The notes beneath the pieces are model-generated. The model was not told the DNA's origin. It was given only the letters and a program-made list of their open reading frames with translations, and did no database searches. This document shows positions 1 to 64,000 of a stretch of 64,000 nt of DNA, one piece after another; the stretch's first letter is position 1; each line of letters starts with the position of its first letter. The DNA lies in assembly GCF_000519325.1 (NCBI RefSeq), contig NZ_KI912613.1:4934171-4998170 (forward strand). The letters are read 5' to 3'. The translations under genes were made by a program, and so were the position numbers. Source of the stretch: Patulibacter minatonensis DSM 18081 (GTDB lineage: Bacteria > Actinomycetota > Thermoleophilia > Solirubrobacterales > Solirubrobacteraceae).

Positions 1-2
1 TG

Positions 3-797
3 GCGCTCTCGACCGCGAGCCTGACGCTCGGCATCGTCGAGGGCTCCGACTGGGGCTGGGACAGCCCGGCCGTCCTCGGCAGCTGGGTCGCGGCCGTCGT
101 CCTCGGGCTCCTGGTCGTCGTGCGCGGCCGCGGTCGCGGCCGGGTGGCGCTGATCGACCCCCAGCTCGTCCGGGTGCGCTCGACCGCCGTGGCGAACGTC
201 CTGACGGTCGTCGGCGCGGCCGGCTTCTACGGCTACATCCTCGTCAACGTCCTGTTCCTCACGACGATGTGGCACTGGTCGGTCCTCGACGCCGGCCTGG
301 CGCTCACGCCCGGGCCGATCGTCGCCGCGGCCGTCGCCGGCCCGGCCGGCCGGGTCGCCGAGCGCGTCGGCGCGTTCCCCGTCATCGCCGCCGGGGCGCT
401 CCTGTGGGCCGCCGGGATCGCGGTGCTCGTCACGGCGGTCGGCACGACGCCCGACCTGCTGGGCGAGTGGGTGCCCGCGATGCTCTTCCTGGGCGTCGGC
501 GCGGGGACGTGCTTCCCGGTGATCGGCGGCGCGGCGGTCGCCGACGTCGACGCGGCCCGGTACGCCACGGCGACGGGCCTGAACTCGATCGCGCGGCAGC
601 TCGGCGCCGTGATCGGGGTGGCCGTCGTCGTCGCCATCATCGGCGTCCCGACCACGCCCACCGCTGCGGCCGCCGCCTTCGACCACGCGTGGGAGTTCGC
701 GGCGGGGTGCTTCGTCCTCGTCGCCCTGGGCTCGCCCGGCCTGCGGGTCCGGCGGGCGCGCGCCGCCGCCCGCCGCCGGGGGCTCGCCGAGGCCTGA
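3..797 (+). CDS. MFS transporter, DHA2/EmrB-like, 3' part (5' end outside window)
   Basis: The reading frame is open from the left edge with no start, so only about the last 264 residues are seen. It begins inside a hydrophobic helix followed by EGSDWGWDSP, a loop typical of 14-TM DHA2 (EmrB/QacA) drug:proton antiporters. Further hydrophobic helices follow (YGYILVNVLFLTTMWHW, LALTPGPIVAAAVAG, GAGTCFPVIGGAAVADV). The motif GLNSIARQLGAVIGVAVVVAI near the end matches the last-but-one helices of the family. The tail is Arg/Ala-rich and probably cytoplasmic. Likely inner-membrane efflux of a small hydrophobic compound; the substrate cannot be inferred. Confidence 0.88.
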   Translation, partial: ALSTASLTLGIVEGSDWGWDSPAVLGSWVAAVVLGLLVVVRGRGRGRVALIDPQLVRVRSTAVANVLTVVGAAGFYGYILVNVLFLTTMWHWSVLDAGLALTPGPIVAAAVAGPAGRVAERVGAFPVIAAGALLWAAGIAVLVTAVGTTPDLLGEWVPAMLFLGVGAGTCFPVIGGAAVADVDAARYATATGLNSIARQLGAVIGVAVVVAIIGVPTTPTAAAAAFDHAWEFAAGCFVLVALGSPGLRVRRARAAARRRGLAEA

Positions 798-847
798 TCG
801 TCGGTTGCCGGCGGGGGTCCGCCGAGGCCTGAACATCGGTCGCCGGT
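786..847 (+). repeat. Imperfect direct repeat at the MFS stop codon
   Basis: The segment around the MFS stop (786-811) is repeated at 821-846 with few changes. Both copies begin GCCGAGGCCTGA and continue with a TCGGT.GCCGG core; the period is 35 bp. The second copy carries a duplicate of the terminal codons and stop. It looks like a small tandem duplication of the gene's 3' end with no obvious function. Confidence 0.6.
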
Positions 848-868
848 CCGCCCCGGCGATCACGCGCA

Positions 869-897
869 CGAGCGCCCGCCGGTCCGGCGGGCGCTCG
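869..897 (+). terminator. Strong hairpin, probable terminator of the MFS gene
   Basis: A perfect 12-bp stem (CGAGCGCCCGCC, 869-880, with its complement at 886-897) closes a 5-nt loop, followed by TCGTCGTTCCG. It lies 72 bp after the stop. The T content downstream is low, as is usual for intrinsic terminators in very GC-rich actinobacteria. Confidence 0.6.
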
Positions 898-1085
898 TCG
901 TCGTTCCGCCGGTGCGCGTCGTCGTCCCGCGGCCCCGAGGCGTCCGTCCGCGCGGGACGTCGGGTCCCGGCGGGACGACGCCGTCCGCAGACCACGGCTC
1001 CGCCGCGGTCGTCGGCCGTCGTCGCCGCGACAGGAGGGGCAACCCCCCGATGCCGCCCGGTCACGCCGGGGCCAGGATCCTCGGC

Positions 1086-2465
1086 ATGTCCACGATCACC
1101 GCCCCGCCCACCACCCTCGACCTCGGCGCCGCCCTGCGCGAGTGCTGCACCGGCCCTGTCTCCTGCCCCGGCGATCCGGGGCACGACGAGGCCCGCCAGG
1201 CCTGGAACCTCTCCGTCGACCAGCGCCCCGAGGCCGTCGTCCGGGCCCGATCCACCGCCGACGTCGTCGCGACCGTCGAGCTCTGCCGGGCACGCGGGCT
1301 GCGGGTCGCGCCCCAGGCGACCGGCCACGGCGCCGCAGCCCTCGGCCCCCTCACCGGGGCCGTCCTCCTGCGCACCGACCTGATGCGCGACGTCGCCGTC
1401 GACCCGCAGGCCCGGACCGTCCGCGTCGCCGCCGGTGCCCGGTGGGACGACGTCCTCGCGGCGTCGGCGCCCCACGGTCTCGCGCCGCTGGCGGGCTCGG
1501 CCGGCGACGTCGGCGTCGTCGGCTTCTGCCTCGGTGGCGGCCTGTCGTTCCTCGGCCGCCGGCACGGCCTGGCCTGCGGCGACGTGCTCGGCGCCGACGT
1601 CGTCCTCGCCGACGGGTCGCTCGTCCACGCCCGGGCCGACGACCACGCGGAGCTGCTCTGGGCCCTGCGGGGCGGCAGCGGCGCGTTCGGCGTCGTCGTC
1701 GCGCTGGAGCTCGCCCTCCACCCCGTCCCCGAGCTGTCGGCCGGCGCGCTGTTCTGGCCGATCGAGCGGGCCCGCGAGGTCCTCGGGGCCTGGCGCGACT
1801 GGTGCGCCGTCGCCCCGGAGTCGATCAGCACCTCGGCGCGCCTCATGCGCTTCCCGCCGGACCCGGCCCTGCCCGAGCCGCTGCGCGGTGCGGCGCTCGT
1901 CGTCGTCGACGGCGCCTTCGTCGGCCCCGCCGCGGACGCGGAGGCCGTCGTCGCACCCCTCCGGGCGATCTGCCCGATGCTCGACACCTTCGGCCCCGCC
2001 CCGCTCGAGGCGCTGACCCAGCTGCACATGGACCCGCCCGTCCCCGTGCCGGCCATCAGCACCCATGCGCTGCTCTCCGAGGCCGACGACCACGTCCTCG
2101 ACGCGCTCGTCGCGACCGCCGGCGCCGACAGCGGCACGTCCGCGACCGTCGTCGAGCTCCGGCAGCTCGGTGGGGCGCTGGCCCGGCCGACCGGCGTGGG
2201 CGCCCAGCGCACCATCGACGCGGGCTTCCTGTTCTTCGCGCTCGGCGTCCTCGGCGGCCCCGCCGACCCCGCGACGATCGGGACCGACCTGACGGCGATC
2301 GCGGCGCGCGTGGCGTCGCGCGCGGTCGGGACGTTCCCGAACTTCGTGGAGTCCCCGGACGGCGACGTCGCCCCGGAGTCGAGCGTCGGCGATCGGCTCT
2401 CCGACATCAAGACCCGGCTGGACCCGGCGGGCGTCGTCCAGGCGGCGCACGCGCCGCGCCGCTGA
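1086..2465 (+). CDS. FAD-binding oxidoreductase (PCMH-type, BBE/GlcD-like)
   Basis: The product is about 459 residues. The N-terminal half is an FAD-binding type 4 (PCMH) domain: RARSTADVVATVELCRARG, then ATGHGA where the His occupies the usual covalent-flavin position, then GDVGVVGFCLGGGLSFLGRRHGLACGDVLGADVVLADG, all hallmarks of the berberine-bridge-enzyme/6-hydroxynicotine-oxidase group. The C-terminal half is a substrate domain without the classical BBE tail motif. Substrate unknown. I chose ATG 1086, which has CAGGAT 7 nt upstream like other leaderless starts here. An in-frame ATG at 1050 with a good AGGAGGGG ribosome site is a real alternative and would add 12 residues. Soluble, cytoplasmic. 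Confidence 0.8.
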   Translation: MSTITAPPTTLDLGAALRECCTGPVSCPGDPGHDEARQAWNLSVDQRPEAVVRARSTADVVATVELCRARGLRVAPQATGHGAAALGPLTGAVLLRTDLMRDVAVDPQARTVRVAAGARWDDVLAASAPHGLAPLAGSAGDVGVVGFCLGGGLSFLGRRHGLACGDVLGADVVLADGSLVHARADDHAELLWALRGGSGAFGVVVALELALHPVPELSAGALFWPIERAREVLGAWRDWCAVAPESISTSARLMRFPPDPALPEPLRGAALVVVDGAFVGPAADAEAVVAPLRAICPMLDTFGPAPLEALTQLHMDPPVPVPAISTHALLSEADDHVLDALVATAGADSGTSATVVELRQLGGALARPTGVGAQRTIDAGFLFFALGVLGGPADPATIGTDLTAIAARVASRAVGTFPNFVESPDGDVAPESSVGDRLSDIKTRLDPAGVVQAAHAPRR

Positions 2466-2579
2466 CCCCGGACGTCCGGTCGGCACCGCGCCCGGACGGG
2501 CCCCGACCTCCCCTTCCGGGGTGCCGATCTCGCCCCGGCGGTGGATGCGCCGGGCGCGCGGATCCGCCAAGGTGCTCCT

Positions 2580-3824
2580 ATGGCCACCGCCCCGCCCTCC
2601 GTCGCCCCCGACCGCACCCAGGACCGCATGTGGCACGACGTGCTGCTGCCCGACGACGTCAAGGACGTGCGGGCCGACGTGCGCGCCGCGGTGGCCGAGC
2701 ACCTGGCCCCGACGGCCCGCGAGATCGGCCGGCAGCTCGAGACCCCGGACGCCTTCCCGTGGACCGCCTTCCGCGGGCTCGCGTCGGCCGGCGTCTTCGC
2801 GTACCCGTTCGAGGGCGAGCACGGTGCCGGGCTGACGCACCGCAACCTCGGCACCTGCATCGCGACGGAGGAGATCGCCTACGAGAGCTCGAGCCTCGCG
2901 GGCGTCTACGACGGGCAGTGCATCCTCGTCGCCCAGACGCTGCGCTGGGCCGAGGACCACGTCAAGGCCGAGCTCCTGCCGAAGCTCATCTCCGGCGAGC
3001 AGGTCTTCTCCTTCGCGACCACCGAGCCCGACGCGTCGTCCGACCTCACGCCGTCGGCCCTGAAGACCGTCGCCACGCGCACCGCCGACGGCTTCACCGT
3101 GACCGGCCGCAAGCGTTGGATCACGAACTCGATCGTCGCCGACTACGTGTGCATGCTCTGCCGCGACGGCGAGGAGGACGCGTGCACGATGCTGCTGATC
3201 CCGCTGAAGGACAACCCCGGCGTCACGATCGGTCCGCCCGACACGAAGATGGGCCACCACGGCCAGATCACGGCCGACATCGTGCTGGAGGACGTCCACG
3301 TCCCGCACGACCACTGCCTCGGGCAGCCCGGCCGCGGACTCGGCGTCGCGCTCGGCTCGCTCGCCGCCGGCCGCGTCGGGATCGCCGCCGCCGGCGTCGG
3401 CGTCGCGCAGGCCGCGCTCGACCTCGCCGTCCAGCGGGTCCGCGAGCGCAAGCTGTTCGGCAAGCTGATCGGCGAGATGCAGCACTGGCAGTACCGCCTC
3501 GCCGCCCACGCGACGGAGATCGAGTGCGCCCGCTCGCTCTACCAGAAGGCCGCGATGCGGATGGACCTCGGCGACCGCTCCGGCGAGCCCGAGGCCTCGA
3601 TGGCCAAGAGCTACGCCACCCGCCTGGCCAACGACGTCGCACGCGACGCCCTGCAGGTCCACGGCGGCTACGGGTTCGCCCGCCAGATGGGCGCGACGGG
3701 CGAGACGTACCGCCTGGAGGAGATCTACCGCGACGCGAAGATCCTCGAGATCTTCGAGGGCGCCAACGAGGTCCTGCAGTGGGTGATCGCGCGGCACCTG
3801 ATCGGCCGCGACGTCACCGGCTGA
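2580..3824 (+). CDS. Acyl-CoA dehydrogenase family protein
   Basis: The product is about 414 residues with the usual three-part fold: an N-terminal helical domain, a central beta domain (FSFATTEPDASSD for FAD/substrate, GRKRWITNS) and a C-terminal helical domain. RKLFGKLIGEMQHWQ, QVHGGYGFARQ and the terminal LEIFEGANEVLQWVIARHL carry the flavin-contacting and catalytic Glu positions. It would introduce the alpha,beta double bond of an acyl-CoA and pass electrons to ETF. ATG 2580 has no ribosome site, but CAAGGT lies 6 nt upstream, suggesting a leaderless mRNA. The neighbours (flavin oxidoreductase, P450, AMACR-type enzyme) suggest oxidation of branched or alicyclic acids. The exact substrate is not readable. 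Confidence 0.88.
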   Translation: MATAPPSVAPDRTQDRMWHDVLLPDDVKDVRADVRAAVAEHLAPTAREIGRQLETPDAFPWTAFRGLASAGVFAYPFEGEHGAGLTHRNLGTCIATEEIAYESSSLAGVYDGQCILVAQTLRWAEDHVKAELLPKLISGEQVFSFATTEPDASSDLTPSALKTVATRTADGFTVTGRKRWITNSIVADYVCMLCRDGEEDACTMLLIPLKDNPGVTIGPPDTKMGHHGQITADIVLEDVHVPHDHCLGQPGRGLGVALGSLAAGRVGIAAAGVGVAQAALDLAVQRVRERKLFGKLIGEMQHWQYRLAAHATEIECARSLYQKAAMRMDLGDRSGEPEASMAKSYATRLANDVARDALQVHGGYGFARQMGATGETYRLEEIYRDAKILEIFEGANEVLQWVIARHLIGRDVTG

Positions 3825-3970
3825 GCCCGCCGACCGGGCCGACCGGGCCGGGCGGGCCGGGCGGGCCGGCTCCCGGTCGCCCGCCCACGCCCGGTGTCCC
3901 CCGGGAGGAACGCGCATCTCCCTCCCGCGGGCGATGGCGGACGCCGGTCACAGACGCGAGACTCGGCGGT

Positions 3971-5260
3971 ATGAGCACCACCCTCAACAACGCCGACGGC
4001 AAGTCCTGGCCCGCGGACCTCGACCTCGCGGCCCGCACCTTCTGGGAGCGCCCCTTCGCCGAGCGGGAGAAGTCCTTCGCGAAGCTGCGCGCCGAGCACC
4101 CCGTCTCCTACCACCGCGCCTACGAGAGCTCGCTGCTCCCGCCCGACGAGGACTCCCCCGGCTTCTGGGCGATCACGAAGTTCGAGGACTGCCGGCGGGT
4201 CTCCCGTGACGTCGAGTCGTTCGTCAGCGGCCAGGGCGTGCTGATGGAGGACGTGCCGGAGGTCGTCACCCTCGCGACGACGTCGTTCCTCGCGATGGAC
4301 GGCCCGGAGCACCGCCAGGTCCGCGGCATCGTGTCGCAGGCGTTCACGCCGCGGAAGGTCAAGCAGATCGAGGGCTGGATCAACAGCGAGGCCAAGGGGC
4401 TCGTCGACGACATCATCGGTCTCGGCGAGGGCGACATCGTCGACCTCTACGCCAAGATGCTGCCGGGCCGCATCTTCGCGTTCTTCTTCGGTGTGGACGC
4501 GGGCTCCGAGGAGATGCACACCATCATGGAGGCCGCCGAGCGCATGCTCGCGTGGGACGACCCGAACTGCGCTCTGGGCCGCGACGCCCTGACGACGTTC
4601 GCGGAGGAGGCCGACCGGATCCAGGAGGTCGCGATGGCCCGCGCCGACCACTTCCGCGAGCACCCGGCCGAGAACCTCGTCTCGTGGGTCGTCAACGCGA
4701 AGTTCGAGGATCGCGTGCTGGAGGACTGGGAGATCGCGGCGTTCTTCTCGCTGCTCGGATCCGCGGCCAACGACACGACGCGCCACTCGATCGGCCACGC
4801 GTTCCGCCTGTTCCACGAGCACCCGGACCAGCTCGAGCTGCTGAAGGAGGACATGGAGGGCCGCCTCGACGGCGCCGTCGAGGAGATCCTCCGCTACGTC
4901 TCCCCTGTGCAGCACTTCCGCCGCACCGCGGTCAAGGACGCCGTCGTCGGCGGCCAGGAGATCAAGGCCGGCGACAAGCTCGTCATGTGGTACTGCTCGG
5001 GGAACTACGACGAGGACGTCTTCGAGGACCCGACGACGTTCGACATCCTCCGCTCGCCGAACAAGCACCTCGGCTTCGGCGCCGGCGGCCCGCACTTCTG
5101 CATCGGCTCCGCGCTCGGCCGCCAGATGATCAAGGCGACCCTGCGCGAGGTCTACACCCGCATGCCCGACCTCCACCTCACGGCGGAGCCCGAGCTGCAG
5201 GTCAACAACTTCATCAACGGCATCCACGCGGCACAGGCCGCCTGGACGCCGTCGAAGTAG
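3971..5260 (+). CDS. Cytochrome P450
   Basis: The product is about 429 residues, a soluble bacterial P450. The I-helix oxygen-activation motif is GSAANDTTRH, the K-helix ExxR is EEILR, and the heme loop FGAGGPHFCIGSALGR supplies the axial Cys. Overall style (N-terminal LDLAARTFWERPFAERE, SFLAMDGPEHRQVRGIVSQAF) resembles actinobacterial P450s that hydroxylate terminal methyl groups of terpenes, sterol side chains or fatty acids (CYP125/124/142 and linalool-hydroxylase relatives). Lack of a ferredoxin or reductase gene nearby means redox partners are supplied elsewhere. The start at 3971 has GAGACT 7 nt upstream and no Shine-Dalgarno. Convergent with the CoA-transferase-family gene downstream. 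Confidence 0.93.
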   Translation: MSTTLNNADGKSWPADLDLAARTFWERPFAEREKSFAKLRAEHPVSYHRAYESSLLPPDEDSPGFWAITKFEDCRRVSRDVESFVSGQGVLMEDVPEVVTLATTSFLAMDGPEHRQVRGIVSQAFTPRKVKQIEGWINSEAKGLVDDIIGLGEGDIVDLYAKMLPGRIFAFFFGVDAGSEEMHTIMEAAERMLAWDDPNCALGRDALTTFAEEADRIQEVAMARADHFREHPAENLVSWVVNAKFEDRVLEDWEIAAFFSLLGSAANDTTRHSIGHAFRLFHEHPDQLELLKEDMEGRLDGAVEEILRYVSPVQHFRRTAVKDAVVGGQEIKAGDKLVMWYCSGNYDEDVFEDPTTFDILRSPNKHLGFGAGGPHFCIGSALGRQMIKATLREVYTRMPDLHLTAEPELQVNNFINGIHAAQAAWTPSK

Positions 5261-5324
5261 ACGCGGCGGGGCGCGGCCGGTCGCGGCACGCGCCCCTGGC
5301 CGACCTCTCGGCCGGTCGCCTGGA

Positions 5325-6491
5325 TCAGGCGGCGGGCGGCTGGTAGATCGTCCCGGCCTCGCGGAGCCGGTCGATCGTCTCCGGCGGGACGCCCCAGGCG
5401 GCCAGCGCCTCGACCGTGTCCGCCCCCGGCGCCGGGGGTGCGGTCGGCGGGTCGGGGGTCGTGCGGGAGAACCGCGGCGCCGGCCCCGGCTGGGGTGTTC
5501 CGCCGACGTCGACGAACACGCCGCGCTCGACGTTGTGCGGGTGCCCCGGGGCCTCCGCCAGGTCCAGCACTGGCGCGTAGCAGGCGTCCGTCCCGCCGAG
5601 GATCTCGTCCCACTCGTCGCGCGTGCGCGTGGCGAACGTCCGCTCGAACGTGGCGCGCATCGCCGGCCACGCCGAGCGGTCGTGCTGGTCGGCGCACTCG
5701 GGCGCGTCGGCCAGGCCGAGCAGGTCGATCAGGAGCGCGTAGAACTGCGGCTCCAGCGCGCCGACCGACACCCAGCGGCCGTCCTTCGTCCCGTAGACCG
5801 CGTAGAACGGTGCGCCGCCGTCGAGGATGTTCGACGAGCGCTCGAGGCGCTGCTGGCCCGCGGCGTGCAGGCCGAAGAACGCGGTCATCAGGCTGGCCGC
5901 GCCGTCGACCATCGTCGCATCGACGACCTGTCCGCGGCCGCTGCCACGGGCCTCGAGGATCGCGCTGACGAGCCCGAGGGCGAGGTACAGGGACCCACCG
6001 CCGAAGTCACCGACGAGGTTCAGCGGCACGACGGGCGCGGCGTCCGGATCGGGGCCGATCGCCGCGAGCGCCCCGGAGAGCGCGATGTAGTTGATGTCGT
6101 GCCCGGCGTCCTTCGCCATCGGGCCGGTCTGGCCCCAGCCGGTCATGCGCCCGAACGCGAGCCGCGGGTTCCGCGCCAGGCAGACGTCCGGTCCGAGTCC
6201 GAGCCGCTCCGCGACACCCGGGCGGAATCCCTCGATCAGCGCGTCCGCCCGCTCGACGAGGTCGAGCACCACGGCGGTGCCCTCGGACGACTTCAGGTCG
6301 ACCGCGATCGACCGGCGGCTGCGGTTCAGGACGGCCAGCTCGAGGCCGCCCGGTCCGTCCCGCTTCGCCGCGTCGACCCGTTCGACACGGACCACGTCCG
6401 CACCGAGGTCGGCGAGCAGCATCGCGGCGAACGGCCCGGGACCGATGCCGGCGAGCTCCACGATCCGGACGCCGTGCAGCGGCCCCGGCAC
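5325..6491 (-). CDS. Alpha-methylacyl-CoA racemase (CaiB/BaiF CoA-transferase family III)
   Basis: The product is 388 residues with a GTG start. It belongs to family III CoA-transferases, but residues match the racemase branch: [19 protein letters not shown] carries the catalytic His (H131) and NLVGDFGGG the catalytic Asp (D162), with VGALEPQFY supplying the conserved Glu, equivalent to H126, D156 and E241 of mycobacterial MCR. It would interconvert (2R)- and (2S)-methylacyl-CoA so that branched chains can enter beta-oxidation. It is the last gene of a minus-strand set with an HSD10-like dehydrogenase and an acyl-CoA dehydrogenase, which fits that role. A plain CoA-transferase is the less likely alternative. 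Confidence 0.87.
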
Positions 6492-6549
6492 GCTCAGGTC
6501 CTCTCGCCGACGCGGGCGACGCGGCCCGCGCGGCCGGTGCCGGCGGCGA

Positions 6550-7314
6550 TCATCGGGGTGCCATCCGCAGCGCGCCGTCGAGGCGGACGGTCTCGCCGTT
6601 GAGCATGCGGTTGGTGACGATGTGCTCGACGAGGTCCGCGTACTCGGTGGGACGACCGAGCCGCGCCGGGTACGGCACGCTGCCGCCGAGCGCGTCCTGC
6701 GCCGCCTGCGGGAGCCCGGCCAGCATCGGGGTCTCGAACAGGCCCGGGGCGATCGTCACGACGCGGATCGCGTGCGCCGCCAGCTCGCGGGCGATCGGGA
6801 GCGTGAGCCCGACGACGCCGCCCTTCGACGCGGCGTAGGCGACCTGCCCGATCTGCCCCTCGTAGGCGGCGATCGACGCGGTCTGCACGAGGACGCCGCG
6901 CTCGCCGTCGTCGTCCGGGTCCTGCGCGGCGATCTCCGCGGCGGCGAGGCGCTGCGCGTTCAGCGTGCCGAGCAGGTTCACCTTGATGACGGACTCGAAC
7001 TTCGCGAACGGCGTCGCCGAGCCGTCGCGGCCCAGGAGCTTCGCCGGCGTGCCGAGGCCCGCGCAGACGACCGAGATCCGCAGGCCGCGCGGGGCCTCCT
7101 TCGCCCGCTCGATCGCGTCGGCCACCGACGACTCGTCGAGGACGTCGGTCTTCACACCGATGCCGCCGATCTCGGTGGCCAGCGCCTCCGCGCGGTCCTC
7201 CGCGAGGTCGGCGACGACGACGTGCGCGCCCTCGGCGGCCAGGCGACGGGCCGTGGCCTCGCCCAGTCCCGAGGCTCCGCCGAAGACGATCGCGCCGGTT
7301 CCCTTGATCTCCAT
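6550..7314 (-). CDS. SDR: type II 3-hydroxyacyl-CoA dehydrogenase (HSD10-like)
   Basis: The product is 254 residues. The Rossmann motif is [27 protein letters not shown], and catalytic Tyr and Lys lie in YAASKGG. The insertion [46 protein letters not shown] is characteristic of HSD17B10/type II 3-hydroxyacyl-CoA dehydrogenases, which oxidise 3-hydroxy- and 2-methyl-3-hydroxyacyl-CoA with NAD. ATG 7314 has a clear AAGGAG ribosome site, unlike the leaderless neighbours, consistent with an internal operon position behind the acyl-CoA dehydrogenase (167 bp gap) and 58 bp ahead of the racemase. Confidence 0.88.
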
Positions 7315-7481
7315 GTGTGCTCCTTCGCTGTGGGTCGAAGCTCCGCGCCGGGCGTCCGGCGCGCAGGTCGGTTCGTGGCCCCGGATCGGGTCACGGGCGC
7401 GCGCGGACTCGCCGGCGCCGGGGCTCCCCCGCCGGGCGTGCGTCGCGACCGGGCCGTCGTGCGACGGCCGGACCGGTGGGC

Positions 7482-8663
7482 TCAGGCCGCGCGGGTCGCG
7501 CGGATCGACGCCGCCGCGCCGTCCTTCTGCAGGTGACGGCTGATGACCATCCGCTGGATCTGGTTGGTGCCCTCGAAGATCTGCATGATCTTCGCCTCGC
7601 GCATGAAGCGCTCGAGCGGGAACTCCGTCGTGTACCCCGCGCCGCCGAGCACCTGGACCGCGTCGGTGGTGACGCGCATCGCGGCGTCGGTGGCGACGAG
7701 CTTGGCGACCGACGCCTGGCGTGCGAACGGCCGCCCCAGGTCGCGGCGGCGCGCGGCGTCGAGCAGCGTGGCGCGGGCGGAGTCGACCGCGGCGGCCATG
7801 TCGGCGAGCAGGAACCCGAGGCCCTGGTGCTCGATGATCGGCTTGCCGAAGGTCTCGCGCTCGCCGGCGTAGGCGACGGCGTGGTCGAGCGCCGACTGCG
7901 ACAGCCCGACCGCGGCGGCCGCGATACCGAGGCGGCCGGAGTCGAGCGCCGACAGCGCGATCTGCAGACCCTGGCCCTCGTCGCCGATCCGGCGCTCCTC
8001 GAGGATCTCGACGCCGTCGAGCTCGATCGTCGCGGTCGTCGAGCCCGTGAGGCCCATCTTCGACTCGGCCTTGCCGGCGGACAGCCCGGGCGCGTCCCCG
8101 GGGACGAGGAAGCAGGAGATCCCGCGCGAGCGGTGGTCCGACGTGCGCGCGAAGACGGTGTAGAAGTCGGCCTCGCCGCCGTGGGTGACCCACGCCTTGG
8201 AGCCCGTCAGGCGGTAGCCGGTGTCGGTCCGCTCCGCCCGGCAGCGCATCGCCGCGGGGTCGGACCCGGCGTCGGCCTCCGACAGGCAGTAGCCGCCCAG
8301 GAGCGTCCCGCCGACCATGTCGGGGAGCCAACGCGCCCGCTGCTCGTCCGTCCCGAACGTCGCCAGCGGGTAGCACGACATCACGTGCACGGACACGCCG
8401 ACCGCGACGCTCGCCCAGGCACCCGCGAGCTCCTCGAGGACCTGCAGGTAGACCTCGTACGGCAGGCCTGCGCCGCCGTAGGCCTCGTCGTACGGCATCC
8501 CGAGCATCCCGAGCTCGCCGAGGTGCCGGAACGTCGACCGCGGGAAGGCGTGCTGGGCCTCGGCGTGCGCGGCGTTCGGCGCGAGCTCGCCCGCGGCCAG
8601 CTCGCGGGCCATGGCCACGAGCTCCTCGGCCTCGCCGGAGGGCAACAGTCGGTCCGCGCTCAT
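7482..8663 (-). CDS. Acyl-CoA dehydrogenase
   Basis: The product is 393 residues, normal for the family. Visible motifs: GYCLSEADAGSDPAAM and GSKAWVTHGGEADFY (FAD and substrate loops), RETFGKPIIEHQGLGFLLADMA, QVLGGAGYTTEFPLERFMREAKIMQIFEGTNQIQRMVISRHL with the catalytic Glu in FEGTNQ. It resembles short/branched-chain acyl-CoA dehydrogenases. It is first in the minus-strand set with the HSD10-like SDR and racemase. ATG 8663 follows TACACT by 7 nt and has no ribosome site. A 26-bp palindrome overlaps this promoter, so a dimeric repressor probably controls the set; no TetR gene is adjacent. Confidence 0.93.
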   Translation of the reverse strand: MSADRLLPSGEAEELVAMARELAAGELAPNAAHAEAQHAFPRSTFRHLGELGMLGMPYDEAYGGAGLPYEVYLQVLEELAGAWASVAVGVSVHVMSCYPLATFGTDEQRARWLPDMVGGTLLGGYCLSEADAGSDPAAMRCRAERTDTGYRLTGSKAWVTHGGEADFYTVFARTSDHRSRGISCFLVPGDAPGLSAGKAESKMGLTGSTTATIELDGVEILEERRIGDEGQGLQIALSALDSGRLGIAAAAVGLSQSALDHAVAYAGERETFGKPIIEHQGLGFLLADMAAAVDSARATLLDAARRRDLGRPFARQASVAKLVATDAAMRVTTDAVQVLGGAGYTTEFPLERFMREAKIMQIFEGTNQIQRMVISRHLQKDGAAASIRATRAA

Positions 8664-8672
8664 ACGGCGCAG

Positions 8673-8698
8673 TGTACTGCCGGACGTACGGGAGTACA
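8673..8698 (-). promoter_or_regulatory. 26-bp palindromic operator over the acyl-CoA dehydrogenase promoter
   Basis: Arms TGTACT (8673-8678) and AGTACA (8693-8698) flank a 14-bp centre that is itself largely self-complementary (CCG, ACGT and CGG pair); 22 of 26 positions are symmetric. It overlaps the TACACT hexamer (8671-8676) that sits 7 nt before ATG 8663. It looks like a TetR-family operator blocking the minus-strand promoter, and it could also affect the divergent kinase gene at 8799. Confidence 0.7.
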
Positions 8699-8798
8699 GT
8701 CAGCCGATCGGCGGGTTGTTCACCTCCTCCCGGAGGAGAGGCCCGCCGGGCGACATCCGCCCCTGATCCCTGGACCCGTCCTGCGACACTTCACGACG

Positions 8799-10085
8799 AT
8801 GGCGGCCCCCGCTCCCGGCTCGTTCCACGCCCGCATGGTGGAGCGCCACCCCTCGATCCCGCGAACGGTGGTCTCGAAGGCGGCGATGACCCGCATCTCG
8901 CGCGTGATCGAGTCGGTCGCCGAGACCGACGGGCCCGCGACGGTGCTCGTCGGCGGGTTCCAGTACGAGCGGTACTGGCGGAGCGCGTCGGAGCGCTACG
9001 CCCGGAGCGGGGTGACGACCATCGCCCTCGCCCGTCCGGGGCGGACGCGGACGACGACGACCGGCGGCGCGTTCGTCCCCGTCCCGGCGGGCCATGCGCT
9101 CGAGTCCGAGTGGTTCGTGGTCGCGCTCGGCCCGTCGGTGAGCGTGGTGCTGAGCGGGCTGGACCGCGGCGAGGCGCGCACCACCGGACCGGCGCAGGAC
9201 GCCCGCACGTTCGACGTGGTCCTGAGCACCGACCCCGGCGCCGTGCACGCCGCGCTCGACCTCCTCGTCGCCGACCCGGCGCTGCCGTTCCCCGACGAGG
9301 CCCGTCGCGCGCTCGTCGATCGCGCCCGCGAGCGCTCGGACCTGCCCGCGCCCGCCCCGGATCCGAGCTTCGCCGACCGCATGCTGACCGCCCTGCTCGA
9401 GCAGGCCGACCACGACGTCCGGCGCCTCCAGGAGCGCGACGCGGCGCGCGACCACGTCATGACCGAGATCAGCGACCACGAGCGCCGGCGCCTCGTCGAG
9501 GTCGTCCACGACGAGAGCCTCCAGCACCTGCTCGCCGCGCACCAGGACCTCGAGGAGCTCGAGGAGGTCGGACCCGACGAGCCGCCCCCGATCGACCTGC
9601 AGGAGACCCGCGCCACGCTGGAGGAGGGCATCCAGCACCTGCGCGCGGCGCTCGCGGGGACCCTCGACGACGCCGCGCCGGACGGGCTCGGCGAGCCGCT
9701 CAGGACCGTCGCCGCGCGCGCGGCCCGCCGCGGCGGGTTCGAGGCGACGGTCTCGGTCGATCCCGCCGCGGCCGGCCTGTTCGACGACCACGTCGTCTCC
9801 TGCGCACGCGAGGCCCTCGTCAACGCCGCCAAGCACGCGCGGGCCCGGCGCGTCGACGTGACGGTCGTCCGCCGCTCATCGCCGGACGAGATCGTGGTGG
9901 TCGTCGAGGACGACGGCGTCGGGATGACCCCGGACGCGCTGCGCGAGGCGCGCGAGGACGGACACCTCGGTCTGACCCTGTCGCGCTCGCGCATCGAGCA
10001 GGTCGGCGGCACCTGGTCGCTGAACTCCGCCCCGGGCGAGGGCGTCCGCGTCCGGGCGACGATCCCGGTCCCGATGGCCGCCTGA
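8799..10085 (+). CDS. Orphan NarL-type sensor histidine kinase with DICT sensory domain
   Basis: The product is about 428 residues and soluble, with no transmembrane helix. Residues about 25-190 match the DICT sensory domain (SRVIESVAETDGPATVLVGGFQYERYW, then SERYARSGVTTIAL and FDVVLSTDPGAVHAALDLL). A coiled segment leads to a HisKA_3 dimerisation box, ERRRLVEVVHDESLQHLL, with the phospho-acceptor His. The ATPase domain shows REALVNAAKHARA (N box), EDDGVGM (G1) and GHLGLTLSRSRIEQVGG (G2). No response regulator is adjacent, so the partner is elsewhere. ATG 8799 is preceded by GACACT at 8 nt and no ribosome site; MTRIS at 8886 is a possible shorter start. Divergent from the acyl-CoA dehydrogenase. 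Confidence 0.8.
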   Translation: MAAPAPGSFHARMVERHPSIPRTVVSKAAMTRISRVIESVAETDGPATVLVGGFQYERYWRSASERYARSGVTTIALARPGRTRTTTTGGAFVPVPAGHALESEWFVVALGPSVSVVLSGLDRGEARTTGPAQDARTFDVVLSTDPGAVHAALDLLVADPALPFPDEARRALVDRARERSDLPAPAPDPSFADRMLTALLEQADHDVRRLQERDAARDHVMTEISDHERRRLVEVVHDESLQHLLAAHQDLEELEEVGPDEPPPIDLQETRATLEEGIQHLRAALAGTLDDAAPDGLGEPLRTVAARAARRGGFEATVSVDPAAAGLFDDHVVSCAREALVNAAKHARARRVDVTVVRRSSPDEIVVVVEDDGVGMTPDALREAREDGHLGLTLSRSRIEQVGGTWSLNSAPGEGVRVRATIPVPMAA

Positions 10086-10096
10086 CCGGGGGCCGG

Positions 10097-10975
10097 TCAG
10101 GCCTCGGGGATCTCCTTGCCGAACGCCTCCAGGGTCACCTGCTCGGGCTCCGGGCCACCGCGCCTGCCGGTCTCCAGGCCGTCGAGCGCCGCGACCTCGT
10201 CGGCCGTGAGCTCGAAGTCGAAGACGTCGAGGTTCTCACCGATGCGGTGCGGCTTCGTCGACTTCGGAATCACCTGGCGGCCGTGCTGGAGGCCCCAGCG
10301 CAGCATCACCTGGGCGGGCGACTTCCCGTGCTCCTCTGCGACGCCGACGATGGTCGGGTCCTCCAGGGCGCTGGCGTGGCCGCTGTCGCGGTAGAACGTG
10401 ATGCCGCCGATCGGCGACCACGCCTGCGACACGATCCCGCGTTCCTCGCCGAACGCCAGGACCTCGGCCTGCTGGAAGAACGGGTGGATCTCGAGCTGGT
10501 TGACGGCGGGCACCACGTTCGCGCGGTCGAGCAGCGTCGTGAGGTGGTCGACCATGAAGTTTGAGACCCCGATCGCGCGGACCTTCCCCTGCTCGAGCAG
10601 GGTCTCGAGCGCGCGGTACGCCTCGAGCGTCCGCTCGAAGTCGGAGGGGAGCGCCTGGTGCAGGATGAAGAGGTCGATCTGGTCGACCCCGAGCTTGCCG
10701 GCGCTCTTCTCGAACGCGTGCAGGGTCTCGTCGTGGCCGTAGTCGGAGATCCAGACCTTCGACTCGATGACGATGTCGGCGCGGTCGACGTCCGAGGCCG
10801 CGATCGCCTCGCCGACCTCGCGCTCGTTCCCGTACGCGGCGGCGGTGTCGATGTGGCGGTACCCCTGGTCGAGCGCCGAGGTCACGGCGGCCCGGGTCTC
10901 GTCGGGCGGCGTCTGGAAGACGCCGAGCCCGAGCGCGGGGAGCTGCACGCCGTTGTTCACGGTGATGGTGTCCAT
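10097..10975 (-). CDS. Aldo/keto reductase
   Basis: The product is 292 residues. The catalytic tetrad is visible: D43 and Y48 in HIDTAAAYGNE, K73 in ESKVW, H106 in LFILHQALP. VIPKSTKPHRIGENLDVFDFELTADEVAALDGL is the NADPH-binding C-terminal signature of AKR5-type 2,5-diketo-gluconate-reductase-like enzymes, which reduce small aldehydes and ketones. The stop lies 11 bp from that of the convergent histidine kinase. It is divergent from the type III polyketide synthase with 80 bp between. The substrate is not readable. Confidence 0.92.
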   Translation of the reverse strand: MDTITVNNGVQLPALGLGVFQTPPDETRAAVTSALDQGYRHIDTAAAYGNEREVGEAIAASDVDRADIVIESKVWISDYGHDETLHAFEKSAGKLGVDQIDLFILHQALPSDFERTLEAYRALETLLEQGKVRAIGVSNFMVDHLTTLLDRANVVPAVNQLEIHPFFQQAEVLAFGEERGIVSQAWSPIGGITFYRDSGHASALEDPTIVGVAEEHGKSPAQVMLRWGLQHGRQVIPKSTKPHRIGENLDVFDFELTADEVAALDGLETGRRGGPEPEQVTLEAFGKEIPEA

Positions 10976-11055
10976 GGGGTGATCCTCGCTGGTCGCAGAC
11001 GTCGGCCCGTGGGGATCGGGGGTTGGTCGACCGCCGCAGAGGGCAGAGGTGCACG

Positions 11056-12171
11056 ATGAGCTCGCGCGCCGCCGGCGAACCCCCCGGCGGGTCCGGACCG
11101 TTGCCCCGGACCGTCCCGCGGCCCGCCGCGGTCCCGACCGTCGTGGGGTTCGGGTCGGCCTTCCCGCCCGTGCGCACGCAGACCGAGCTGTGGAACGGCT
11201 TCTTCCGCGACCACTTCGGCGGCCGGTCCGTCCCCGAGCAGATCTTCATGAACAGCGGCGTCGACTCCCGCCACGGCATCGTCGACCCGTTCGTCGAGGA
11301 CGTCCGCGAGTGGGGCACCGAGAAGCGGATGCAGCGGTTCCAGCAGGAGGCCCTCCCCCTCGGGCTACGCGCCGTCGAGGCGTGCCTGGAGGACGCCGGC
11401 GTCGACCGGTCGGACGTCGGCCAGCTGACCGTCGTCTCGTGCACGGGGTACGGCACGCCCGGCGTCGACGTCCTGCTGGCCCGCGACCTCGGCCTCGGCG
11501 ACGACGTCCAGCGCCTCCACATCGGCCACATGGGCTGCTACGCCGCGGTCCCGGGCCTCGCGACGGTCGCCGACGCCACCGCCGCCCGCGGGAAGGTGTC
11601 GATCATGCTCTGCCTGGAGCTCACGTCGCTGCACCTGCAGCCGCCGACCCGGGACCTCGAGCAGGTCGTCGCGCACGCGCTGTTCTCCGACGCGGCCGTC
11701 GCGGTGGCGGTCGTCCCGGACGCACCGGAGGGCTTCGAGGTCCTCGACGTCGTCGCGCGGACCGCCGTCGAGCACGCGCAGCTCATGCGCTGGGACGTCA
11801 CCGACCTCGGGTTCAGGATGGGCCTCTCGTCGAAGGTCCCGCGGGTGCTGGAGGAGCACGTCGCCGGCGTCGTCGAGGAGCTGCTCGCGCCCCGCGGCCT
11901 CACCGCCTCCGACGTCGCGGGCTGGGCCGTCCACCCAGGCGGCCCGCGCATCATCGACGTCGTCTGCGAGCGCCTCGGCCTGCCCGAGGAGGAGCTCGAG
12001 GAGACCGCCACGATCCTGCGCGAGCACGGCAACTGCTCGTCGCCGACGGTCCTCATGGTGCTCGAGCGGATCCGTGCCCGACGCGACCTGAAGGACGGCG
12101 ACCCGGTCGTGTTCATGGCGTTCGGGCCGGGCCTGACGCTCTACGCGGCGCTCCTGCGGTACCGGGCCTGA
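11056..12171 (+). CDS. Type III polyketide synthase (chalcone/stilbene synthase family)
   Basis: The product is 371 residues. The catalytic triad of type III PKSs is present: Cys161 in HIGHMGCYAAVPGLA, His293 in WAVHPGGPRI and Asn326 in EHGNCSSPTVL; the closing motif MAFGPGLTLYAALL matches the family's GFGPG signature. It condenses malonyl-CoA onto an acyl-CoA starter to give pyrones, resorcinols or related phenolics. FabH/KAS III was considered, but spacing and the GPG signature favour type III PKS. ATG 11056 has AGAGG at good distance. A UbiG-like methyltransferase and an aromatic hydroxylase lie 1.5-3 kb downstream, a set typical of phenolic-lipid tailoring. Confidence 0.9.
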   Translation: MSSRAAGEPPGGSGPLPRTVPRPAAVPTVVGFGSAFPPVRTQTELWNGFFRDHFGGRSVPEQIFMNSGVDSRHGIVDPFVEDVREWGTEKRMQRFQQEALPLGLRAVEACLEDAGVDRSDVGQLTVVSCTGYGTPGVDVLLARDLGLGDDVQRLHIGHMGCYAAVPGLATVADATAARGKVSIMLCLELTSLHLQPPTRDLEQVVAHALFSDAAVAVAVVPDAPEGFEVLDVVARTAVEHAQLMRWDVTDLGFRMGLSSKVPRVLEEHVAGVVEELLAPRGLTASDVAGWAVHPGGPRIIDVVCERLGLPEEELEETATILREHGNCSSPTVLMVLERIRARRDLKDGDPVVFMAFGPGLTLYAALLRYRA

Positions 12172-12244
12172 GCGCCGCCGGGGAGGAGCGGCCCCGGTCG
12201 CGGTGTCGAGGAGGAGCCCCGAGGGGCGATCGCCGCGGGCGCGA

Positions 12245-12859
12245 CTACCGCTCCGCGGGCGCCCACGACCGCAGGTGCGCGAGCGCACCGTCGAGCGCGG
12301 CCTCGAGCGGCCAGAGGCCCTGCTCCGTCCGGGTGAGGAGCAGGCCGCCCTCGACGGCCGCCAGCACGGCGACGCCCAGCCGCTCGGGATCCGCCTCCGC
12401 CCGGAGGTGCCCCGCCGCACGCAGCCGGCCGACGCCCGCGGCGAGCAGCGCCGCCCAGTCCCGCAGATAGGCGGTGAGCTCGCCGGCCAGCACCGGGTCC
12501 GTCGCGGCGGCCTCCGTCGCCAGCGAGCCGATCGGGCACCCCCAGCCGTGCTGCGCGTCGTAGTGGGCCAGGAGCCGCGAGCGCCAGTCCTCCCACGACG
12601 GCCAGTCGTCCAGGGCGTCGAGCGCCGGGCGCTGGGCGTCGAGGACGCGGCGGCCCTGCAGGTCGACGACCGCGCGGACGAGCTCGGCCTTGCCGCCGGG
12701 GAAGTAGTGGAAGAGCTGGCTCTTGCTCGTCGCGGTGTCGGCGCGCACGTCGTCGAGGCTCGTCCCGCCGAGCCCCGCGGCGAGGATCCGGTCCGCGGTC
12801 GCCTCGACGATCCGCGCGCGGGTCGCCTCGCCCTTCGCCGTCCGTGCGCCCGTCGTCAT
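12245..12859 (-). CDS. TetR/AcrR family repressor
   Basis: The product is 204 residues. N-terminal HTH: TRARIVEATADRILAAGLGG followed by SLDDVRADTATSKSQLFHYFPGGKAELV, the canonical TetR helix-turn-helix. The ligand domain contains GWGCPIGSLATEAA, seen in TetR proteins of the quinone/aldehyde-responsive type. ATG 12859 is preceded by TACGAT 6 nt upstream (leaderless). It diverges from an SDR gene, and two 16-bp palindromes lie between them; the inferred role is repression of itself and the SDR, relieved by a small electrophilic or aromatic ligand. Confidence 0.9.
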   Translation of the reverse strand: MTTGARTAKGEATRARIVEATADRILAAGLGGTSLDDVRADTATSKSQLFHYFPGGKAELVRAVVDLQGRRVLDAQRPALDALDDWPSWEDWRSRLLAHYDAQHGWGCPIGSLATEAAATDPVLAGELTAYLRDWAALLAAGVGRLRAAGHLRAEADPERLGVAVLAAVEGGLLLTRTEQGLWPLEAALDGALAHLRSWAPAER

Positions 12860-12876
12860 GTCCCCATCGTACGCAC

Positions 12877-12923
12877 TGGACCGCCGGGTCCACTCTGCTA
12901 CAACGAATGGACCAGCGAGTCCA
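12877..12923. promoter_or_regulatory. Two tandem 16-bp TetR operators between divergent genes
   Basis: Operator 1 (12877-12892) and operator 2 (12908-12923) both have arms TGGAC and GTCCA and are 16 bp long, 31 bp apart centre to centre. Between them TACAAC (12899-12904) is a plausible -10 for the plus-strand SDR, with TGGACC of operator 1 as its -35. The minus-strand -10 TACGAT (12866-12871) is on the other side. One repressor could therefore block both divergent promoters. Confidence 0.75.
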
Positions 12924-12952
12924 GAACGGGCTCGCGAGAGCGGAGACGCACC

Positions 12953-13714
12953 ATGGGAACGACGCAGCAGGGGCGCACGGCGCTGATCACGGGTTCGACG
13001 AGCGGCATCGGTCGCGCGATCGCGGCGGCGCTCGCCGCGGAGGGCGCCCACGTGGTGCTCACCGGGCGCGACGCCGACCGCGGAGCGGAGGCGGTCGACG
13101 GGATCCGGGCGGCGGGCGGCCGGGCCGACGTCGTGACCGCCAACCTCGGCGCGTCCGGGGACGCCGTGCGCGCCCTGGCGGCCGAGGCGACCGACGTGCT
13201 CGGCGGCCGGATCGACGTGCTCGTCAACAACGCGGGGATCTACCCGTCGGCACCGACGAGGGAGGTCGACGACGCCACGCTCGACGCGGTCTGGACCACG
13301 AACGTCCGGGCCCCGCACGTCCTGACCGCGGCCGTCGTCCCGGCGATGGTCGAGCGCGGATCGGGGGTCGTCCTGAGCGTCGGCTCCTGGATCTCGACGG
13401 TCGGGATGCCGTCCGGCGCGCTCTACGCGGCGTCCAAGGCGGCGGTCGAGCAGCTCACCCGCGGATGGTCGGCGGAGTTCGCCGGCACCGGCGTGCGGTT
13501 CAACGCGATCGCGCCGGGGATCACGAGGACGGAGGGCACGGCCGCCCACGTCGCGTTCCTCGAGGAGGCCGCCCGGGCGTTCCCGGCCGGCCGGCTCGGG
13601 GAGCCGGACGAGGTCGCGGCCGCGGCGGTCTGGCTCGCGAGCGACGCGGCGGCGTACGTGCACGGCACGACGCTCGTGGTCGACGGCGGGGCGCTCGGCA
13701 CGCGCACGCTCTGA
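12953..13714 (+). CDS. SDR family oxidoreductase (FabG-like)
   Basis: The product is 253 residues. Cofactor motif [33 protein letters not shown] motif VNNAGIYPS, catalytic Ser in SVGSWIS and Tyr/Lys in LYAASKAAVEQL; the end (YVHGTTLVVDGG) is typical of classical SDRs. TGRD after the second strand suggests NADPH. ATG 12953 has a GGAG ribosome site. It is divergent from, and probably repressed by, the adjacent TetR; such pairs usually handle a reactive carbonyl or quinone, but the substrate is unknown. Its stop lies one base from that of the convergent methyltransferase. Confidence 0.9.
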   Translation: MGTTQQGRTALITGSTSGIGRAIAAALAAEGAHVVLTGRDADRGAEAVDGIRAAGGRADVVTANLGASGDAVRALAAEATDVLGGRIDVLVNNAGIYPSAPTREVDDATLDAVWTTNVRAPHVLTAAVVPAMVERGSGVVLSVGSWISTVGMPSGALYAASKAAVEQLTRGWSAEFAGTGVRFNAIAPGITRTEGTAAHVAFLEEAARAFPAGRLGEPDEVAAAAVWLASDAAAYVHGTTLVVDGGALGTRTL

Positions 13715-13715
13715 C

Positions 13716-14435
13716 CTACGCGGGTCCGCGCTTGACCCCGACCCCCTGGTAGACGGCGGCGAGCGACCGGGTCCGGACCATCTCGACGCTCGAACGTCGG
13801 CGCAGCAGGAACGCGACGAACTGGGCGGCGGCCGGCCGCAGGCCGTGGACGTGGAGGTCGACGCCCCCGGCGGCGCACAGCTCCTGCAGCCGCGCCGGCG
13901 GGACGAACAGCGCCGGGTCGTGGCAGGCGGGCGGCGGTCCGCCGCGCACCCGCTCCCCGATCGTCACGAGCGAGAGCCGCGCGAACGCCGTGGCGTTGAT
14001 CGTGTCGCACACGAACGTGCCGCCGGGCCGCAGGACGCGCAGGGCCTCGGCGACGGTGCCGTCGAGGTCGGAGACGTGCTCGAGGATCTCGCCGGCGACG
14101 ACGACGTCGAACGACGCGTCGTCGAACGGCAGGTCCGCGGCGTCCGCCCGGACCGCGTCGACGCCGTGGTCGGCCGCGACGGCGAGCCCGGCGTCCGAGA
14201 GGTCGACGCCGACGTGGTGGTAGCCCGTCACGTGCGGGGCGAGGAGCCCGCCGCCGCAGCCGACGTCGAGCAGCCGGGCGTCCGGGGTCGTCGCGACCGG
14301 GATCAGGCGGGCCCGTGCCCGGGCGAGCCAGTGCAGCGACGAGAACGGGCCGTCCGGGTCCCACCAGCGGTCGGCCAGGTCGTCGTACTGGCGCAGGTCG
14401 TTGCGCGCGCGGCGCGGCGGGAGCTCCGGGGGCAC
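13716..14435 (-). CDS. UbiG-like SAM-dependent O-methyltransferase
   Basis: The product is 239 residues, GTG start. The N-terminus RQYDDLADRWWDPDGPFSSLHWLARARARLIP closely resembles UbiG (3-demethylubiquinol O-methyltransferase) proteins. The SAM motif I is LLDVGCGGGLLAP, followed by GVDLSDAGLAVAA and EILEHVSDLDGTVAEALRVLRPGG. Actinobacteria use menaquinone, so a role in methylating a phenolic hydroxyl is more likely here; the type III PKS and aromatic hydroxylase nearby support this. The GTG has TACGCT 6 nt upstream, overlapping the divergent promoter of the hydroxylase gene. Confidence 0.85.
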   Translation of the reverse strand: MPPELPPRRARNDLRQYDDLADRWWDPDGPFSSLHWLARARARLIPVATTPDARLLDVGCGGGLLAPHVTGYHHVGVDLSDAGLAVAADHGVDAVRADAADLPFDDASFDVVVAGEILEHVSDLDGTVAEALRVLRPGGTFVCDTINATAFARLSLVTIGERVRGGPPPACHDPALFVPPARLQELCAAGGVDLHVHGLRPAAAQFVAFLLRRRSSVEMVRTRSLAAVYQGVGVKRGPA

Positions 14436-14441
14436 CCGATG

Positions 14442-14451
14442 AGCGTAGCGT
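14442..14451. promoter_or_regulatory. Back-to-back overlapping -10 hexamers of two divergent leaderless genes
   Basis: The 10-bp AGCGTAGCGT contains TACGCT on the minus strand (14442-14447), 6 nt before GTG 14435, and TAGCGT on the plus strand (14446-14451), 7 nt before GTG 14459. The two start codons are only 23 bp apart, so two polymerases could not bind at once. Confidence 0.55.
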
Positions 14452-14458
14452 CGGGTCG

Positions 14459-16144
14459 GTGCGCGTCCCGGACCCCGCTCCCGTCGTGGTCGCCGGCCTC
14501 GGTCCGGTCGGGGCGACGCTCGCGCTGCTGCTCGCGCGCCAGGGCGTGCCGGTCCTCGCGGTCGAGCGGGAACACGAGGTCTTCCCCCACCCCCGCGCCG
14601 TGGCCCTCGACGACGGGGCGCTGCGGGTCCTGCAGGCCGCCGGGGCGCTCGACCCGCCCGGGTTCCCGCTGCACGCCGGCGGACCGGTGCGCATCGCCGG
14701 GCCCACCGGGAGGACGCTCGTGGAGCTGCCCCCGCCCCCGGCCGACGGCGGGCATCCGGCGCTGTCGTTCTTCCGCCAGCCGGAGCTCGAGGGCAGGCTG
14801 CGCGCGCTGCTGGACGCCGAGCCGCTCGTCGAGGTCCTGCTGCGCCACGAGGTCGTCGGGGTGCGGGACGAGGACGGTCACGCCGTCGTGCGGCTGGTCC
14901 GGAGGTCCGACGACCGGACGAGCAGCGTGCGTTCGAGCTGGGTCCTCGCGTGCGACGGCGGGCGCAGCGGCATCCGCCGGGACCGCGGGCTCCGGCTGGT
15001 CGGGCGGACGTCCGGGCACCGCTGGCTCGTCGTCGACGGGACCACGCCGCCCGGGACCGATCCGGCGTTCACGTTCGTCTGCGACCCGCGCCGCCCGTGG
15101 GTCCACGGGCCGCTGCCCGGCGGCCGGCACCGCTGGGAGTTCCTGCTGACCGCCGAGGAAGGACGCGACGGGTCGCCGGAGGACCTCGCCTCGAGGCTCC
15201 TCGGCGAACGCGTCCCGGGCGGCGGACCGGCGGTCGCCCGCGCGTCGGTCTACGTGTTCCACGCCCGGATCGCGCCGCGTCTGCGCGCCGGGCGGGTGCT
15301 GCTCGCCGGGGACGCCGCGCACCTCGCGCCGCCGTTCGCCGGCCAGGGTCTCGGCGCCGGGCTCCGCGACGTGCACAACCTCGCGTGGAAGATCGCCGCG
15401 GTGGAGCAGGACGGTCGGCCGGAGCGCCTCCTGCGGTCGTACGCTCGCGAGCGCCTCCCCCACGTCCTGACGACGACCGCCCTCGCCGTCGGCCTCGGTG
15501 CGCTGGTCCAGGTGCGTCGCGGGCGGGCGGCACGCGTGCGCGACGCCGTGCTCACGCGACTCGCGGGGTCCGCCCGGGTCCAGGCATGGATCCGGGCCGG
15601 CGGTTGGCGTCCGCCCGGCCGCGTCGGCGGGACGCTCGTGGCCGGGCGCGCGGACCACCGGGCGGGGCTCCCGCTCCCCCAGCCCGACGTCGTGACCCCT
15701 GACGGCCGGACCGTCCCGCTCGACGCGTTGCTCGGCGCGGGATGGGCCGTCGTGATCGTGGACGACGTCGGCGCGGCGGGGACGACCTCGTCCGCCACCG
15801 GCCCGGTGTCCCGTCGCCCGGCGTCCCCGGCCGCCCCGGTCGTCGTCCAGCTCGGGCCGTCCGGGACCGCCGACGACGACGGCGTGCTCCGTGCCTGGCT
15901 GGCCCCAGCGTCAGCGGCCCTCGTGCGCCCCGACCGCGTGGTCTTCGGGACGACGGACGCGGCCGGGCTCCCGGACCTCTGCCTGAGGGCAGACCGCGCA
16001 CTCGGCGTCCCGCGGGACCGGAGGCGCACGCCGGGCGCCCCCTGCTCCGGCCGAGGTGCGGCGGCGTCGGTCGGCGCCGCCGGGACGGGACCACCAGACT
16101 CCGGGACGACGCCGCCCACGGGCGAGCCGACGCCCGGGACCTGA
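14459..16144 (+). CDS. FAD-dependent aromatic hydroxylase (MhpA/PheA-like, class A)
   Basis: The product is about 561 residues. The N-terminal FAD motif is VVAGLGPVGATLALLLARQGVPVLAVERE; ACDGGRSGIRR and VLLAGDAAHLAPPFAGQGLGAGLRDVHNLAWKI are the DG and GD motifs of class A flavoprotein monooxygenases. The C-terminal 150 residues end ALVRPDRVVFG, as in the thioredoxin-like third domain of MhpA/phenol hydroxylases. It would hydroxylate a phenolic ring with NAD(P)H and oxygen. It diverges head-to-head from the UbiG-like methyltransferase, and a type III PKS is close by, suggesting tailoring of a phenolic polyketide; degradation of phenylpropanoids is the alternative. The tail after residue 520 is low-complexity Gly/Pro/Thr. 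Confidence 0.85.
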   Translation: MRVPDPAPVVVAGLGPVGATLALLLARQGVPVLAVEREHEVFPHPRAVALDDGALRVLQAAGALDPPGFPLHAGGPVRIAGPTGRTLVELPPPPADGGHPALSFFRQPELEGRLRALLDAEPLVEVLLRHEVVGVRDEDGHAVVRLVRRSDDRTSSVRSSWVLACDGGRSGIRRDRGLRLVGRTSGHRWLVVDGTTPPGTDPAFTFVCDPRRPWVHGPLPGGRHRWEFLLTAEEGRDGSPEDLASRLLGERVPGGGPAVARASVYVFHARIAPRLRAGRVLLAGDAAHLAPPFAGQGLGAGLRDVHNLAWKIAAVEQDGRPERLLRSYARERLPHVLTTTALAVGLGALVQVRRGRAARVRDAVLTRLAGSARVQAWIRAGGWRPPGRVGGTLVAGRADHRAGLPLPQPDVVTPDGRTVPLDALLGAGWAVVIVDDVGAAGTTSSATGPVSRRPASPAAPVVVQLGPSGTADDDGVLRAWLAPASAALVRPDRVVFGTTDAAGLPDLCLRADRALGVPRDRRRTPGAPCSGRGAAASVGAAGTGPPDSGTTPPTGEPTPGT

Positions 16145-16196
16145 CCCGCGCGGCCGCGCCACGACGGCTCCCCGCACGACCGAGACGAGACCGTGC

Positions 16197-16589
16197 ATGA
16201 GCACCTCCCCTCCCCTGATCACCGGCGTCGACTTCGTCACGCTCCCGGTCGACGACATCGACGCGGCCGTCCGCTTCTACGGCGAGGCCCTCTGCCTCCC
16301 GTTCGTCGAGCGCTGGGCCAGCATGCCGGCCGCCGAGTTCCAGGCCGGGAACCTGACGATCGCGCTCATGGATCCTCGGGCCTTCGGCGGCGACGGCGAG
16401 GTCCGGACCCACGGGACGCCCCTCGCGCTGCAGGTCGACGACGTCCCGACGGCGCGGGCGCTCCTCGAGGAGCGGGGCGTCGTGTTCCTGGGCGACGTGC
16501 TGGACAGCGGCGCGTGCCACCAGGCCCTCTTCCGCGACCCTGCGGGCAACGTCCTCGACCTCCACCACCGGTACGCGCCCGCGGTCTGA
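16197..16589 (+). CDS. VOC (glyoxalase/bleomycin-resistance) family protein
   Basis: The product is 130 residues, a single VOC unit of two beta-alpha-beta-beta-beta modules: GVDFVTLPVDDIDAAVRFYGEALCLPFVER and TPLALQVDDVPTARALLEERGV, ending ALFRDPAGNVLDLHHRY where the metal-ligand Glu is usually in the xGNxxxL strand (here Asp/Leu/His). It is 52 bp after the hydroxylase on the same strand and may be cotranscribed. The function (isomerase, dioxygenase, binding protein) cannot be told from sequence. Confidence 0.82.
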   Translation: MSTSPPLITGVDFVTLPVDDIDAAVRFYGEALCLPFVERWASMPAAEFQAGNLTIALMDPRAFGGDGEVRTHGTPLALQVDDVPTARALLEERGVVFLGDVLDSGACHQALFRDPAGNVLDLHHRYAPAV

Positions 16590-16610
16590 TCCCCGCGGGA
16601 CGACACGCCG

Positions 16611-19550
16611 TCACCGCCGAGCTGCGGCGCGAGGCGCCGCCGGAGCGGTGCTCGCACGCCCGAGCAGCTCGTCGAGGTCGACCGGCGCAGGACGGCCGAT
16701 GTGGAACCCCTGCGCGAGATCGACCCCGAGGTCCGTGACGCACCGCAGCACGGCCTCGTCGGTGACGAACTCCGCGATCGTGCGCTTGTTCATCCCCCGG
16801 GCGACCGCGACGAGGGAGCGGATGACCACCCGGTCGTCGTGGCTCGTGGCGCAACCCCGCACGAACTCGCCGTCGATCTTCAGGTAGTCGGACGGCAGGT
16901 GCTTGAGGTAGTAGAACGACCCGAATCCGGCGCCGAAGTCGTCGAGGGCGAACCGGCACCCGATGCGGGTGAGGCGCTCGACGAACTCCCGCGCCGCGGC
17001 GATGTCGGCGATCGCCGCGGTCTCCGTGATCTCGATGATCAGGGCGCGCGGGTCGACGCCCGTGCGGCGCAGCTCGCGCTCGATGTGCCTGAGCAGCCCG
17101 TCGTCGCTGAGCGACCGCCCGGACACGTTGACCTCGAACCGGTGGGAGCCCCCGGCGTCGGCGATCCGCTCGAGCAGCTCGAGCGCCCGGCTGAGGACCC
17201 ACCGGTCGATCCGCGGAGCGAGTCCGTGACGCTCCGCGACCGGCAGGAACGCGGCGGGTGGGATGAGGTCACCGTCGTCGATCATCCGGAGCAGCAGCTC
17301 GTGCCGGTCCACCGCCCCCGTCGACAGGTCCTCGATCGGTTGCGCGAGCAGGACGAAGCCGTCCGTCCGCAACGCGGTCTCGATCCGTTCCACCCATTCG
17401 ATCTGGACCTTCGTGCGGGACTCGTGGACCCGCCCGTCCGAGAACACCGCGAACCGGTCCCGCCCTGCGGACTTCGCGTCGTACATCGCGAGATCGGCCT
17501 CGACCATCAGCTCCTCCGCCGTGATGCCCGGCCGGTCGCCGTCGACGACCGCGACGCCGACGCTGACCGTGACGTCCCGAGGACGGACGCCCTCGATGCC
17601 ACCGGCATGCTCCCGGACCACGCGCACGAGCTCGCCGGCGACCGTCTCGGCGTCCGCCGCTGTCGCGCGCGGGAGGAGCACGGCGAACTCGTCGCCGCCG
17701 AGACGGGCCAGGACGTCGGAGGCCCGGAGCCGACCGGACAACAGGCGGGAGATCGCGACGATCAGGTCGTCGCCGACCTTGTGCCCGAGCGTGTCGTTGA
17801 CCTGCTTGAAGTGGTCGATGTCGAGGACGCAGACGGCGCCGATGTCGCCGTACCGCCGGACCTGGTCGAGCTGACGGGCGAGCTCCTCCTCGAACCTGCG
17901 CCGATTCGCGAGGCCGGTGAGGCTGTCGTGGTCGGCGAGGTGCCGCAGCTCCCCCTCGTACCGGCGTCGCTCCGTGACGTCGACGAGTTGCACGAGCACC
18001 TGGCCGCCGCTCATCGCACAGGCGTGGACGGTCACGGTCGCGCCGGTCTCCGTCGTGAGCTCCAGCTCGCCGTCCGGCACTCCCCCGTCGCGGACGAGGT
18101 CGACCCGTTCCCGGACGCAGCGAGCGTGCTCCTCGCCGACCACGGCTCCGAGGGGCGCCCCCTCGGGTCGTCCTCCGTCCACCAGCCGGACGAGCGCCGC
18201 GTTCGCCCGGCTGACGAGCCCGTCGGGTCCGATCACCAGCTGGGCGATCGTGGCCGCTTCGAACATCGCCCGGAAGTCGTCGTGCATCTTCCGCAGCGCG
18301 TGCTCCTGCCGTCGGCGGTCCGTCACGTCCCGGGCGAGGACGAAGACGCCGGTGACGCGCCCCTCGGGGTCTCGCCGGGGTGCGATCTCGAGCTCGCCGG
18401 CCGTCCCGGTGAAGGAGGAGTCGTGGTCGAGCCGCACGGTCTCGCCGTCGAGGGCCCGCCGGAAGAGGGGCTCGAGGACGGCCAGGCGCTCCTTCGAGAC
18501 CACCGCGTGGAGGGGCCGGCCGATGAGCGCCGTCGTGTCGACCCCGAGCGACGCGGGCGACGTGCCGTCGAGGAGCTCGAGCCGGAGATCGGCGTCGAAC
18601 AGCGCGCAGATCGCGTCGGGCATCGCCCCGACGAGCTGCCGGTAGCGCTCGGCGCCGTCGAGCGCGGCGACCGCCGCGGAACGACGCTCACCGACGATCG
18701 CGGACGTCAGCGCGACCCCGACGAGCACGACGGCCAGGAACCCCTGCACCGCCACCACCGCGTCGAGCCCTCCGGCGACCTCCGCGAACGGCCCGCGCCC
18801 TCCGACCGTCCCGAGGACCGCGACGAGTCCCACCCCGCTCGTGGCGAGCATCGTCGGGCCGCGCTGCCCCCGCACTGCGACCCAGACGAGGAACGGGAAC
18901 GTGGCGTACGGATAGTCGAGGACCACGACGTCGAGCGCCCGCGGGACCGCGAACACGGCGCAGCCGACGAGGATCGCCGTGGCGGCCAAGGCGTACCCGA
19001 CCGCGTCCCCCGCCGCGTCGCCACGACGTCCGCCCAGCCGCAGCAGGACCGGGACGACGAAGACCATGCCGAGCCCGTCGGCGAGACTCCAGGTCGCCCA
19101 CCCTGCGAGGACCGGCGACCCCACCGTCGCCCCCAGGGCGAGCGCGCCCGCGAGGCCCGCCGAGGCGGCCGACACCACGGCACCGAGCAGCACGCTCTGC
19201 AGGCCGCGGACGCCGTCCCAGGCCGGGAGTCCCGCCCCGCGCCGGTGGCGCGCCACCGCGGCGCCGAGGAGCGGCTCGGCGGCGTTGACCGCCGCCAGGG
19301 CGACGGCCAGGGCGACGCCGGGCCGCGCGCCCAGCTGCGCGAGCAGGTTCCCCGCGAAGACGCCCGCGGCGATCGCCGGCGCCCAGCGCGCCGGGGCGAG
19401 CAGCGCCGCGGCGAAGGCGATGCCGCTCGCGGGCCAGACCACCGCGACGTGCCCCGGATGCGCCACGAACGCCAGACCGAGCTCGGAGGCCGCGTAGTAC
19501 GCCACCCCGACGACGAGGACGACGAGCGGTGCGGCGCGACGGTCGGTCAC
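16611..19550 (-). CDS. Membrane c-di-GMP protein: MASE1-PAS-PAS-GGDEF-EAL
   Basis: The product is about 979 residues, GTG start. Residues 1-290 form a MASE1-type sensor with about eight to ten membrane helices (AVVWPASGIAFAAALL is typical). Two PAS domains follow (about 295-415 and 420-535). The cyclase domain has an intact GGDEF (LARLGGDEFAVLL) and an RxxD inhibitory site (RASD) five residues before it. The phosphodiesterase domain has ELL instead of EAL but keeps EVNVSG, EITETA, DDFGAGFGSF, KIDGEF and QGFHIGRP; AEFVTD lacks the usual last Glu. It probably both makes and degrades c-di-GMP. The start overlaps the upstream gene's stop as GTGA (19547-19550), so the two are translationally coupled. 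Confidence 0.9.
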   Translation of the reverse strand: MTDRRAAPLVVLVVGVAYYAASELGLAFVAHPGHVAVVWPASGIAFAAALLAPARWAPAIAAGVFAGNLLAQLGARPGVALAVALAAVNAAEPLLGAAVARHRRGAGLPAWDGVRGLQSVLLGAVVSAASAGLAGALALGATVGSPVLAGWATWSLADGLGMVFVVPVLLRLGGRRGDAAGDAVGYALAATAILVGCAVFAVPRALDVVVLDYPYATFPFLVWVAVRGQRGPTMLATSGVGLVAVLGTVGGRGPFAEVAGGLDAVVAVQGFLAVVLVGVALTSAIVGERRSAAVAALDGAERYRQLVGAMPDAICALFDADLRLELLDGTSPASLGVDTTALIGRPLHAVVSKERLAVLEPLFRRALDGETVRLDHDSSFTGTAGELEIAPRRDPEGRVTGVFVLARDVTDRRRQEHALRKMHDDFRAMFEAATIAQLVIGPDGLVSRANAALVRLVDGGRPEGAPLGAVVGEEHARCVRERVDLVRDGGVPDGELELTTETGATVTVHACAMSGGQVLVQLVDVTERRRYEGELRHLADHDSLTGLANRRRFEEELARQLDQVRRYGDIGAVCVLDIDHFKQVNDTLGHKVGDDLIVAISRLLSGRLRASDVLARLGGDEFAVLLPRATAADAETVAGELVRVVREHAGGIEGVRPRDVTVSVGVAVVDGDRPGITAEELMVEADLAMYDAKSAGRDRFAVFSDGRVHESRTKVQIEWVERIETALRTDGFVLLAQPIEDLSTGAVDRHELLLRMIDDGDLIPPAAFLPVAERHGLAPRIDRWVLSRALELLERIADAGGSHRFEVNVSGRSLSDDGLLRHIERELRRTGVDPRALIIEITETAAIADIAAAREFVERLTRIGCRFALDDFGAGFGSFYYLKHLPSDYLKIDGEFVRGCATSHDDRVVIRSLVAVARGMNKRTIAEFVTDEAVLRCVTDLGVDLAQGFHIGRPAPVDLDELLGRASTAPAAPRAAARR

Positions 19551-19948
19551 GACCCGGCGCCGGGGTCGTCCGTCCGGCCCATCGCGATGAGCACCACGTC
19601 GACGCACACGCGGACCGCGGCGTCCTCGTGGTCGTGCCACCTGCGGACCCCGGACTCGACCGCGTCGCGATCGACCGGTCGGATCTCGAGGCGGGGGAGC
19701 ACCTGCAGGATCGGCAGCACCAGGTCGGGGTCCTCGACGGCGACGGCGAGGAGGGTGGGGACGTGGGTCCCGAGGAGGTCCGGACGACGTCGACTCACCA
19801 CCTCGAGGAGGTGGGCGGCCCGCAGGCGATCGACCGGGTCGCGTCTGCGCAGGACGTCGACGAGGCGCCCGACGGCCACGACGCTGCGGTCCGGCCATTC
19901 GTCCGGACGGTGCTCGGGACGCCGGTCGGGCTGGCTGACGGTGCGCAT
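19547..19948 (-). CDS. Small helical protein coupled to the c-di-GMP gene
   Basis: The product is about 133 residues, soluble and predicted mainly helical. VDRLRAAHLLEVVSRRRPDLLGTHVP and LLAVAVEDPDLVLPILQVLPRLEI have the rhythm of HEAT-like helical pairs, but I do not recognise a family. ATG 19948 has AAGGA about 10 nt upstream; a GTG at 19981 is possible. The 4-nt overlap with the MASE1-GGDEF-EAL gene suggests equal expression and perhaps a partner or regulatory role for it. Confidence 0.6.
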   Translation of the reverse strand: MRTVSQPDRRPEHRPDEWPDRSVVAVGRLVDVLRRRDPVDRLRAAHLLEVVSRRRPDLLGTHVPTLLAVAVEDPDLVLPILQVLPRLEIRPVDRDAVESGVRRWHDHEDAAVRVCVDVVLIAMGRTDDPGAGS

Positions 19949-20055
19949 GGACCGAGCGTCCTTAGTCGGTGGCGTGGCCACCTGGGTAGTTCGCCGCAGA
20001 TTCCGCGGGAGACTGCGGAACCCGGGCGTTCCGGGACCCGGTGGCGATGGGGGAC

Positions 20056-21693
20056 TCAGCGACCGGTCGCCCGGGCGCCGGTCCCTGAGCGCCCCAGCGG
20101 CAGGGTGGCTCGGAGCGACGTCCCGCCGCCGGGGACCGGCTCGAGATCGAGCCGTCCACCCGCCAGCGTGGCGCGCTCGCGCATCCCCGTCACGCCGAAC
20201 CCCTCGCGGCGACGGAGCAGGGCGGGATCCACGCCTCGGCCGTCGTCGACGACGTGGACGACCACCGCCTTCCCGTCGTGCCTCACATCCACGCGGACGA
20301 CGTCCGCCGCAGCGTGCTTCACGACGTTGGCGAGCGCCTCCTGGACGATGCGGTAGACGGCCGTCTCGTGCTCCGCCGGCAGCCGGTCGGCCGGGAGACG
20401 GACCCGGAGAGCCACCGCGACTCCGCCGGTGGCCCCCACGCGGTCGACGAGGCTCTCCAGCGCCGGCGTCAGGCCGAGCTCGTCGAGCGCGGCGGGCCGG
20501 AGCTCCGTGATCAGCGTCCGGAGCCGCGCGATCTCTCCTGCGACGGCCGTCCCCGCATCCCGGACGCCGTCCGCGAGCATCTCGTCCGTGGCCTGACGCT
20601 CGAGCATCTCGAGCCGCATCCGCAGTCCCGCGAGTCCCTGCAGCGTCTCGTCGTGCAGCTCACGCGCCCACCGGCGGCGTTCCTGCTCCGCGCCGTCCAG
20701 CGCGTCACGCAGCCGGGATTCCCCGACGTGCTGGGCCGTCGCGACCGCGATCGCGGCGCTCGCGGCGAATGCGCGGAGGAGCTCCTCGTCCTCCCCCGTG
20801 AAGTCGGGCCCGCCGTTCTGTCGGTCGAGGGCGGCGAGCACCCCGAGAGGACGCCCGCGGAAGATCAGCGGCACGAGCATGCTGCTCTCCACCCCGTGCA
20901 GTCCCATCCGGGCGGGGGCGTGCCCGAGGTCGCGGGCCGCCACCCGCCGGGCGACGCCGCTGCGCAGCACCTCGCCCGCCGTCGACGTCGCCATCGGGAT
21001 CCGGGCGCCGCGCGTCGCACGCCCGGCGTCCCCGGCCGCGGCCGCGATCTCCAGCTCGTCACCGGCGGGCAGCGAGATGACCGCCGTACGGGCGTCGATG
21101 AGCCGACGACCACGGGACACCACGAGCTCGAGAACCCGGGCGAGCTCGGTCTCGTCCCCGATGGCGCGGGTGATCGCGGTCGTCGCCGCGAGCGTCTGGA
21201 CGAGGTGGGCGGCCTCCGCTCGCCGACGTCGGACCTCCTCGCAGGCCGCGGCGTTCGCCGCCGCGACCGCCGCCCAGTCGGTGAGGACCTCGAGCGCCTC
21301 GACGTCGCGCGCGTCGAACGCGTCGCCGTCGCCGCGCGACGCCAAGCGCAGACGGGCCCACGGGGCCCGACGCACCGTCACGTCGGCCGTCAGCACCCCG
21401 GACGGGACCGGGTCGCCGCAAAGGGCCGCCCACGCGGATTCCGCACGCGCATCGTCGATCACGCCGTCGAGGCGCAGGGAGAGCGCCCGTCGGTGTCCGT
21501 CAGGTCCGGCCTCGCGGACGACGACCGCGTGCCGAGCACCGGTGAGCTGCTGCGCGCTGGTCAGCAGCTCGCGCAGGATCCCGTCCTCGTCCAGCTCCGC
21601 GGCGAACCGACGACCCGCGGCGATCAGCGCGCGCATCCGGGAGTCGTCCAGCGCGACGTGCTCCGAGGTGGGGTCCGGATGGAGATCCAGCAC
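20056..21693 (-). CDS. GAF-domain sensor histidine kinase (NarL/DevS type)
   Basis: The product is about 545 residues, without membrane helices. Two GAF-like domains (about 10-165 and 180-330; the second with SSMLVPLIFRGRPLGVLAALDRQNG) precede a HisKA_3 box ERRRWARELHDETLQGLAGLRMRLEML containing the phospho-His, then an ATPase domain with YRIVQEALANVVKHA, DDGRGVD and GFGVTGMRERATLAGG. It resembles DevS/LiaS-like cytosolic sensors. GTG 21693 lies 6 nt after GACACT with no ribosome site. It is divergent from a NarL-type regulator (127 bp gap), almost certainly its partner. Confidence 0.9.
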   Translation of the reverse strand: MLDLHPDPTSEHVALDDSRMRALIAAGRRFAAELDEDGILRELLTSAQQLTGARHAVVVREAGPDGHRRALSLRLDGVIDDARAESAWAALCGDPVPSGVLTADVTVRRAPWARLRLASRGDGDAFDARDVEALEVLTDWAAVAAANAAACEEVRRRRAEAAHLVQTLAATTAITRAIGDETELARVLELVVSRGRRLIDARTAVISLPAGDELEIAAAAGDAGRATRGARIPMATSTAGEVLRSGVARRVAARDLGHAPARMGLHGVESSMLVPLIFRGRPLGVLAALDRQNGGPDFTGEDEELLRAFAASAAIAVATAQHVGESRLRDALDGAEQERRRWARELHDETLQGLAGLRMRLEMLERQATDEMLADGVRDAGTAVAGEIARLRTLITELRPAALDELGLTPALESLVDRVGATGGVAVALRVRLPADRLPAEHETAVYRIVQEALANVVKHAAADVVRVDVRHDGKAVVVHVVDDGRGVDPALLRRREGFGVTGMRERATLAGGRLDLEPVPGGGTSLRATLPLGRSGTGARATGR

Positions 21694-21820
21694 CGGGGCA
21701 GTGTCGCCGAGGTGGGCGGAACGGTGTCCGGGGCTGGACGTTCCGACGATCGGGCCGCCCGGACCCGAACGGACGTCCGCGTCGCGCGACCCCGCCGGAG
21801 CACGACGGTACGGTCGCCGG

Positions 21821-22495
21821 ATGACCCGGCCGTCCGATCCGTCCGACGAACGGCCCGTCCCCTTGCGCGTCGCCCTGGCCGACGACCACGAGGTGGTCCG
21901 CCGGGGCCTCCGCCTCGTCCTCGAGTCCGAGTCCGACATCCGCGTCGTCGCCGAGGCCGGGAGCGCCGAGGCCGCTCGCCGGGCCGTCCTCGGACACAAG
22001 CCGGACGTCCTGGTCCTCGACCTGAACATGCCCGGCGAGTCGAGCCTCGATGCGATCCCCCGGATGCTCGCCGAGTCTCCTGCGACCGCGGTGGTCGTCC
22101 TGACCATGCAGGACGATCCGGCCTTCGCGCGGGCCGCCCTGCTCGCCGGTGCCCGCGGGTACGTGCTGAAGGACGCGGCGAGCAACGAGCTGGTCCGGGC
22201 TCTGCGGGTCTGCGTCGAGGGTGGGACGTACCTGCACCCGTCGCTCGGCGCCCGCATCGCGGCGGCACCCGAACCCGCCGGCCCGCCCGACGACCTGTCG
22301 CCCCGGGAGCTCGAGGTGCTGCGCATGGTCGCACTCGGGCACACGAACACGGAGATCGCCGAGCTCCTCTTCCTGAGCGTGCGCACCGTCGAGTCCCACC
22401 GCGCGAGCGTCCAGCAGAAGGCCGGCCGGAGCACACGGGCGGAGCTCGTGGCCTACGCGCTCGAGCACGAGTTGATCGGCGCCGCTGCTCGGTAG
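21821..22495 (+). CDS. NarL/FixJ family response regulator
   Basis: The product is 224 residues. The receiver domain starts LRVALADDHEVVRRGLRLVLESE, the phospho-acceptor Asp is in VLVLDLNMPG, and Lys is in YVLKDAA. The LuxR-type HTH is LSPRELEVLRMVALGHTNTEIAELLFLSVRTVESHRASVQQKAG. It is divergent from the GAF-domain kinase, making a two-component pair. ATG 21821 follows TACGGT by 6 nt and has no Shine-Dalgarno, so the mRNA is probably leaderless. The targets are unknown; the nearby small membrane protein genes are candidates by position only. Confidence 0.93.
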   Translation: MTRPSDPSDERPVPLRVALADDHEVVRRGLRLVLESESDIRVVAEAGSAEAARRAVLGHKPDVLVLDLNMPGESSLDAIPRMLAESPATAVVVLTMQDDPAFARAALLAGARGYVLKDAASNELVRALRVCVEGGTYLHPSLGARIAAAPEPAGPPDDLSPRELEVLRMVALGHTNTEIAELLFLSVRTVESHRASVQQKAGRSTRAELVAYALEHELIGAAAR

Positions 22496-22726
22496 TCCTC
22501 CCCTCCCCACGGCGCCGGGGTGACCGCGGAGCTCGCTCTCGCGCCGGGATCCGGGGGTGGCCGTCGACGACGACCACGTCGGCGCCGCCGCAACGTGTGG
22601 GGATGGCGAAGGTCAGGCACGATCCGGCGAAGATCGACCATGCGTCGAGCGAGCAGTTCCGCGGGGTCCACGGGGGTACCGACGACCAACGCCGCAGTGG
22701 CGACGTCCCCCAACGAAGGAGAAGAC

Positions 22727-22936
22727 ATGACCTACGGAACCGCGCTGTTCCTCATCGCCGTCGGAGCCATCCTGCGCTTCGCGGTACACGTCCACACCAA
22801 GGGCTTCAGCCTCCACACCGCCGGCACGATCCTGATGGTGATCGGCGCGATCGGCCTCGTGCTGAGCCTGATCTGGGGCCTGTCCGCGGCGCGACGCCGG
22901 GACACCGTCCTCGTCGACGACCGTCCCCGATACTAG
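22727..22936 (+). CDS. DUF6458-like small membrane protein, copy 1
   Basis: The product is 69 residues with two membrane helices (TALFLIAVGAILRFAV and AGTILMVIGAIGLVLSLIWG) and a short charged C-terminus. The pattern matches DUF6458, a family of small actinobacterial membrane proteins without known function. ATG 22727 has a strong AAGGAG ribosome site. A close paralogue lies at 26949-27173. It is followed after 10 bp by another small membrane protein gene. The 231 bp upstream region (22496-22726) holds no gene; its promoter was not identified. Confidence 0.85.
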   Translation: MTYGTALFLIAVGAILRFAVHVHTKGFSLHTAGTILMVIGAIGLVLSLIWGLSAARRRDTVLVDDRPRY

Positions 22937-22946
22937 GAGCCCGGCC

Positions 22947-23105
22947 ATGAACCTCTACGGACTGGTCGTCCTCCTCGTCGTCGTCGCCCTCGTGCTCTTC
23001 CTCGCGAAGATCGCGATCGGCGGCGGCATCATCGGCGTCGTCGCGCTGATCCTGCTCGTCTGGGTCGTCCTGAACGGACGGCGCGCGGGCCCGCGGATCC
23101 GCTGA
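22947..23105 (+). CDS. 52-residue hydrophobic membrane protein, copy 1
   Basis: The product is MNLYGLVVLLVVVALVLFLA and 32 more residues, with two helices separated by a KIAIGGGIIG turn and an Arg-rich end (GRRAGPRIR). AGGAG lies 7 nt before ATG 22947, overlapping the stop of the DUF6458 gene, so the two are cotranscribed. A 50-residue near-identical copy is encoded at 62872-63024. The family is unknown to me; by shape it could be a membrane stress peptide or a small subunit. Confidence 0.75.
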   Translation: MNLYGLVVLLVVVALVLFLAKIAIGGGIIGVVALILLVWVVLNGRRAGPRIR

Positions 23106-23132
23106 GGCTCGCCGGACTGCGGCGGCCGGACC

Positions 23133-23156
23133 GGCCCCGTGGTCGAGCTCGGGGCC
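23133..23156. terminator. Hairpin between convergent genes
   Basis: GGCCCCG (23133-23139) pairs with CGGGGCC (23150-23156) around a 10-nt loop, between the small membrane protein stop (23105) and the kinase stop (23183). It could terminate transcription from either side; there is no T tract. Confidence 0.4.
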
Positions 23157-23182
23157 CGGGCCGCGGCGGGCCGCTCAGCCGC

Positions 23183-24319
23183 TCACCGCGGCACCCCGTC
23201 GACGATCGACCGCAGGGACCGGAGCTGCTCGGTCAGCGGGGCGACGGAGGAGGCCGGGCGCGGCACCGCCTTCGACCCGTCGCCCGACGACCCGACCGCC
23301 GCGACGAGCACCACGAGCACCACGACGGCCACGAGCGCGACCACCGCACCGACGGCGCGTCGGTCGCGCCGTGCCCACGCCCGGACGGCGCCGCCGGGGA
23401 CGCCGGTCGGCGTCCCGGGGCGATCGGGAACGGGCTCCGGAGACCGGCCGCCACCGGTTCGCGGTCGTCGTGCGCCGGCGTCGCCCGGGCCCCCCACCGG
23501 GGAGAGCGGGCGGCCCCGTGGCACCTCGTCCCGCGGGAGGCGGGCGTCGATGCGGGTCGGCGCGGTGCGGTGGTGCTCCGGTGCTCCCGCGGGGTCGACC
23601 AGGATGCGCAGCGCGTCGACGGCGGAGGACGGGCGGTCCTCCGGCCGGGACCGCGTCAACGCGTCGGCGAGCCGGTCGAGTGCGTCGGACGGAGCGACCG
23701 CGGCGATCTCGCGGAGGACGACGCCGGCGGCGAAGAGGTCGCTCGCGACGGTCGCGGGACGCCCCTCGGCGACCTCGGGTGCGAGGTACTCGAGCGTCCC
23801 GATGACCATCCCGACCTGGGTCAGGGGCGACGAGCCCTCGGTCCTGGCGATCCCGAAGTCCGCGAGGTGCGCGTGGCCCTCCGCGTCGACGAGGACGTTG
23901 GCGGCCTTGACGTCGCGGTGCACGATGCCGGCGCGGTGCACCGCGCCGAGGGCGCCGAGGAGCTCGAGGGCGAGACGCTCGGGATCGGGCACCGGAAGGT
24001 CGGCCTCGCGGAGGAGCCGCGCCAGGTCCCGACCGGGGACGTGGGCCATCACGAGGAAGGGACGGCCGTCCTCGAGCCCGTGGTCGTAGACCGTGACGAC
24101 GTTCGGGTGCTCGACCGCCGCCGCGGCCCGCGCCTCGCGGGTGAACCGCGTCGCCCACTGCGGGTCCCCGGCGGGGGCGTCGGCGACGATCTTGATCGCG
24201 ACCGGACGGTCGAGGCGCCGGTCGTGCGCCAGCCACACCGACGCCATGCCCCCCGCGCCGAGCGGGCGGTCCAGGCGGTAGCGCCCGTCGGCGAGCGCGG
24301 CTCCGGCCCGCAGGGTCAT
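23183..24319 (-). CDS. PknB-type Ser/Thr protein kinase with one membrane helix
   Basis: The product is 378 residues. All kinase motifs are intact: glycine loop GAGGMASV, K43 in VAIK, HRDVKAANVL (D136), DFG (D154), APE (180-182). A Pro/Arg-rich linker leads to a membrane helix (about 322-343) and a short extracellular tail of some 35 residues, too small for a PASTA sensor domain. Its ATG overlaps the stop of the upstream lipoprotein gene (ATGA), and that gene follows a sigma factor gene by 3 bp. The operon order suggests that the kinase phosphorylates a component of the sigma factor/envelope pathway; this is inference. Confidence 0.92.
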   Translation of the reverse strand: MTLRAGAALADGRYRLDRPLGAGGMASVWLAHDRRLDRPVAIKIVADAPAGDPQWATRFTREARAAAAVEHPNVVTVYDHGLEDGRPFLVMAHVPGRDLARLLREADLPVPDPERLALELLGALGAVHRAGIVHRDVKAANVLVDAEGHAHLADFGIARTEGSSPLTQVGMVIGTLEYLAPEVAEGRPATVASDLFAAGVVLREIAAVAPSDALDRLADALTRSRPEDRPSSAVDALRILVDPAGAPEHHRTAPTRIDARLPRDEVPRGRPLSPVGGPGDAGARRPRTGGGRSPEPVPDRPGTPTGVPGGAVRAWARRDRRAVGAVVALVAVVVLVVLVAAVGSSGDGSKAVPRPASSVAPLTEQLRSLRSIVDGVPR

Positions 24320-25074
24320 CTCGTGCCGCCACGGGACGGTCCGGCGGCCTTCCCGCGACCCGCGGGGGGACCGCCGGGGCCGGCCGGGCCACCCGCCTGC
24401 CCGGGGCCCTTCGAGCCCTTCCCGCGCTTCTCGGCGTCCTTCCCGCGGCGCTTCGCGTCCTTGGCCCGCTGCTTCGCGTCCTTCGCCCGCTGCTTCGCGT
24501 CCTGCGACGGTGTCCTCGCACCCGCCGCGGGAGCCGCCGCGGATCCGGGGACGCCCGGCCCCGCACCGGGGTCCGGGGTCGACGGCCCACCAGTCGTGGT
24601 CGGGGCGGTGGTCGCACCGGTGGCACCCGACCCGGGCGCGGTCGTGACGGGCGCGGGTGTCGTCGACGCCGTGGACCCGCCGCCGGTCGACGGTGCCGTG
24701 GTCGTCGTGTCGGCCGTCGACGACGTGGCCGGCAGCTCCGCGAGGATGCGCGCCCGCGTCCGGGCGATGCCGGTCCGCAGGGCGTCGGCCTGCGCGGAGC
24801 TCAGCGCGCCCGTGCGCCGACGCTCCGCCACGGTCGTCGAGAAGGTCCGCAGGGCGCGGAGGGCCGCAGGTCGGTCCTCCGCGCTCGCCGCGCGCTGCAC
24901 CGCGGCGAGCCGTCCGGAGAGCTCCCGGCCGGTGCCGTCCGATGACGACGGGACGGACGACCCGCAGCCTGCGAGCAGCAGGAGCGGGACCGCGGCGACG
25001 AGTCCGCGGCACCGGTGGGTGATCCGTCGCACGGGTCCGATCGCCACGCGTCCGGTCTCGGCGCGGGGGTCCAC
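24316..25074 (-). CDS. Lipoprotein with Thr/Pro-rich linker and DAK/RAKD repeats
   Basis: The product is 252 residues, GTG start. A twin-Arg-free signal ends in the lipobox LLLAGC (Cys about 37). A helical domain follows (LSGRLAAVQRAASAEDRPAALRALRTFSTTVAERR, about 50-115), then a long Thr/Ser/Pro/Gly linker, then the charged repeats QDAKQRAKDAKQRAKDAKRR and a Gly/Lys-rich end. Lys/Arg repeats outside the cell could bind wall or membrane polyanions. It lies between the sigma factor and the kinase and is coupled to both (3 bp and 4-nt overlap). Family not recognised. Confidence 0.7.
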   Translation of the reverse strand: MDPRAETGRVAIGPVRRITHRCRGLVAAVPLLLLAGCGSSVPSSSDGTGRELSGRLAAVQRAASAEDRPAALRALRTFSTTVAERRRTGALSSAQADALRTGIARTRARILAELPATSSTADTTTTAPSTGGGSTASTTPAPVTTAPGSGATGATTAPTTTGGPSTPDPGAGPGVPGSAAAPAAGARTPSQDAKQRAKDAKQRAKDAKRRGKDAEKRGKGSKGPGQAGGPAGPGGPPAGRGKAAGPSRGGTR

Positions 25075-25077
25075 CGA

Positions 25078-26694
25078 TCAGTCGCCCTTGCCGGAGTTCG
25101 AGGGTTTGGTGCTCGTCGAGGATCCGCCCGGCGTGGTCCTCGCGGGCGGGCTCGCCGACGTGGTCGTGGTGGTCGACGGCTTCGACGACGTCGTCGCCGA
25201 GGATCGTCCGGAGTCCGAGGTTCCGCCGGTCGAGGAGCCGGAGCCCTTCGCGTCCTTCCGCTTCGCGGCCTCGGCCTTCGCGGCCGATGCAGCCTCGGCC
25301 TTCGCCGACTTGGCCTTCGCGGCCTCCGACTTCGCGGGCTTGGACTTCGCCGCTTCGGCCTTCGCCGCCGTCGCCTTCGCGTTCGACTTCGCCGTCTTGG
25401 CGTCCGCCTTCTTCGCCTTGGCTTCCGCCTTCGCCTCCGCCTTCGCCGTCTTCGCGTCCGCGGTCGACGCGGCGTCCGCGCGTCCTCCACGGTCGCCCGG
25501 AGGCGCCGTGGAGGCCGAGCCCGCACCGGGCGCACCGGATGCACCCGTCGTGCTGCGGTTCCCCGCCTCGCGTCCCCGTCGGGTGGCCGCCACCCCTCGC
25601 GCGTCCGCAGGCGTGCGCGCACCGGTGGCCGTGCCCGGGATCGCCGGCGAACGGACGGTGCCGCCGGGGCCCGCCGGGGACCGGTTCGCGCCGGCCCCCG
25701 GTGGTGCCGACCGGGCGGGTCCGGGTGGATCGTGGGAGACCACGTGGTCCACGGCCACCGCCCCGCCCGCGAGGGCCGTGGTGGCGGCCACCACGGCCAC
25801 GATCTTCGTCGCACCCGCGAGCGCGAGGCCCCCGCCGACCCCGGCCGTCGCGCCGACGCCCCCCGACACGCCGGCGCCCGCGGTCCCGGCGACCCCGGCG
25901 CCCGCACCCCCGGCGATCCCACCGCCCGCGGCACCGCCCTTGAGGAGCGCTGCGAGGCCCGCCGCACCCGCGAGGGGCACGACCGGCGACAGCGCGGCCA
26001 GGTCCTTCGGGCGCTGGGCGAGCGCTCCCTGGAACGTCCGGCACGACCGGCAGCTCCGCAGGTGCGCCCGCATCCGGCGCGTGCCGACGACCCGGCCGTC
26101 GTCGTCCGAGAGGGTGCGCTGGACGGTGTCACAGTCCATGGCGCGACCCTCCGCGGCGTCGCCGAGCCCCTTGCGCGCCTCGTAGATCGTCTGCTTCACG
26201 GCGCGCGCAGAGGTCCCCAGCGCGACCCCGATCTCCTCGTGACTGAGCCCGCTCAGCTCCCGCATCACCAGCGCGCCGCGCTGCCGTTCGGGCAGGTCCT
26301 GCAGGTCGGCCCGGAGGTGCCCCAGACGCTCCCGGGTCTCCACCGTCCGGTGCACCGTGTCGTCGTCGCCACCGACCCGGTCGTCGAGCTCCGCCGTCTC
26401 CGGTCGTCTGCGGATCAGCGAGATCGCTTCGTTGTGCGCGATCCGGAAGAGCCAGGGCCGTAGGTCCAGGTCGCGGTCCTCGGTCTGCAAGGCGGCGAAG
26501 GCCTTCACCATCGTGTTCTGGAGCGCGTCGTGCGCGTCCTGCTCGTGACGGAGGATCGAGCGGCAGTAGCGGAAGAGCTCCGTCCGGTGCCGCTCGTAGA
26601 GCGCGGCGAAGGCCGCGGGATCCCCCGCGACCGCCGGCGGGTGCTCCCGCGAGGCCCGGGAGCGGCGCTTCAAGACGCGTGTCGCTGCCTGCAC
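25078..26694 (-). CDS. ECF sigma factor fused to zinc-finger, membrane helix and Lys/Ala-rich tail
   Basis: The product is 538 residues, far longer than a normal ECF sigma (about 180-200). Region 2 spans about 28-97 (RYCRSILRHEQDAHDALQNT, WLFRIAHNEAISLIRRR) and region 4 about 123-176 (LPERQRGALVMRELSGLSHEEIGVALG). Then C188 with H211-x3-C215-x2-C218 forms an anti-sigma-like (zf-HC2/ZAS) zinc site, followed by a Gly/Ala-rich stretch with a membrane helix (about 292-315), and an external region of Pro/Ser/Thr and AKAEAK-type repeats (about 405-470). Sigma factor and anti-sigma elements thus sit in one membrane-tethered chain. GTG 26694 has AGAGGGG upstream. First gene of the operon with lipoprotein and Ser/Thr kinase. 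Confidence 0.88.
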   Translation of the reverse strand: MQAATRVLKRRSRASREHPPAVAGDPAAFAALYERHRTELFRYCRSILRHEQDAHDALQNTMVKAFAALQTEDRDLDLRPWLFRIAHNEAISLIRRRPETAELDDRVGGDDDTVHRTVETRERLGHLRADLQDLPERQRGALVMRELSGLSHEEIGVALGTSARAVKQTIYEARKGLGDAAEGRAMDCDTVQRTLSDDDGRVVGTRRMRAHLRSCRSCRTFQGALAQRPKDLAALSPVVPLAGAAGLAALLKGGAAGGGIAGGAGAGVAGTAGAGVSGGVGATAGVGGGLALAGATKIVAVVAATTALAGGAVAVDHVVSHDPPGPARSAPPGAGANRSPAGPGGTVRSPAIPGTATGARTPADARGVAATRRGREAGNRSTTGASGAPGAGSASTAPPGDRGGRADAASTADAKTAKAEAKAEAKAKKADAKTAKSNAKATAAKAEAAKSKPAKSEAAKAKSAKAEAASAAKAEAAKRKDAKGSGSSTGGTSDSGRSSATTSSKPSTTTTTSASPPARTTPGGSSTSTKPSNSGKGD

Positions 26695-26948
26695 CTCGGC
26701 CCCCCTCTCGTCCGCTCATGCCCCTGCGACGTCCACAGCGGGCCAGGGTCAGGTTGTACCCGATGAAGAAGCGCGCAGGGCGGGTCGCTCGACGAACGGC
26801 GCCCCGGTGTCCCCGCGGTCCGCGGTCGTCCCTGACCTTGACGGTCGCGGCGCGTTCCAGGCTGGTACGAGCAGATCGCCGGCCGCACCCTCGCGGTCGT
26901 CGGGACCATCCCGGTCGCTCGACGGACCCGAAACGACGGACCACGCCC

Positions 26949-27173
26949 ATGACCTACGGAACCGCCCTCTTCCTCATCGGCGTCGGCGCGATCATGCGCT
27001 TCGCCGTGCACGCCTCGACCTCCGGGTTCAGCATCCACACGGCCGGCACGATCCTCATGATCATCGGCGTGGTCGGCCTCGTCCTCAGCGTCCTGTGGGC
27101 CGCGGCCTTCGCCCGGCGCCGGGACGCGCTCCTCGAGCGGCCGGTCGTGCGCGAGCGCCGCGAGCGCTGGTAG
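26949..27173 (+). CDS. DUF6458-like small membrane protein, copy 2
   Basis: The product is 74 residues. It is closely similar to the protein at 22727-22936 (both start MTYGTALFLI and share FAVH, GFS.HTAGTILM.IG), with two membrane helices and an Arg/Glu-rich end. No clear ribosome site precedes ATG 26949. It is divergent from the sigma factor gene; the 254 bp between (26695-26948) contain no gene and probably both promoters. Function unknown. Confidence 0.82.
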   Translation: MTYGTALFLIGVGAIMRFAVHASTSGFSIHTAGTILMIIGVVGLVLSVLWAAAFARRRDALLERPVVRERRERW

Positions 27174-27176
27174 TCC

Positions 27177-27497
27177 GTGTCCATCGAGACCCCCGCCGAG
27201 GCGCCCGACGCCGCCACGTGGGCCGCGGGACGCATCCTGCTGGAGGCCCAGGTCGTGCACGGGCGCGTGACCGCCGTCGTCCGCACCTGTCGCGACGGCC
27301 GCGCGCCCGCGCTGCGGGAGCTCGACGCGATCTCGGTCGCGCTGGAGACGATGTGCGCCCGGCTGGGCGAGGCGCAGAGCGGATCGCCGGCCTCGGACGC
27401 TCCTGCGCTCTGGGCCGCGGCCTCGTCCATCCGGACGTCGCTGGACATGGTCGGCCACCTCCTCACGGACCTCCGCGTCCGGCCGCCGGTGATCTGA
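27177..27497 (+). CDS. Hypothetical small helical protein
   Basis: The product is 106 residues, GTG start 3 bp after the DUF6458 stop, so surely cotranscribed with it. Soluble, mainly helical (AATWAAGRILLEAQVVHGRVTAVV, PALRELDAISVALETMCARLGEAQ). No recognised motif. Convergent with the DUF2231 gene, 21 bp away. Confidence 0.6.
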   Translation: MSIETPAEAPDAATWAAGRILLEAQVVHGRVTAVVRTCRDGRAPALRELDAISVALETMCARLGEAQSGSPASDAPALWAAASSIRTSLDMVGHLLTDLRVRPPVI

Positions 27498-27518
27498 GCT
27501 CCGCCCCGACCTGTCCGC

Positions 27519-28121
27519 TCAGCGCTCGTCGCCGTCCCCGTGCCCCGGGGCCGCCGCGGCGGGGGTGTCGTGCCACACCGAGCGGGCGCCGGCCTCGCCG
27601 GTGCGGTAGATCCAGATCCCGGAGATCACCGAGAACACGAGCACGAGCAGCGCGAGTGCGGCGGCGACCTGCGGCTGGCCCGGGAACGCGCGGGGTGCCT
27701 CCCCCGGGATGCCACCGATGCGGTCGACGGCGGTCGGGGTCGCGGCGGCCGCGGCCGGGTCCGCGCCGGACGCGGCCCGTCGGCGGTAGCGGACGGCCAG
27801 CATCGCGAGGATCAGGATGACGCCGTAGGCGATCAGGATCGTGCCCATCTGGTCGCCGAGCTCCGTGTGCTTCTCGAGGAGCTTGCTCGGCTCGGTCCGC
27901 GCCTCGAGCTTCTCCCCCGTGGACGGGGTCACGAGGCCGAGGAAGATGCTGAGGACCCCGGTGACGAGGAGCGGCCAGCTGAGCCAGCGGCGGAAGCGCG
28001 GGATCAACGCGTAGGCGAGGCCGCCGATCGCCCCGCCCGTGGCGACGACCACGGTGAAGTGGACCATCAGGGCGTGGGTCGGCAGCCCGTTGACGTTGTC
28101 GAGGATGTCGGCGAGGGCCAT
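27519..28121 (-). CDS. DUF2231-type membrane protein
   Basis: The product is 200 residues with four membrane helices. The start NGLPTHALMVHFTVVVATG and the segment TPSTGEKLEART..LLEKHTELGDQM match DUF2231, whose conserved His/Glu residues lie in helices and are suspected to bind metal or heme. A linker (about 120-155) precedes the last helix. ATG 28121 has a CGGAG ribosome site. It may share function with the membrane protein gene upstream (28351-28803), but a terminator-like hairpin separates them. Confidence 0.78.
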   Translation of the reverse strand: MALADILDNVNGLPTHALMVHFTVVVATGGAIGGLAYALIPRFRRWLSWPLLVTGVLSIFLGLVTPSTGEKLEARTEPSKLLEKHTELGDQMGTILIAYGVILILAMLAVRYRRRAASGADPAAAAATPTAVDRIGGIPGEAPRAFPGQPQVAAALALLVLVFSVISGIWIYRTGEAGARSVWHDTPAAAAPGHGDGDER

Positions 28122-28264
28122 GTGGGCTCCGGTGGGAGGCGGGTGGTCGGCCGTCCCGCGTCCGCCGCCGTCCGCCCTGGGGCGGAACGGCGCCGACCAC
28201 GCGACGACCTCGGGAGCACGGTGCCCGGCGACCGGACAAGCGTCGTCGAACGAACCGACAAGAA

Positions 28265-28278
28265 ACGGCAAAGGCCGT
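28265..28278 (-). terminator. Intrinsic terminator of the 28351-28803 gene
   Basis: Read on the minus strand, ACGGC-CTTT-GCCGT is a 5-bp hairpin followed at once by TTTCTTGT (28257-28264), a rare T-rich tract in this GC-rich DNA. It is 73 bp after the stop of the membrane protein gene. Confidence 0.65.
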
Positions 28279-28350
28279 CCCCCGGGCATCGGCGGAAGGC
28301 TGGATGCAGAGGCCCCGGCAGCGGGCGAGACCGCGGCCGGGGCCGGATCG

Positions 28351-28803
28351 TCAGGAGACGCGGGTCGCGGGCGTCGGGGCGACCACCGGCAGGCGGCGGG
28401 CGACGGTCGCCCGTGCCCCCAGGACGGCCCCGGCCAGCGCGACGACGCAGCCCTCGATCCACAGGCTCGAGAGGCCGAGGCCCTCCGTCCAGTTGCCGAT
28501 GTCGCCGTGCGCCTGCGGCAGCCCGGTCGTCCGGGTCAGGACGAACCCGACGATCGCGCTGGCGGCCAGTCCCCCCGCGGCGGCCCAGGCGAGCTTCGAG
28601 CCCGTCCGGATGAGCTCGGCGCCGACCGCGATGCAGCCGAGGATGAGCGCCATGTACATCCAGAACATGTAGGGGGTCTCGCTGTACTTGCCGGGGGCGT
28701 CGAGCAGGTGCACGAGGCCGATGCCGGCGACGCCGAGGGTGCCGACGGCGCGGGCGATGGCGTCGCGGACGGTCGCGTCGACGGTGGGATCGGTGGGGTT
28801 CAT
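28351..28803 (-). CDS. Four-helix membrane protein of unknown function
   Basis: The product is 150 residues with four hydrophobic helices (AVGTLGVAGIGLVHLL, FWMYMALILGCIAVGAEL, AWAAAGGLAASAIVGFVL, WIEGCVVALAGAVLGA). LVHLLDAPGKYSETPYMFWMY has a conserved-looking His and aromatic cluster near the membrane face. GGAG precedes ATG 28803. It is divergent from an OmpR-type two-component system, so it may be a target. I cannot name the family with confidence. Confidence 0.7.
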   Translation of the reverse strand: MNPTDPTVDATVRDAIARAVGTLGVAGIGLVHLLDAPGKYSETPYMFWMYMALILGCIAVGAELIRTGSKLAWAAAGGLAASAIVGFVLTRTTGLPQAHGDIGNWTEGLGLSSLWIEGCVVALAGAVLGARATVARRLPVVAPTPATRVS

Positions 28804-28902
28804 GGTCGGGCTCCGGTGGGTTCGGGATGGAGAGACGGCGGGACGCCGTGTCGTGGTCCCCATGGTGCGGCGCGGCCGCCCAACCGCCGGGCAGCTCCGC
28901 GG

Positions 28903-28949
28903 AAAGCTTTGGCAAAGGCCGGTTCGGAGCCCCCTTCCGGCCCTACGAT
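28903..28949 (+). promoter_or_regulatory. Promoter of the OmpR-type regulator with an inverted repeat
   Basis: TACGAT (28944-28949) is a -10 lying 6 nt before GTG 28956. Upstream, CTTTG-G-CAAAG (28907-28917), preceded by AAAGCTTT (28903-28910), is a local symmetric element in otherwise GC-rich DNA; it is positioned for autoregulation or control of the divergent membrane gene. Confidence 0.5.
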
Positions 28950-28955
28950 CACCGT

Positions 28956-29627
28956 GTGGAGCGCCTACTGGTGGTCGAGGACGACGACAGCATCGGCGAG
29001 CCCCTCGTGCGCGCGCTGCGCCGCGAGGAGTTCGAGGTCGAGCACGTCACGACGGGCGAGTCGGCGCTCGTCCGCCTCGCGAAGGTCCGGTTCGACGTCG
29101 TCGTCCTCGACATCGGCCTGCCGGGCATCGACGGCGTCGAGGTCTGCCGGCACATCCGGCGCGACCACCACGCCACCGCCGTCCTGATGCTCACCGCGCG
29201 CAGCTCCGAGCTCGACGAGGTCGTGGGGCTCGACGCCGGTGCCGACGACTACGTCACCAAGCCGTTCAGCCTCGCCGTCCTCACCGCCCGCGTCCGGGCG
29301 CTCGTCCGCCGCCAGTCCGCGCCGACCGTCGGCCCGGACGCGATCGAGGTCTCCGGCCTCCGGATCGACCGGTCCTCCCGGCAGGCGTGGCGCGAGGACC
29401 GGGAGCTCGAGCTCGCCCCGAAGGAGTTCGACCTCCTCACCACGCTGGCCTCGCACGCGGGCGAGGCCGTCCGGCGCGAACAGATCATGAGCGAGGTCTG
29501 GGACGAGAACTGGTGGGGCTCGACCAAGACGCTCGACGTGCACATCGGCTGGCTGCGGCAGAAGCTCGCCGATCCGCCGCTGATCACCACCGTCCGCGGC
29601 TACGGCTTCCGGCTGGAGCGCGCGTGA
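28956..29627 (+). CDS. OmpR/PhoB family response regulator
   Basis: The product is 223 residues. Receiver: LLVVEDDDSIGEPLVRALRREEFEVE, phospho-Asp in VVVLDIGLPG, Lys in VTKPFS. The winged-helix DNA-binding domain is typical (LELAPKEFDLLTTLASHAGEAVRREQI, KTLDVHIGWLRQKL, ITTVRGYGFRLE). GTG start, leaderless-type spacing. The stop overlaps the kinase start as GTGA (29624-29627), so regulator and kinase are translated together. Confidence 0.95.
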   Translation: MERLLVVEDDDSIGEPLVRALRREEFEVEHVTTGESALVRLAKVRFDVVVLDIGLPGIDGVEVCRHIRRDHHATAVLMLTARSSELDEVVGLDAGADDYVTKPFSLAVLTARVRALVRRQSAPTVGPDAIEVSGLRIDRSSRQAWREDRELELAPKEFDLLTTLASHAGEAVRREQIMSEVWDENWWGSTKTLDVHIGWLRQKLADPPLITTVRGYGFRLERA

Positions 29628-30871
29628 GGCGCAGGCTGCTGCGCTCGACGTTGGCCATCGCGCTGGTCGCCGTCGTCGTCCTGGGGCTCCCGCTCGGGGT
29701 CGTCGGGACGGAGCTCCTGCACCAGCGGGCCGACATGCGCCTCGAGCGCCGCGCGGACGCCGTGGCGCTCCGCGTCGCACGGGCCGAGTCCTCGGGGACC
29801 CCGCTGACGACCGCGCTCGTCGCCGACCTCCTCCCGCCGCACCAGGCGGTCCAGATCACGAAGGACGGCCGGAGGATCACGCTCGGGTCGCTGCCGACGC
29901 ACGACGTCACCCGCGTGACCTCGGGCGACGGCGGTCCGCTCCGGGCGACCCTCGTCGCACCCTCGGGCGTCCGGGGCGACGACGTCGGGACCGTGTGGGT
30001 CGCGATCGCCGGGCTGGCGGTCCTGGCCCTCGGCGCGGCCGTCGCCCTGGCGACCGTGCAGTCCCGGCGCCTCGCCGCGCCGCTCGAGGAGCTCTCCCGT
30101 CGGGTCGAGCGGGTCGGGGAGCCGACCTACGACGACGGACCGGTCACCGGGAACGTCCCGGAGATCGACCGCGTGCAGGTCGCGCTCAACCGCGCCGACG
30201 GGCGGCTCGCGGACCTCATCCGCCGCGAACGCGAGTTCACGGCCAACGCGTCGCATCAGCTGCGGACCCCGCTGACGGGCCTGCGGATGCGGCTCGAGGA
30301 GCTCCGCACGCTGGCGGACCGCCCGGCGATGAGCGTGGAGGCCGACGCGGCGCTCGTGCAGGTCGACCGGCTCGTGGCGACGATCGAGCACCTCGAGACC
30401 GCGGCCCGTCACCGCGACGACGCGCCCGACCGCGTCGACGTCGGCGGCCTGGTCGCCGAGCACGTCGACGCCGGGCGTTGGCGCTCGCGCTTCGACGACG
30501 CGGACCGCGACCTCCTCGTGCTCAGCGACGACGCCACGTGGGGGCGCGCCGCGCCCGAGACCGTCCGCCAGATCCTCGACGTCCTGCTCCAGAACGCGCT
30601 GGACCACGGCACCGGACGGACCCGGGTCCGCGCGACCTCCCCGGGCGACTTCGTCCGTCTGCGGGTCGCCGACGACGGACGCATCGGCGGGACGGACGCC
30701 ACGGCGATCTTCGGGCGGGGCGTCGGCACGGGCAGCGGCATCGGGCTGACCGTCGCGCGCGAGCTCGCGCGTCGCGACGGCGGCGATCTGCTGCTGGTCG
30801 ACACGGCACCGACGACCTTCGAGGCGCTGTTCCCCGCGGGCGACCCGGGACCCACGGGAGGTCCGGCGTGA
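29624..30871 (+). CDS. Membrane sensor histidine kinase (PrrB/MprB-like)
   Basis: The product is 415 residues, GTG start. Two membrane helices (LRSTLAIALVAVVVLGLPLGVVG and VWVAIAGLAVLALGAAVALATV) enclose a periplasmic-side sensor of about 95 residues, followed by a HAMP-like linker and the dimerisation box TANASHQLRTPLTGLRMRLEEL with the phospho-His. The ATPase domain has LQNALDHGTG (N box), and GTGSGIGLTVARELARRDGG (G2); the G1 Asp is in VADDGRIG. Partner of the overlapping OmpR-type regulator. The signal sensed is unknown. Confidence 0.93.
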   Translation: MRRRLLRSTLAIALVAVVVLGLPLGVVGTELLHQRADMRLERRADAVALRVARAESSGTPLTTALVADLLPPHQAVQITKDGRRITLGSLPTHDVTRVTSGDGGPLRATLVAPSGVRGDDVGTVWVAIAGLAVLALGAAVALATVQSRRLAAPLEELSRRVERVGEPTYDDGPVTGNVPEIDRVQVALNRADGRLADLIRREREFTANASHQLRTPLTGLRMRLEELRTLADRPAMSVEADAALVQVDRLVATIEHLETAARHRDDAPDRVDVGGLVAEHVDAGRWRSRFDDADRDLLVLSDDATWGRAAPETVRQILDVLLQNALDHGTGRTRVRATSPGDFVRLRVADDGRIGGTDATAIFGRGVGTGSGIGLTVARELARRDGGDLLLVDTAPTTFEALFPAGDPGPTGGPA

Positions 30872-31275
30872 CCACGCTGCTGTGGATCGCGGGCGTCACG
30901 CTCGCCGTGTGGGCGCTCAGCTGCGTCGCCATGGTCCTCTTCGCCCGGCGCCTCCCGCCGGGGCTCCTGCGCGACCTCCTGGAGTTCCTCCCGGCGTGCG
31001 TCACAACCGCCCGGGCGCTGCGTGGGAGCCCCGAGGTCCCCCGCCGCGCGAAGGTCGCGCTCCTCGTCGCGATCCTCTGGGTGCTCTCCCCCATCGACCT
31101 GCTCCCGGAGTTCCTGCCGGTGATCGGTCCGCTCGACGACGTCGTCGCCGTCGTGCTCCTGATGCGCTTCGCAGCGCGGAGCGTTCCGCGGGAGCTCATC
31201 GAGGCGGCGTGGCCGGCGAACCCGCGGCTGCTGCACCGGATGCTCGACGGGCGGCGCGGGCGATCGGGGGCCTGA
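30868..31275 (+). CDS. DUF1232 (YkvA-type) membrane protein
   Basis: The product is 135 residues, GTG start overlapping the kinase stop (GTGA). The DUF1232 signature SPIDLLPEFLPVIGPLDDVVAVVLLMR is clear, with membrane helices at the N-terminus and in the DUF. Function of the family is unknown. The tight overlap makes it the third gene of the two-component operon, perhaps an accessory membrane factor of the kinase. Confidence 0.85.
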   Translation: MTTLLWIAGVTLAVWALSCVAMVLFARRLPPGLLRDLLEFLPACVTTARALRGSPEVPRRAKVALLVAILWVLSPIDLLPEFLPVIGPLDDVVAVVLLMRFAARSVPRELIEAAWPANPRLLHRMLDGRRGRSGA

Positions 31276-31310
31276 CGGGCCGGGACGACGTGCCGGACCT
31301 CCTCAGGCCC
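31268..31310. terminator. Mirror-image stem containing both convergent stop codons
   Basis: GGGCCTGA (31268-31275) and TCAGGCCC (31303-31310) are perfect complements; each arm contains the stop codon of one of the two convergent genes (DUF1232 and P450). The 27-nt loop contains a further CCGG/CCGG pairing. Probable bidirectional terminator. Confidence 0.5.
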
Positions 31311-32607
31311 GCTGCACCAGGACCTCGCCCCCGCGGTCCGGCACGACGACGAGCAGGCTCCTCCGCGCCCGCTCGGGCTCCGGGCGCACGGGCGAGAACC
31401 GCAGCCCCGACGCCGCCCGGAGGACCTCGCGCAGCTCGAGCTCGGCGAACGGCGCGCCCGCGCAGCGCCGGACCCCGCCGCCGTAGGGCATCCACGACCG
31501 CATCTCGTCGAGCTTCCCGAGCCAGCGCTCCGGCCGGAAGGCCGACGCCTGCGTCCAGAGGTCCTCCCGGCGCATCGCCAGCCAGAGGCAGGCCGCGACC
31601 TGGACGCCGGCGGGAAGGCGGTGCCCCGCGATCGTCACGGGCTCCGTCAGGAGCCGGGGCGCGATCGTCAGCGCGGGCCGCACGCGCAGGACCTCGCGGA
31701 CGACCGCGTCGATGTAGTCGGGGTCGCCGTCGCGCATCCGGTCCTGGACGTGCGGATGGCGGGCGAGGCGCTCGAACGCCCAGGCGAGCGTCGCGGCCGA
31801 GCTGTCGTGCCCGCCCATGAGGAGCGCGACGAGCTGGTCGCGGACGTGGCGATCGGTGGTCGGTCGTCCGTCCTCGTCGTGCTGGTGCAGCAGGACGTCG
31901 ATCACGGCGTCGCCCCGCGGGGCCGCGCGACGGCGGGCGATGACGTCGAGCAGCACCGCGTCGAACCGCTCGACCGCCAGCCGGAAGCGCCCCCACGGGC
32001 TGCGGGGGCCGAGGTCCCGCTGGACCACGGCCATCGACAGCATCCGCGGCAGGCTGCGCACGTCGTCGAGCGCACCGTCGATCGCGGCGCGCAACCGGTC
32101 GACCTCCGTCCGGTCGCCGGCGCCGAAGATCACGCGCAGGATGATCTCGAGCGTCAGGTGCCGGGACCGCTCCAGGGTGGTGACCCGGCCGTCCCAGCCG
32201 CCGAGCTCCTGCGCGGCGACCTCGGCGATCGTCGGCGTGAGCTGCCGCATGCCGGCGCCGCGGAACGGGGCGCCCATCAGCCGGCGCTCGCGCAGGTGCG
32301 GCTCGCCGTCGAGCAGCAGGATCGAGTCGGGCCCCGCGAAGGGCCGGAGGAACTCCCAGCTCTGCCCCGCGGGTGCGACGCCCGGGTCGAGCCGGAAGAT
32401 CTCGCGCACCGCGTCCGGGTGCGAGAACAGCACCATCGGCTCGGGCGTCCAGTACGTGCGGATCGTGACGGGGTCGCCGAACCGACGGTGCGTCCGCTGG
32501 AGGAACGCCCCGGGGCGCGCCATCCAGGCGAGGGTCTGCCAGAGCGCGGGCGCCCGCGGACCGGCGGGGAGCGCGGAGCCGGTGCCGTCGTGTCCCCCGC
32601 GCGCCAC
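31303..32607 (-). CDS. Cytochrome P450 (CYP110/CYP4-like)
   Basis: The product is 434 residues, GTG start. I-helix: LLMGGHDSSAATLAWAFERLARHP (Asp-Ser in place of the usual Glu/Asp-Thr); ExxR: EVLRVRP; meander APRLLTEPVTI and FRPERWLG; heme loop WMPYGGGVRRCAGAPFAELELREVL with the axial Cys. The style resembles bacterial relatives of CYP4/CYP110, which act on fatty acids or terpenes. TACCCT lies 6 nt before the GTG. No redox partner gene nearby. Confidence 0.93.
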   Translation of the reverse strand: MARGGHDGTGSALPAGPRAPALWQTLAWMARPGAFLQRTHRRFGDPVTIRTYWTPEPMVLFSHPDAVREIFRLDPGVAPAGQSWEFLRPFAGPDSILLLDGEPHLRERRLMGAPFRGAGMRQLTPTIAEVAAQELGGWDGRVTTLERSRHLTLEIILRVIFGAGDRTEVDRLRAAIDGALDDVRSLPRMLSMAVVQRDLGPRSPWGRFRLAVERFDAVLLDVIARRRAAPRGDAVIDVLLHQHDEDGRPTTDRHVRDQLVALLMGGHDSSAATLAWAFERLARHPHVQDRMRDGDPDYIDAVVREVLRVRPALTIAPRLLTEPVTIAGHRLPAGVQVAACLWLAMRREDLWTQASAFRPERWLGKLDEMRSWMPYGGGVRRCAGAPFAELELREVLRAASGLRFSPVRPEPERARRSLLVVVPDRGGEVLVQRA

Positions 32608-32645
32608 CGGACGAGGGTAGCGCCACGGGGATCAGGCCTCGTGGC

Positions 32646-33101
32646 TCAGCGGGCCTGCTTCGACTTCTCGGCCTGCTTGGCCGCGGCGGTGACGCACCGG
32701 CTGAACGGCGTGCCCTTCGTGCCCTTGACGTGCTTCTTGCCGAGCGCCCTGCACGCGACCTTCGGCGAGGTGCTCGGCTTCCGGTCGACCTTCGCCAGCG
32801 CGACGACGCACTGCGAGAACGGCGTGCCCTTCTGCCCCGCGACGTGCGTCTTCGACTGGCCCTTGCAGAGGACGCCGTAGCCCCGCTTCTTCTCCGCGGC
32901 GGTCGGCTCGGCCGGCGTGGACGGGGTCGTGCCGGTGGTCGTGGTGGCCGTGGTGGTGGTCGCCGGCGTCGTGGTCGTCGTCTTGGGCCCGTGGGGCGCG
33001 CCTTCGGGCTGGTCGGCGAGCGCGAACGGTGCGGCGGCGCCGAGCGAGACGCAGGCGGCCGCCAGGACGGCGGTGGTGGCGTTCTTGCGGTTCGTGGTCA
33101 T
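32646..33101 (-). CDS. Secreted protein with duplicated HVxGxKGTPFSxC repeat
   Basis: The product is 151 residues. A signal peptide (ends APFALA) is followed by a Thr-rich linker and two copies of a Cys-bounded repeat: CKGQSKTHVAGQKGTPFSQC and CRALGKKHVKGTKGTPFSRC, each followed by V..A.AK. The two Cys in each unit probably form a disulfide. The Lys/Arg-rich character suggests binding to wall polymers. I recall similar repeats in Solirubrobacterales, but no function is known. It is upstream of the P450 on the same strand, which has its own promoter. Confidence 0.75.
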   Translation of the reverse strand: MTTNRKNATTAVLAAACVSLGAAAPFALADQPEGAPHGPKTTTTTPATTTTATTTTGTTPSTPAEPTAAEKKRGYGVLCKGQSKTHVAGQKGTPFSQCVVALAKVDRKPSTSPKVACRALGKKHVKGTKGTPFSRCVTAAAKQAEKSKQAR

Positions 33102-33255
33102 GGGGGGTGTGACGCCGGACCGCCCCGAAGGTCAGGGCTGACCTCGGACGGTCGTGCACCCACGCCCGGGGCGGGCCTCGAGGGTGTGCGCCGACGCCGA
33201 TCGCCCCCCCGCCACGGCCGGGCCGGGACGGGGCTCCCGCGCCGCCTGCCCACGG

Positions 33256-34056
33256 TCAGCGGATCGTGACGGGGGTCCCGATCGGCAGCAGCCTCGCGAG
33301 CCGCAGGACGTCGGCGTTGCGCAGGCGGATGCACCCGTGCGACACCGCGCCCGGGAGGAGGTCCGGTCTGTCGGTCCCGTGGATCCCGACGACGCCACCG
33401 CCGGGCCAGTCGGTGAGCACGTCGGAGTGCGCGCTGAGCCCGAACGCCACCGGGCCGTAGATCGCCCCGAGCGTCCGGCCGGACAGCTCGTTCCGGACGT
33501 AGAACTCGCCCGTCGGCGTCGGCGACCCCGGCTTCCCGACCCCGACCCGGACGCGGAGGACGACCGTCCCGGAGCGCACGAGGGTCAACGTCGTCCGCCG
33601 CAGGTCGACCTGCACCCACGTCGCGACGCGGCGCATCGTGCCGAGGACGTCGCCGGGGACCCACCCGACGGAGCCGTTCGGCCGTCCGGGGGTGCGGACC
33701 CGCAGCCACGTGCGGCCGTCGGCGTCCGCGGTCCGGGCGAGCACGAGCACGAGCTCGGTCGTCCGGTCCTCCGTCAGCAGCCGGAGCTTCGCCCCCGCCG
33801 ATCGCGCGGACATCGACGGAGCGACGCGCGGGGTGAACGCACGGTCGACGAACGCGTGACGCGCGAGCACCCCGGGGTCGTAGAGGTCCTCGACCGCCGG
33901 GAAGCGGGGGCGCGCCGGGACCGTGGACCCCATCGTCGGACCAGGCGCGGCCGACGCGGACGCCGCCGGGAGCGCGACGCCCGCCAGCGCGATCGCGACC
34001 GCGCCGGCGAGCGCCCGACGCATCCGGTCGCCCCGGACGGCGGACGCGGTGCTCAC
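33256..34056 (-). CDS. L,D-transpeptidase (YkuD), secreted, copy 1
   Basis: The product is about 266 residues. A signal peptide ends in ASASAA. An SH3-like segment (LRLLTEDRTTELVLVLARTADADGRTWLRVRTPGRPNGSVGWV) precedes the YkuD domain, whose catalytic motif is GIHGTDRPDLLPGAVSHGCIRLRN (His and Cys in SHGC). It would make or modify 3-3 peptidoglycan cross-links or anchor proteins to the wall. The GTG at 34056 overlaps the stop of the upstream secreted protein (GTGA); an ATG at 34023 would give a tidier signal peptide. Paralogue at 37325-38080. Confidence 0.9.
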   Translation of the reverse strand: MSTASAVRGDRMRRALAGAVAIALAGVALPAASASAAPGPTMGSTVPARPRFPAVEDLYDPGVLARHAFVDRAFTPRVAPSMSARSAGAKLRLLTEDRTTELVLVLARTADADGRTWLRVRTPGRPNGSVGWVPGDVLGTMRRVATWVQVDLRRTTLTLVRSGTVVLRVRVGVGKPGSPTPTGEFYVRNELSGRTLGAIYGPVAFGLSAHSDVLTDWPGGGVVGIHGTDRPDLLPGAVSHGCIRLRNADVLRLARLLPIGTPVTIR

Positions 34057-34982
34057 CCGGTGAAGCGGCCCGCGCGCGGTGCGCGGACGACCCGGGGGGC
34101 CAGGACGCGACGCCGGTCCGCGCCGAAGCAGACCTCGGACTGGAGCACGAGGGTCCCCGCGCGTGCCGCCTTCACGCGGAAGGTCGCGACGCCGGCGACG
34201 TCGGTCCGCCGGTTCTGGACGCCGCCGGGGTAGGTCGCCCGCACGAGCGCCCGGTTCAGTTCCTGGCCGCTGGTGCTGCGGATCGTGACCCGCACGATCG
34301 TCGTCTCCCGGGCGCGCAGGCGCAGCGTCCTCGGGGTCGAGATGCATCTCGCACCACCGCGCGTCAGCCTGCCGGTCGGCGCCGGGATGAACCCCGTGGT
34401 CGGGACGGTCGGGGTGCCGGCCGGCACGACCGGGGTCCCCGGGGCCGCGGGCGCCCCCGGGGTCGCGGGCGTGCCCGGAGCGGGCGGCGTCGCGGGGGAC
34501 GCCGGGGCCGCCAGGATGCACGGGACGTCCACGACGACGCCCGCCGCCTGACCGAGCCCCGACCCGTTGTCGGGCTCGAGCTTCACGCGGAACGACGTCG
34601 CGGCCTGGGTGGCCGTCCGGAAGTCGTAGGCGATCGTGGCGGTGTGGTCCTGCGTGTCGCCCGGGACGAGGTCGACCTCCGGAGGCGAGAAGACCGGCGT
34701 CGGACTCGTGCCCTTGAGCTGCAGGAGCTTGAAGGTCGCGTGGGCCGGCTTCGAGACGTCGGACCCGAACGTGAACTGCAGCGTCTGGGCCTGCGACGCC
34801 GTCACGCATCCGAGGTACGAGACCTTGATCAGGCCGTTGCCGTTGTCCTTCACCGTGTAGAGGCTCGGGTTCGGGGCGACCGAGTACCGGATCGCGTCGG
34901 CTGATGCCGACGACGCGGTCGCCAGACCGACGCAGGACGTCGCGAAGACGGCTGCGGTGAGGCGGTGCTTCGTGCTGCTCAT
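34053..34982 (-). CDS. Secreted protein with Pro/Thr linker, Ig-like end and C-terminal RFTG
   Basis: The product is 309 residues. A signal peptide ends SSASA; the N-terminal domain (about 30-150, IRYSVAPNPSLYTVKDNGNG and later SFRVKLEPDNGSG) is beta-rich. A Pro/Ala/Gly/Thr linker (about 160-205) leads to a C-terminal Ig-like domain (RTLRLRARETTIVRVTIRS, GVATFRVKAARAGTLVL) and the terminus PRAGRFTG. Translationally coupled to the L,D-transpeptidase gene downstream, which suggests a wall-associated role. The last four residues are the same as in the unrelated protein at 35703-37133. Confidence 0.72.
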   Translation of the reverse strand: MSSTKHRLTAAVFATSCVGLATASSASADAIRYSVAPNPSLYTVKDNGNGLIKVSYLGCVTASQAQTLQFTFGSDVSKPAHATFKLLQLKGTSPTPVFSPPEVDLVPGDTQDHTATIAYDFRTATQAATSFRVKLEPDNGSGLGQAAGVVVDVPCILAAPASPATPPAPGTPATPGAPAAPGTPVVPAGTPTVPTTGFIPAPTGRLTRGGARCISTPRTLRLRARETTIVRVTIRSTSGQELNRALVRATYPGGVQNRRTDVAGVATFRVKAARAGTLVLQSEVCFGADRRRVLAPRVVRAPRAGRFTG

Positions 34983-35257
34983 GGTGTTCGTCTCTCTTGG
35001 GGGACAGACGCGGCGCGCCCGTCGTTGCAGGACCGACGATGCCCTCCTCACACGAGCGCAACCGCTGGATATCGGCCTACTCCGGGCCCTATGGGATGCG
35101 GCCGGACGGTCGAGCCGAAACGGCCCCCGGCCCGCCCGTCTCGGCCGTCGGTCCTGCCGGAGGCGCGGTCGCCCGACGCCGGCGCCCGCCCCGGGGGTGC
35201 TCGTCGCCTGGTGCGACGACCACGAGGCCCGCCGAGGTCGAGCACCGGCGTCCCGGA

Positions 35258-35539
35258 TCAGCCGTCGCGATCGTCCTGTGACTCCTGTGCGGGGTCGGCA
35301 GGCGACTGCGCACCCTCCCATCCCGAGGCCAGGAACCACTCGGGCGCGCCGCACGCCCAGGCGATGCGTGCGCGTTCGCGGTCGGTCATCCGGCGCTGGT
35401 CGTCCTCGAGCCGACGGATCGTGCGCGGGCTCGCCCCGATCCTGCGGCCGAGCTCCTCCCGGGTCAGGTCCGCGAACACGCGGACCGCCCGCACGCGCGC
35501 TCCGACCCCGGTCCGACGGGGATGCTCCGGGCCGGTCAT
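35258..35539 (-). CDS. Small XRE-family HTH protein
   Basis: The product is 93 residues. The HTH is VRAVRVFADLTREELGRRIGASPRTIRRLEDDQRRMTDRE, a clear Cro/C1-type motif, followed by RARIAWACGAPEWFLASGW and an acidic tail. It may be a regulator of the neighbouring secreted-protein genes. The 275 bp downstream (34983-35257) contain no supported gene, only the promoter region of the 34053-34982 gene (with an AGAGAG ribosome site). Confidence 0.78.
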   Translation of the reverse strand: MTGPEHPRRTGVGARVRAVRVFADLTREELGRRIGASPRTIRRLEDDQRRMTDRERARIAWACGAPEWFLASGWEGAQSPADPAQESQDDRDG

Positions 35540-35702
35540 CGGCCGGCCGGTGGCGACGCCCGGGTGGGTCCGGCAGGCCGGACGGGCGACGTGGTCGTCG
35601 GGGGGTGCATCCCCGGTAGGACGCGTCGGCCCGCCGAACGTCAGGTGCGACCGCGGGCCGGACGGGCCCCCGTCGCCCGGGCCCGACCGCTCGCGCCGCG
35701 GA

Positions 35703-37133
<1,431 letters not shown>

Positions 37134-37324
37134 GAGGACCTCTTTCGGAGGAGTCGAGTCCTTGAGCCGGGATGGCGGACGACCCTCGACTCCTGCACTT
37201 GTACTCGCACTCGACGGCGTATGCGCTGGATGACCGGTTACGCCGCGGTTGGGGTGGACGGACGATGCCCCGCACCGCCCCGAACGGCGCCCGCACCCTC
37301 GCCGAGGGTCATACTCGCGTCATC

Positions 37325-38080
37325 GTGCGACATCCCGCCCCCGTCCTCTCCGGAGTCGTCGTGCTCCTCGTGGCGGGTGGCGTCGTCGGAGTCGCCCACG
37401 CCGCGCAGCCCACCGCGCCCGCAGCGCCGGCCGCCGCGCCCGCCCCGGCGGTGACGCCCCTCTCGGACGAGCGGACGCTGTCGCGGTGGGCGCACGCCGA
37501 GGGGCGGGCGATCGTCCGCCGCTCGCCGTCCGACGAGGCCCGCGCCGTCGGCCGGCTCCGCCTCGACACGGAGGACGGGCCGCCGGAGGTCTACCTCGCG
37601 CTGGAGCGCACCGTCGACGCCGAGGGGACGCCCTGGATCAAGGTGCGCCTGCCGGCGCGGCCGAACGGCCAGACCGGCTGGGTCCCCCGGTCCGCGCTCG
37701 GCGGGCTGCACCGCAACACCTCGCTGCTGCGCGTCGACCGCCGCACCCTGCGGGCGACGCTGGTCCGGGACGGCAGGACGATCTGGCGCGCGCGCGTCGG
37801 GGTCGGCAAGCGTGCCACGCCCACACCGGCGGGGCGGTTCTACGTCCGCGAGCGGCTGGTCCCGGCGTCCGGCACGATCTACGGCTCGCTCGCGTTCGGG
37901 CTGAGCGCCTACGCGCAGGTGAGCGAGTGGCCGGGCGGCGGGGTCGTCGGGATCCACGGCACCGACGCGCCCGCCCTGATCCCCGGACGCCCCTCCCACG
38001 GCTGCGTCCGCTTGCGGGCACGGGACCTCCGCCGTCTCGGTCGCCTGCTCACGATCGGGACCCCCGTCCGGATCGTCTGA
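37325..38080 (+). CDS. L,D-transpeptidase (YkuD), secreted, copy 2
   Basis: The product is about 251 residues. A signal peptide (VRHPAPVLSGVVVLLVAGGV, cut near AHAA) and Pro/Ala linker lead to an SH3-like segment (GPPEVYLALERTVDAEGTPWIKVRLPARPNGQTGWV) and a YkuD domain with GIHGTDAPALIPGRPSHGCVRLRARD. It is clearly paralogous to the 33256-34056 product. GTG 37325 lies 9 nt after CATACT; an in-frame ATG at 37265 is possible. The divergent 191-bp gap to the repeat protein holds no gene. Confidence 0.9.
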   Translation: MRHPAPVLSGVVVLLVAGGVVGVAHAAQPTAPAAPAAAPAPAVTPLSDERTLSRWAHAEGRAIVRRSPSDEARAVGRLRLDTEDGPPEVYLALERTVDAEGTPWIKVRLPARPNGQTGWVPRSALGGLHRNTSLLRVDRRTLRATLVRDGRTIWRARVGVGKRATPTPAGRFYVRERLVPASGTIYGSLAFGLSAYAQVSEWPGGGVVGIHGTDAPALIPGRPSHGCVRLRARDLRRLGRLLTIGTPVRIV

Positions 38081-38209
38081 CGGGTTCTCACGCCCGGATC
38101 GAGCGTCCGACGCCCGCTCCTGCGGCTCCGGGACGTCGGCGATCGCGCCCCGGCCTCCCTGCCGCAGCGTTCCCGTGGGCGACCGCCCGGTCGGCGCGCG
38201 ACCGAAAAC

Positions 38210-38224
38210 TTGACACCGTGTCAA
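38210..38224 (+). promoter_or_regulatory. Perfect 15-bp palindrome containing the -35 of a P450 gene
   Basis: TTGACAC-C-GTGTCAA is symmetric except for its central base. Its first six bases are a consensus -35 (TTGACA); TGGGAT (38231-38236) could be the -10. A dimeric repressor binding here would block transcription of the P450 gene at 38273. No regulator gene is next to it. Confidence 0.65.
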
Positions 38225-38272
38225 ATCCTGTGGGATCGTCCTTGGCGAGCACCACCCCGGAGGAGTCCCCGC

Positions 38273-39685
38273 ATGCCCGTGCCCCTCGAACACCGAGCCC
38301 GCGCCGCCGCCGCCGCGGTCGTCGACCGCCTGCCGGCGCGCCGGTCCGTGCCCCTCGCCGAGCCGCCCGCCGGCAGCGACCTGCGCCCGGTGCTGGGCGA
38401 CCCCGGGCTGCCGGTGGTCGGCAACACGCTGGGCATGATGCAGGACACCCTGGCCTACTGCCGCCGCGCGCACGAGCGGTACGGGCCGGTCTCGTGGACC
38501 GGCTCGCTCGGCACGCGGATGGTGCTCGTCCTCGGCCCCGACGCGATCGGCGAGGTCCTGACGAACCGCGACAAGGTGTTCTCCAACGAGCAGGGCTGGG
38601 GGTACCTGATCGGGGCGTTCTTCGAGCGCGGCGTGATGCTCATGGACTTCGAGGAGCACCGCGACCACCGGCGGATCATGCAGCAGGCGTTCAAGCGCGA
38701 GCGCCTCGTCTCCTACCTCGACGGCATGAACGGCACGATCGCGCGCGGCCTGGCGGACTGGCGGCCGCAGGACGGCTTCGAGATCTACGAGGCGACGAAG
38801 GCCCTGACGCTCGACATCGCGACCGAGATCTTCGTCGGCGCGGAGACGGGCGCCGACGCCGACCGCCTGAACGAGGCGTTCATCCACACGGTGCACGGCG
38901 GGCAGACCGTCATCCGCCAGGACGTGCCGGGGACGCGCTGGCACCGCGGGCTGGTCAGCCGCCGGCTGCTCGAGGACTACTTCCGCGGGCAGCTGGCCGC
39001 CAAGCGCGCCGGGGACGGTGCGGACCTCTTCAGCGTGCTCTGCCGCGCCGAGGGCGACGACGGCGCCGGGTTCTCCGACGAGGACGTCGTCAACCACATG
39101 ATCTTCGTGCTGATGGCCGCGCACGACACGAGCACGATCACGCTGGCGATGCTCGTCTACTACCTCGCGCGGCACCCCGAGTGGCAGGAGCGCCTGCGCG
39201 CGGAGTCCGAGGCGCTCGGGAAGGACGCGATCGGCTACGACGACCTCGACGACCTGCCGCTGATGGACCTGGCGTTCAAGGAGACGCTGCGGATGAACTC
39301 CCCCGTCGGCATGCTGGCCCGTCAGACGCTCCGCGACACCGAGATCCAGGGCCACCACGTCCCTGCGGGCACCAACCTGATGCTCGGGCTCTACCAGACG
39401 ATGCGCATGGCGCAGTGGTGGGAGGACCCGGACCGCTTCGACCCGGAGCGGTTCTCCGAGGAGCGCCGCGAGGACCAGTCGCACAAGTACGCGTTCACCC
39501 CGTTCGGCGGGAACGTCCACAAGTGCATCGGCATGCACTTCGGCGGCATGGAGGTCAAGGCGATCCTCCACCAGCTCCTGCTGCGCTCCACGTGGACGAT
39601 CCCCGCCGGGTACGAGCCGGTGATGGACTACGGCACCGGCCCGTTCCCGGTCGACGGCCTGCCGATCTCGCTCAGGTCGCGCTGA
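38273..39685 (+). CDS. Cytochrome P450 (CYP51/CYP120-like style)
   Basis: The product is 470 residues, the longest P450 here. N-terminus has the proline-rich turn DPGLPVVGNTLGMMQDTLAY. I-helix: VLMAAHDTSTITLAMLVYYLARHP; ExxR: KETLRMNSP; heme loop FTPFGGNVHKCIGMHFGGMEVKAIL. GNVHKCIG is typical of CYP120/CYP51-related enzymes acting on sterols, retinoids or terpenoids. ATG 38273 has a GGAGGA ribosome site. A palindromic operator overlaps the promoter. Convergent with the CinA-like gene. Confidence 0.93.
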   Translation: MPVPLEHRARAAAAAVVDRLPARRSVPLAEPPAGSDLRPVLGDPGLPVVGNTLGMMQDTLAYCRRAHERYGPVSWTGSLGTRMVLVLGPDAIGEVLTNRDKVFSNEQGWGYLIGAFFERGVMLMDFEEHRDHRRIMQQAFKRERLVSYLDGMNGTIARGLADWRPQDGFEIYEATKALTLDIATEIFVGAETGADADRLNEAFIHTVHGGQTVIRQDVPGTRWHRGLVSRRLLEDYFRGQLAAKRAGDGADLFSVLCRAEGDDGAGFSDEDVVNHMIFVLMAAHDTSTITLAMLVYYLARHPEWQERLRAESEALGKDAIGYDDLDDLPLMDLAFKETLRMNSPVGMLARQTLRDTEIQGHHVPAGTNLMLGLYQTMRMAQWWEDPDRFDPERFSEERREDQSHKYAFTPFGGNVHKCIGMHFGGMEVKAILHQLLLRSTWTIPAGYEPVMDYGTGPFPVDGLPISLRSR

Positions 39686-39697
39686 CCGCGCCGACCG

Positions 39698-39714
39698 CCG
39701 GGCAGGCCGCCCGG
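39698..39714. terminator. Hairpin between convergent P450 and CinA-like genes
   Basis: CCGGGC (39698-39703), loop AGGCC, GCCCGG (39709-39714). It lies in the 31-bp gap between the two stops and could act in both directions. Confidence 0.5.
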
Positions 39715-39716
39715 TC

Positions 39717-40199
39717 TCACCCCTGCGCGATCAGCTCCAGCGCCCGCACCGCGAAGACCTCCATGTTCGCGGTGCGGTCGTCGTCGCCGGTCAGCAGGTG
39801 CGCGGTCGCGATCCCGCCGGGACCGGCGGCCGCGACCCAGCTGTGGCCGGCCGGGTCGCCGTAGGGGTTCGGCTTGGGACCGGACGCCCCGGTCTCCCCC
39901 ACGCCCCAGTCGGCCTCCAGCCGGATCCGCGCGGAGTCCGCGACCCACCGCACCCGCTGCTCGGTCGCGCTGCGCTTCCCGCGGTCGAGCTCGGACACGT
40001 CCTGCAGGGAGACCGTCATCGACTCGAGCGTGTAGAAGACGAACCCGCCGCGGTAGTACGTCGACGCGCCGTCCTGGGCGATCAGCGCGGCGCTGATCAG
40101 CCCGCCGGTCGAGGACTCCGCGACGGCGACGGTCTCGCCGCGCTCCCGGAGCCGGCCGGCGGCGGCGGAGGCCGCGGTGAGGATGGCGTTCGTCAGCAT
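39717..40199 (-). CDS. CinA-like nicotinamide-nucleotide amidohydrolase (PncC-type)
   Basis: The product is 160 residues, the length of a stand-alone CinA C-terminal domain. VAVAESSTGGLISAALIAQDGASTYYRGGFVFYT is the family signature, with Ser of ESSTGG as the expected nucleophile region, and EVRADW..GETGASGP appears here as EADWGVGETGASGP. It would deamidate nicotinamide mononucleotide in NAD salvage. ATG 40199 lies 6 nt after TACGAT (leaderless type). Confidence 0.85.
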   Translation of the reverse strand: MLTNAILTAASAAAGRLRERGETVAVAESSTGGLISAALIAQDGASTYYRGGFVFYTLESMTVSLQDVSELDRGKRSATEQRVRWVADSARIRLEADWGVGETGASGPKPNPYGDPAGHSWVAAAGPGGIATAHLLTGDDDRTANMEVFAVRALELIAQG

Positions 40200-40288
40200 C
40201 GGCCGATCGTAGTGCGGGGCGTCGTGGTCGACGTCGAGGCGTCGGGGACATCGTCCCGTCCGCGGTGCGGTTCGACCGGGCGTGGCCG

Positions 40289-40657
40289 CTACATCCGGAA
40301 CCGCACGGTGCGCCCGCCGCGCACGCACCGAACGCGGATCGTGTCCCCGACGCGGGCCGTCGTCCGGCAGCGGTACCCGCTGCGGACGCAGGGCGACGTC
40401 AGCTTCAGCTCGCGTCCCGAGACGTACGAGCACCCGCGGAACCGGGCGCCTCGGACCTTGCTGACGCGGCTCGCGAGCTTCCGCGCGGCCGAGCACGAGG
40501 TGCCGCTCGCGGTGATCTGGAACGGCGTGGCACCTTCGCCGAGGACGTCCTCGCAGGTGCGGGCGGACGCGGCGTGCGTGCCGGCCGGGAGCGCGAGCAG
40601 GACGGCGGCGAGCGCGAGACCCGGGGGGACGAGGGATCGCGGTGAGGGCACGGACAT
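40289..40657 (-). CDS. Small secreted Cys-rich protein
   Basis: The product is 122 residues. A signal peptide (LVPPGLALAAVLLALPAGTHA) precedes a mature part with six Cys: TCEDVLGEGATPFQITASGTSC, RGCSYVSG, SPCVRSGYRC, RVRCVRGG. The mature domain is basic and beta-rich, ending VRFRM. Family not recognised. AGGAG precedes ATG 40657. Similar small secreted proteins are common in this window. Confidence 0.68.
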   Translation of the reverse strand: MSVPSPRSLVPPGLALAAVLLALPAGTHAASARTCEDVLGEGATPFQITASGTSCSAARKLASRVSKVRGARFRGCSYVSGRELKLTSPCVRSGYRCRTTARVGDTIRVRCVRGGRTVRFRM

Positions 40658-40802
40658 GCGGGCTCCTGGGGGATTCGGGACCGGCCACCGCCGGGCGCGG
40701 CGGCCGCCAGATCGGTACCCCGACGTCGCCCTCGGCACGCTCCGTCTCCCTCACCGCCCGGACCGCGTCGCGGCGCCCCGCGGGCGCCGGGCGGTCCCGC
40801 GT

Positions 40803-41675
40803 TCACCCGGCGTCGCGGACCGCCGAACCGCGTCGGAGCCCGAAGACCCGCCCCATCAGCGCGTCGAGGAGCCGGTCGGGGGCCAGACGCCAGAGGACCT
40901 CGGCGCCCCGCGCGCCCGGGCCCGCGGGGTAGCGGGTGCGCGGGCGGCGATCGGTCATCGCACGCAGGACCACGCGGGCGACGACCACCGGCTCCGCACC
41001 GCGCCGCTCGTGGGCCACGGCGGTCCGGATCGCGGCGGGGAACCGCTCGCCGTAGAGCTCGCGCCCGTGGTCGTCGAACGCGTCGACGCTCCGGGCGGTC
41101 TGCTCCTCGAGCTTGCCGACCGCGGCGCTCGCGATCGTCGTCGGCTCGACGATCGCGACCGGGAGGCCCCACGGCCGCAGCTCCAGCCGCAGCGCGGTGG
41201 CCAGTGCCGTCAGCGCGTGCTTGGACGAGACGAGCGGGCCCGCGAACGGCAGCACCACGTGCCCGCCGATCGAGCCGATGAAGACGATCCTGCCCCGGGC
41301 ACGACGGAGCGCCGGGAGCAGCGCGCGCGTCACGGCCAGCGGACCGACGACGTTGACCTCGTAGTGCCGGCGGAGCGGCTCGGCCTCCAGGAACTCCAGC
41401 GGCATCGCGAGCCCGTCGCCCGCGTTGTTGACGAGCCCGGCCAGCCCCGCCGGACCGCACGCCGCGTCGATCGTCGCGCGCGCCTGCTCGATCGAGTCGG
41501 CGTCGGTGACGTCCAGCCGGACCGCGGTGATCCCGGGGTGCTGCGCCTCGAGCTCCCGGGCGTCGGGATCGCGACGGACGGTGCCGAGCACCCGGTACCC
41601 GGCCTCGGCGAGCAGCCGCGCAGAGTCGCGACCGATGCCGCTCGACGCGCCCGTGACGACGACGACGCCGGTCAT
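40803..41675 (-). CDS. SDR-family protein lacking the catalytic Tyr
   Basis: The product is 290 residues. It has the SDR cofactor motif VVTGASSGIGRDSARLLAEAGYRV, NNAG (LVNNAGDG) and GSIGG, and the general look of retinol/17-beta-HSD-like SDRs (VLPFAGP.. SSKHALTALATALRLELRPWG). At the active site the usual YxxxK reads LVSSK: the Tyr is replaced by Leu, while the Lys is kept. It may be a non-reducing homologue or use another acid. Divergent from a TetR gene with a shared palindrome. Confidence 0.85.
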   Translation of the reverse strand: MTGVVVVTGASSGIGRDSARLLAEAGYRVLGTVRRDPDARELEAQHPGITAVRLDVTDADSIEQARATIDAACGPAGLAGLVNNAGDGLAMPLEFLEAEPLRRHYEVNVVGPLAVTRALLPALRRARGRIVFIGSIGGHVVLPFAGPLVSSKHALTALATALRLELRPWGLPVAIVEPTTIASAAVGKLEEQTARSVDAFDDHGRELYGERFPAAIRTAVAHERRGAEPVVVARVVLRAMTDRRPRTRYPAGPGARGAEVLWRLAPDRLLDALMGRVFGLRRGSAVRDAG

Positions 41676-41716
41676 CGACCGCGGCCGTCCTGAGTTCCGG
41701 AAGGCATGCGACCACG

Positions 41717-41738
41717 TATATCATCCACTGTTGATATA
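41717..41738. promoter_or_regulatory. 22-bp palindromic operator between SDR and TetR genes
   Basis: Arms TATATCA (41717-41723) and TGATATA (41732-41738) flank an 8-bp centre. This AT-rich element stands out in the GC-rich DNA and lies between the divergent SDR (start 41675) and TetR (start about 41778), as expected for an autoregulated repressor. Confidence 0.72.
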
Positions 41739-41777
41739 GCTGTGAACCACGTGTCACGCCACCCCGCCACCGCGTCG

Positions 41778-42413
41778 ATGGACCACCGACGGCGTGAACC
41801 CGAGCGCGGCGGCCGGACCGGCCGCCGTCCGGGACGTCCCGAGACCCGGACGGCGGTGCTCGATGCCGCCCGCTCGCACTTCGTCGAACGTGGCTACGCG
41901 GGCACCCGCCTGCGCGACGTCGCCGCCGACGCCGGCGTCGACGTGGCGCTCGTCCACTACTTCTTCCGCACGAAGGACCTGCTGTTCGCCACGGCGATGG
42001 AGCTGCCGATCGACCCCGCGGAGATCGTCGCCGAGCTGCTCGACGGGTCGCGCGACGAGCTCGCCCTCCGGATGCTCGGGCGCTTTCTCGACGCCTGGGA
42101 CGCCCCGGGTGCCGCCGATCCGCTGATCGCTCTCGTGCGGTCCGCCTCGACCCACGAGCCCGCGGCCGAGCTGCTCCGCGGATTCGTCCACCACGGCGTC
42201 GTCGGCCCCCTCGTCGTCGGCCTCGGGGTCGACGATCACGAGCGGCGTGCCGCACTCGTGGCGTCGCAGCTCCTGGGACTCGTCCTGGTCCGCTACGTCG
42301 TTCGGGTCGAACCGGTGGCGTCGGACGATCGCGAGACCGTGATCACCGCACTCGCGCCGGTGATCACGCAGCACCTGTTCGGCCACCGGCCTGAGCCCCG
42401 GCCGCCGCAGTGA
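41778..42413 (+). CDS. TetR family regulator
   Basis: The product is about 211 residues. HTH: TRTAVLDAARSHFVERGYAGTRLRDVAADAGVDVALVHYFFRTKDLLFATA. The C-terminal ligand domain (ELALRMLGRFLDAWD, SASTHEPAAELLRGF) matches the TetR C-terminal type that ends in VASQLLGLVLVRYVV. GTG at 41742 or 41751 could also start it. It is divergent from the Tyr-less SDR and probably controls it through the palindrome at 41717-41738. Confidence 0.88.
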   Translation: MDHRRREPERGGRTGRRPGRPETRTAVLDAARSHFVERGYAGTRLRDVAADAGVDVALVHYFFRTKDLLFATAMELPIDPAEIVAELLDGSRDELALRMLGRFLDAWDAPGAADPLIALVRSASTHEPAAELLRGFVHHGVVGPLVVGLGVDDHERRAALVASQLLGLVLVRYVVRVEPVASDDRETVITALAPVITQHLFGHRPEPRPPQ

Positions 42414-42434
42414 GCGAGCGGCGGCCGGTCAGGC

Positions 42435-43037
42435 TCACCGGTCGATGCGGTACCTGACGTGCGAGGCCAGCGGCGAGTGCAGGACCTCGACGGGCGTGAC
42501 GCGCAGGTCGGACACGTCGTCGAACAGCCGCTCGCCCGACCCGAGGAGCACCGGCGCGACGTCGAGGGTCAGCTCGTCGACGACGCCGGCCCGCAGCGCC
42601 TGCCGCACCGTCGACGCGCCGCCCGCGATGTCGACGCCGCGGTCGCCGGCGGCCTCGGTGGCCTGCGCGAACGCCGCGTCGAAGCCCTCGGTGACGAAGT
42701 GGAACGTCGTGCCGCCCTGCAGCTCGACCGGCTCGCGGGCGTGGTGCGTGAGGACGAAGACCGGCGCGTGGTAGGGCGGCTCGTCGCCCCACCAGCCGGT
42801 CCAGTCGCCGTCCCACGCGCCGCGGATCGGGCCGAACATGTTGCGGCCCATGACGTACGCCCCGCGGGGCCGCATCAACCAGTCGACCGCGGTGCGGTCC
42901 GCCGGGTCCGTGATCTCGCCGAGGTGCCAGCGGTGGACCTCCATGCCGCCGACGCCGAGCGGGTTGTCGCGGTCCTGGTCGGGGCCGGCGGCGAAGCCGT
43001 CGAGCGAGATGGACATGTGGCAGGTGGTCTGGGGCAT
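42435..43037 (-). CDS. Dihydrofolate reductase-family (RibD C-terminal) protein
   Basis: The product is 200 residues. MSISLDGFAAGPDQDRDNPLGVGG and YVMGRNMFGPIRGAWDGDW, VFVLTHHAREPVE, DIAGGASTVRQALRAGVVDELTLDVAPVLLGSGERLF are hallmarks of the RibD_C/DHFR-like family found as stand-alone reductases in actinobacteria. Substrate unknown. GGAGG lies 9 nt before ATG 43037. It follows the sulfur operon's last gene by 71 bp and may be its final member or an independent gene. Confidence 0.88.
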   Translation of the reverse strand: MPQTTCHMSISLDGFAAGPDQDRDNPLGVGGMEVHRWHLGEITDPADRTAVDWLMRPRGAYVMGRNMFGPIRGAWDGDWTGWWGDEPPYHAPVFVLTHHAREPVELQGGTTFHFVTEGFDAAFAQATEAAGDRGVDIAGGASTVRQALRAGVVDELTLDVAPVLLGSGERLFDDVSDLRVTPVEVLHSPLASHVRYRIDR

Positions 43038-43108
43038 GGGGAGGATCCTCCGTCGGTGGGGTGTCGGAAGGGGATCGGAGCTGCGCCCCGTCCCTCGACA
43101 TCCTCGGC

Positions 43109-44464
43109 CTACGATGTGGCGGATCCCGTCCCGACGGTCCGCCGCAGGGCGGTGTGGACGTTCTCCGGCACCGGCAGGCCGAGGTTCCCGCGCAGGGTGT
43201 CCGCCTCGTAGGCGGTGCGGAACAGGCCGCGCTCCCGGAGGATCGGCAGGACCTCGCCGGCGAACCGGTCGAAGGCGCTCGGGACGGTCACGTGCATGAT
43301 GAAGCCGTCGGCGGCCCGCCCGAGGAACCAGCGCTCGATCTCGTCGGCGACGGTCCGCGGCGCGCCGACGAACGCGGTGCGGGTCCGCCGCTCGGCGTAC
43401 AGGACGGTCTCCCGCAGGGTCAGGCCCCGCTCGGCGGCGACCTGCTGCAGGTGCGCCGTGATCGTGCGCCCGCTCGTCTCCCCGTACCGCGCGACGTCGG
43501 GGAACGGCGCGTCGGGGTCGTACTGCGCGAAGTCGTGCCAGACGTAGGGCCGGCCGAACTCGGCGAGCGACCGCGCGAAGTCCTTCGCCGCGTATGTCGC
43601 GTCGTCGATCGCGCGGGCCTCCTCGTCCGTGTCGGCGAGGACGACCGTCAGCGACGGGAGGATCAGGACGTCGTCGGGGTCGCGGCCCTTCGCGGCCGCC
43701 CGGTCCTTCATCTCCGCGTAGAACGCCCGGGCCTCCTCGAACCGGCGGGGCATCGTGAAGATCCCCTCGCCGACCGTCGCGGCGAGGTCGCGGCCCTCCT
43801 CGGAGTCGCCGGCCTGGAAGACCACCGGCTGCCCCTGCGCCGAGCGCTCGACGTTCAGCGGCCCCTGCACCGAGAAGTGCTCCCCGCGGTGCCCGAGCGC
43901 GTGCTGGCGCGACGGGTCGAAGAAGACGCCGGCCGCCTTGTCGCGCGGGAACGCGTCGTCCTCGTAGGAGTCCCACAGGCCCCGCGCGACGGTGACGTGC
44001 TCGAGCGCACGCGAGTACCGCGTGGCGTAGTCGAGGTGCTCCTCGCGGTCGTAGTTGCGCGCCGTTCCGGGGTCGAGGCTCGTGACGACGTTCCAGCCCG
44101 CGCGACCGCCGCTGATGAGGTCGAGCGACGCGAGCTGCCGCGCGACGTGGAACGGGGCGGTGTAGGACGTCGTGATGGTCGCCGCCAGGCCGATCCTCGT
44201 CGTCGCGACCGCGAGCGCCGAGAGCAGGGTCAGCGGCTCCAGGCGGTTGAGGTAGTGGGGCGGCGAGTCCGCGGTGATGAACTGGCTGTCGACGACGAAG
44301 ACGAAGTCGAAGAGCGCCTCCTCGAACCGCCGCGCCAGGTCGGCGTACCACCGGATGTCGACGCTGGCGTCGCCCGGGATCTCGGGGTGCAGCCACGTGT
44401 GCTGCTGGCCGGGTCCGCCGACGCCGACGGGTGCGGCCCCGAACTTCAGCTTCCGCTCGCTCAT
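43109..44464 (-). CDS. NtaA/SnaA/DszA-type FMN-dependent monooxygenase
   Basis: The product is 451 residues, a bacterial-luciferase-like (LLM) flavin monooxygenase of the NtaA/DszA subgroup: FVVDSQFITADSPPHYLNRLEPLTLLSALAVATTRIGLAATITTSYTAPFHVARQLASLDLISGGRAGWNVVTS, QPVVFQAGDSEEGRDLAA. Such enzymes oxidise nitrilotriacetate, sulfones (DszA) or related C-N/C-S bonds with reduced FMN from a partner reductase, which is not present here. It is the last of the sulfur-locus genes, 15 bp after the FrnE-like gene. A role in cleaving an organosulfur compound is the contextual inference. Confidence 0.9.
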   Translation of the reverse strand: MSERKLKFGAAPVGVGGPGQQHTWLHPEIPGDASVDIRWYADLARRFEEALFDFVFVVDSQFITADSPPHYLNRLEPLTLLSALAVATTRIGLAATITTSYTAPFHVARQLASLDLISGGRAGWNVVTSLDPGTARNYDREEHLDYATRYSRALEHVTVARGLWDSYEDDAFPRDKAAGVFFDPSRQHALGHRGEHFSVQGPLNVERSAQGQPVVFQAGDSEEGRDLAATVGEGIFTMPRRFEEARAFYAEMKDRAAAKGRDPDDVLILPSLTVVLADTDEEARAIDDATYAAKDFARSLAEFGRPYVWHDFAQYDPDAPFPDVARYGETSGRTITAHLQQVAAERGLTLRETVLYAERRTRTAFVGAPRTVADEIERWFLGRAADGFIMHVTVPSAFDRFAGEVLPILRERGLFRTAYEADTLRGNLGLPVPENVHTALRRTVGTGSATS

Positions 44465-44479
44465 GTCCGCCTGCTCCCG

Positions 44480-45409
44480 TCAGACGGCGGCGGCGCCGGA
44501 GGCCGTCCGCGCGTGGGTGTGCTCGGCGCCGGTCGGCGGTGCCTCGTCCGGGTGCACCCAGATCGGCGTCGTGGCGGTGTCGATCCGGACGGCGCCCAGG
44601 GGCTCGCGGCCGCCGGTGGTGATCCGCAGGTCGGCGGCGGTCAGGGTGCGGTACCGTGCCAGCGCCTCGTCGGGGTCCAGCGTCCTGGCGGTGTCGACCG
44701 GGCGGGCGCCGACGGACTCCACGGCCCGCGCCAGCGCGGCGACGTCGTTCCAGCCGGAGACGACCTCCTCCCCCGCCGGGCCGCGCAGGAGCAGCGTCGG
44801 GAAGCCGTACCGGGTGCGCTCGCCGTCGGGCTTCGCGCCGCCGGGGTTCGGGCCCGGGCCGGTGCGGCCGATCACGGCGGGGTGCGGGCGCCGGGTCTCC
44901 TCCCAGTCCGCCTGGACGCTCGCGAGGACCTCCGGATCGTCGAGGTCGCCGAGGAGCCGGTCGAGGTCGAGGCCGTCGACGCCGGCGAGCGCGTCGGCGA
45001 TGCGCTCGCGCGTGTCGGCGGGACGCCCGTGCACGAAGACCGCCTCGCGGAGCCGACGCAGGACGCGGTCGGCGACGTCGGGGTGCTCGGCGGTGACCTG
45101 GCGCTCCGCCGCGCGGACGGCGTGGGACGCCGGTCGCGTGGAGCGGTGCTGGCGGTCCAGGCGGACGGGGACCGGGGCGTCGGTGTGGACGGCGACGGCG
45201 AGCCAGTCGTCGCGGAACGCCTCGGCGTCGCGCACCGCGTCGCGGGTCGGGTGGGTCTCCGACAGGCGGTCGACCTGGACCCCGAGGACGCGGCGCCACC
45301 GCAGCTGGTCGCCATAGTGGCGACGCAGCCACCGCAGCTGCGGCTCGCTGCCCCAGGACCAGACGCAGCCCGGGTCGGTGTACTCGACGACCTCGATCGG
45401 CGCGCTCAT
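44480..45409 (-). CDS. DsbA/FrnE-family thioredoxin-fold protein
   Basis: The product is 309 residues. VVEYTDPGCVWSWGSEPQLRWLRRHYGDQLRWRRVLG has the DsbA-like start; the usual CxxC reads CVWS, with only the first Cys, as in FrnE/HCCA-isomerase relatives. GFPTLLLRG carries the cis-Pro loop. The last 80 residues (GWNDVAALARAVE onward) are poorly conserved. ATG 45409 overlaps the upstream SsuD-like stop (ATGA). A thiol- or glutathione-like-thiol-dependent role with the oxygenases is possible; not a classical disulfide oxidase. Confidence 0.8.
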   Translation of the reverse strand: MSAPIEVVEYTDPGCVWSWGSEPQLRWLRRHYGDQLRWRRVLGVQVDRLSETHPTRDAVRDAEAFRDDWLAVAVHTDAPVPVRLDRQHRSTRPASHAVRAAERQVTAEHPDVADRVLRRLREAVFVHGRPADTRERIADALAGVDGLDLDRLLGDLDDPEVLASVQADWEETRRPHPAVIGRTGPGPNPGGAKPDGERTRYGFPTLLLRGPAGEEVVSGWNDVAALARAVESVGARPVDTARTLDPDEALARYRTLTAADLRITTGGREPLGAVRIDTATTPIWVHPDEAPPTGAEHTHARTASGAAAV

Positions 45410-46614
45410 GCGGCCACCGCCTCCCGGGCGGGCTCCACGCTGCGCGGGATCAGCCCGGCGTCCTCGCGCCAGCCCGCGCCGCCGACGGGCGCGGCACCGA
45501 TGAGCTCGCGGCCGGCCGCGGCCCGCTCGCGGTCGCGGCGCGCGACCTCCTGGCGGACGATCGGGATCAGCTCGCGGCCGTAGTCGATGGCGTCGTCCAG
45601 CGGGTCGTAGCCGCGGATCAGGAGCGTCGAGACGCCGAGGTCGACGTACTCCAGCAGCGCCTCGGCGACGGTCTCCGGGGTGCCGACGAGCGCCGTGGAG
45701 TTGCCCCCCGCGCCGAGCGCCTTCGCCAGCTCGGTCCAGAGCGCCTTGCCGTGCCGCGGCCCCTGCTCCGCGGCCTCGAGCTGCCGCCGGAAGCCCTCGC
45801 TCGGTCCCTCGGCCGGACGGCCGCGGAAGGTCTGGAGGTCGCCGCCGGCGGCGATCCGCGCCTTCGTCGTCTCGAGGATCCGCTCGGCGCGGGCCCACGC
45901 GAGCTCTTCCGTCGCACCGAGGATCGGCCGGAACGAGACGCTGATCCGCGGTCCGTGGTCGCGGCCGGCGGCCGTCGCGGCCGCGCGGATCTTCGCGATC
46001 TCCGCGGCGAGCTGCGCGGGCGGCAGGGCGAACAGCGCGTGCGTGTCGGCCTCGGTGGCGCCGATGCGGAACGCGACGGAGGACGAGCCGCCGAAGAAGA
46101 TCGGGATCCGCGGCCGTTGGTGCGGCGGGGTCGCCAGGACGAAGTCCTCGAAGCGGTAGAAGCGCCCGTCGTGGCCGAACGGCTCGGTCGACGTCCAGGC
46201 ACGCTTGAGCACCCGCAGGAACTCCTCGGACCGCGCGTAGCGGTCGGCCTTCTCGAGGAAGTCGCCGTCGCGGCGCTGCTCCGCGTCGACGCCGCCGGAG
46301 ATCGTGTGGAGCGCCACGCGCCCCTGGCTGAACTGGTCGAGCGTGGCGTACTGGCGCGCGACGACGGTCGGGGCGATGAACCCCGGGCGGTGGGCGACCA
46401 GGAACCCCAGCCGCTCGCTGTGCGCGGCGGCGTCCGCGGCGACCTGCATCGGCTCGGCGATCGTGGACGCGAGCGCGACGAGGGCGCGGTCGAAGTCGCC
46501 GTCCTCGTGCGCGCGGACGATGCGGCGGAAGTACGCGCGGTCGACGGGCGGGCCCGCGTCGTGGGTCTCCGAGGCGCGGTTGGTGAGGACGGCACCGATG
46601 AACTCGACGGGCAT
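45406..46614 (-). CDS. SsuD-like FMN-dependent monooxygenase, copy A
   Basis: The product is 402 residues, an LLM-class alkanesulfonate-monooxygenase-like enzyme: VAHRPGFIAPTVVARQYATLDQFSQGRVALHTISGG, EQRRDGDFLEKADRYARSEEFLRVLKRAW, RIPIFFGGSSSVAFRIGA, GTPETVAEALLEYVDLGVSTLLIRGYDPLDDAIDYGRELIP. It would release sulfite from a sulfonate using FMNH2. It is paralogous to the 52039-53184 product, with a 20-residue longer C-terminus. One base separates its start from the ABC ATPase stop. Confidence 0.92.
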   Translation of the reverse strand: MPVEFIGAVLTNRASETHDAGPPVDRAYFRRIVRAHEDGDFDRALVALASTIAEPMQVAADAAAHSERLGFLVAHRPGFIAPTVVARQYATLDQFSQGRVALHTISGGVDAEQRRDGDFLEKADRYARSEEFLRVLKRAWTSTEPFGHDGRFYRFEDFVLATPPHQRPRIPIFFGGSSSVAFRIGATEADTHALFALPPAQLAAEIAKIRAAATAAGRDHGPRISVSFRPILGATEELAWARAERILETTKARIAAGGDLQTFRGRPAEGPSEGFRRQLEAAEQGPRHGKALWTELAKALGAGGNSTALVGTPETVAEALLEYVDLGVSTLLIRGYDPLDDAIDYGRELIPIVRQEVARRDRERAAAGRELIGAAPVGGAGWREDAGLIPRSVEPAREAVAA

Positions 46615-46615
46615 G

Positions 46616-47512
46616 TCAGGACTTCCGGGGGATGGTGGTGGAGGTGTCCGCGGCGGACGCGAGGGCGTCGAGGCGCCGGCGGACGGTGGCGGGCGCGGCC
46701 TGCAGCAGGAGGCGCGTGTACTCGTGACGGGGGTCGCGGAGCACCCGGTCGGTCGGGCCCTCCTCGACGACGGCGCCCTCGTAGAGGACGACGACGCGGT
46801 CGACGACGCCGACCATGCTCGTCAGGTCGTGGCTGATCACCACGAGCGCGGTGCCGAGCTCGTCGCGCAGCCCGGCGAGCATCCGCAGGACCGACTCGCG
46901 GCTCTGGGCGTCGAGCGCGGAGACCGGCTCGTCGAAGACGATCAGGCGCGGGCGGGTGGCGAGCGCGCGGGCGATCGCGACGCGCTGGCGCTGGCCGCCG
47001 GAGATGTCGCGCGGCACGCGCTGCAGGAGCGTCTCGTCGAGGCCGACGAGCTCGAGGGCCCGGATCGCCTCCTCGCGGCGGACCTGGGCGGCGAGGCGGC
47101 CGCGGATCGCGAGCCCCTCGGTGACGAGCTCCTCGACGCGGAGCGCCGGGTCCAAGGACCGCAGCGGGTCCTGGAAGACGAGCTGCAGGTGGCCGGCGCG
47201 GCGGTGGGCGCGGCGACGGCGTCCCTGTCCGAGGCGCGTGAGGTCGACGCCGTCGAGGTCGATCGAGCCCTCGTCGGTGCCGACGAGCCCGGCGATCGCG
47301 CGGGCCAGCGTCGTCTTGCCGGAGCCGGTCTCGCCGATGATGCCGACGACCTCCGACCGGCCGACGTGGAGGTCGACGCCGCGCAGGACGTGGTGGCCGT
47401 CGGTGCCGCCGTGCCCGCCGAGCGAGGCGTGGAGGCCGGAGACGCGCAGGAGCGCGTCGTCCGGCACCGGGGTCGTGGTGGGGCGCTCCAGGAGCGCGGT
47501 CTCAGGCGACAC
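46616..47512 (-). CDS. ABC transporter ATP-binding protein, DppF type
   Basis: The product is 298 residues. Walker A: GETGSGKTTLA; Q-loop FQDPLRSLDP; signature ISGGQRQR; Walker B LIVFDEPVSALD; H-loop ISHDL. The Q-loop form and the C-terminal HEYTRLLLQAAP are typical of the second ATPase of oligopeptide/nickel/glutathione-type importers. It overlaps the other ATPase gene by 11 nt. Together with the SBP and two permeases it forms one importer. Confidence 0.95.
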   Translation of the reverse strand: MSPETALLERPTTTPVPDDALLRVSGLHASLGGHGGTDGHHVLRGVDLHVGRSEVVGIIGETGSGKTTLARAIAGLVGTDEGSIDLDGVDLTRLGQGRRRRAHRRAGHLQLVFQDPLRSLDPALRVEELVTEGLAIRGRLAAQVRREEAIRALELVGLDETLLQRVPRDISGGQRQRVAIARALATRPRLIVFDEPVSALDAQSRESVLRMLAGLRDELGTALVVISHDLTSMVGVVDRVVVLYEGAVVEEGPTDRVLRDPRHEYTRLLLQAAPATVRRRLDALASAADTSTTIPRKS

Positions 47513-48368
47513 GGTCGTCCTCCGGGGTGGTGGTCTCGAGTCCGGCGGCCCGCAGGAGTGAGCGCGTGTACGGGTGCTCGGCGCGCCCGGCGAGCAGCTC
47601 GGCGGTCGGCGCCTCCTCGACGATCCGGCCGTCGCGGAAGACCGCGATGCGGTCGCAGAGCTCGGTGACGACCGCGAGGTCGTGGCTGACGAACAGGATC
47701 GCCAGGCCGATCCGCTCGCGGAGCTCCCGCAGCAGCCGGACGATCTCGGCCTGCGTCTTCACGTCCAGGGCGGTCGTGGGCTCGTCGGCGATCAGGAGCT
47801 GCGGGTCGCAGGAGATCGCGATCGCGAGCATCACGCGCTGCTGCATGCCGCCCGACAGGTGCGCCGCGATCCGGTCGAAGACGACCTCCGGCCGCTTCAG
47901 GCCGACCGTCGCGAACAGCTCGAGCGCCCGAGCGCGCGCGGCACGCCGGCCGAGGCCGGTCTTCACGCGGAGCACCTCGGCGAGCTGGCGGCCCACCGTC
48001 TGCGCGGGGTTCAGGTACGACGCGGGGTCCTGGAAGACCGCGCCGATCCGCACGGCGTGGACGTCCCGCCAGGCCCGGGGCGAGAGCGTCGCGAGGTCGG
48101 TGCCGTCCAGGTCGATGGTGCCGCCCGCGACCGTGCAGCGGCCGGGGAGGACGCCCAGGACGGCGCGGCAGGTCAGCGTCTTGCCGGAGCCGGACTCGCC
48201 GACGAGGCCGAGCGCCTCGCCGCGACCGACGCGCAGGTCGACGCCGTGGACCGCGTCGACGGGGCCGTCCGCGCCGGGGACGGCGACGCGCAGGCCGCGG
48301 ACCTCGAGGAGCGGCGCGCCGGTCGCGACGGGCGCGGTCTCCGGGCGGGTCGCGAGGTCAGCCGACAT
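47502..48368 (-). CDS. ABC transporter ATP-binding protein, DppD type
   Basis: The product is 288 residues. Walker A: GESGSGKTLTCRAVLG; Q-loop FQDPASYLNP; signature LSGGMQQR; Walker B LLIADEPTTALD; H-loop VSHDL; C-terminal HPYTRSLLRAAG. It is the DppD partner of the preceding ATPase. Overlaps both neighbours by 11 nt, so all subunits are made in close ratio. Confidence 0.95.
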   Translation of the reverse strand: MSADLATRPETAPVATGAPLLEVRGLRVAVPGADGPVDAVHGVDLRVGRGEALGLVGESGSGKTLTCRAVLGVLPGRCTVAGGTIDLDGTDLATLSPRAWRDVHAVRIGAVFQDPASYLNPAQTVGRQLAEVLRVKTGLGRRAARARALELFATVGLKRPEVVFDRIAAHLSGGMQQRVMLAIAISCDPQLLIADEPTTALDVKTQAEIVRLLRELRERIGLAILFVSHDLAVVTELCDRIAVFRDGRIVEEAPTAELLAGRAEHPYTRSLLRAAGLETTTPEDDRVA

Positions 48369-49428
48369 GGCGCACCTCCTCGCGGCCGGGGCCCGGTCGG
48401 CCCGTGACCCCCGCGCCGACCGGGACCCGGGATCCGGCGCGCCCGCCCGACGCGGGACGGTCGGCGCCGGTCGTGTGCGTCGACTCGTCGAGGACGCCCG
48501 GCCGCGGGACGTCGGGCCCCGGCGCGCCGGTGGGTCGCGGCTCGTCGGCGGCCGGCGCGACGCCGGCCAGGAGCGCGTCGGGGTCGTCGACCGCGCCGCG
48601 GACGAGGCCCGACTCGACGGCGAGGCCGTCGCGCAGGCCGTCGGCCAGCGCGTTCAGCGACCACGCGGTCAGGGCGATGAACAGGCCGGGCCAGATCGGC
48701 GCCCAGGAGTCCTCGGCGAGGTGCTCGACGTTCGCGGCGAGCATGCCGCCCCAGGTCGGGTCCGGCGCCTGGACGCCGAGCCCGAGGAAGCCGAGGCTCG
48801 CGGCCGCCATGACGGCGTAGCCGGCGGACGTCGCGGTCGTCACGGCGATCGTCGGCAGCACCTTGCGCCAGACGTGGCGGCGCACGATCCAGCCGCGCGA
48901 GGCGCCCAGCAGGGTGGCGGCCTCGACGTACTGCTGGTGCGCGAAGCCGAGCGTCTCGGCCCGCGCGATCCGGAAGAACCGCGGCGCGAGGAGGACGCCG
49001 ATCGCGATGATCGCCCCGACCTCGCCGTTCGTGAAGAGCCCGGCGATCGCGATCGCGAAGACGATCGGCGGCAGCGCCATCAGCGAGTCGGTGAAGCGGA
49101 GCAGCCCGAACTCCGTCCACCGGCCGGCGAACGCGGAGAGCACCCCGGGGACGGCCCCGAGCAGCAACCCGACGGCGACCATCCCGCCGGCGCTGAGGAC
49201 GGAGGCGCCGGCGCCGGCGAGGAGCCGGCTGAGCACGTCGCGCCCGACGTAGTCGGTGCCGAGCAGGTGCCCGGAGGCGCCGGCGTGGGCGAAGATGTCG
49301 TCGCCCTGGCCGAGCGGGTCCTGCGGCGCCAGGGTGCCGCCGAGCACGGCGACCACGAGGACGAGCAGGAGGACGACGCCGGCGACGCGGACGTACGTCG
49401 TGGCGAAGGTGCGGCGGAACGTGTCCAT
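48358..49428 (-). CDS. ABC transporter permease, DppC type, with extended tail
   Basis: The product is 356 residues. The N-terminus FRRTFATTYVRVAGVVLLLVLVVAVLGG and HLLGTDYVGRDVLSRLLAGA are DppC signatures, with the EAA loop at EAATLLGASRGWIVRRHVWRKVLP. Family members end near residue 290; this one has a further 65-70 hydrophilic residues (Pro/Gly/Arg-rich, LLAGVAPAADEPRPTG) that run into the next gene's start. The tail is cytoplasmic by topology and has no known function. Confidence 0.92.
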   Translation of the reverse strand: MDTFRRTFATTYVRVAGVVLLLVLVVAVLGGTLAPQDPLGQGDDIFAHAGASGHLLGTDYVGRDVLSRLLAGAGASVLSAGGMVAVGLLLGAVPGVLSAFAGRWTEFGLLRFTDSLMALPPIVFAIAIAGLFTNGEVGAIIAIGVLLAPRFFRIARAETLGFAHQQYVEAATLLGASRGWIVRRHVWRKVLPTIAVTTATSAGYAVMAAASLGFLGLGVQAPDPTWGGMLAANVEHLAEDSWAPIWPGLFIALTAWSLNALADGLRDGLAVESGLVRGAVDDPDALLAGVAPAADEPRPTGAPGPDVPRPGVLDESTHTTGADRPASGGRAGSRVPVGAGVTGRPGPGREEVRHVG

Positions 49429-49429
49429 G

Positions 49430-50434
49430 TCAGGCCTTCCGGGTGGCGGGCCGCAGGCGCGACAGGAGCGCGTCGACGACGACGTTGGAGATCAGGACGA
49501 TCGCGATGGTCGCCACGAGCACGCCCTGGATGACGGGCACGTCGTGGCTCTGCGCGCCGTTCAGGGCGTACTGGCCGAGGCCGGGGAGCCCGAAGATCGA
49601 CTCCGCGATGACCGCGCCGCCGAGCAGCGTGGGGACCGCGAGGCCGACGGTGGCGACGGCCGGTGCGGCGGCGTTGCGCAAAGCGTGGCCGAAGAGGATG
49701 CGGCGCGGCGACAGGCCGCGGACGCGGGCGCCGACGACGTAGTCGTCCTCCAGCGCCGTGATCAGCGAGCCGCGGAGCTGGCGGGCCACCTGTGCGGCGA
49801 CCGTCAGGCCGAGCGAGACCCCGGGCAGCAGCACGTGCTGGAGCCACAGCCAGGGGTCCCGGTGGAACGGCACCCAGCCGCCCGAGGGCAGCCAGCCGAG
49901 CGTCACCGAGAAGAGGACGACGGCCATGATCGCGAGCCAGAACTCGGGGATCGTGATCAGGACCGACGCGACGAGCGTGACGACGCGGTCGACGATGCCG
50001 CCGCGGCGGACCGCCGCGATCGTCCCGGCCGCGAAGCCGAGCACGATCGCGGTGACGATCGCCACGATCGTCAGCGCCAGATCGATCGGCAGCCGCTGCC
50101 CGATCGCCTCCGACACCGACGTGTCCGTGAAGTACGACGCGCCGAGGTCGCCGGTCAGCGCGTGACCGAGCCACGAGACGTACTGCTCGAAGAACCCGCG
50201 GTCGAGCCCCCACGTGTGGTTCAGCTGGGCGATCGCCTCGGGCGTGGCGTTCTCGCCGAGCTTCTGGGCGGCCGGGTTCGCGGACGCCAGGTACGTCATC
50301 AGGAAGACGAGGAACGTGCTGATCAGCGCCACGGGCACGACGCCGAGGAGCAGCGCGCGACCCGGCCGGGTCGCGCGTCGACGGACCCGCGCGCCGCGGC
50401 CCGCGATCGGTCTGGACAGGGTCGTCGTGCTCAT
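49430..50434 (-). CDS. ABC transporter permease, DppB type
   Basis: The product is 334 residues with six membrane helices. LNHTWGLDRGFFEQYVSWLGHALTGDLGASYFTDTSV is the DppB external loop; the EAA loop is ALEDDYVVGARVRGLSPRRILFGHALRNAA; end IFGLPGLGQYALNGAQSHDVPVIQGV. Pairs with the DppC-type permease. Starts 24 bp after the SBP stop. Confidence 0.95.
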   Translation of the reverse strand: MSTTTLSRPIAGRGARVRRRATRPGRALLLGVVPVALISTFLVFLMTYLASANPAAQKLGENATPEAIAQLNHTWGLDRGFFEQYVSWLGHALTGDLGASYFTDTSVSEAIGQRLPIDLALTIVAIVTAIVLGFAAGTIAAVRRGGIVDRVVTLVASVLITIPEFWLAIMAVVLFSVTLGWLPSGGWVPFHRDPWLWLQHVLLPGVSLGLTVAAQVARQLRGSLITALEDDYVVGARVRGLSPRRILFGHALRNAAAPAVATVGLAVPTLLGGAVIAESIFGLPGLGQYALNGAQSHDVPVIQGVLVATIAIVLISNVVVDALLSRLRPATRKA

Positions 50435-50458
50435 GGTCGCTCCTCGTCCGCCGCCGGC

Positions 50459-52042
50459 TCAGCCGCCGAGCCGGACGCCCTCCAGCCGCGTGCCGACGAT
50501 GTAGGGCCGGATCCCGGAGACCTTGCTCGTGTGCACGAGCACCGTCGGCGTCGTGTAGAGGAACGCGACGGCGCTCTCCTTCGCGGCGCGGGCGGTGACC
50601 GCCTGGATCGCCGCGGGGTACTTCGGATCGTCGAGCGGCAGCTTCGCGGCGTCGGCGATCGCCGTCGTCAGCTCCGGGCTCGCCTTGCGGCCCGGGTTCA
50701 GCAGGCCGTCCTTGCCGTACTGCACGTCCAGCATCTGCAGCGGCGACTCGCGGCCGACGATGCCGTTGGGGTTGAACGCCACGTCGTGCTTGACGTAGAC
50801 GCGCTCGGCGGCCTGCGCGAGGGGCAGGGTCGAGAGCTTCGACTTGATGCCGACGGCGGCGAGCTGCGCCTGCAGCTGCTCGGTCAGGCCCTTGTAGCCC
50901 TGGGCGTCGAAGTACGTGATCGGGATCGTCACGCCGTTCGGGAAGCCGGCCTCCTTCACGAGCTGCTTCGCCTTGTCCGGGTCGTACGGGTAGAGGTCGG
51001 CGACCTCCGGGCTGTAGCCGACGTAGCCCTTCGGGAAGGGCTGGTACGACGGCTCGCCGATGCCGCCGTTCTGGGTGCGGATCAGGGCCTTGCGGTCGAT
51101 CGCGTAGTTGATCGCCTCGGTCAGCTTCTTGTTGTCGAACGGCTTGATCGCGTCGTTGATCTCGATCGACGCGGCCGACAGGCTCGGGAGCTGCTCGACC
51201 TGGAGGCCGGCGCGCTTGGAGGCCGCGACCTGGCTGCCGGTGGAGCTCGCCAGGTCGATGCTGCCGGACTGCAGGCCGGCCAGGACCGCCTGCGGGTCGT
51301 TCAGGTACTGGAGGTCGACGCCGTCGAGGTGGATCTCCTTCGCGTCCCAGTAGCCGGGGTTGCGGACGAGCGTCGAGGAGGCGTCGGGGACGAACTTCGT
51401 GAGCCGGAACGGGCCGGCGCCGACGGGCTTCGTCGGCAGGTTCTGGACGCCCGCGGCGATCGCCTTCGGGCTGACCTGCATGCCGGCCTTGCCGCCGAGC
51501 ACGAGGGGAAGGCCGTAGTCGGCCTGCGAGAGGTCGAGCTCGACCGTCGACGCGTCGACCACCTTGGTCTTCTTCACGTTCGCCAGGAGCTGCGTGAGGA
51601 CGGAGCCCTTCTGCTGCTGCGCGCGGTCGAGGTTTGTCTTGACGGCCTCCGCGTCGAGCTTCGCGCCGTCGGTGAAGGTCACGCCCGGCCGCAGCGTGAA
51701 GGTCAGGACCGTGCCCTTCTTCGAGAACGCCCACTTCGTGGCCAGGCCCGGCTGCGGCCTGCCCTGCTCGTCGATCGACGTCAGCGCGGCGTAGACGAGG
51801 CCGAGGTGGCGGACCTCGTTGCCCGCCGCGGAGGTGACCGGGTCCCAGGAGGCGTTGGCGTTGATCGCCCAGCGCAGCGTGCCGCCCTCGGCGGTCGAGG
51901 CCTTGCCCGACGCAGCGGCGTTCGTCGTGGAGTCCTCCCCCGTGCCGCAGCCGGCGGCGGCGAGGACGAGGGCGGCGCCCGCGGCGAGCAGGCCGCCGCG
52001 GGTCAGGGTGACGCGGTGCCCGGAGGCTGCGCGGCGGGTCAT
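50459..52042 (-). CDS. ABC transporter substrate-binding lipoprotein, family 5
   Basis: The product is 527 residues. The signal peptide ends with the lipobox LAAAGC. The mature protein is an SBP_bac_5 type: GGTLRWAINANASWDPVTS, LRPGVTFTDGAKLDAEAV, PVGAGPFRLTKF, NPGYWDAKEIHLDGVDL, AINYAIDRKALI. It captures the substrate for the Dpp-type importer; in this operon an organic sulfur compound (sulfonate, sulfate ester, thioether or glutathione-like peptide) is the likely cargo. ATG 52042 overlaps the stop of the SsuD-like gene (ATGA). Confidence 0.93.
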   Translation of the reverse strand: MTRRAASGHRVTLTRGGLLAAGAALVLAAAGCGTGEDSTTNAAASGKASTAEGGTLRWAINANASWDPVTSAAGNEVRHLGLVYAALTSIDEQGRPQPGLATKWAFSKKGTVLTFTLRPGVTFTDGAKLDAEAVKTNLDRAQQQKGSVLTQLLANVKKTKVVDASTVELDLSQADYGLPLVLGGKAGMQVSPKAIAAGVQNLPTKPVGAGPFRLTKFVPDASSTLVRNPGYWDAKEIHLDGVDLQYLNDPQAVLAGLQSGSIDLASSTGSQVAASKRAGLQVEQLPSLSAASIEINDAIKPFDNKKLTEAINYAIDRKALIRTQNGGIGEPSYQPFPKGYVGYSPEVADLYPYDPDKAKQLVKEAGFPNGVTIPITYFDAQGYKGLTEQLQAQLAAVGIKSKLSTLPLAQAAERVYVKHDVAFNPNGIVGRESPLQMLDVQYGKDGLLNPGRKASPELTTAIADAAKLPLDDPKYPAAIQAVTARAAKESAVAFLYTTPTVLVHTSKVSGIRPYIVGTRLEGVRLGG

Positions 52043-53184
52043 GCGGCCACCCCCTGACGGGTCGCGGCGTGCTGGGCGGCGGCGTCCTTCGCGGCGTCGC
52101 GCTCCGCGACCCCGGCCCGGACGCGCGGGATCAGCTCGCGGCCGTAGTCGACCGCGTCCGCCAACGGGTCGAAGCCGCGGATCAGGAGCGTCGTGACGCC
52201 GAGGTCGACGTAGTCCAGGAGCGCCTCGGCGACGGTCTCGGGCGTGCCGACGAGCGCGGTCGTGTTGCCCGGTGCGCCGGTGGCGGCGGCCAGCGGGGTC
52301 CAGAGCGCGCGGTCGTGGCGCTCCCCGCGGGCGGCGGCGTCGAGTTGGCGCTGCGAGCCGACGCTCTTCGGGCCGGACGAGAGGAAGCGGCGGTACTCCT
52401 TGAGGCCCTGCCCGTCGGCGATCCGCTGCTTCGTCGTGTCGAGGATGCGGTGCGCGCGCTCCCAGGCCTCGTCCTCGGTGGCGCCGAGGATCGGGCGGAA
52501 GGAGACGCTGATGCCGGGCGGCGTGGCGCGGCCGGCGGCGTCGGCGGCCTGCCGGACCCGCGCGATCTCCTCGGCGATCTGGTCGAGCGGCTGCGCGAAC
52601 AGGGCGTAGACGTCGGCCTCGGCGCCGCCGACGCGGTAGGCGTCCTCCGACGAGCCGCCGAAGTAGATCGGGATCCGCGGCTGCTGGTACGGCCGGACCG
52701 CGAGCTGGAAGTCCTCGAAGCGGTAGAAGCGGCCGTCGTGGTCGACGGGCTCCGTCGCGGTCCAGACCTCCTTGAGGATCCGGAGGTACTCCTCGGAGCG
52801 GGCGTAGCGGTCGGCCTTCTCGAGGAAGTCGCCGTCGCGGCGCTGCTCGTGCTCGGAGCCGCCCGTGATCGTGTGCAGGGCGATGCGGCCCTTCGCGAAC
52901 TGGTCGAGCGTCGCGAAGTAGCGCGCGGCGGTCGTCGGCTGGACGACGCCCGGGCGGTGCGCGACGAGGTAGCCGAGCCGCTCGGTGTTGGCGGCGGCGA
53001 ACGCGGCGACCTGGAGGTTGTCCGGCGACGCCGACGAGTAGCCGATGAGGACGCGGTCGAAGTCGCTCTCCTCGTGCGCCAGGGCGAAGCGGCGGGTGTG
53101 GTCGGGATCGACGAGCGGGCCCGCGGACTGGTGGGTCTCCGACGCGTCGTTGGTGCTGATGAGGCCGATGAGCTCGATGGGCAT
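52039..53184 (-). CDS. SsuD-like FMN-dependent monooxygenase, copy B
   Basis: The product is 381 residues, a close paralogue of the 45406-46614 product (shared GDFLEKADRYARSEE, RFYRFEDF, SVSFRPILGATE, GTPETVAEALL.YVDLGV.TLLIRG). Having two SsuD-like enzymes flanking the transporter genes suggests that they act on different sulfonates imported by one system, or on successive substrates. A 222-bp stretch without a gene separates it from the DszC-like gene upstream (53185-53406), where I see nothing but a GAAGGA ribosome site near the start. Confidence 0.92.
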   Translation of the reverse strand: MPIELIGLISTNDASETHQSAGPLVDPDHTRRFALAHEESDFDRVLIGYSSASPDNLQVAAFAAANTERLGYLVAHRPGVVQPTTAARYFATLDQFAKGRIALHTITGGSEHEQRRDGDFLEKADRYARSEEYLRILKEVWTATEPVDHDGRFYRFEDFQLAVRPYQQPRIPIYFGGSSEDAYRVGGAEADVYALFAQPLDQIAEEIARVRQAADAAGRATPPGISVSFRPILGATEDEAWERAHRILDTTKQRIADGQGLKEYRRFLSSGPKSVGSQRQLDAAARGERHDRALWTPLAAATGAPGNTTALVGTPETVAEALLDYVDLGVTTLLIRGFDPLADAVDYGRELIPRVRAGVAERDAAKDAAAQHAATRQGVAA

Positions 53185-53406
53185 GGTGCTGTGGGTCCTT
53201 CGCAGGGGGTCGGATGCGGGGCCGCCGCGGGCATGGCGGTCCCGTCACCGGCGGCGGAGGGCTGCCGGTGGGTGGGGTCCGGGGCGTGGGCCCCGCGGTC
53301 GTGGTGGCCGCGGACGGCGGCCGATGAGGAGGGCGACTCCGGCTCCTGGGCCGACCCGCGCGGGGCGGGGTCGTCGCCGGCGGCGCCGCTCTCGCGGCCG
53401 GCCGCC

Positions 53407-54714
53407 CTACGTACAGCCCGGTGGGCCCTCCCGGGCGGCGGCGCTCCGGTGCAGCGCCGTCCGGCCGGCGGCCTGGAGGACGGTGTCGTCCTGCGGCGTG
53501 TGGACCGGCCCGCAGAGCGCGTCGCGGTGGTGACGCTCGAGCGGGTGGTGCCGGGTGAGGCCCGCGTTGCCGACCGCCTGGACGGCCCGGCGGGTGAGGT
53601 CGACGACCGCGCGGGTCGCGAGGGTCTTCACCAGTCCGGCGCGCTCCGCCGCCGCCGCGGCATCGGGGCCGCCGGCGTCGACGTCGCGGGCCAGTCCGAC
53701 GACGAGCGACTCGGCGACGAGCAGCGACGCCTCGACCTCCCCCGCCTCGGCCTGCAGGCGTGGCACGGTCGCCAGCGGGGCGCCGAGGTTGCTCGGGACG
53801 CGGTCGTGCAGGTACGCGTGGAGGGCACCCCGGGACGCGCGGCCGACCCCGACGTAGACCGCGGTCAGGAGCGCGGTCGTCCACGCGGCCAGCGGGCCCC
53901 GCCGGAGCGGGGAGTCGCCGCCGACCGGCGCCAGGCCGACCGCGTGGTGGGCCGGCACGACCACGTCGTGCAGGAGGACGTCGTGGCTCGCGGACGCCCG
54001 CAGGCCCAGGTGGTCCCAGGTCTCGCGGATCTCGACGCCGGGGCTGTCGGCACGGACGAGGAACGTGCCGGCCAGCGGTCCCGCAGACGGGGCGTCGCCC
54101 GGCGTCGCCCGGTCCGCCGACGCCCACACCGCCAACCACCGCAGCCCGATGCTGCCGGTGCTGAAGACCTTGTGGCCCGACAGGCGCCAGGCCGGTCGGC
54201 CGGCGTCGTCGACGGTCGCGACCGCGCGGGTGGCGGGGACGCCGCCACGGGCGGGGGTTCCGAGGTCCGGCTCGACCCGCAGCGCGTTGAGCAGCGCCGG
54301 GCCCGTCAGAACGTCGGCGACGACCTGGTCGCGCAGCGCGTCCGGCCAGCCCCCGCCGGGCTCGCCGAGGAGCCGCAGCTGCAGCAGGTGCATGACCCAG
54401 ACCAGTGCGGTCGACGGGTCCGCCGCGCCGATGCGGGCCACGGCCTCGGTGCTCGTGCGGAGGTCGGCGCCGGTGCCGCCGAGGGCGACGGGCAGGGTCA
54501 GAGCGCCGAGCCCGGCGTCCCAGAGCGCGGCGACGTGCTCGTGCGCGAATGCTCCGGTGCGGTCGTGCTCCGCGGCGCGCGGGGCGATCGCGGCGGCGAC
54601 GCGGTCCGCGGCGGCGAGGACGGCACGCGGATCGCCCGCGGGCAGTGTGGCCGTCGGGCGTCCGGCCGACGACGACCGGTCACCGGACCGGCCCGCGGTG
54701 CCGACCGCGGTCAC
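53407..54714 (-). CDS. DszC/SfnB-like flavin monooxygenase (acyl-CoA dehydrogenase fold)
   Basis: The product is 435 residues, GTG start. It has the acyl-CoA dehydrogenase fold (LSGHKVFSTGSIGLRWLAVWA, ETWDHLGLRASASHDVLLHDVVVP, QAEAGEVEASLLVAES) but ends QAVGNAGLTRHHPLERHHRDALCGPVHTPQDDTVLQAAG instead of the catalytic Glu motif, as in DszC, SfnB and other FMN-dependent oxygenases of this fold. It probably oxidises a thioether or sulfone carbon or sulfur. GTG 54714 overlaps the regulator's stop (GTGA). Confidence 0.85.
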   Translation of the reverse strand: MTAVGTAGRSGDRSSSAGRPTATLPAGDPRAVLAAADRVAAAIAPRAAEHDRTGAFAHEHVAALWDAGLGALTLPVALGGTGADLRTSTEAVARIGAADPSTALVWVMHLLQLRLLGEPGGGWPDALRDQVVADVLTGPALLNALRVEPDLGTPARGGVPATRAVATVDDAGRPAWRLSGHKVFSTGSIGLRWLAVWASADRATPGDAPSAGPLAGTFLVRADSPGVEIRETWDHLGLRASASHDVLLHDVVVPAHHAVGLAPVGGDSPLRRGPLAAWTTALLTAVYVGVGRASRGALHAYLHDRVPSNLGAPLATVPRLQAEAGEVEASLLVAESLVVGLARDVDAGGPDAAAAAERAGLVKTLATRAVVDLTRRAVQAVGNAGLTRHHPLERHHRDALCGPVHTPQDDTVLQAAGRTALHRSAAAREGPPGCT

Positions 54715-55496
54715 GGGCCCACCGCCGGGGCGTGGTCGCTGTGCAGGTGCTGGTGGCCGTGCCCGTGGGCGACGAAGCCGTGGACGCCCGGCGCATCGTC
54801 GTCCTGCTCCCGGACGACGACCCCCAGCGCGTCCCGCAGGCCGGTGCGCCCGGCGGGGGTCAGGCTCACGACGCGGCTGGCCTCCCGCGACTGCAGCCAG
54901 CCGCGCCGGAGCAGGTCACCGGTGAGCGCGGCGCCGAGGCCACCGGCGAGGTGGTGCCGGCCCTCGGACCGGTCCATGCAGGCGCGGGTCAGCTGGCGGG
55001 GCCGCCCGCGCAGCTCCTCGACGTCGATGTCGAGGGCCCGCAACGCGGACTCCCCGCGCGTCGTCACGGTGTAGCCGCCCGGGCTCGGCACCAGCAGGCG
55101 GCCGGCGAGCAGCCCGTCGGTGATCGCGACGCCCTGTCGCCCGGCGAGGTGGTCGTAGCAGAGGCGTGCCTCGCGGAGGCCGTCGCGCTCGCGGGACGCC
55201 TTCAGGTTCTGCACCGGCGCGAGCGGCGCCATCAGGAGGAGGACCTCGAGCGCGTCGGCGACGTGCTGACCGGACAGGCGGTACAGCCGCTGGCGCCGCA
55301 GGGGCTCGACGGTGATCAGCCCGCCCTCGGTCAGCTTGCGGAGGTGCGAGCTGGCGAGGGACCGCGAGACGCCCGCGCGCTCCGCGAGCTTCGACGCCGG
55401 CGTCAGTCCGCCGTTGAGCAGCGTCGTGAGGATCGTGGCCCGCGTCCGATCCGAGAGCAGCGATCCGATCGCCGCGAGGTCTGCTTCACCCGTCAT
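54711..55496 (-). CDS. ArsR-type winged-helix regulator with His-rich C-terminus
   Basis: The product is 261 residues, longer than typical ArsR proteins. The N-terminal wHTH is LSDRTRATILTTLLNGGLTPASKLAERAGVSRSLASSHLRKLTEGGLITVEPLRRQRLYRLS. A helical middle follows (LCYDHLAGRQGVAITDGLL). The last 20 residues include VHGFVAHGHGHQHLHSDHAP with seven His, a possible metal site. It is the first gene of the sulfur operon, coupled to the DszC-like gene. TAGGCT lies 7 nt before ATG 55496, and a palindrome overlaps this promoter. Confidence 0.87.
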   Translation of the reverse strand: MTGEADLAAIGSLLSDRTRATILTTLLNGGLTPASKLAERAGVSRSLASSHLRKLTEGGLITVEPLRRQRLYRLSGQHVADALEVLLLMAPLAPVQNLKASRERDGLREARLCYDHLAGRQGVAITDGLLAGRLLVPSPGGYTVTTRGESALRALDIDVEELRGRPRQLTRACMDRSEGRHHLAGGLGAALTGDLLRRGWLQSREASRVVSLTPAGRTGLRDALGVVVREQDDDAPGVHGFVAHGHGHQHLHSDHAPAVGP

Positions 55497-55503
55497 TGGA
55501 ATA

Positions 55504-55524
55504 AGCCTAAACCAGATACGGTTT
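55504..55524 (-). promoter_or_regulatory. AT-rich promoter and AAACC-N6-GGTTT palindrome of the sulfur operon
   Basis: The arms AAACC (55509-55513) and GGTTT (55520-55524) flank 6 bp. On the minus strand TAGGCT (55504-55509) is a -10 located 7 nt before ATG 55496; TTGTAA upstream could be the -35. The 50 bp here are unusually AT-rich. The ArsR-type regulator of the same operon is the natural candidate to bind. Confidence 0.68.
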
Positions 55525-55627
55525 TACAAGAATTGAATCGTCGCGGCCGGCCTGGAGCCGTCACCGGTGCGTCCGCGTGCGGACGGCGTACCGGCCGTCG
55601 GCGCCCCGGACCCGCCGCGTCGTCGCA

Positions 55628-56173
55628 TCAGGCGACCGGCCGCGCCTCGTCGCCGGCGTCCGGGATCCCCGTGGTGTCCCACAGGTCCCGCAGGTTCACG
55701 ACGATCTCCTCGGGGGTGCTGCGCGCGAGGACGACGACCGCGTCCTCGTCCGCGGACGGGTTCTCCTCGCGGTGCGGCACGTAGGCGGGCACGTAGACGA
55801 AGTCCCCGGGCGCGGCGTCGACGGACTCCTCGCGCCCGTCGACCACGAAGGTGAAGCGCGGGTGCCCGGAGACGATGTAGATCCCCGAGTCCGCGGGCCC
55901 GTGGTGGTGATCGTCGGACGCCTCCCCCGGGCGGACCGTGTTGCCGCCCATCCACAGGTGCTGCGACCCGGTGAGACCGCCGGAGATCGCGGCGAAGCGG
56001 CGCATGCCGCTCGTCTGCGGGGTGTCGTCGCAGCGCTCGTCCTGCCGCGAGCGGACGAGCGGCCGGCGCCAGTATGCGCCGGACAGGCCCTCGGGTCCGG
56101 TCGCGGGGACGGCGGGGGTCGCGGTCGACGGGTCCGCGGGCGTCGCGGGGGTGGTGCGGTCGGTGGTGGCCAT
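55628..56173 (-). CDS. Cupin-domain protein
   Basis: The product is 181 residues. A disordered Thr/Pro-rich start is followed by a single cupin: motif 1 GGNTVRPGEASDDHHHGPADSGIYIVSG with His ligands, motif 2 PGDFVYVPAYVPHREENPS. It probably binds a metal; some relatives are thiol or sulfur-compound dioxygenases. It is encoded 131 bp upstream of the sulfur operon on the same strand, with its own AT-rich upstream region (56240-56288, including CAACG-CC-CGTTG at 56277-56288). Confidence 0.85.
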   Translation of the reverse strand: MATTDRTTPATPADPSTATPAVPATGPEGLSGAYWRRPLVRSRQDERCDDTPQTSGMRRFAAISGGLTGSQHLWMGGNTVRPGEASDDHHHGPADSGIYIVSGHPRFTFVVDGREESVDAAPGDFVYVPAYVPHREENPSADEDAVVVLARSTPEEIVVNLRDLWDTTGIPDAGDEARPVA

Positions 56174-56341
56174 GGGGTCCTCCGTGGACTCGGCGTCTGG
56201 GGTCGGCGCGGGCGCGTCGGAGACGCCGTCCGCGCCGAAACCTGTTGTACCGGGTCAGATTAAGCACCTATTGGTTCAACGCCCGTTGCATCGTCGCCCC
56301 AGGGATGCCGGGACCTGCACGCGGTCCGCCCGGGGCGCCGT

Positions 56342-58015
56342 TCAGCCGAGCCGGTCCCAGAACCCGCACCGGTGCTCGGCCGCGACGTCCGTGCGGCCGA
56401 TGTCGCCTGGGGCCAGGCGCTGCACCTCGTCGCCGCCGCGGAACCGCGGCCACGTGGGGGCGCCGTCCGCCCTCGGACGACCGTCACGGGCGAAGCTCGT
56501 CCACGACGCGACCATCGTCCGGGCCAGCGCGCGCTGCTCCGGCGTCCGGAGGAGGCTCCGGCCCCCGAGGTCGAACAGGAACGGGACGTCGGTGGCGTGC
56601 GCGGCACCCTGCGGGACGGCCCGCACGCCGTTGACGTTCGGCGCGTGCGGGTCGGCGAACTCGTAGGCGTAGACCGGCCCGCGGCGGGCGAGCGCGCGGT
56701 TTCCGCGCAGCGTCGGGCAGGCCCACGAGCCGTCGGTCGTGACGGCCGAGAAGGCGAGGACCGGCGAGGCGGAGCGGCGCAGCGGGTACGTCCGCGCGAC
56801 GGCTCCGGCGTCCCTCCCGTAGGCGGTGCGCAGGAGGCGCGGGTACGTGGCGCGGGTGAAGGTTCCGGGCTTCGCCTGCTCCGCGCCGCCGTGGAACGCG
56901 CGCTCCTCGTCGCGGTTGCCGCCGGAGAGCACGGGGATCCGAGCGGTGTGCCCGTCGGCGACCGCCTTCGCGGGGTCCTCCGGCAGGAGCGTCGTCCCGT
57001 AGGCGAGGACGTTCGAGAAGCCCTCGCTCTGCGGGAGGAGCGCCTTCGTCGGCAGCCGCCGCAGGCACGCGAGCGCGTCCCGTCCGGTGCAGCGGAGCTT
57101 CCTCGCGACGGACGCCCCCAGCGCGCGGTTGTCGGCCAGGGAGACGTACGGCCGTTGCGCCGGCGTGCCGGGCAGCAGGGTGCCGGCGGGCCAGTACAGG
57201 AGACACGACCCCGAGCTGATCGCGACCTTGTCGATCAGGCCGCGCGCCGCGGGGGACGTCAGGGCCGCACACGCGGCCATACCGCCGTCGGACTCGCCGA
57301 AGACCGTGAGGTTCTCCGGGTCGCCACCGAAGGCCTCCGCGTTCTCGCGCGCCCACCGCGCGGAGGCGAGCTGGTCGGCGAAGCCGAAGTTCCCCGACCC
57401 GGGGAGGCCGCGCAGCCCGAGGTACCCGAAGATCCCGAGCCGCTTGTTCGCGGTGACGACGACGACGTGCCCCTCGCTCGCGAGCCGCTGCGCGTCGTAG
57501 ACCGCACCCGACCCGCTGGTGAAGCCGCCGCCGTGCCACCAGACCATCACCGGCAGCCGCTGTCCGGGGCGCGCGTCCACCGGGGTCGTGACGTTCAGGA
57601 AGAGGCAGTCCTCGGAGGTCGATGCGGTGGCCTTCGCCCCCGGGGCGGCGCCCGCCTGGGCGCACGGCGCTCCGGGCTTCGTGGCGTCGACCGTTCCGGC
57701 CGCCCGGGGCGCCGGCTCGGGGAGCGTCCAGCGGCGCGCGCCGACGGGCGGCTTCGCGAAGCGGACCCCGAGGAACTCGTGGGCGCGCCCCGTGGCGACG
57801 CCGCGGAGGCGGCCGCTGGTCGTCGACGCGGTAGGCGCGTCCGTGGCGGGCGCGGTCGGCGTCGACGTGGCCGGCGTGCCCGGCGCGGTCGCGGCGGGCC
57901 GGGCGCCGGTCGTGCCGCCCGCGACGGTCCGACCGTCATCGTCCCCGCCGCCGCAGCCGGCGAGCGCGATCCCCGCCAGCGCGACCGCGGCCAACGCCCG
58001 GCCGGGGCGGGTCAC
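56342..58015 (-). CDS. Lipoprotein carboxylesterase, type B family
   Basis: The product is 557 residues, GTG start. The lipobox is LAGIALAGC, followed by a Thr/Pro linker. The esterase domain has EDCLFLNVTTP, WWHGGGFTSGSG, and the nucleophile motif FGESDGGMAA (GESDG instead of the usual GESAG). The His lies in PQGAAHATDVPFLF. It would hydrolyse carboxylic esters outside the membrane. The start overlaps the stop of the TetR gene (GTGA), so the regulator and its target are one operon. Confidence 0.92.
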   Translation of the reverse strand: MTRPGRALAAVALAGIALAGCGGGDDDGRTVAGGTTGARPAATAPGTPATSTPTAPATDAPTASTTSGRLRGVATGRAHEFLGVRFAKPPVGARRWTLPEPAPRAAGTVDATKPGAPCAQAGAAPGAKATASTSEDCLFLNVTTPVDARPGQRLPVMVWWHGGGFTSGSGAVYDAQRLASEGHVVVVTANKRLGIFGYLGLRGLPGSGNFGFADQLASARWARENAEAFGGDPENLTVFGESDGGMAACAALTSPAARGLIDKVAISSGSCLLYWPAGTLLPGTPAQRPYVSLADNRALGASVARKLRCTGRDALACLRRLPTKALLPQSEGFSNVLAYGTTLLPEDPAKAVADGHTARIPVLSGGNRDEERAFHGGAEQAKPGTFTRATYPRLLRTAYGRDAGAVARTYPLRRSASPVLAFSAVTTDGSWACPTLRGNRALARRGPVYAYEFADPHAPNVNGVRAVPQGAAHATDVPFLFDLGGRSLLRTPEQRALARTMVASWTSFARDGRPRADGAPTWPRFRGGDEVQRLAPGDIGRTDVAAEHRCGFWDRLG

Positions 58016-58650
58016 GATGCCGCCCTCGTCGTGCGATCGACCGTCTCGACGAGCTCCGCGCGGAGCGCGTCGACGTCGGCGCCCGCCCGGACGCGGACGA
58101 GCCCCGCGTCGAGGATCGCCCGGATCACCGCGTAGCTCGTCTCGACGTCGGACGGCCGGAAGAGGCCCCGCTCCTGCCCCGCGCGGAGCAGCGCGACGAC
58201 CGCGTCCCGCTCGCCACGGTGGTCGTCGGCGTCGGCCCTCCCAGGAGCGCCCGGGCGCCCGTCGACGGCGAAGATCTCGCGCAGCGCAGCCATGTGGTCG
58301 GGGTAGGCCGCGTAGAAGTCGATGCTCCCGCCGACGAACGTCAGGAGCGAGGCGCGCGGGTCGCCGGCCGCCGCCACCTTCGCCGCGAGCGCGTCGCGGG
58401 CCACCGCGTAGACCTCGCGGACGACCGCGTCGAGCACGTCGTCGCGCCCCGTGAAGTGGTGGGTGAGGACGCCGCGGCTGACGCCCGCCCGCTTGGCGAT
58501 CTGCACCATCGAGGCGCGCTCGAGCCCGACGTCGGCGATCGTCGTGATCGCGACCGCGACGAGCTGCGACCGGCGGGCACGCCGGATGAACGTGCCCTCC
58601 TCGGCGTCCGTCACGTCGGCGGTGGCGTCGGCGACCATGCCTTCGACCAT
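58012..58650 (-). CDS. TetR family regulator of the esterase gene
   Basis: The product is 212 residues. HTH: RSQLVAVAITTIADVGLERASMVQIAKRAGVSRGVLTHHFTGRDDVLDAVVREVY. The ligand domain has FYAAYPDHMAALREIF. The alternative ATG 58638 (MVADA) removes four residues. It is cotranscribed with the esterase and diverges from a small gene; the 16-bp perfect palindrome at 58668-58683 lies just upstream and is its likely binding site. Confidence 0.9.
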   Translation of the reverse strand: MVEGMVADATADVTDAEEGTFIRRARRSQLVAVAITTIADVGLERASMVQIAKRAGVSRGVLTHHFTGRDDVLDAVVREVYAVARDALAAKVAAAGDPRASLLTFVGGSIDFYAAYPDHMAALREIFAVDGRPGAPGRADADDHRGERDAVVALLRAGQERGLFRPSDVETSYAVIRAILDAGLVRVRAGADVDALRAELVETVDRTTRAAS

Positions 58651-58667
58651 ACAGGTCAGATCTTTTC

Positions 58668-58683
58668 CAAACAGCCCTGTTTG
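58668..58683. promoter_or_regulatory. Perfect 16-bp palindromic operator
   Basis: CAAACAG-CC-CTGTTTG is perfectly symmetric (7-2-7) and lies 18 bp upstream of the TetR start, in the 62-bp divergent gap. AT-rich compared with surroundings; a typical TetR operator. Confidence 0.75.
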
Positions 58684-58712
58684 TGATCGCGCGAGACGGG
58701 AACGGGAGGACC

Positions 58713-58886
58713 ATGGGCATCATCGGAACCCTGCGAGACCGCGTCTCCCCCGACCGCGCCGAGGCGCGGGCCCGGGCGGAGGGCAAGACCGAGGACGAGG
58801 TCGCCGAGGCCCGCCGCAAGGCGGAGCGCCGCAGGAAGCTCATGCGGTCGGGCGCGATGTCGAGCGGCGGCAGCAGCGGCGGCTGA
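58713..58886 (+). CDS. 57-residue charged protein
   Basis: The product is 57 residues: an amphipathic N-terminus (MGIIGTLRDRVSPDRAEAR), a highly charged helix (KTEDEVAEARRKAERRRKLM) and a Ser/Gly tail. ATG 58713 has an excellent GGGAGGA ribosome site. Divergent from the TetR gene and therefore under the same palindrome. Family unknown; a nucleic-acid or ribosome-binding role fits the charge, but is a guess. Confidence 0.6.
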   Translation: MGIIGTLRDRVSPDRAEARARAEGKTEDEVAEARRKAERRRKLMRSGAMSSGGSSGG

Positions 58887-58930
58887 GCCGACCCCGGATC
58901 ACGACCGGCGGATCCGGGTACGCGAACCGC

Positions 58931-59107
58931 ATGGACCAGAACCGCGCGGCACTCATCGGTGGACTCGGCGGCGTGATCGTGGTGATCGTCGTGGTGGCGG
59001 TGATCGGAGCACCGGTCTTCGCGTTCTTCCCGCTCGTGGTCGCAGGGCTGTACCTCGCCGCGCTGGCGGTGCGGGGCGACGGGACGCGCCGCGGGGGCTC
59101 CGCGTAG
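58931..59107 (+). CDS. 58-residue membrane protein
   Basis: The product is 58 residues with two membrane segments (ALIGGLGGVIVVIVVVAVIG and FAFFPLVVAGLYLAALAV) and a short Arg/Gly tail. TACGCG is 6 nt before ATG 58931; no ribosome site. Unknown family, similar in design to the other tiny membrane proteins of this window. Confidence 0.6.
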   Translation: MDQNRAALIGGLGGVIVVIVVVAVIGAPVFAFFPLVVAGLYLAALAVRGDGTRRGGSA

Positions 59108-59155
59108 TCGTCCGGCGGTCGGACCGGACCGCCACGCCGCTGGCAGACTGCCGCC

Positions 59156-60343
59156 ATGCGCGCCGTCGTCTGCCAGCACACCGAGCTGTCGGTGCAGGAC
59201 CTGCCCGAGCCGACGCCGGGGCCCGGACAGGTGCGGCTCGAGGTCCTGCGCTGCGGCGTCTGCGGCTCGGACCTCCACGCCCGGGAGGGGTTCGACGCCT
59301 GGGCGGACATGGCCGACCAGGTCGGCTACGACCGCTTCGGCCGGGTGGCGCAGCCGGTGGTCCTCGGACACGAGTTCTGCGGGCGCGTCGCGGAGTACGG
59401 GCCGCGGACGAAGGCGACCGTCCCCGAGGGCACGCCGGTCGTCGCGCTGCCGATGCTCCGCAACCGCACGCCGGGGGCGATCGATCTCACCGGTCTGTCC
59501 CGCCACGCGCCGGGCGCCTACGCCGAGCAGCTGCTCGTCGAGCGTTCGCTGATGCTGCCCGTCCCGAACGGCCTGGACCCGGAGGTCGCGACCCTGACCG
59601 AGCCGATGGCCGTCGCCCGCCACGCCGTCCTGCGCGGCGAGGTCGGCCGACGGCAGACCGCCGTCGTGGTCGGGTGCGGGCCCGTCGGGCTCGGCGTGAT
59701 CCTGACGCTGAAGTCCCGCGGGGTGCGGACGGTGGTCGCGAGCGACCCGTCGGCCGGCCGGCGAGCGCTGGCGGAGCGCTGCGGGGCGGACGTCGTCGTC
59801 GACCCCACCACCGACTCGCCGTGGGCCGCGGGCTCCGACCGCCACCTGCGGTCGATCCCCGACACGCTCGAGCTCGCGGTCTCGTCGCTCGAGAAGATGC
59901 AGCGCCTCCCCGTCGGGTGGTGGCACCTCTGGCGGTCGGCGGACCGGGCGGGCCTGGCGGACCCGCCGCACCCGGTGGTCTTCGAGTGCGTCGGCGTTCC
60001 CGGGATGCTGCAGGACCTGATGGCCGGGGCCCCGATGTTCTCCCGGATCGTCGTCGTCGGCGTCTGCGTCGGCGAGGACCGCATCACCCCCGCGATGGGC
60101 ATCAACAAGGAGATCGACCTGCGGTTCGTCTTCGGCTACACGCCGCTCGAGTTCCGCGACACGCTGCACGCGCTCGCGGACGGGGACGTCGACCCGCGGC
60201 CGCTGATCACCGGGACGGTCGGTCTCGACGGGGTCGGCGCCGCCTTCGAGGCCCTGGGCACGGATCCGACGCACGCGAAGGTGCTGATCGACCCCGCGTC
60301 GGCCGCGGACCGGCTCGACCAGCCAGTCCCGTCGGAAGCCTGA
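59156..60343 (+). CDS. Zinc-dependent alcohol dehydrogenase (MDR family)
   Basis: The product is 395 residues. Catalytic zinc ligands: Cys in CGVCGSDLH, His in GHEFCG, Glu in LTEPMAV. The structural-zinc Cys lobe is absent, as in sorbitol/threonine-dehydrogenase-like MDRs. NAD(P) motif: VVVGCGPVGLGVILTLKSRG. A 45-residue insertion with Trp-rich SLEKMQRLPVGWWHLWRSADR lies after the cofactor domain. CAGACT is 6 nt before ATG 59156. Substrate unknown. Confidence 0.92.
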   Translation: MRAVVCQHTELSVQDLPEPTPGPGQVRLEVLRCGVCGSDLHAREGFDAWADMADQVGYDRFGRVAQPVVLGHEFCGRVAEYGPRTKATVPEGTPVVALPMLRNRTPGAIDLTGLSRHAPGAYAEQLLVERSLMLPVPNGLDPEVATLTEPMAVARHAVLRGEVGRRQTAVVVGCGPVGLGVILTLKSRGVRTVVASDPSAGRRALAERCGADVVVDPTTDSPWAAGSDRHLRSIPDTLELAVSSLEKMQRLPVGWWHLWRSADRAGLADPPHPVVFECVGVPGMLQDLMAGAPMFSRIVVVGVCVGEDRITPAMGINKEIDLRFVFGYTPLEFRDTLHALADGDVDPRPLITGTVGLDGVGAAFEALGTDPTHAKVLIDPASAADRLDQPVPSEA

Positions 60344-60396
60344 TTCCCGATCGGGATTCGCTCCGGCGCCCGGGGGTTCCGCTAGAGTCCGGCCGG

Positions 60397-60717
60397 ATGC
60401 GGCCACGCCCCCATCTCCCGCGGATCGGCACGGCGCTCGGCGTGCTCGCCGCGTCGGGGATGCTCGCTGCCGCGTCACCGCACGCCGCACTGGTCCTCGG
60501 GCCGGCGCTGCTGCTCTTCCTGATCCTCGCCGCCGGGGCGTTCCCCGGCGAGCGGACCCTGGCCCGGGCGCGGGCCCGCCGTGCGCGCCCGCGCGCACCG
60601 CGGGTCGCGTCGCGGGTCCCGCGCCCGGTCCTGCCGGACGTCGTCCGGCCCGTGGGCTCCGCGCTGGCGTTCGCGCTGGCCATGCGCCCGCCACCGGGCG
60701 TGCACGCCGGCACCTGA
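60397..60717 (+). CDS. Small membrane protein of unknown function
   Basis: The product is 106 residues: two hydrophobic helices (LGVLAASGMLAAASPHAALVLGPALLLFLILAAGAF), an Arg/Ala-rich cytoplasmic stretch and a final hydrophobic segment (SALAFALAM). TAGAGT lies 8 nt before ATG 60397. No family recognised; it starts 53 bp after the alcohol dehydrogenase. Confidence 0.55.
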   Translation: MRPRPHLPRIGTALGVLAASGMLAAASPHAALVLGPALLLFLILAAGAFPGERTLARARARRARPRAPRVASRVPRPVLPDVVRPVGSALAFALAMRPPPGVHAGT

Positions 60718-60939
60718 GGACGACTCCCGGTCGAGCACCGGAGGGTCGCTCCTCCCGCGCCCGCGGTGCCCCACGCCCCGACGCGGGGCGCGGGCCGCCG
60801 CGTCCCCGCACGCGCGGTCCGGTGACGGACCTGCGCACCGACGCGGCCCGATCGCCCGCAGAGGACGGCGCCCCGCGCGCGCCTCCGCCCGGCGTTCCCG
60901 GACCGCCGCCCTCCCCCGTGCACGACCCGGATCGACCCC

Positions 60940-61312
60940 ATGAAAGCCAACACGGCACGCATCTCCGCCTCCTTCTCGGCACCCTCCCCTCCCCGCGGCT
61001 TCGCGGGGGCCCCGTCGCCCGCACTTCACGCCCGCGGCGATCGCGTCCACCGGCGTCCCGGTCGCGGTGACCGGACCGGCCGGGCAGGCGCTCCGCGTCC
61101 GCGCGACGGTCTCCGCCGCGCAGGCGCGCCGGCACGGCCTGAACTCGACGATCCTGGGCTCGAAGTCCGGCGTCGTCGGCCGGGACGGGACCGGGTCGAT
61201 CACGGTCAAGCCGTCCGCGTCGCAGGGCGCGAAGCTCCGCAAGGCCAAGGGCAGCGTCCCCGTGACCCTCGAGCTCGTCGTCGGCACGACGAGGGCCACG
61301 GTCTCCCGCTAG
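60940..61312 (+). pseudogene. Frameshifted remnant of a secreted protein
   Basis: ATG 60940 (MKANTARISA) looks like the start of an exported protein, but the hydrophobic signal continues in another frame (LRLLLGTLPSP), and from about 61022 a third frame encodes a coherent domain to the stop at 61312: HFTPAAIASTGVPVAVTGP then QALRVRATVSAAQARRHG and GSVPVTLELVVGTTRATVS, typical of the end of secreted Thermoleophilia Ig-like proteins. One or two indels between 60970 and 61020 seem to have broken the gene, unless the assembly is in error. The rest of 60718-61473 shows nothing else. Confidence 0.5.
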
Positions 61313-61473
61313 TCGCGGCACTCCCCCGGGCGCCCGCGTCCGGCGGGCCCGGCCCACGGTCGGGCCCGTGATCGACGGGCCGCACCGTCCGGCCCCGCGG
61401 GGCCGGACGGTGCGGCGCCGCCGCGCCCACCCGATCTCCAACCGCACACCCGCACCACGAAAGCGATCCCACC

Positions 61474-61872
61474 ATGCGTTCCGCATCCGCCCGAGCCTCC
61501 CTCCCCGCCGCCCGCGGCACCGCCGCCGCCCTCGCCGTCCTCGGCACCCTCGCGCTCGGCGTCGCGACCGCCGACGCCCACACCGAGGTCTCCTCCACCA
61601 GCCCGAGGGCCGGCGGGACCGCGTCGACCTCCGTGCAGACCGTGAAGGTCACGTTCACCGGCCAGGTGAAGTCCGGCACGATCGTCGTCACGCGCGGCGG
61701 CACCACGGTCTCGAGGGGCCGGGGCGGCCTCGACCAGACGAACGTCAAGCGCATCAAGGTCGGCCTGCGGTCCGGGCTGAAGGCCGGCCGGTACACCGCC
61801 CGGTGGACGGCCGTCGCCGCCGACGGCCACCACCAGTCGGGCAGCTTCACCTTCCGGCTGAAGAAGCGATGA
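61474..61872 (+). CDS. CopC-domain copper resistance protein
   Basis: The product is 132 residues. A signal peptide (ending ATADA) is followed by HTEVSSTSPRAGGTASTSVQTVKVTFTGQV, with the mature N-terminal His typical of CopC, and AADGHHQSGSFTFRL, which supplies further His ligands. It would bind copper outside the membrane. Its stop overlaps the next gene's start (ATGA). CopC with a YcnI-type protein is a common actinobacterial copper pair. Confidence 0.88.
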   Translation: MRSASARASLPAARGTAAALAVLGTLALGVATADAHTEVSSTSPRAGGTASTSVQTVKVTFTGQVKSGTIVVTRGGTTVSRGRGGLDQTNVKRIKVGLRSGLKAGRYTARWTAVAADGHHQSGSFTFRLKKR

Positions 61873-62540
61873 GCCGCCGAGCCGCCCTCGCGGCCGCGAT
61901 CGCCGTGGTCGTCCCCCTCGCGGGGGCCGGGACGGCAGGTGCCCACGTCCAGCTCCAGCCGTCGACGGTCGCTCCGGACGACCCCGTCGAGTTCACCGTC
62001 CTGATCCCGAGCGAGCGCGAGGCGCACACGACGAAGGTCGACCTCAAGCTCCCACCCGGCGTGATCCCGTTCTCCTACGGCGAGACCCCCGGCTGGAAGC
62101 GGAAGCTGATCACCGCCCCCGACGGCGCGGTCGACCGGGTCGTCTGGACCGGGAAGCTGGCCGAGGACGGGTTCGCCGCGTTCCGCTTCCTGGCGAGCAC
62201 CCCCGACAAGCCGACGACGCTGACCTGGAAGGCGATCCAGACCTACGACGAAGGACCGGTCGCACGCTGGATCGGCGCACCCGGATCCGAGAGCCCCGCC
62301 CCGGTGACGAAGGTCGTCGCCGGCGCGCCGCGGCAGAACGCGGGCGGCGAGGGCACGGAGGACACGTCCGCCCCCGCGACGACGTCCGGGGCGGCGAGCG
62401 CGAAGGCCCCCGTCGCAACGACGGCCACCGCCGGCGGATCGCCCGACGACACCGACTGGGTCGCCCGCGGCCTCGGGATCTCGGCGCTGCTCGTCGCGAT
62501 CCTGGGCGTCGCCGTGCTGCGGCGAAGCGGGACGGCCTGA
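61869..62540 (+). CDS. YcnI-like (DUF1775) copper-associated membrane protein
   Basis: The product is 223 residues. The signal ends TAGA and the mature part starts HVQLQPSTVAPDDPVEFTVLIPSERE, with the N-terminal His of the YcnI copper site; GETPGWKRKL carries the conserved Trp and FRFLASTPDKPTTLTWKAIQTYDEG matches DUF1775. A Ser/Thr/Ala linker and C-terminal helix (GISALLVAILGVAVL) anchor it. Coupled to CopC by ATGA. Confidence 0.88.
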   Translation: MSRRAALAAAIAVVVPLAGAGTAGAHVQLQPSTVAPDDPVEFTVLIPSEREAHTTKVDLKLPPGVIPFSYGETPGWKRKLITAPDGAVDRVVWTGKLAEDGFAAFRFLASTPDKPTTLTWKAIQTYDEGPVARWIGAPGSESPAPVTKVVAGAPRQNAGGEGTEDTSAPATTSGAASAKAPVATTATAGGSPDDTDWVARGLGISALLVAILGVAVLRRSGTA

Positions 62541-62567
62541 GGCGCGTCGGCAGGAGGGGTCGCCGTC

Positions 62568-62675
62568 GGCGCGGCCCCGGCGCGGCCCCGGCGCGGCCCC
62601 GGCGCGGCCCCGGCGCGGCCCCGGCGCGGCCCCGGCGCGGCCCCGGCGCGGCCCCGGCGCGGCCCCGGCGCGGCC
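62568..62675. repeat. 11-bp tandem repeat, 9.8 copies
   Basis: The unit GGCGCGGCCCC is repeated without error nine times plus nine bases. It begins 28 bp after the YcnI-like stop. The unit length is not a multiple of three, so it is noncoding; each unit can pair with its neighbours (GGCGCG/CGCGCC-type), giving structure. A probable variable-number locus. Confidence 0.92.
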
Positions 62676-62808
62676 GAAGCGTCCTCCCGTCGGACGCGGA
62701 TGTCAAGCAGGACCGTCCATGCGTCGAACGGGCTCATCGGGCCGGGGGCCGGGGGTAGCCGACGGGCGACGCCGACCGGCGTCGTCCCCCGAAGGAAGGA
62801 CCACCCGC

Positions 62809-62862
62809 ATGTCCCCCACCCCGCACACCTGCACCGGCGGCCCGACCGCCGACCGGCGATAG
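62809..62862 (+). CDS. 17-residue leader-like ORF
   Basis: ATG 62809 with a strong GAAGGAAGGA ribosome site encodes MSPTPHTCTGGPTADRR and stops at TAG 62862, 10 bp before the next start. At the other copy of the downstream membrane protein (22947), the same distance separates it from the DUF6458 gene. It could be a leader for translational coupling, or a chance ORF that replaces a lost DUF6458 gene. Confidence 0.4.
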   Translation: MSPTPHTCTGGPTADRR

Positions 62863-62871
62863 GGGCGCACG

Positions 62872-63024
62872 ATGCTCTACGGACTCGTCGCCCTCCTCGT
62901 CGTCGTCGCCCTGGTGCTCTTCCTCGCGAAGGTCGCCGTCGGCGGCGGCATCATCGGCATCGTCGCGCTGATCCTGCTCGTCTGGGTCGTGCTGAACGCG
63001 CGCCGCGCCGGACCGATCCGCTGA
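62872..63024 (+). CDS. 50-residue hydrophobic membrane protein, copy 2
   Basis: The product is MLYGLVALLVVVALVLFLAK and 30 more residues, nearly identical to the protein at 22947-23105 (same GGGIIG turn and ALILLVWVVLN helix, NARRAGPIR end). The DNA is also almost identical over the central 100 bp, so the duplication is recent or selected. Unknown function. Confidence 0.72.
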   Translation: MLYGLVALLVVVALVLFLAKVAVGGGIIGIVALILLVWVVLNARRAGPIR

Positions 63025-63091
63025 CCGCCGCGGACGGGACGGTCCGCCGCCCCGTCCGCCGCCCGATGGCGCCGGATCCGGACCACGTGTT

Positions 63092-63199
63092 CCGCGGTCA
63101 CCGATGGTCGCCCTCCGACCAACGTGGCCCCCGACCCCGAGACCGACCGGCAGACCACCGGCCCCGCGGTCACCGATGGTCGCCCTCCGACCAACGTGG
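63092..63199. repeat. Pair of 36-bp perfect direct repeats, each with a hairpin
   Basis: Copies at 63092-63127 and 63164-63199 are identical, period 72 bp. Each contains TGGTCG-CCCTC-CGACCA (63105-63121 and 63177-63193), a 6-bp stem with a 5-nt loop. They lie between convergent genes (63024 and 63236) and may act as bidirectional terminators or protein-binding sites. Confidence 0.75.
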
Positions 63200-63235
63200 A
63201 CCCCGGAGCGACGCCCACCCCCGAGCTCGCCCCCG

Positions 63236-64000
63236 TCAGCGGTCGTCGGACCCCGACGAGGCCACGGGCGGCTCTCGCCGCGGTGGCTCCCACCCGGCGT
63301 CGATGCACGCGGAGATCGCCTGCGCCCGGTTGATCACGCCGAGCTTGCGGAGGATCCGCTTGACGTGCGACTTCGCGGTCCCGACGGTGATGCCGAGCTC
63401 GGCGGCCACCGACGCGTTCGAGTGCCCGTGGAGGACCAACCCGAGGATCTCGGCCTGCCGGACCGTCAGGCGGTCGTCGTCGTCGGACTCCCCCAGGGCG
63501 TTGCGCAGCGCGGGAGCGACGCGCGGGGCGACCGTCGCACTCCCGGCCTCCGGGAGATGCGTCAGCTCGACCGGCGCGCTGGTCAGCTCCCCGACGTCCC
63601 GGTCGACCGCCGCCAGACGCTCGAGGACGTGGTCGCGCTGGAGCCGCAGGCGGGCGAGCATCGCCGTCCGCTCGAACGTCGCGCCGACGCCGGCGGCGAA
63701 GAGGTCGAAGGCCTCGCGGTCGAGCGCGTCGACGTCCCGGCCGTCCGGCCCGTGGTCGACGACCAGCAGGCCGAGCTCCTCGTCGCCCGCCCGGACGACC
63801 CGGGCGATCGCGCGCTGCGGCGGGGCGGCCAGCAGCTCCCGCGGGGCGTCGTCCCCCGGGCAGTCGTCGGTCACCGCCGCGGTCCACGGCTCCCAGTCGC
63901 CGTCGTCGCGACGCGCCAGGGTCGCCCGCCGGAACCCGACGTGGCGGACGAGCTCCGCGCACAGCTCCTCGACGAGATGGTGGGGCGTCGGCGCGGCCCG
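63236..64000 (-). CDS. LuxR-type regulator with GAF-like sensor, 3' part (5' end outside window)
   Basis: The frame is open to the right edge (255 codons seen). The visible N-terminal part (LVEELCAELVRHVGFRRATLARR, LGLLVVDHGPDGRDVDALDREAFDLFAAGVGATFERTAML) looks like a GAF domain. The C-terminal HTH is LTVRQAEILGLVLHGHSNASVAAELGITVGTAKSHVKRILRKLGVINRAQAISACIDAG, a clear LuxR/NarL type. No phospho-acceptor Asp domain is seen in the visible part. Probably a ligand- or stress-sensing transcription activator. Confidence 0.85.
   Translation of the reverse strand, partial: RAAPTPHHLVEELCAELVRHVGFRRATLARRDDGDWEPWTAAVTDDCPGDDAPRELLAAPPQRAIARVVRAGDEELGLLVVDHGPDGRDVDALDREAFDLFAAGVGATFERTAMLARLRLQRDHVLERLAAVDRDVGELTSAPVELTHLPEAGSATVAPRVAPALRNALGESDDDDRLTVRQAEILGLVLHGHSNASVAAELGITVGTAKSHVKRILRKLGVINRAQAISACIDAGWEPPRREPPVASSGSDDR

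What the first reader, a model, noticed from the sequence alone, without database searches (positions are those of the whole stretch)
23183..26694. Membrane-tethered sigma factor/anti-sigma fusion in an operon with a lipoprotein and a Ser/Thr kinase
Seen: one 538-residue chain has ECF regions 2 and 4, a C188/H211/C215/C218 zinc-finger-like site, a single membrane helix and a 220-residue external Lys/Ala/Ser/Thr-rich part. It is followed at 3 bp by a lipoprotein ending in DAK/RAKD repeats and then (ATGA overlap) a PknB-type kinase with an almost bare extracellular tail. Known: ZAS anti-sigma factors are normally separate proteins; some C-terminally extended ECF groups exist. Inference: the external repeats of both proteins sense the wall or each other, and the kinase or proteolysis frees the sigma domain. 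It would be a self-contained one-component sigma switch.
Basis: partly seen in the sequence, partly recalled or inferred. Interest (0 to 1): 0.82.

Follow-up and report, generated by a model that had tools for sequence, protein, structure and literature searches.

The report
Membrane-tethered sigma factor beside kinase pair
The gene encodes a gene-switch protein (sigma factor) joined to its own inhibitor-like zinc finger and a predicted membrane anchor, a design already known in related bacteria and carried by nearly every relative, whereas the lipoprotein and kinase genes behind it are a separate conserved pair that was found next to a sigma gene only in this genome.

Summary
One 538-aa chain carries ECF regions 2 and 4, a C188/H211/C215/C218 finger, a weak membrane helix and a 222-aa low-complexity tail. 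A lipoprotein gene follows at 3 bp and a PknB-type kinase at an ATGA overlap. The finger is real: all four ligands are invariant in 44 aligned fusions, 15 of 24 finger segments match zf-HC2, and the predicted local fold is confident. The architecture is not new: ECF48, ECF52 and ECF53 are published sigma/zinc-finger/membrane fusions, and 40 of 41 genomes of the same family carry homologues. The claimed three-gene system is not conserved. None of 37 other fusion loci with usable flanks has the lipoprotein; one has a kinase, divergently oriented. The lipoprotein is instead half of its own module: 30 of 30 family loci fetched read phosphoesterase, lipoprotein, kinase, with no sigma gene. The window pair is a second, divergent type that stands without a fusion-sigma gene in three other genomes. 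Best reading: an ECF52-like self-inhibited, membrane-tethered sigma factor, behind which a lipoprotein-kinase receptor pair was placed in this lineage. Functional coupling is possible but has no comparative support.

The parts
25078..26694 (-). Sigma factor / zinc-finger / membrane fusion protein, 538 aa (GTG start)
26404..26601 (-). Sigma-70 region 2 (residues 32-97), acidic D53/D56 of region 2.2 retained
   Evidence: Pfam PF04542 6.3e-14; conservation
26170..26304 (-). Sigma-70 region 4 (residues 131-175)
   Evidence: Pfam PF08281 4.8e-12
26041..26133 (-). Anti-sigma-type zinc finger C188-x22-H211-x3-C215-x2-C218
   Evidence: Four invariant ligands in 44 fusions, zf-HC2 in 15 of 24, AF2 block pLDDT 94-98
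25747..25803 (-). Predicted membrane helix (residues 298-316), weakly hydrophobic, Lys on its N-terminal side
   Evidence: hydropathy 1.91; helix 299-309 at low confidence in the model
25081..25746 (-). Predicted extracytoplasmic tail, 222 aa, low complexity (25% Ala, 10% Lys, 25% Ser+Thr)
   Evidence: the tail differs freely between orthologues
24316..25074 (-). Lipoprotein, 252 aa: lipobox LAGC (Cys37), three-helix FIMAH-like domain (residues 48-103), Ser/Thr/Pro linker, Lys-rich C-terminal DAK/RAKD repeats
23183..24319 (-). PknB-type Ser/Thr kinase, 378 aa, ATGA overlap with the lipoprotein gene
23186..23242 (-). Short extracytoplasmic motif of the kinase (residues 360-378, APLTEQLRSLRSIVDGVPR), shared with the lipoprotein-paired orthologues

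Best explanation
The 538-aa protein is an ECF sigma factor held inactive at the membrane by its own fused zinc-finger anti-sigma domain, working like ECF52 SCO4117. Shown from sequence: one chain with sigma2, sigma4, an invariant Cys plus HxxxCxxC finger, a candidate membrane helix and a long outside tail. Inferred: the finger masks the sigma domains in cis; a signal at the envelope leads to cleavage near or in the membrane helix and frees the sigma part. The lipoprotein and kinase are a separate receptor pair: the lipoprotein's helical domain is the detached outside sensor for a kinase with only a short outside helix (inferred). In this lineage a divergent copy of that pair was placed directly behind the sigma gene, so the three are probably co-transcribed, but elsewhere the pair does without the sigma gene and the sigma gene without the pair.
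For: Domains and coordinates. Invariant finger ligands, zf-HC2 in relatives, confident local fold. Published precedents with the same order of parts and a proteolysis model. Fusion homologues in 40 of 41 family genomes and fusions in Cellulomonas, Actinomycetospora and Chloroflexi records. Genus orthologues at 77% have the fusion without lipoprotein or kinase. 0 of 37 fusion loci with the lipoprotein, 1 with a divergent kinase. 30 of 30 core lipoprotein loci with phosphoesterase and kinase, none with sigma. 0 of 17 related kinase loci with a fusion sigma; three have a related type-two lipoprotein in front. Lipoprotein-paired kinases share a short APLxxQ(L/I)xxL tail, whereas six related kinases without a detected lipoprotein carry a long TPR-like outside region.
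Against: pTM of the sigma model is 0.49, so how the finger sits on the sigma domains is not predicted with confidence. The membrane helix is marginal. Cis inhibition, cleavage, co-transcription and lipoprotein-kinase contact are all untested. Kinases with short tails but no detected lipoprotein exist (L224, L228).
Confidence: 0.68

Rival explanations
1. The three genes are one signalling unit: the lipoprotein senses an envelope signal, the kinase phosphorylates the sigma fusion (or its finger), and this releases the sigma domain.
For: Tight packing, 3 bp and ATGA. Kinase-controlled ECF factors exist (ECF43), PknB phosphorylation of anti-sigma factors releases sigma, and SCO4117 is phosphorylated at Ser15 and Thr231. 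One other fusion gene has a divergent kinase neighbour (L133).
Against: Order absent in every other locus inspected; the lipoprotein-kinase pair exists without sigma in nearly all relatives; region 2.2 acids D53/D56 are present, unlike ECF43.
Confidence: 0.17
2. The zinc finger is itself a redox or zinc sensor inside the cell, and the tail is a wall anchor only; activation is by finger oxidation rather than proteolysis.
For: Invariant Cys/His ligands. Zinc anti-sigma fingers can respond to oxidants. The tail changes freely between orthologues.
Against: Published fused groups are modelled as proteolysis-activated; in membrane-bound anti-sigma factors the zinc site may well be structural.
Confidence: 0.15

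Closest known systems
ECF52 sigma factors (SCO4117 of Streptomyces coelicolor)
   Same: ECF sigma domains, C-terminal zinc finger, membrane segment, long low-complexity outside region
   Different: No carbohydrate-binding domain found in Pfam; tail Ala/Lys/Ser/Thr-rich rather than Pro-rich; group-level phylogeny not tested
ECF48 and ECF53 sigma factors
   Same: Described as C-terminal fusions with a zinc finger and one to two membrane helices in Actinobacteria
   Different: Their models were not available here, so membership could not be tested
Class I zinc-binding anti-sigma domain (RsiW, ChrR, RsrA)
   Same: HxxxCxxC signature with an upstream Cys; RsiW is a weak, non-significant solved-structure match over HLxxCxxC
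   Different: Fused to the sigma factor instead of being a separate protein; a short form of about 50 residues
ECF43 with Hanks-type kinase (EcfP/PknT, EcfK/PknS)
   Same: ECF gene next to a membrane Ser/Thr kinase gene
   Different: Region 2.2 acids are kept, the sigma is fused to a finger and membrane helix, and the kinase linkage is not conserved
GlnH-GlnX-PknG (Corynebacterium, Mycobacterium)
   Same: A binding protein outside the membrane controls a Ser/Thr kinase (papers found, abstracts only)
   Different: No GlnX-like middle protein found; the lipoprotein here is a small helical domain, not a solute-binding protein

Membership tests
ECF sigma factor | Regions 2 and 4 only | tested here: met
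   Pfam and NCBIfam; solved ECF structures match
zf-HC2 / zinc-binding class I anti-sigma domain | HxxxCxxC with an upstream Cys/His ligand | tested here: met
   Invariant in 44 fusions; 15 of 24 segments match zf-HC2, best 4.9e-5; the window protein alone is below the curated cut-off
zf-HC2 / zinc-binding class I anti-sigma domain | Binds and inhibits the sigma domains | not testable with these tools
   pTM 0.49 leaves the domain arrangement open
ECF52 | Sigma domain, zinc finger and membrane helix in one chain | tested here: met
ECF52 | Proline-rich extension with a carbohydrate-binding domain | tested here: not met
   No such domain in Pfam at E<=10; tail 9% Pro
ECF48 / ECF53 | Group membership by ECF classification models | not testable with these tools
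   Models not held
ECF43 | Loss of the acidic DxxD in region 2.2, replaced by a phosphorylatable Thr | tested here: not met
   D53 at least 90% and D56 invariant; definition
ECF43 | Conserved linkage to a Hanks-type kinase gene | tested here: not met
   1 of 37 fusion loci, divergent
PASTA-type PknB kinase | Extracellular PASTA domains | tested here: not met
   235 bits against a cut-off of 450, kinase domain only; no PASTA in Pfam
Family-wide lipoprotein-kinase module | Lipobox plus three-helix domain gene directly before a membrane kinase gene | tested here: met
Family-wide lipoprotein-kinase module | Phosphoesterase gene upstream | tested here: not met
   The window copy has the sigma gene there; the genome's core copy L089 has the phosphoesterase

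The most novel reading that the evidence does not exclude
A lineage-specific recruitment has turned a family-wide lipoprotein-kinase receptor into the input for a self-inhibited membrane sigma factor, giving a three-gene envelope-to-transcription relay in which a kinase acts on a sigma/anti-sigma fusion.
Probability: 0.13. Interest if true: 0.65.

Novelty: new member of a known kind. Interest (0 to 1): 0.4.

Why it matters
The fused sigma factors are present in nearly every genome of this family, often several per genome, with tails ranging from low complexity to possible SH3-like domains, so the family is a rich natural set for learning how ECF52-like proteins are released. The lipoprotein-kinase module that surfaced on the way is linked in 30 of 30 loci and makes a clear prediction about what activates a kinase with almost no outside domain; what activates bacterial Ser/Thr kinases is a recurrent open question.

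Tried and rejected
Misassembly or frame error after residue 225: rejected, genus orthologues share the layout. Finger by chance: rejected. Conserved three-gene system: rejected on the loci available. ECF43-type phospho-activation: rejected on region 2.2. Promoter/terminator scan uninformative, 0 sites of each kind. Fold search with the lipoprotein model gave nothing below E 0.3. The fold search with the sigma model found sigma chains only and says nothing on the finger. Alignment A2 was made in wrong frames and discarded. Two genome searches failed on the machine and were repeated in another form. A crude gene caller was misled by shadow ORFs and is not relied on.

Full report
Observation. The three minus-strand genes are as described: sigma fusion 25078-26694, lipoprotein 24316-25074, kinase 23183-24319. 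The first gap is 3 bp and the second junction is an ATGA overlap. High G+C gives long shadow ORFs in other frames; the three genes are the ones with homologues.

Sigma fusion. Pfam finds regions 2 and 4 well above cut-off and zf-HC2 only marginally. Relatives settle the finger. I aligned the window protein with 43 fusions from the same genome, genus and family. Invariant positions are D56, Q59, W81, L82, L134, R174, L177, C188, H211, C215 and C218. The last three were a selection criterion when the set was assembled; C188 was not. The spacing between C188 and H211 is 22 or 23 residues in 42 of 44 sequences. Of 24 finger segments scanned alone, 15 match zf-HC2, best 4.9e-5. The structure model has mean pLDDT 94-98 per ten residues over the finger but pTM 0.49 overall, so the local fold is confident and the arrangement of domains is not. 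A weakly hydrophobic segment at 298-316 is followed by 222 residues of low complexity; most homologues have a comparable layout, with tails of varied composition.

How common the fusion is. The window's genome has seven sigma genes with finger and extension, the window gene included. Homologues occur in 40 of 41 genomes sampled from the family, one to eight per genome at E<=1e-25. Fusions with the same order of parts also occur in Cellulomonas uda, an Actinomycetospora MAG, and MAGs labelled Chloroflexi and Proteobacteria. Published groups ECF48, ECF52 and ECF53 have this architecture and are expected to be activated by proteolysis; SCO4117 (ECF52) is the characterised one, and a strain with the truncated sigma domain is affected less than the full deletion. 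The window protein lacks the carbohydrate-binding domain that is part of the ECF52 description, so I call it ECF52-like and do not file it there.

The three-gene order. In the two genus orthologues with intact flanks (77% identity), neither lipoprotein nor kinase follows. In one of them (L040) the gene beyond the sigma gene is a homologue of the small gene found beyond the kinase in the window, which suggests that the pair was added between sigma and that neighbour in the window's lineage; two such small genes flank the window operon, so this is suggestive, not proof. Two further orthologues are cut by contig ends, but no second lipoprotein was found in those genomes either. Across 37 fusion loci with usable 3-prime flanks, an HMM and tblastn find no lipoprotein and one kinase, in L133, divergently oriented.

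The lipoprotein-kinase pair. A profile of the lipoprotein helical domain finds one copy in 36 of 41 family genomes and two in the window's genome. In all 30 loci fetched the order is phosphoesterase, lipoprotein, kinase, and none has a fusion sigma gene in the flanks held. In the genus loci with enough flank the tgt gene lies beyond the kinase. The window pair is the second, divergent type: its kinase is closer to kinases in other genera and families of the order (44-56% identity, E down to 2e-76) than to those of its own genus (best E 7e-49). Of 17 such loci, three (L214, L215, L217) have a related lipoprotein directly before the kinase, a fourth (L229) is a core-type locus, and none has a fusion sigma gene in the fetched flanks. 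The lipoprotein domain is predicted as a three-helix bundle with sub-threshold similarity to the FIMAH domain in both module types.

Anatomy of the pair. Window, L214, L215 and L217 kinases end outside the membrane in 36 to 43 residues that share APLxxQ(L/I)xxL; their lipoproteins end in Lys-rich stretches. Six related kinases without a detected lipoprotein (L218-L223) have 151 to 171 outside residues that look like TPR repeats by eye. This either-or pattern fits the lipoprotein being the detached sensor of the kinase. It is a small sample, and L224 and L228 have short tails without a detected lipoprotein.

Mechanism. Most likely the finger inhibits the sigma domains in cis and cleavage frees them. 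The lipoprotein and kinase are probably transcribed with the sigma gene in this genome; whether they act on it is open. Kinase activation of the ECF43 type is unlikely because region 2.2 keeps its acids; action on the finger or linker is not excluded.

Limits. ECF group models were not available. No transcription, membrane or phosphorylation data were available. Many family genomes are draft assemblies, and the genome panels are samples.

Noticed in passing
L088, L089, L090, L091, L093, L094, L169-L198: Conserved phosphoesterase-lipoprotein-Ser/Thr kinase module, linked in 30 of 30 family loci fetched (L169-L198); in genus loci tgt lies beyond the kinase.
   Followed up: yes
L015, L016, L018, L054 (sigma fusion genes): Paralogous fusion sigma factors with structured outside regions; L015, L016 and L054 have sub-threshold SH3-type matches (best 4e-4), L018 looks alike by eye. 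Possible wall-binding sensors.
   Followed up: partly
window 22726-22936 and 26961-27173: Two similar small genes (MTYGTALFLI..., about 70 aa) flank the sigma-lipoprotein-kinase operon in the same orientation; a homologue lies beyond the sigma gene in L040.
   Followed up: partly
L218-L223: Kinases related to the window kinase with a long TPR-like outside region and no detected lipoprotein, against short-tailed kinases with one.
   Followed up: partly
L133:3-3118: The only other fusion sigma gene found with a kinase neighbour, in divergent orientation.
   Followed up: no
L013 and L020 (sigma fusion tails): Runs of N in the held genome fall inside the tails of two paralogues, so their tails cannot be read fully.
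   Followed up: no
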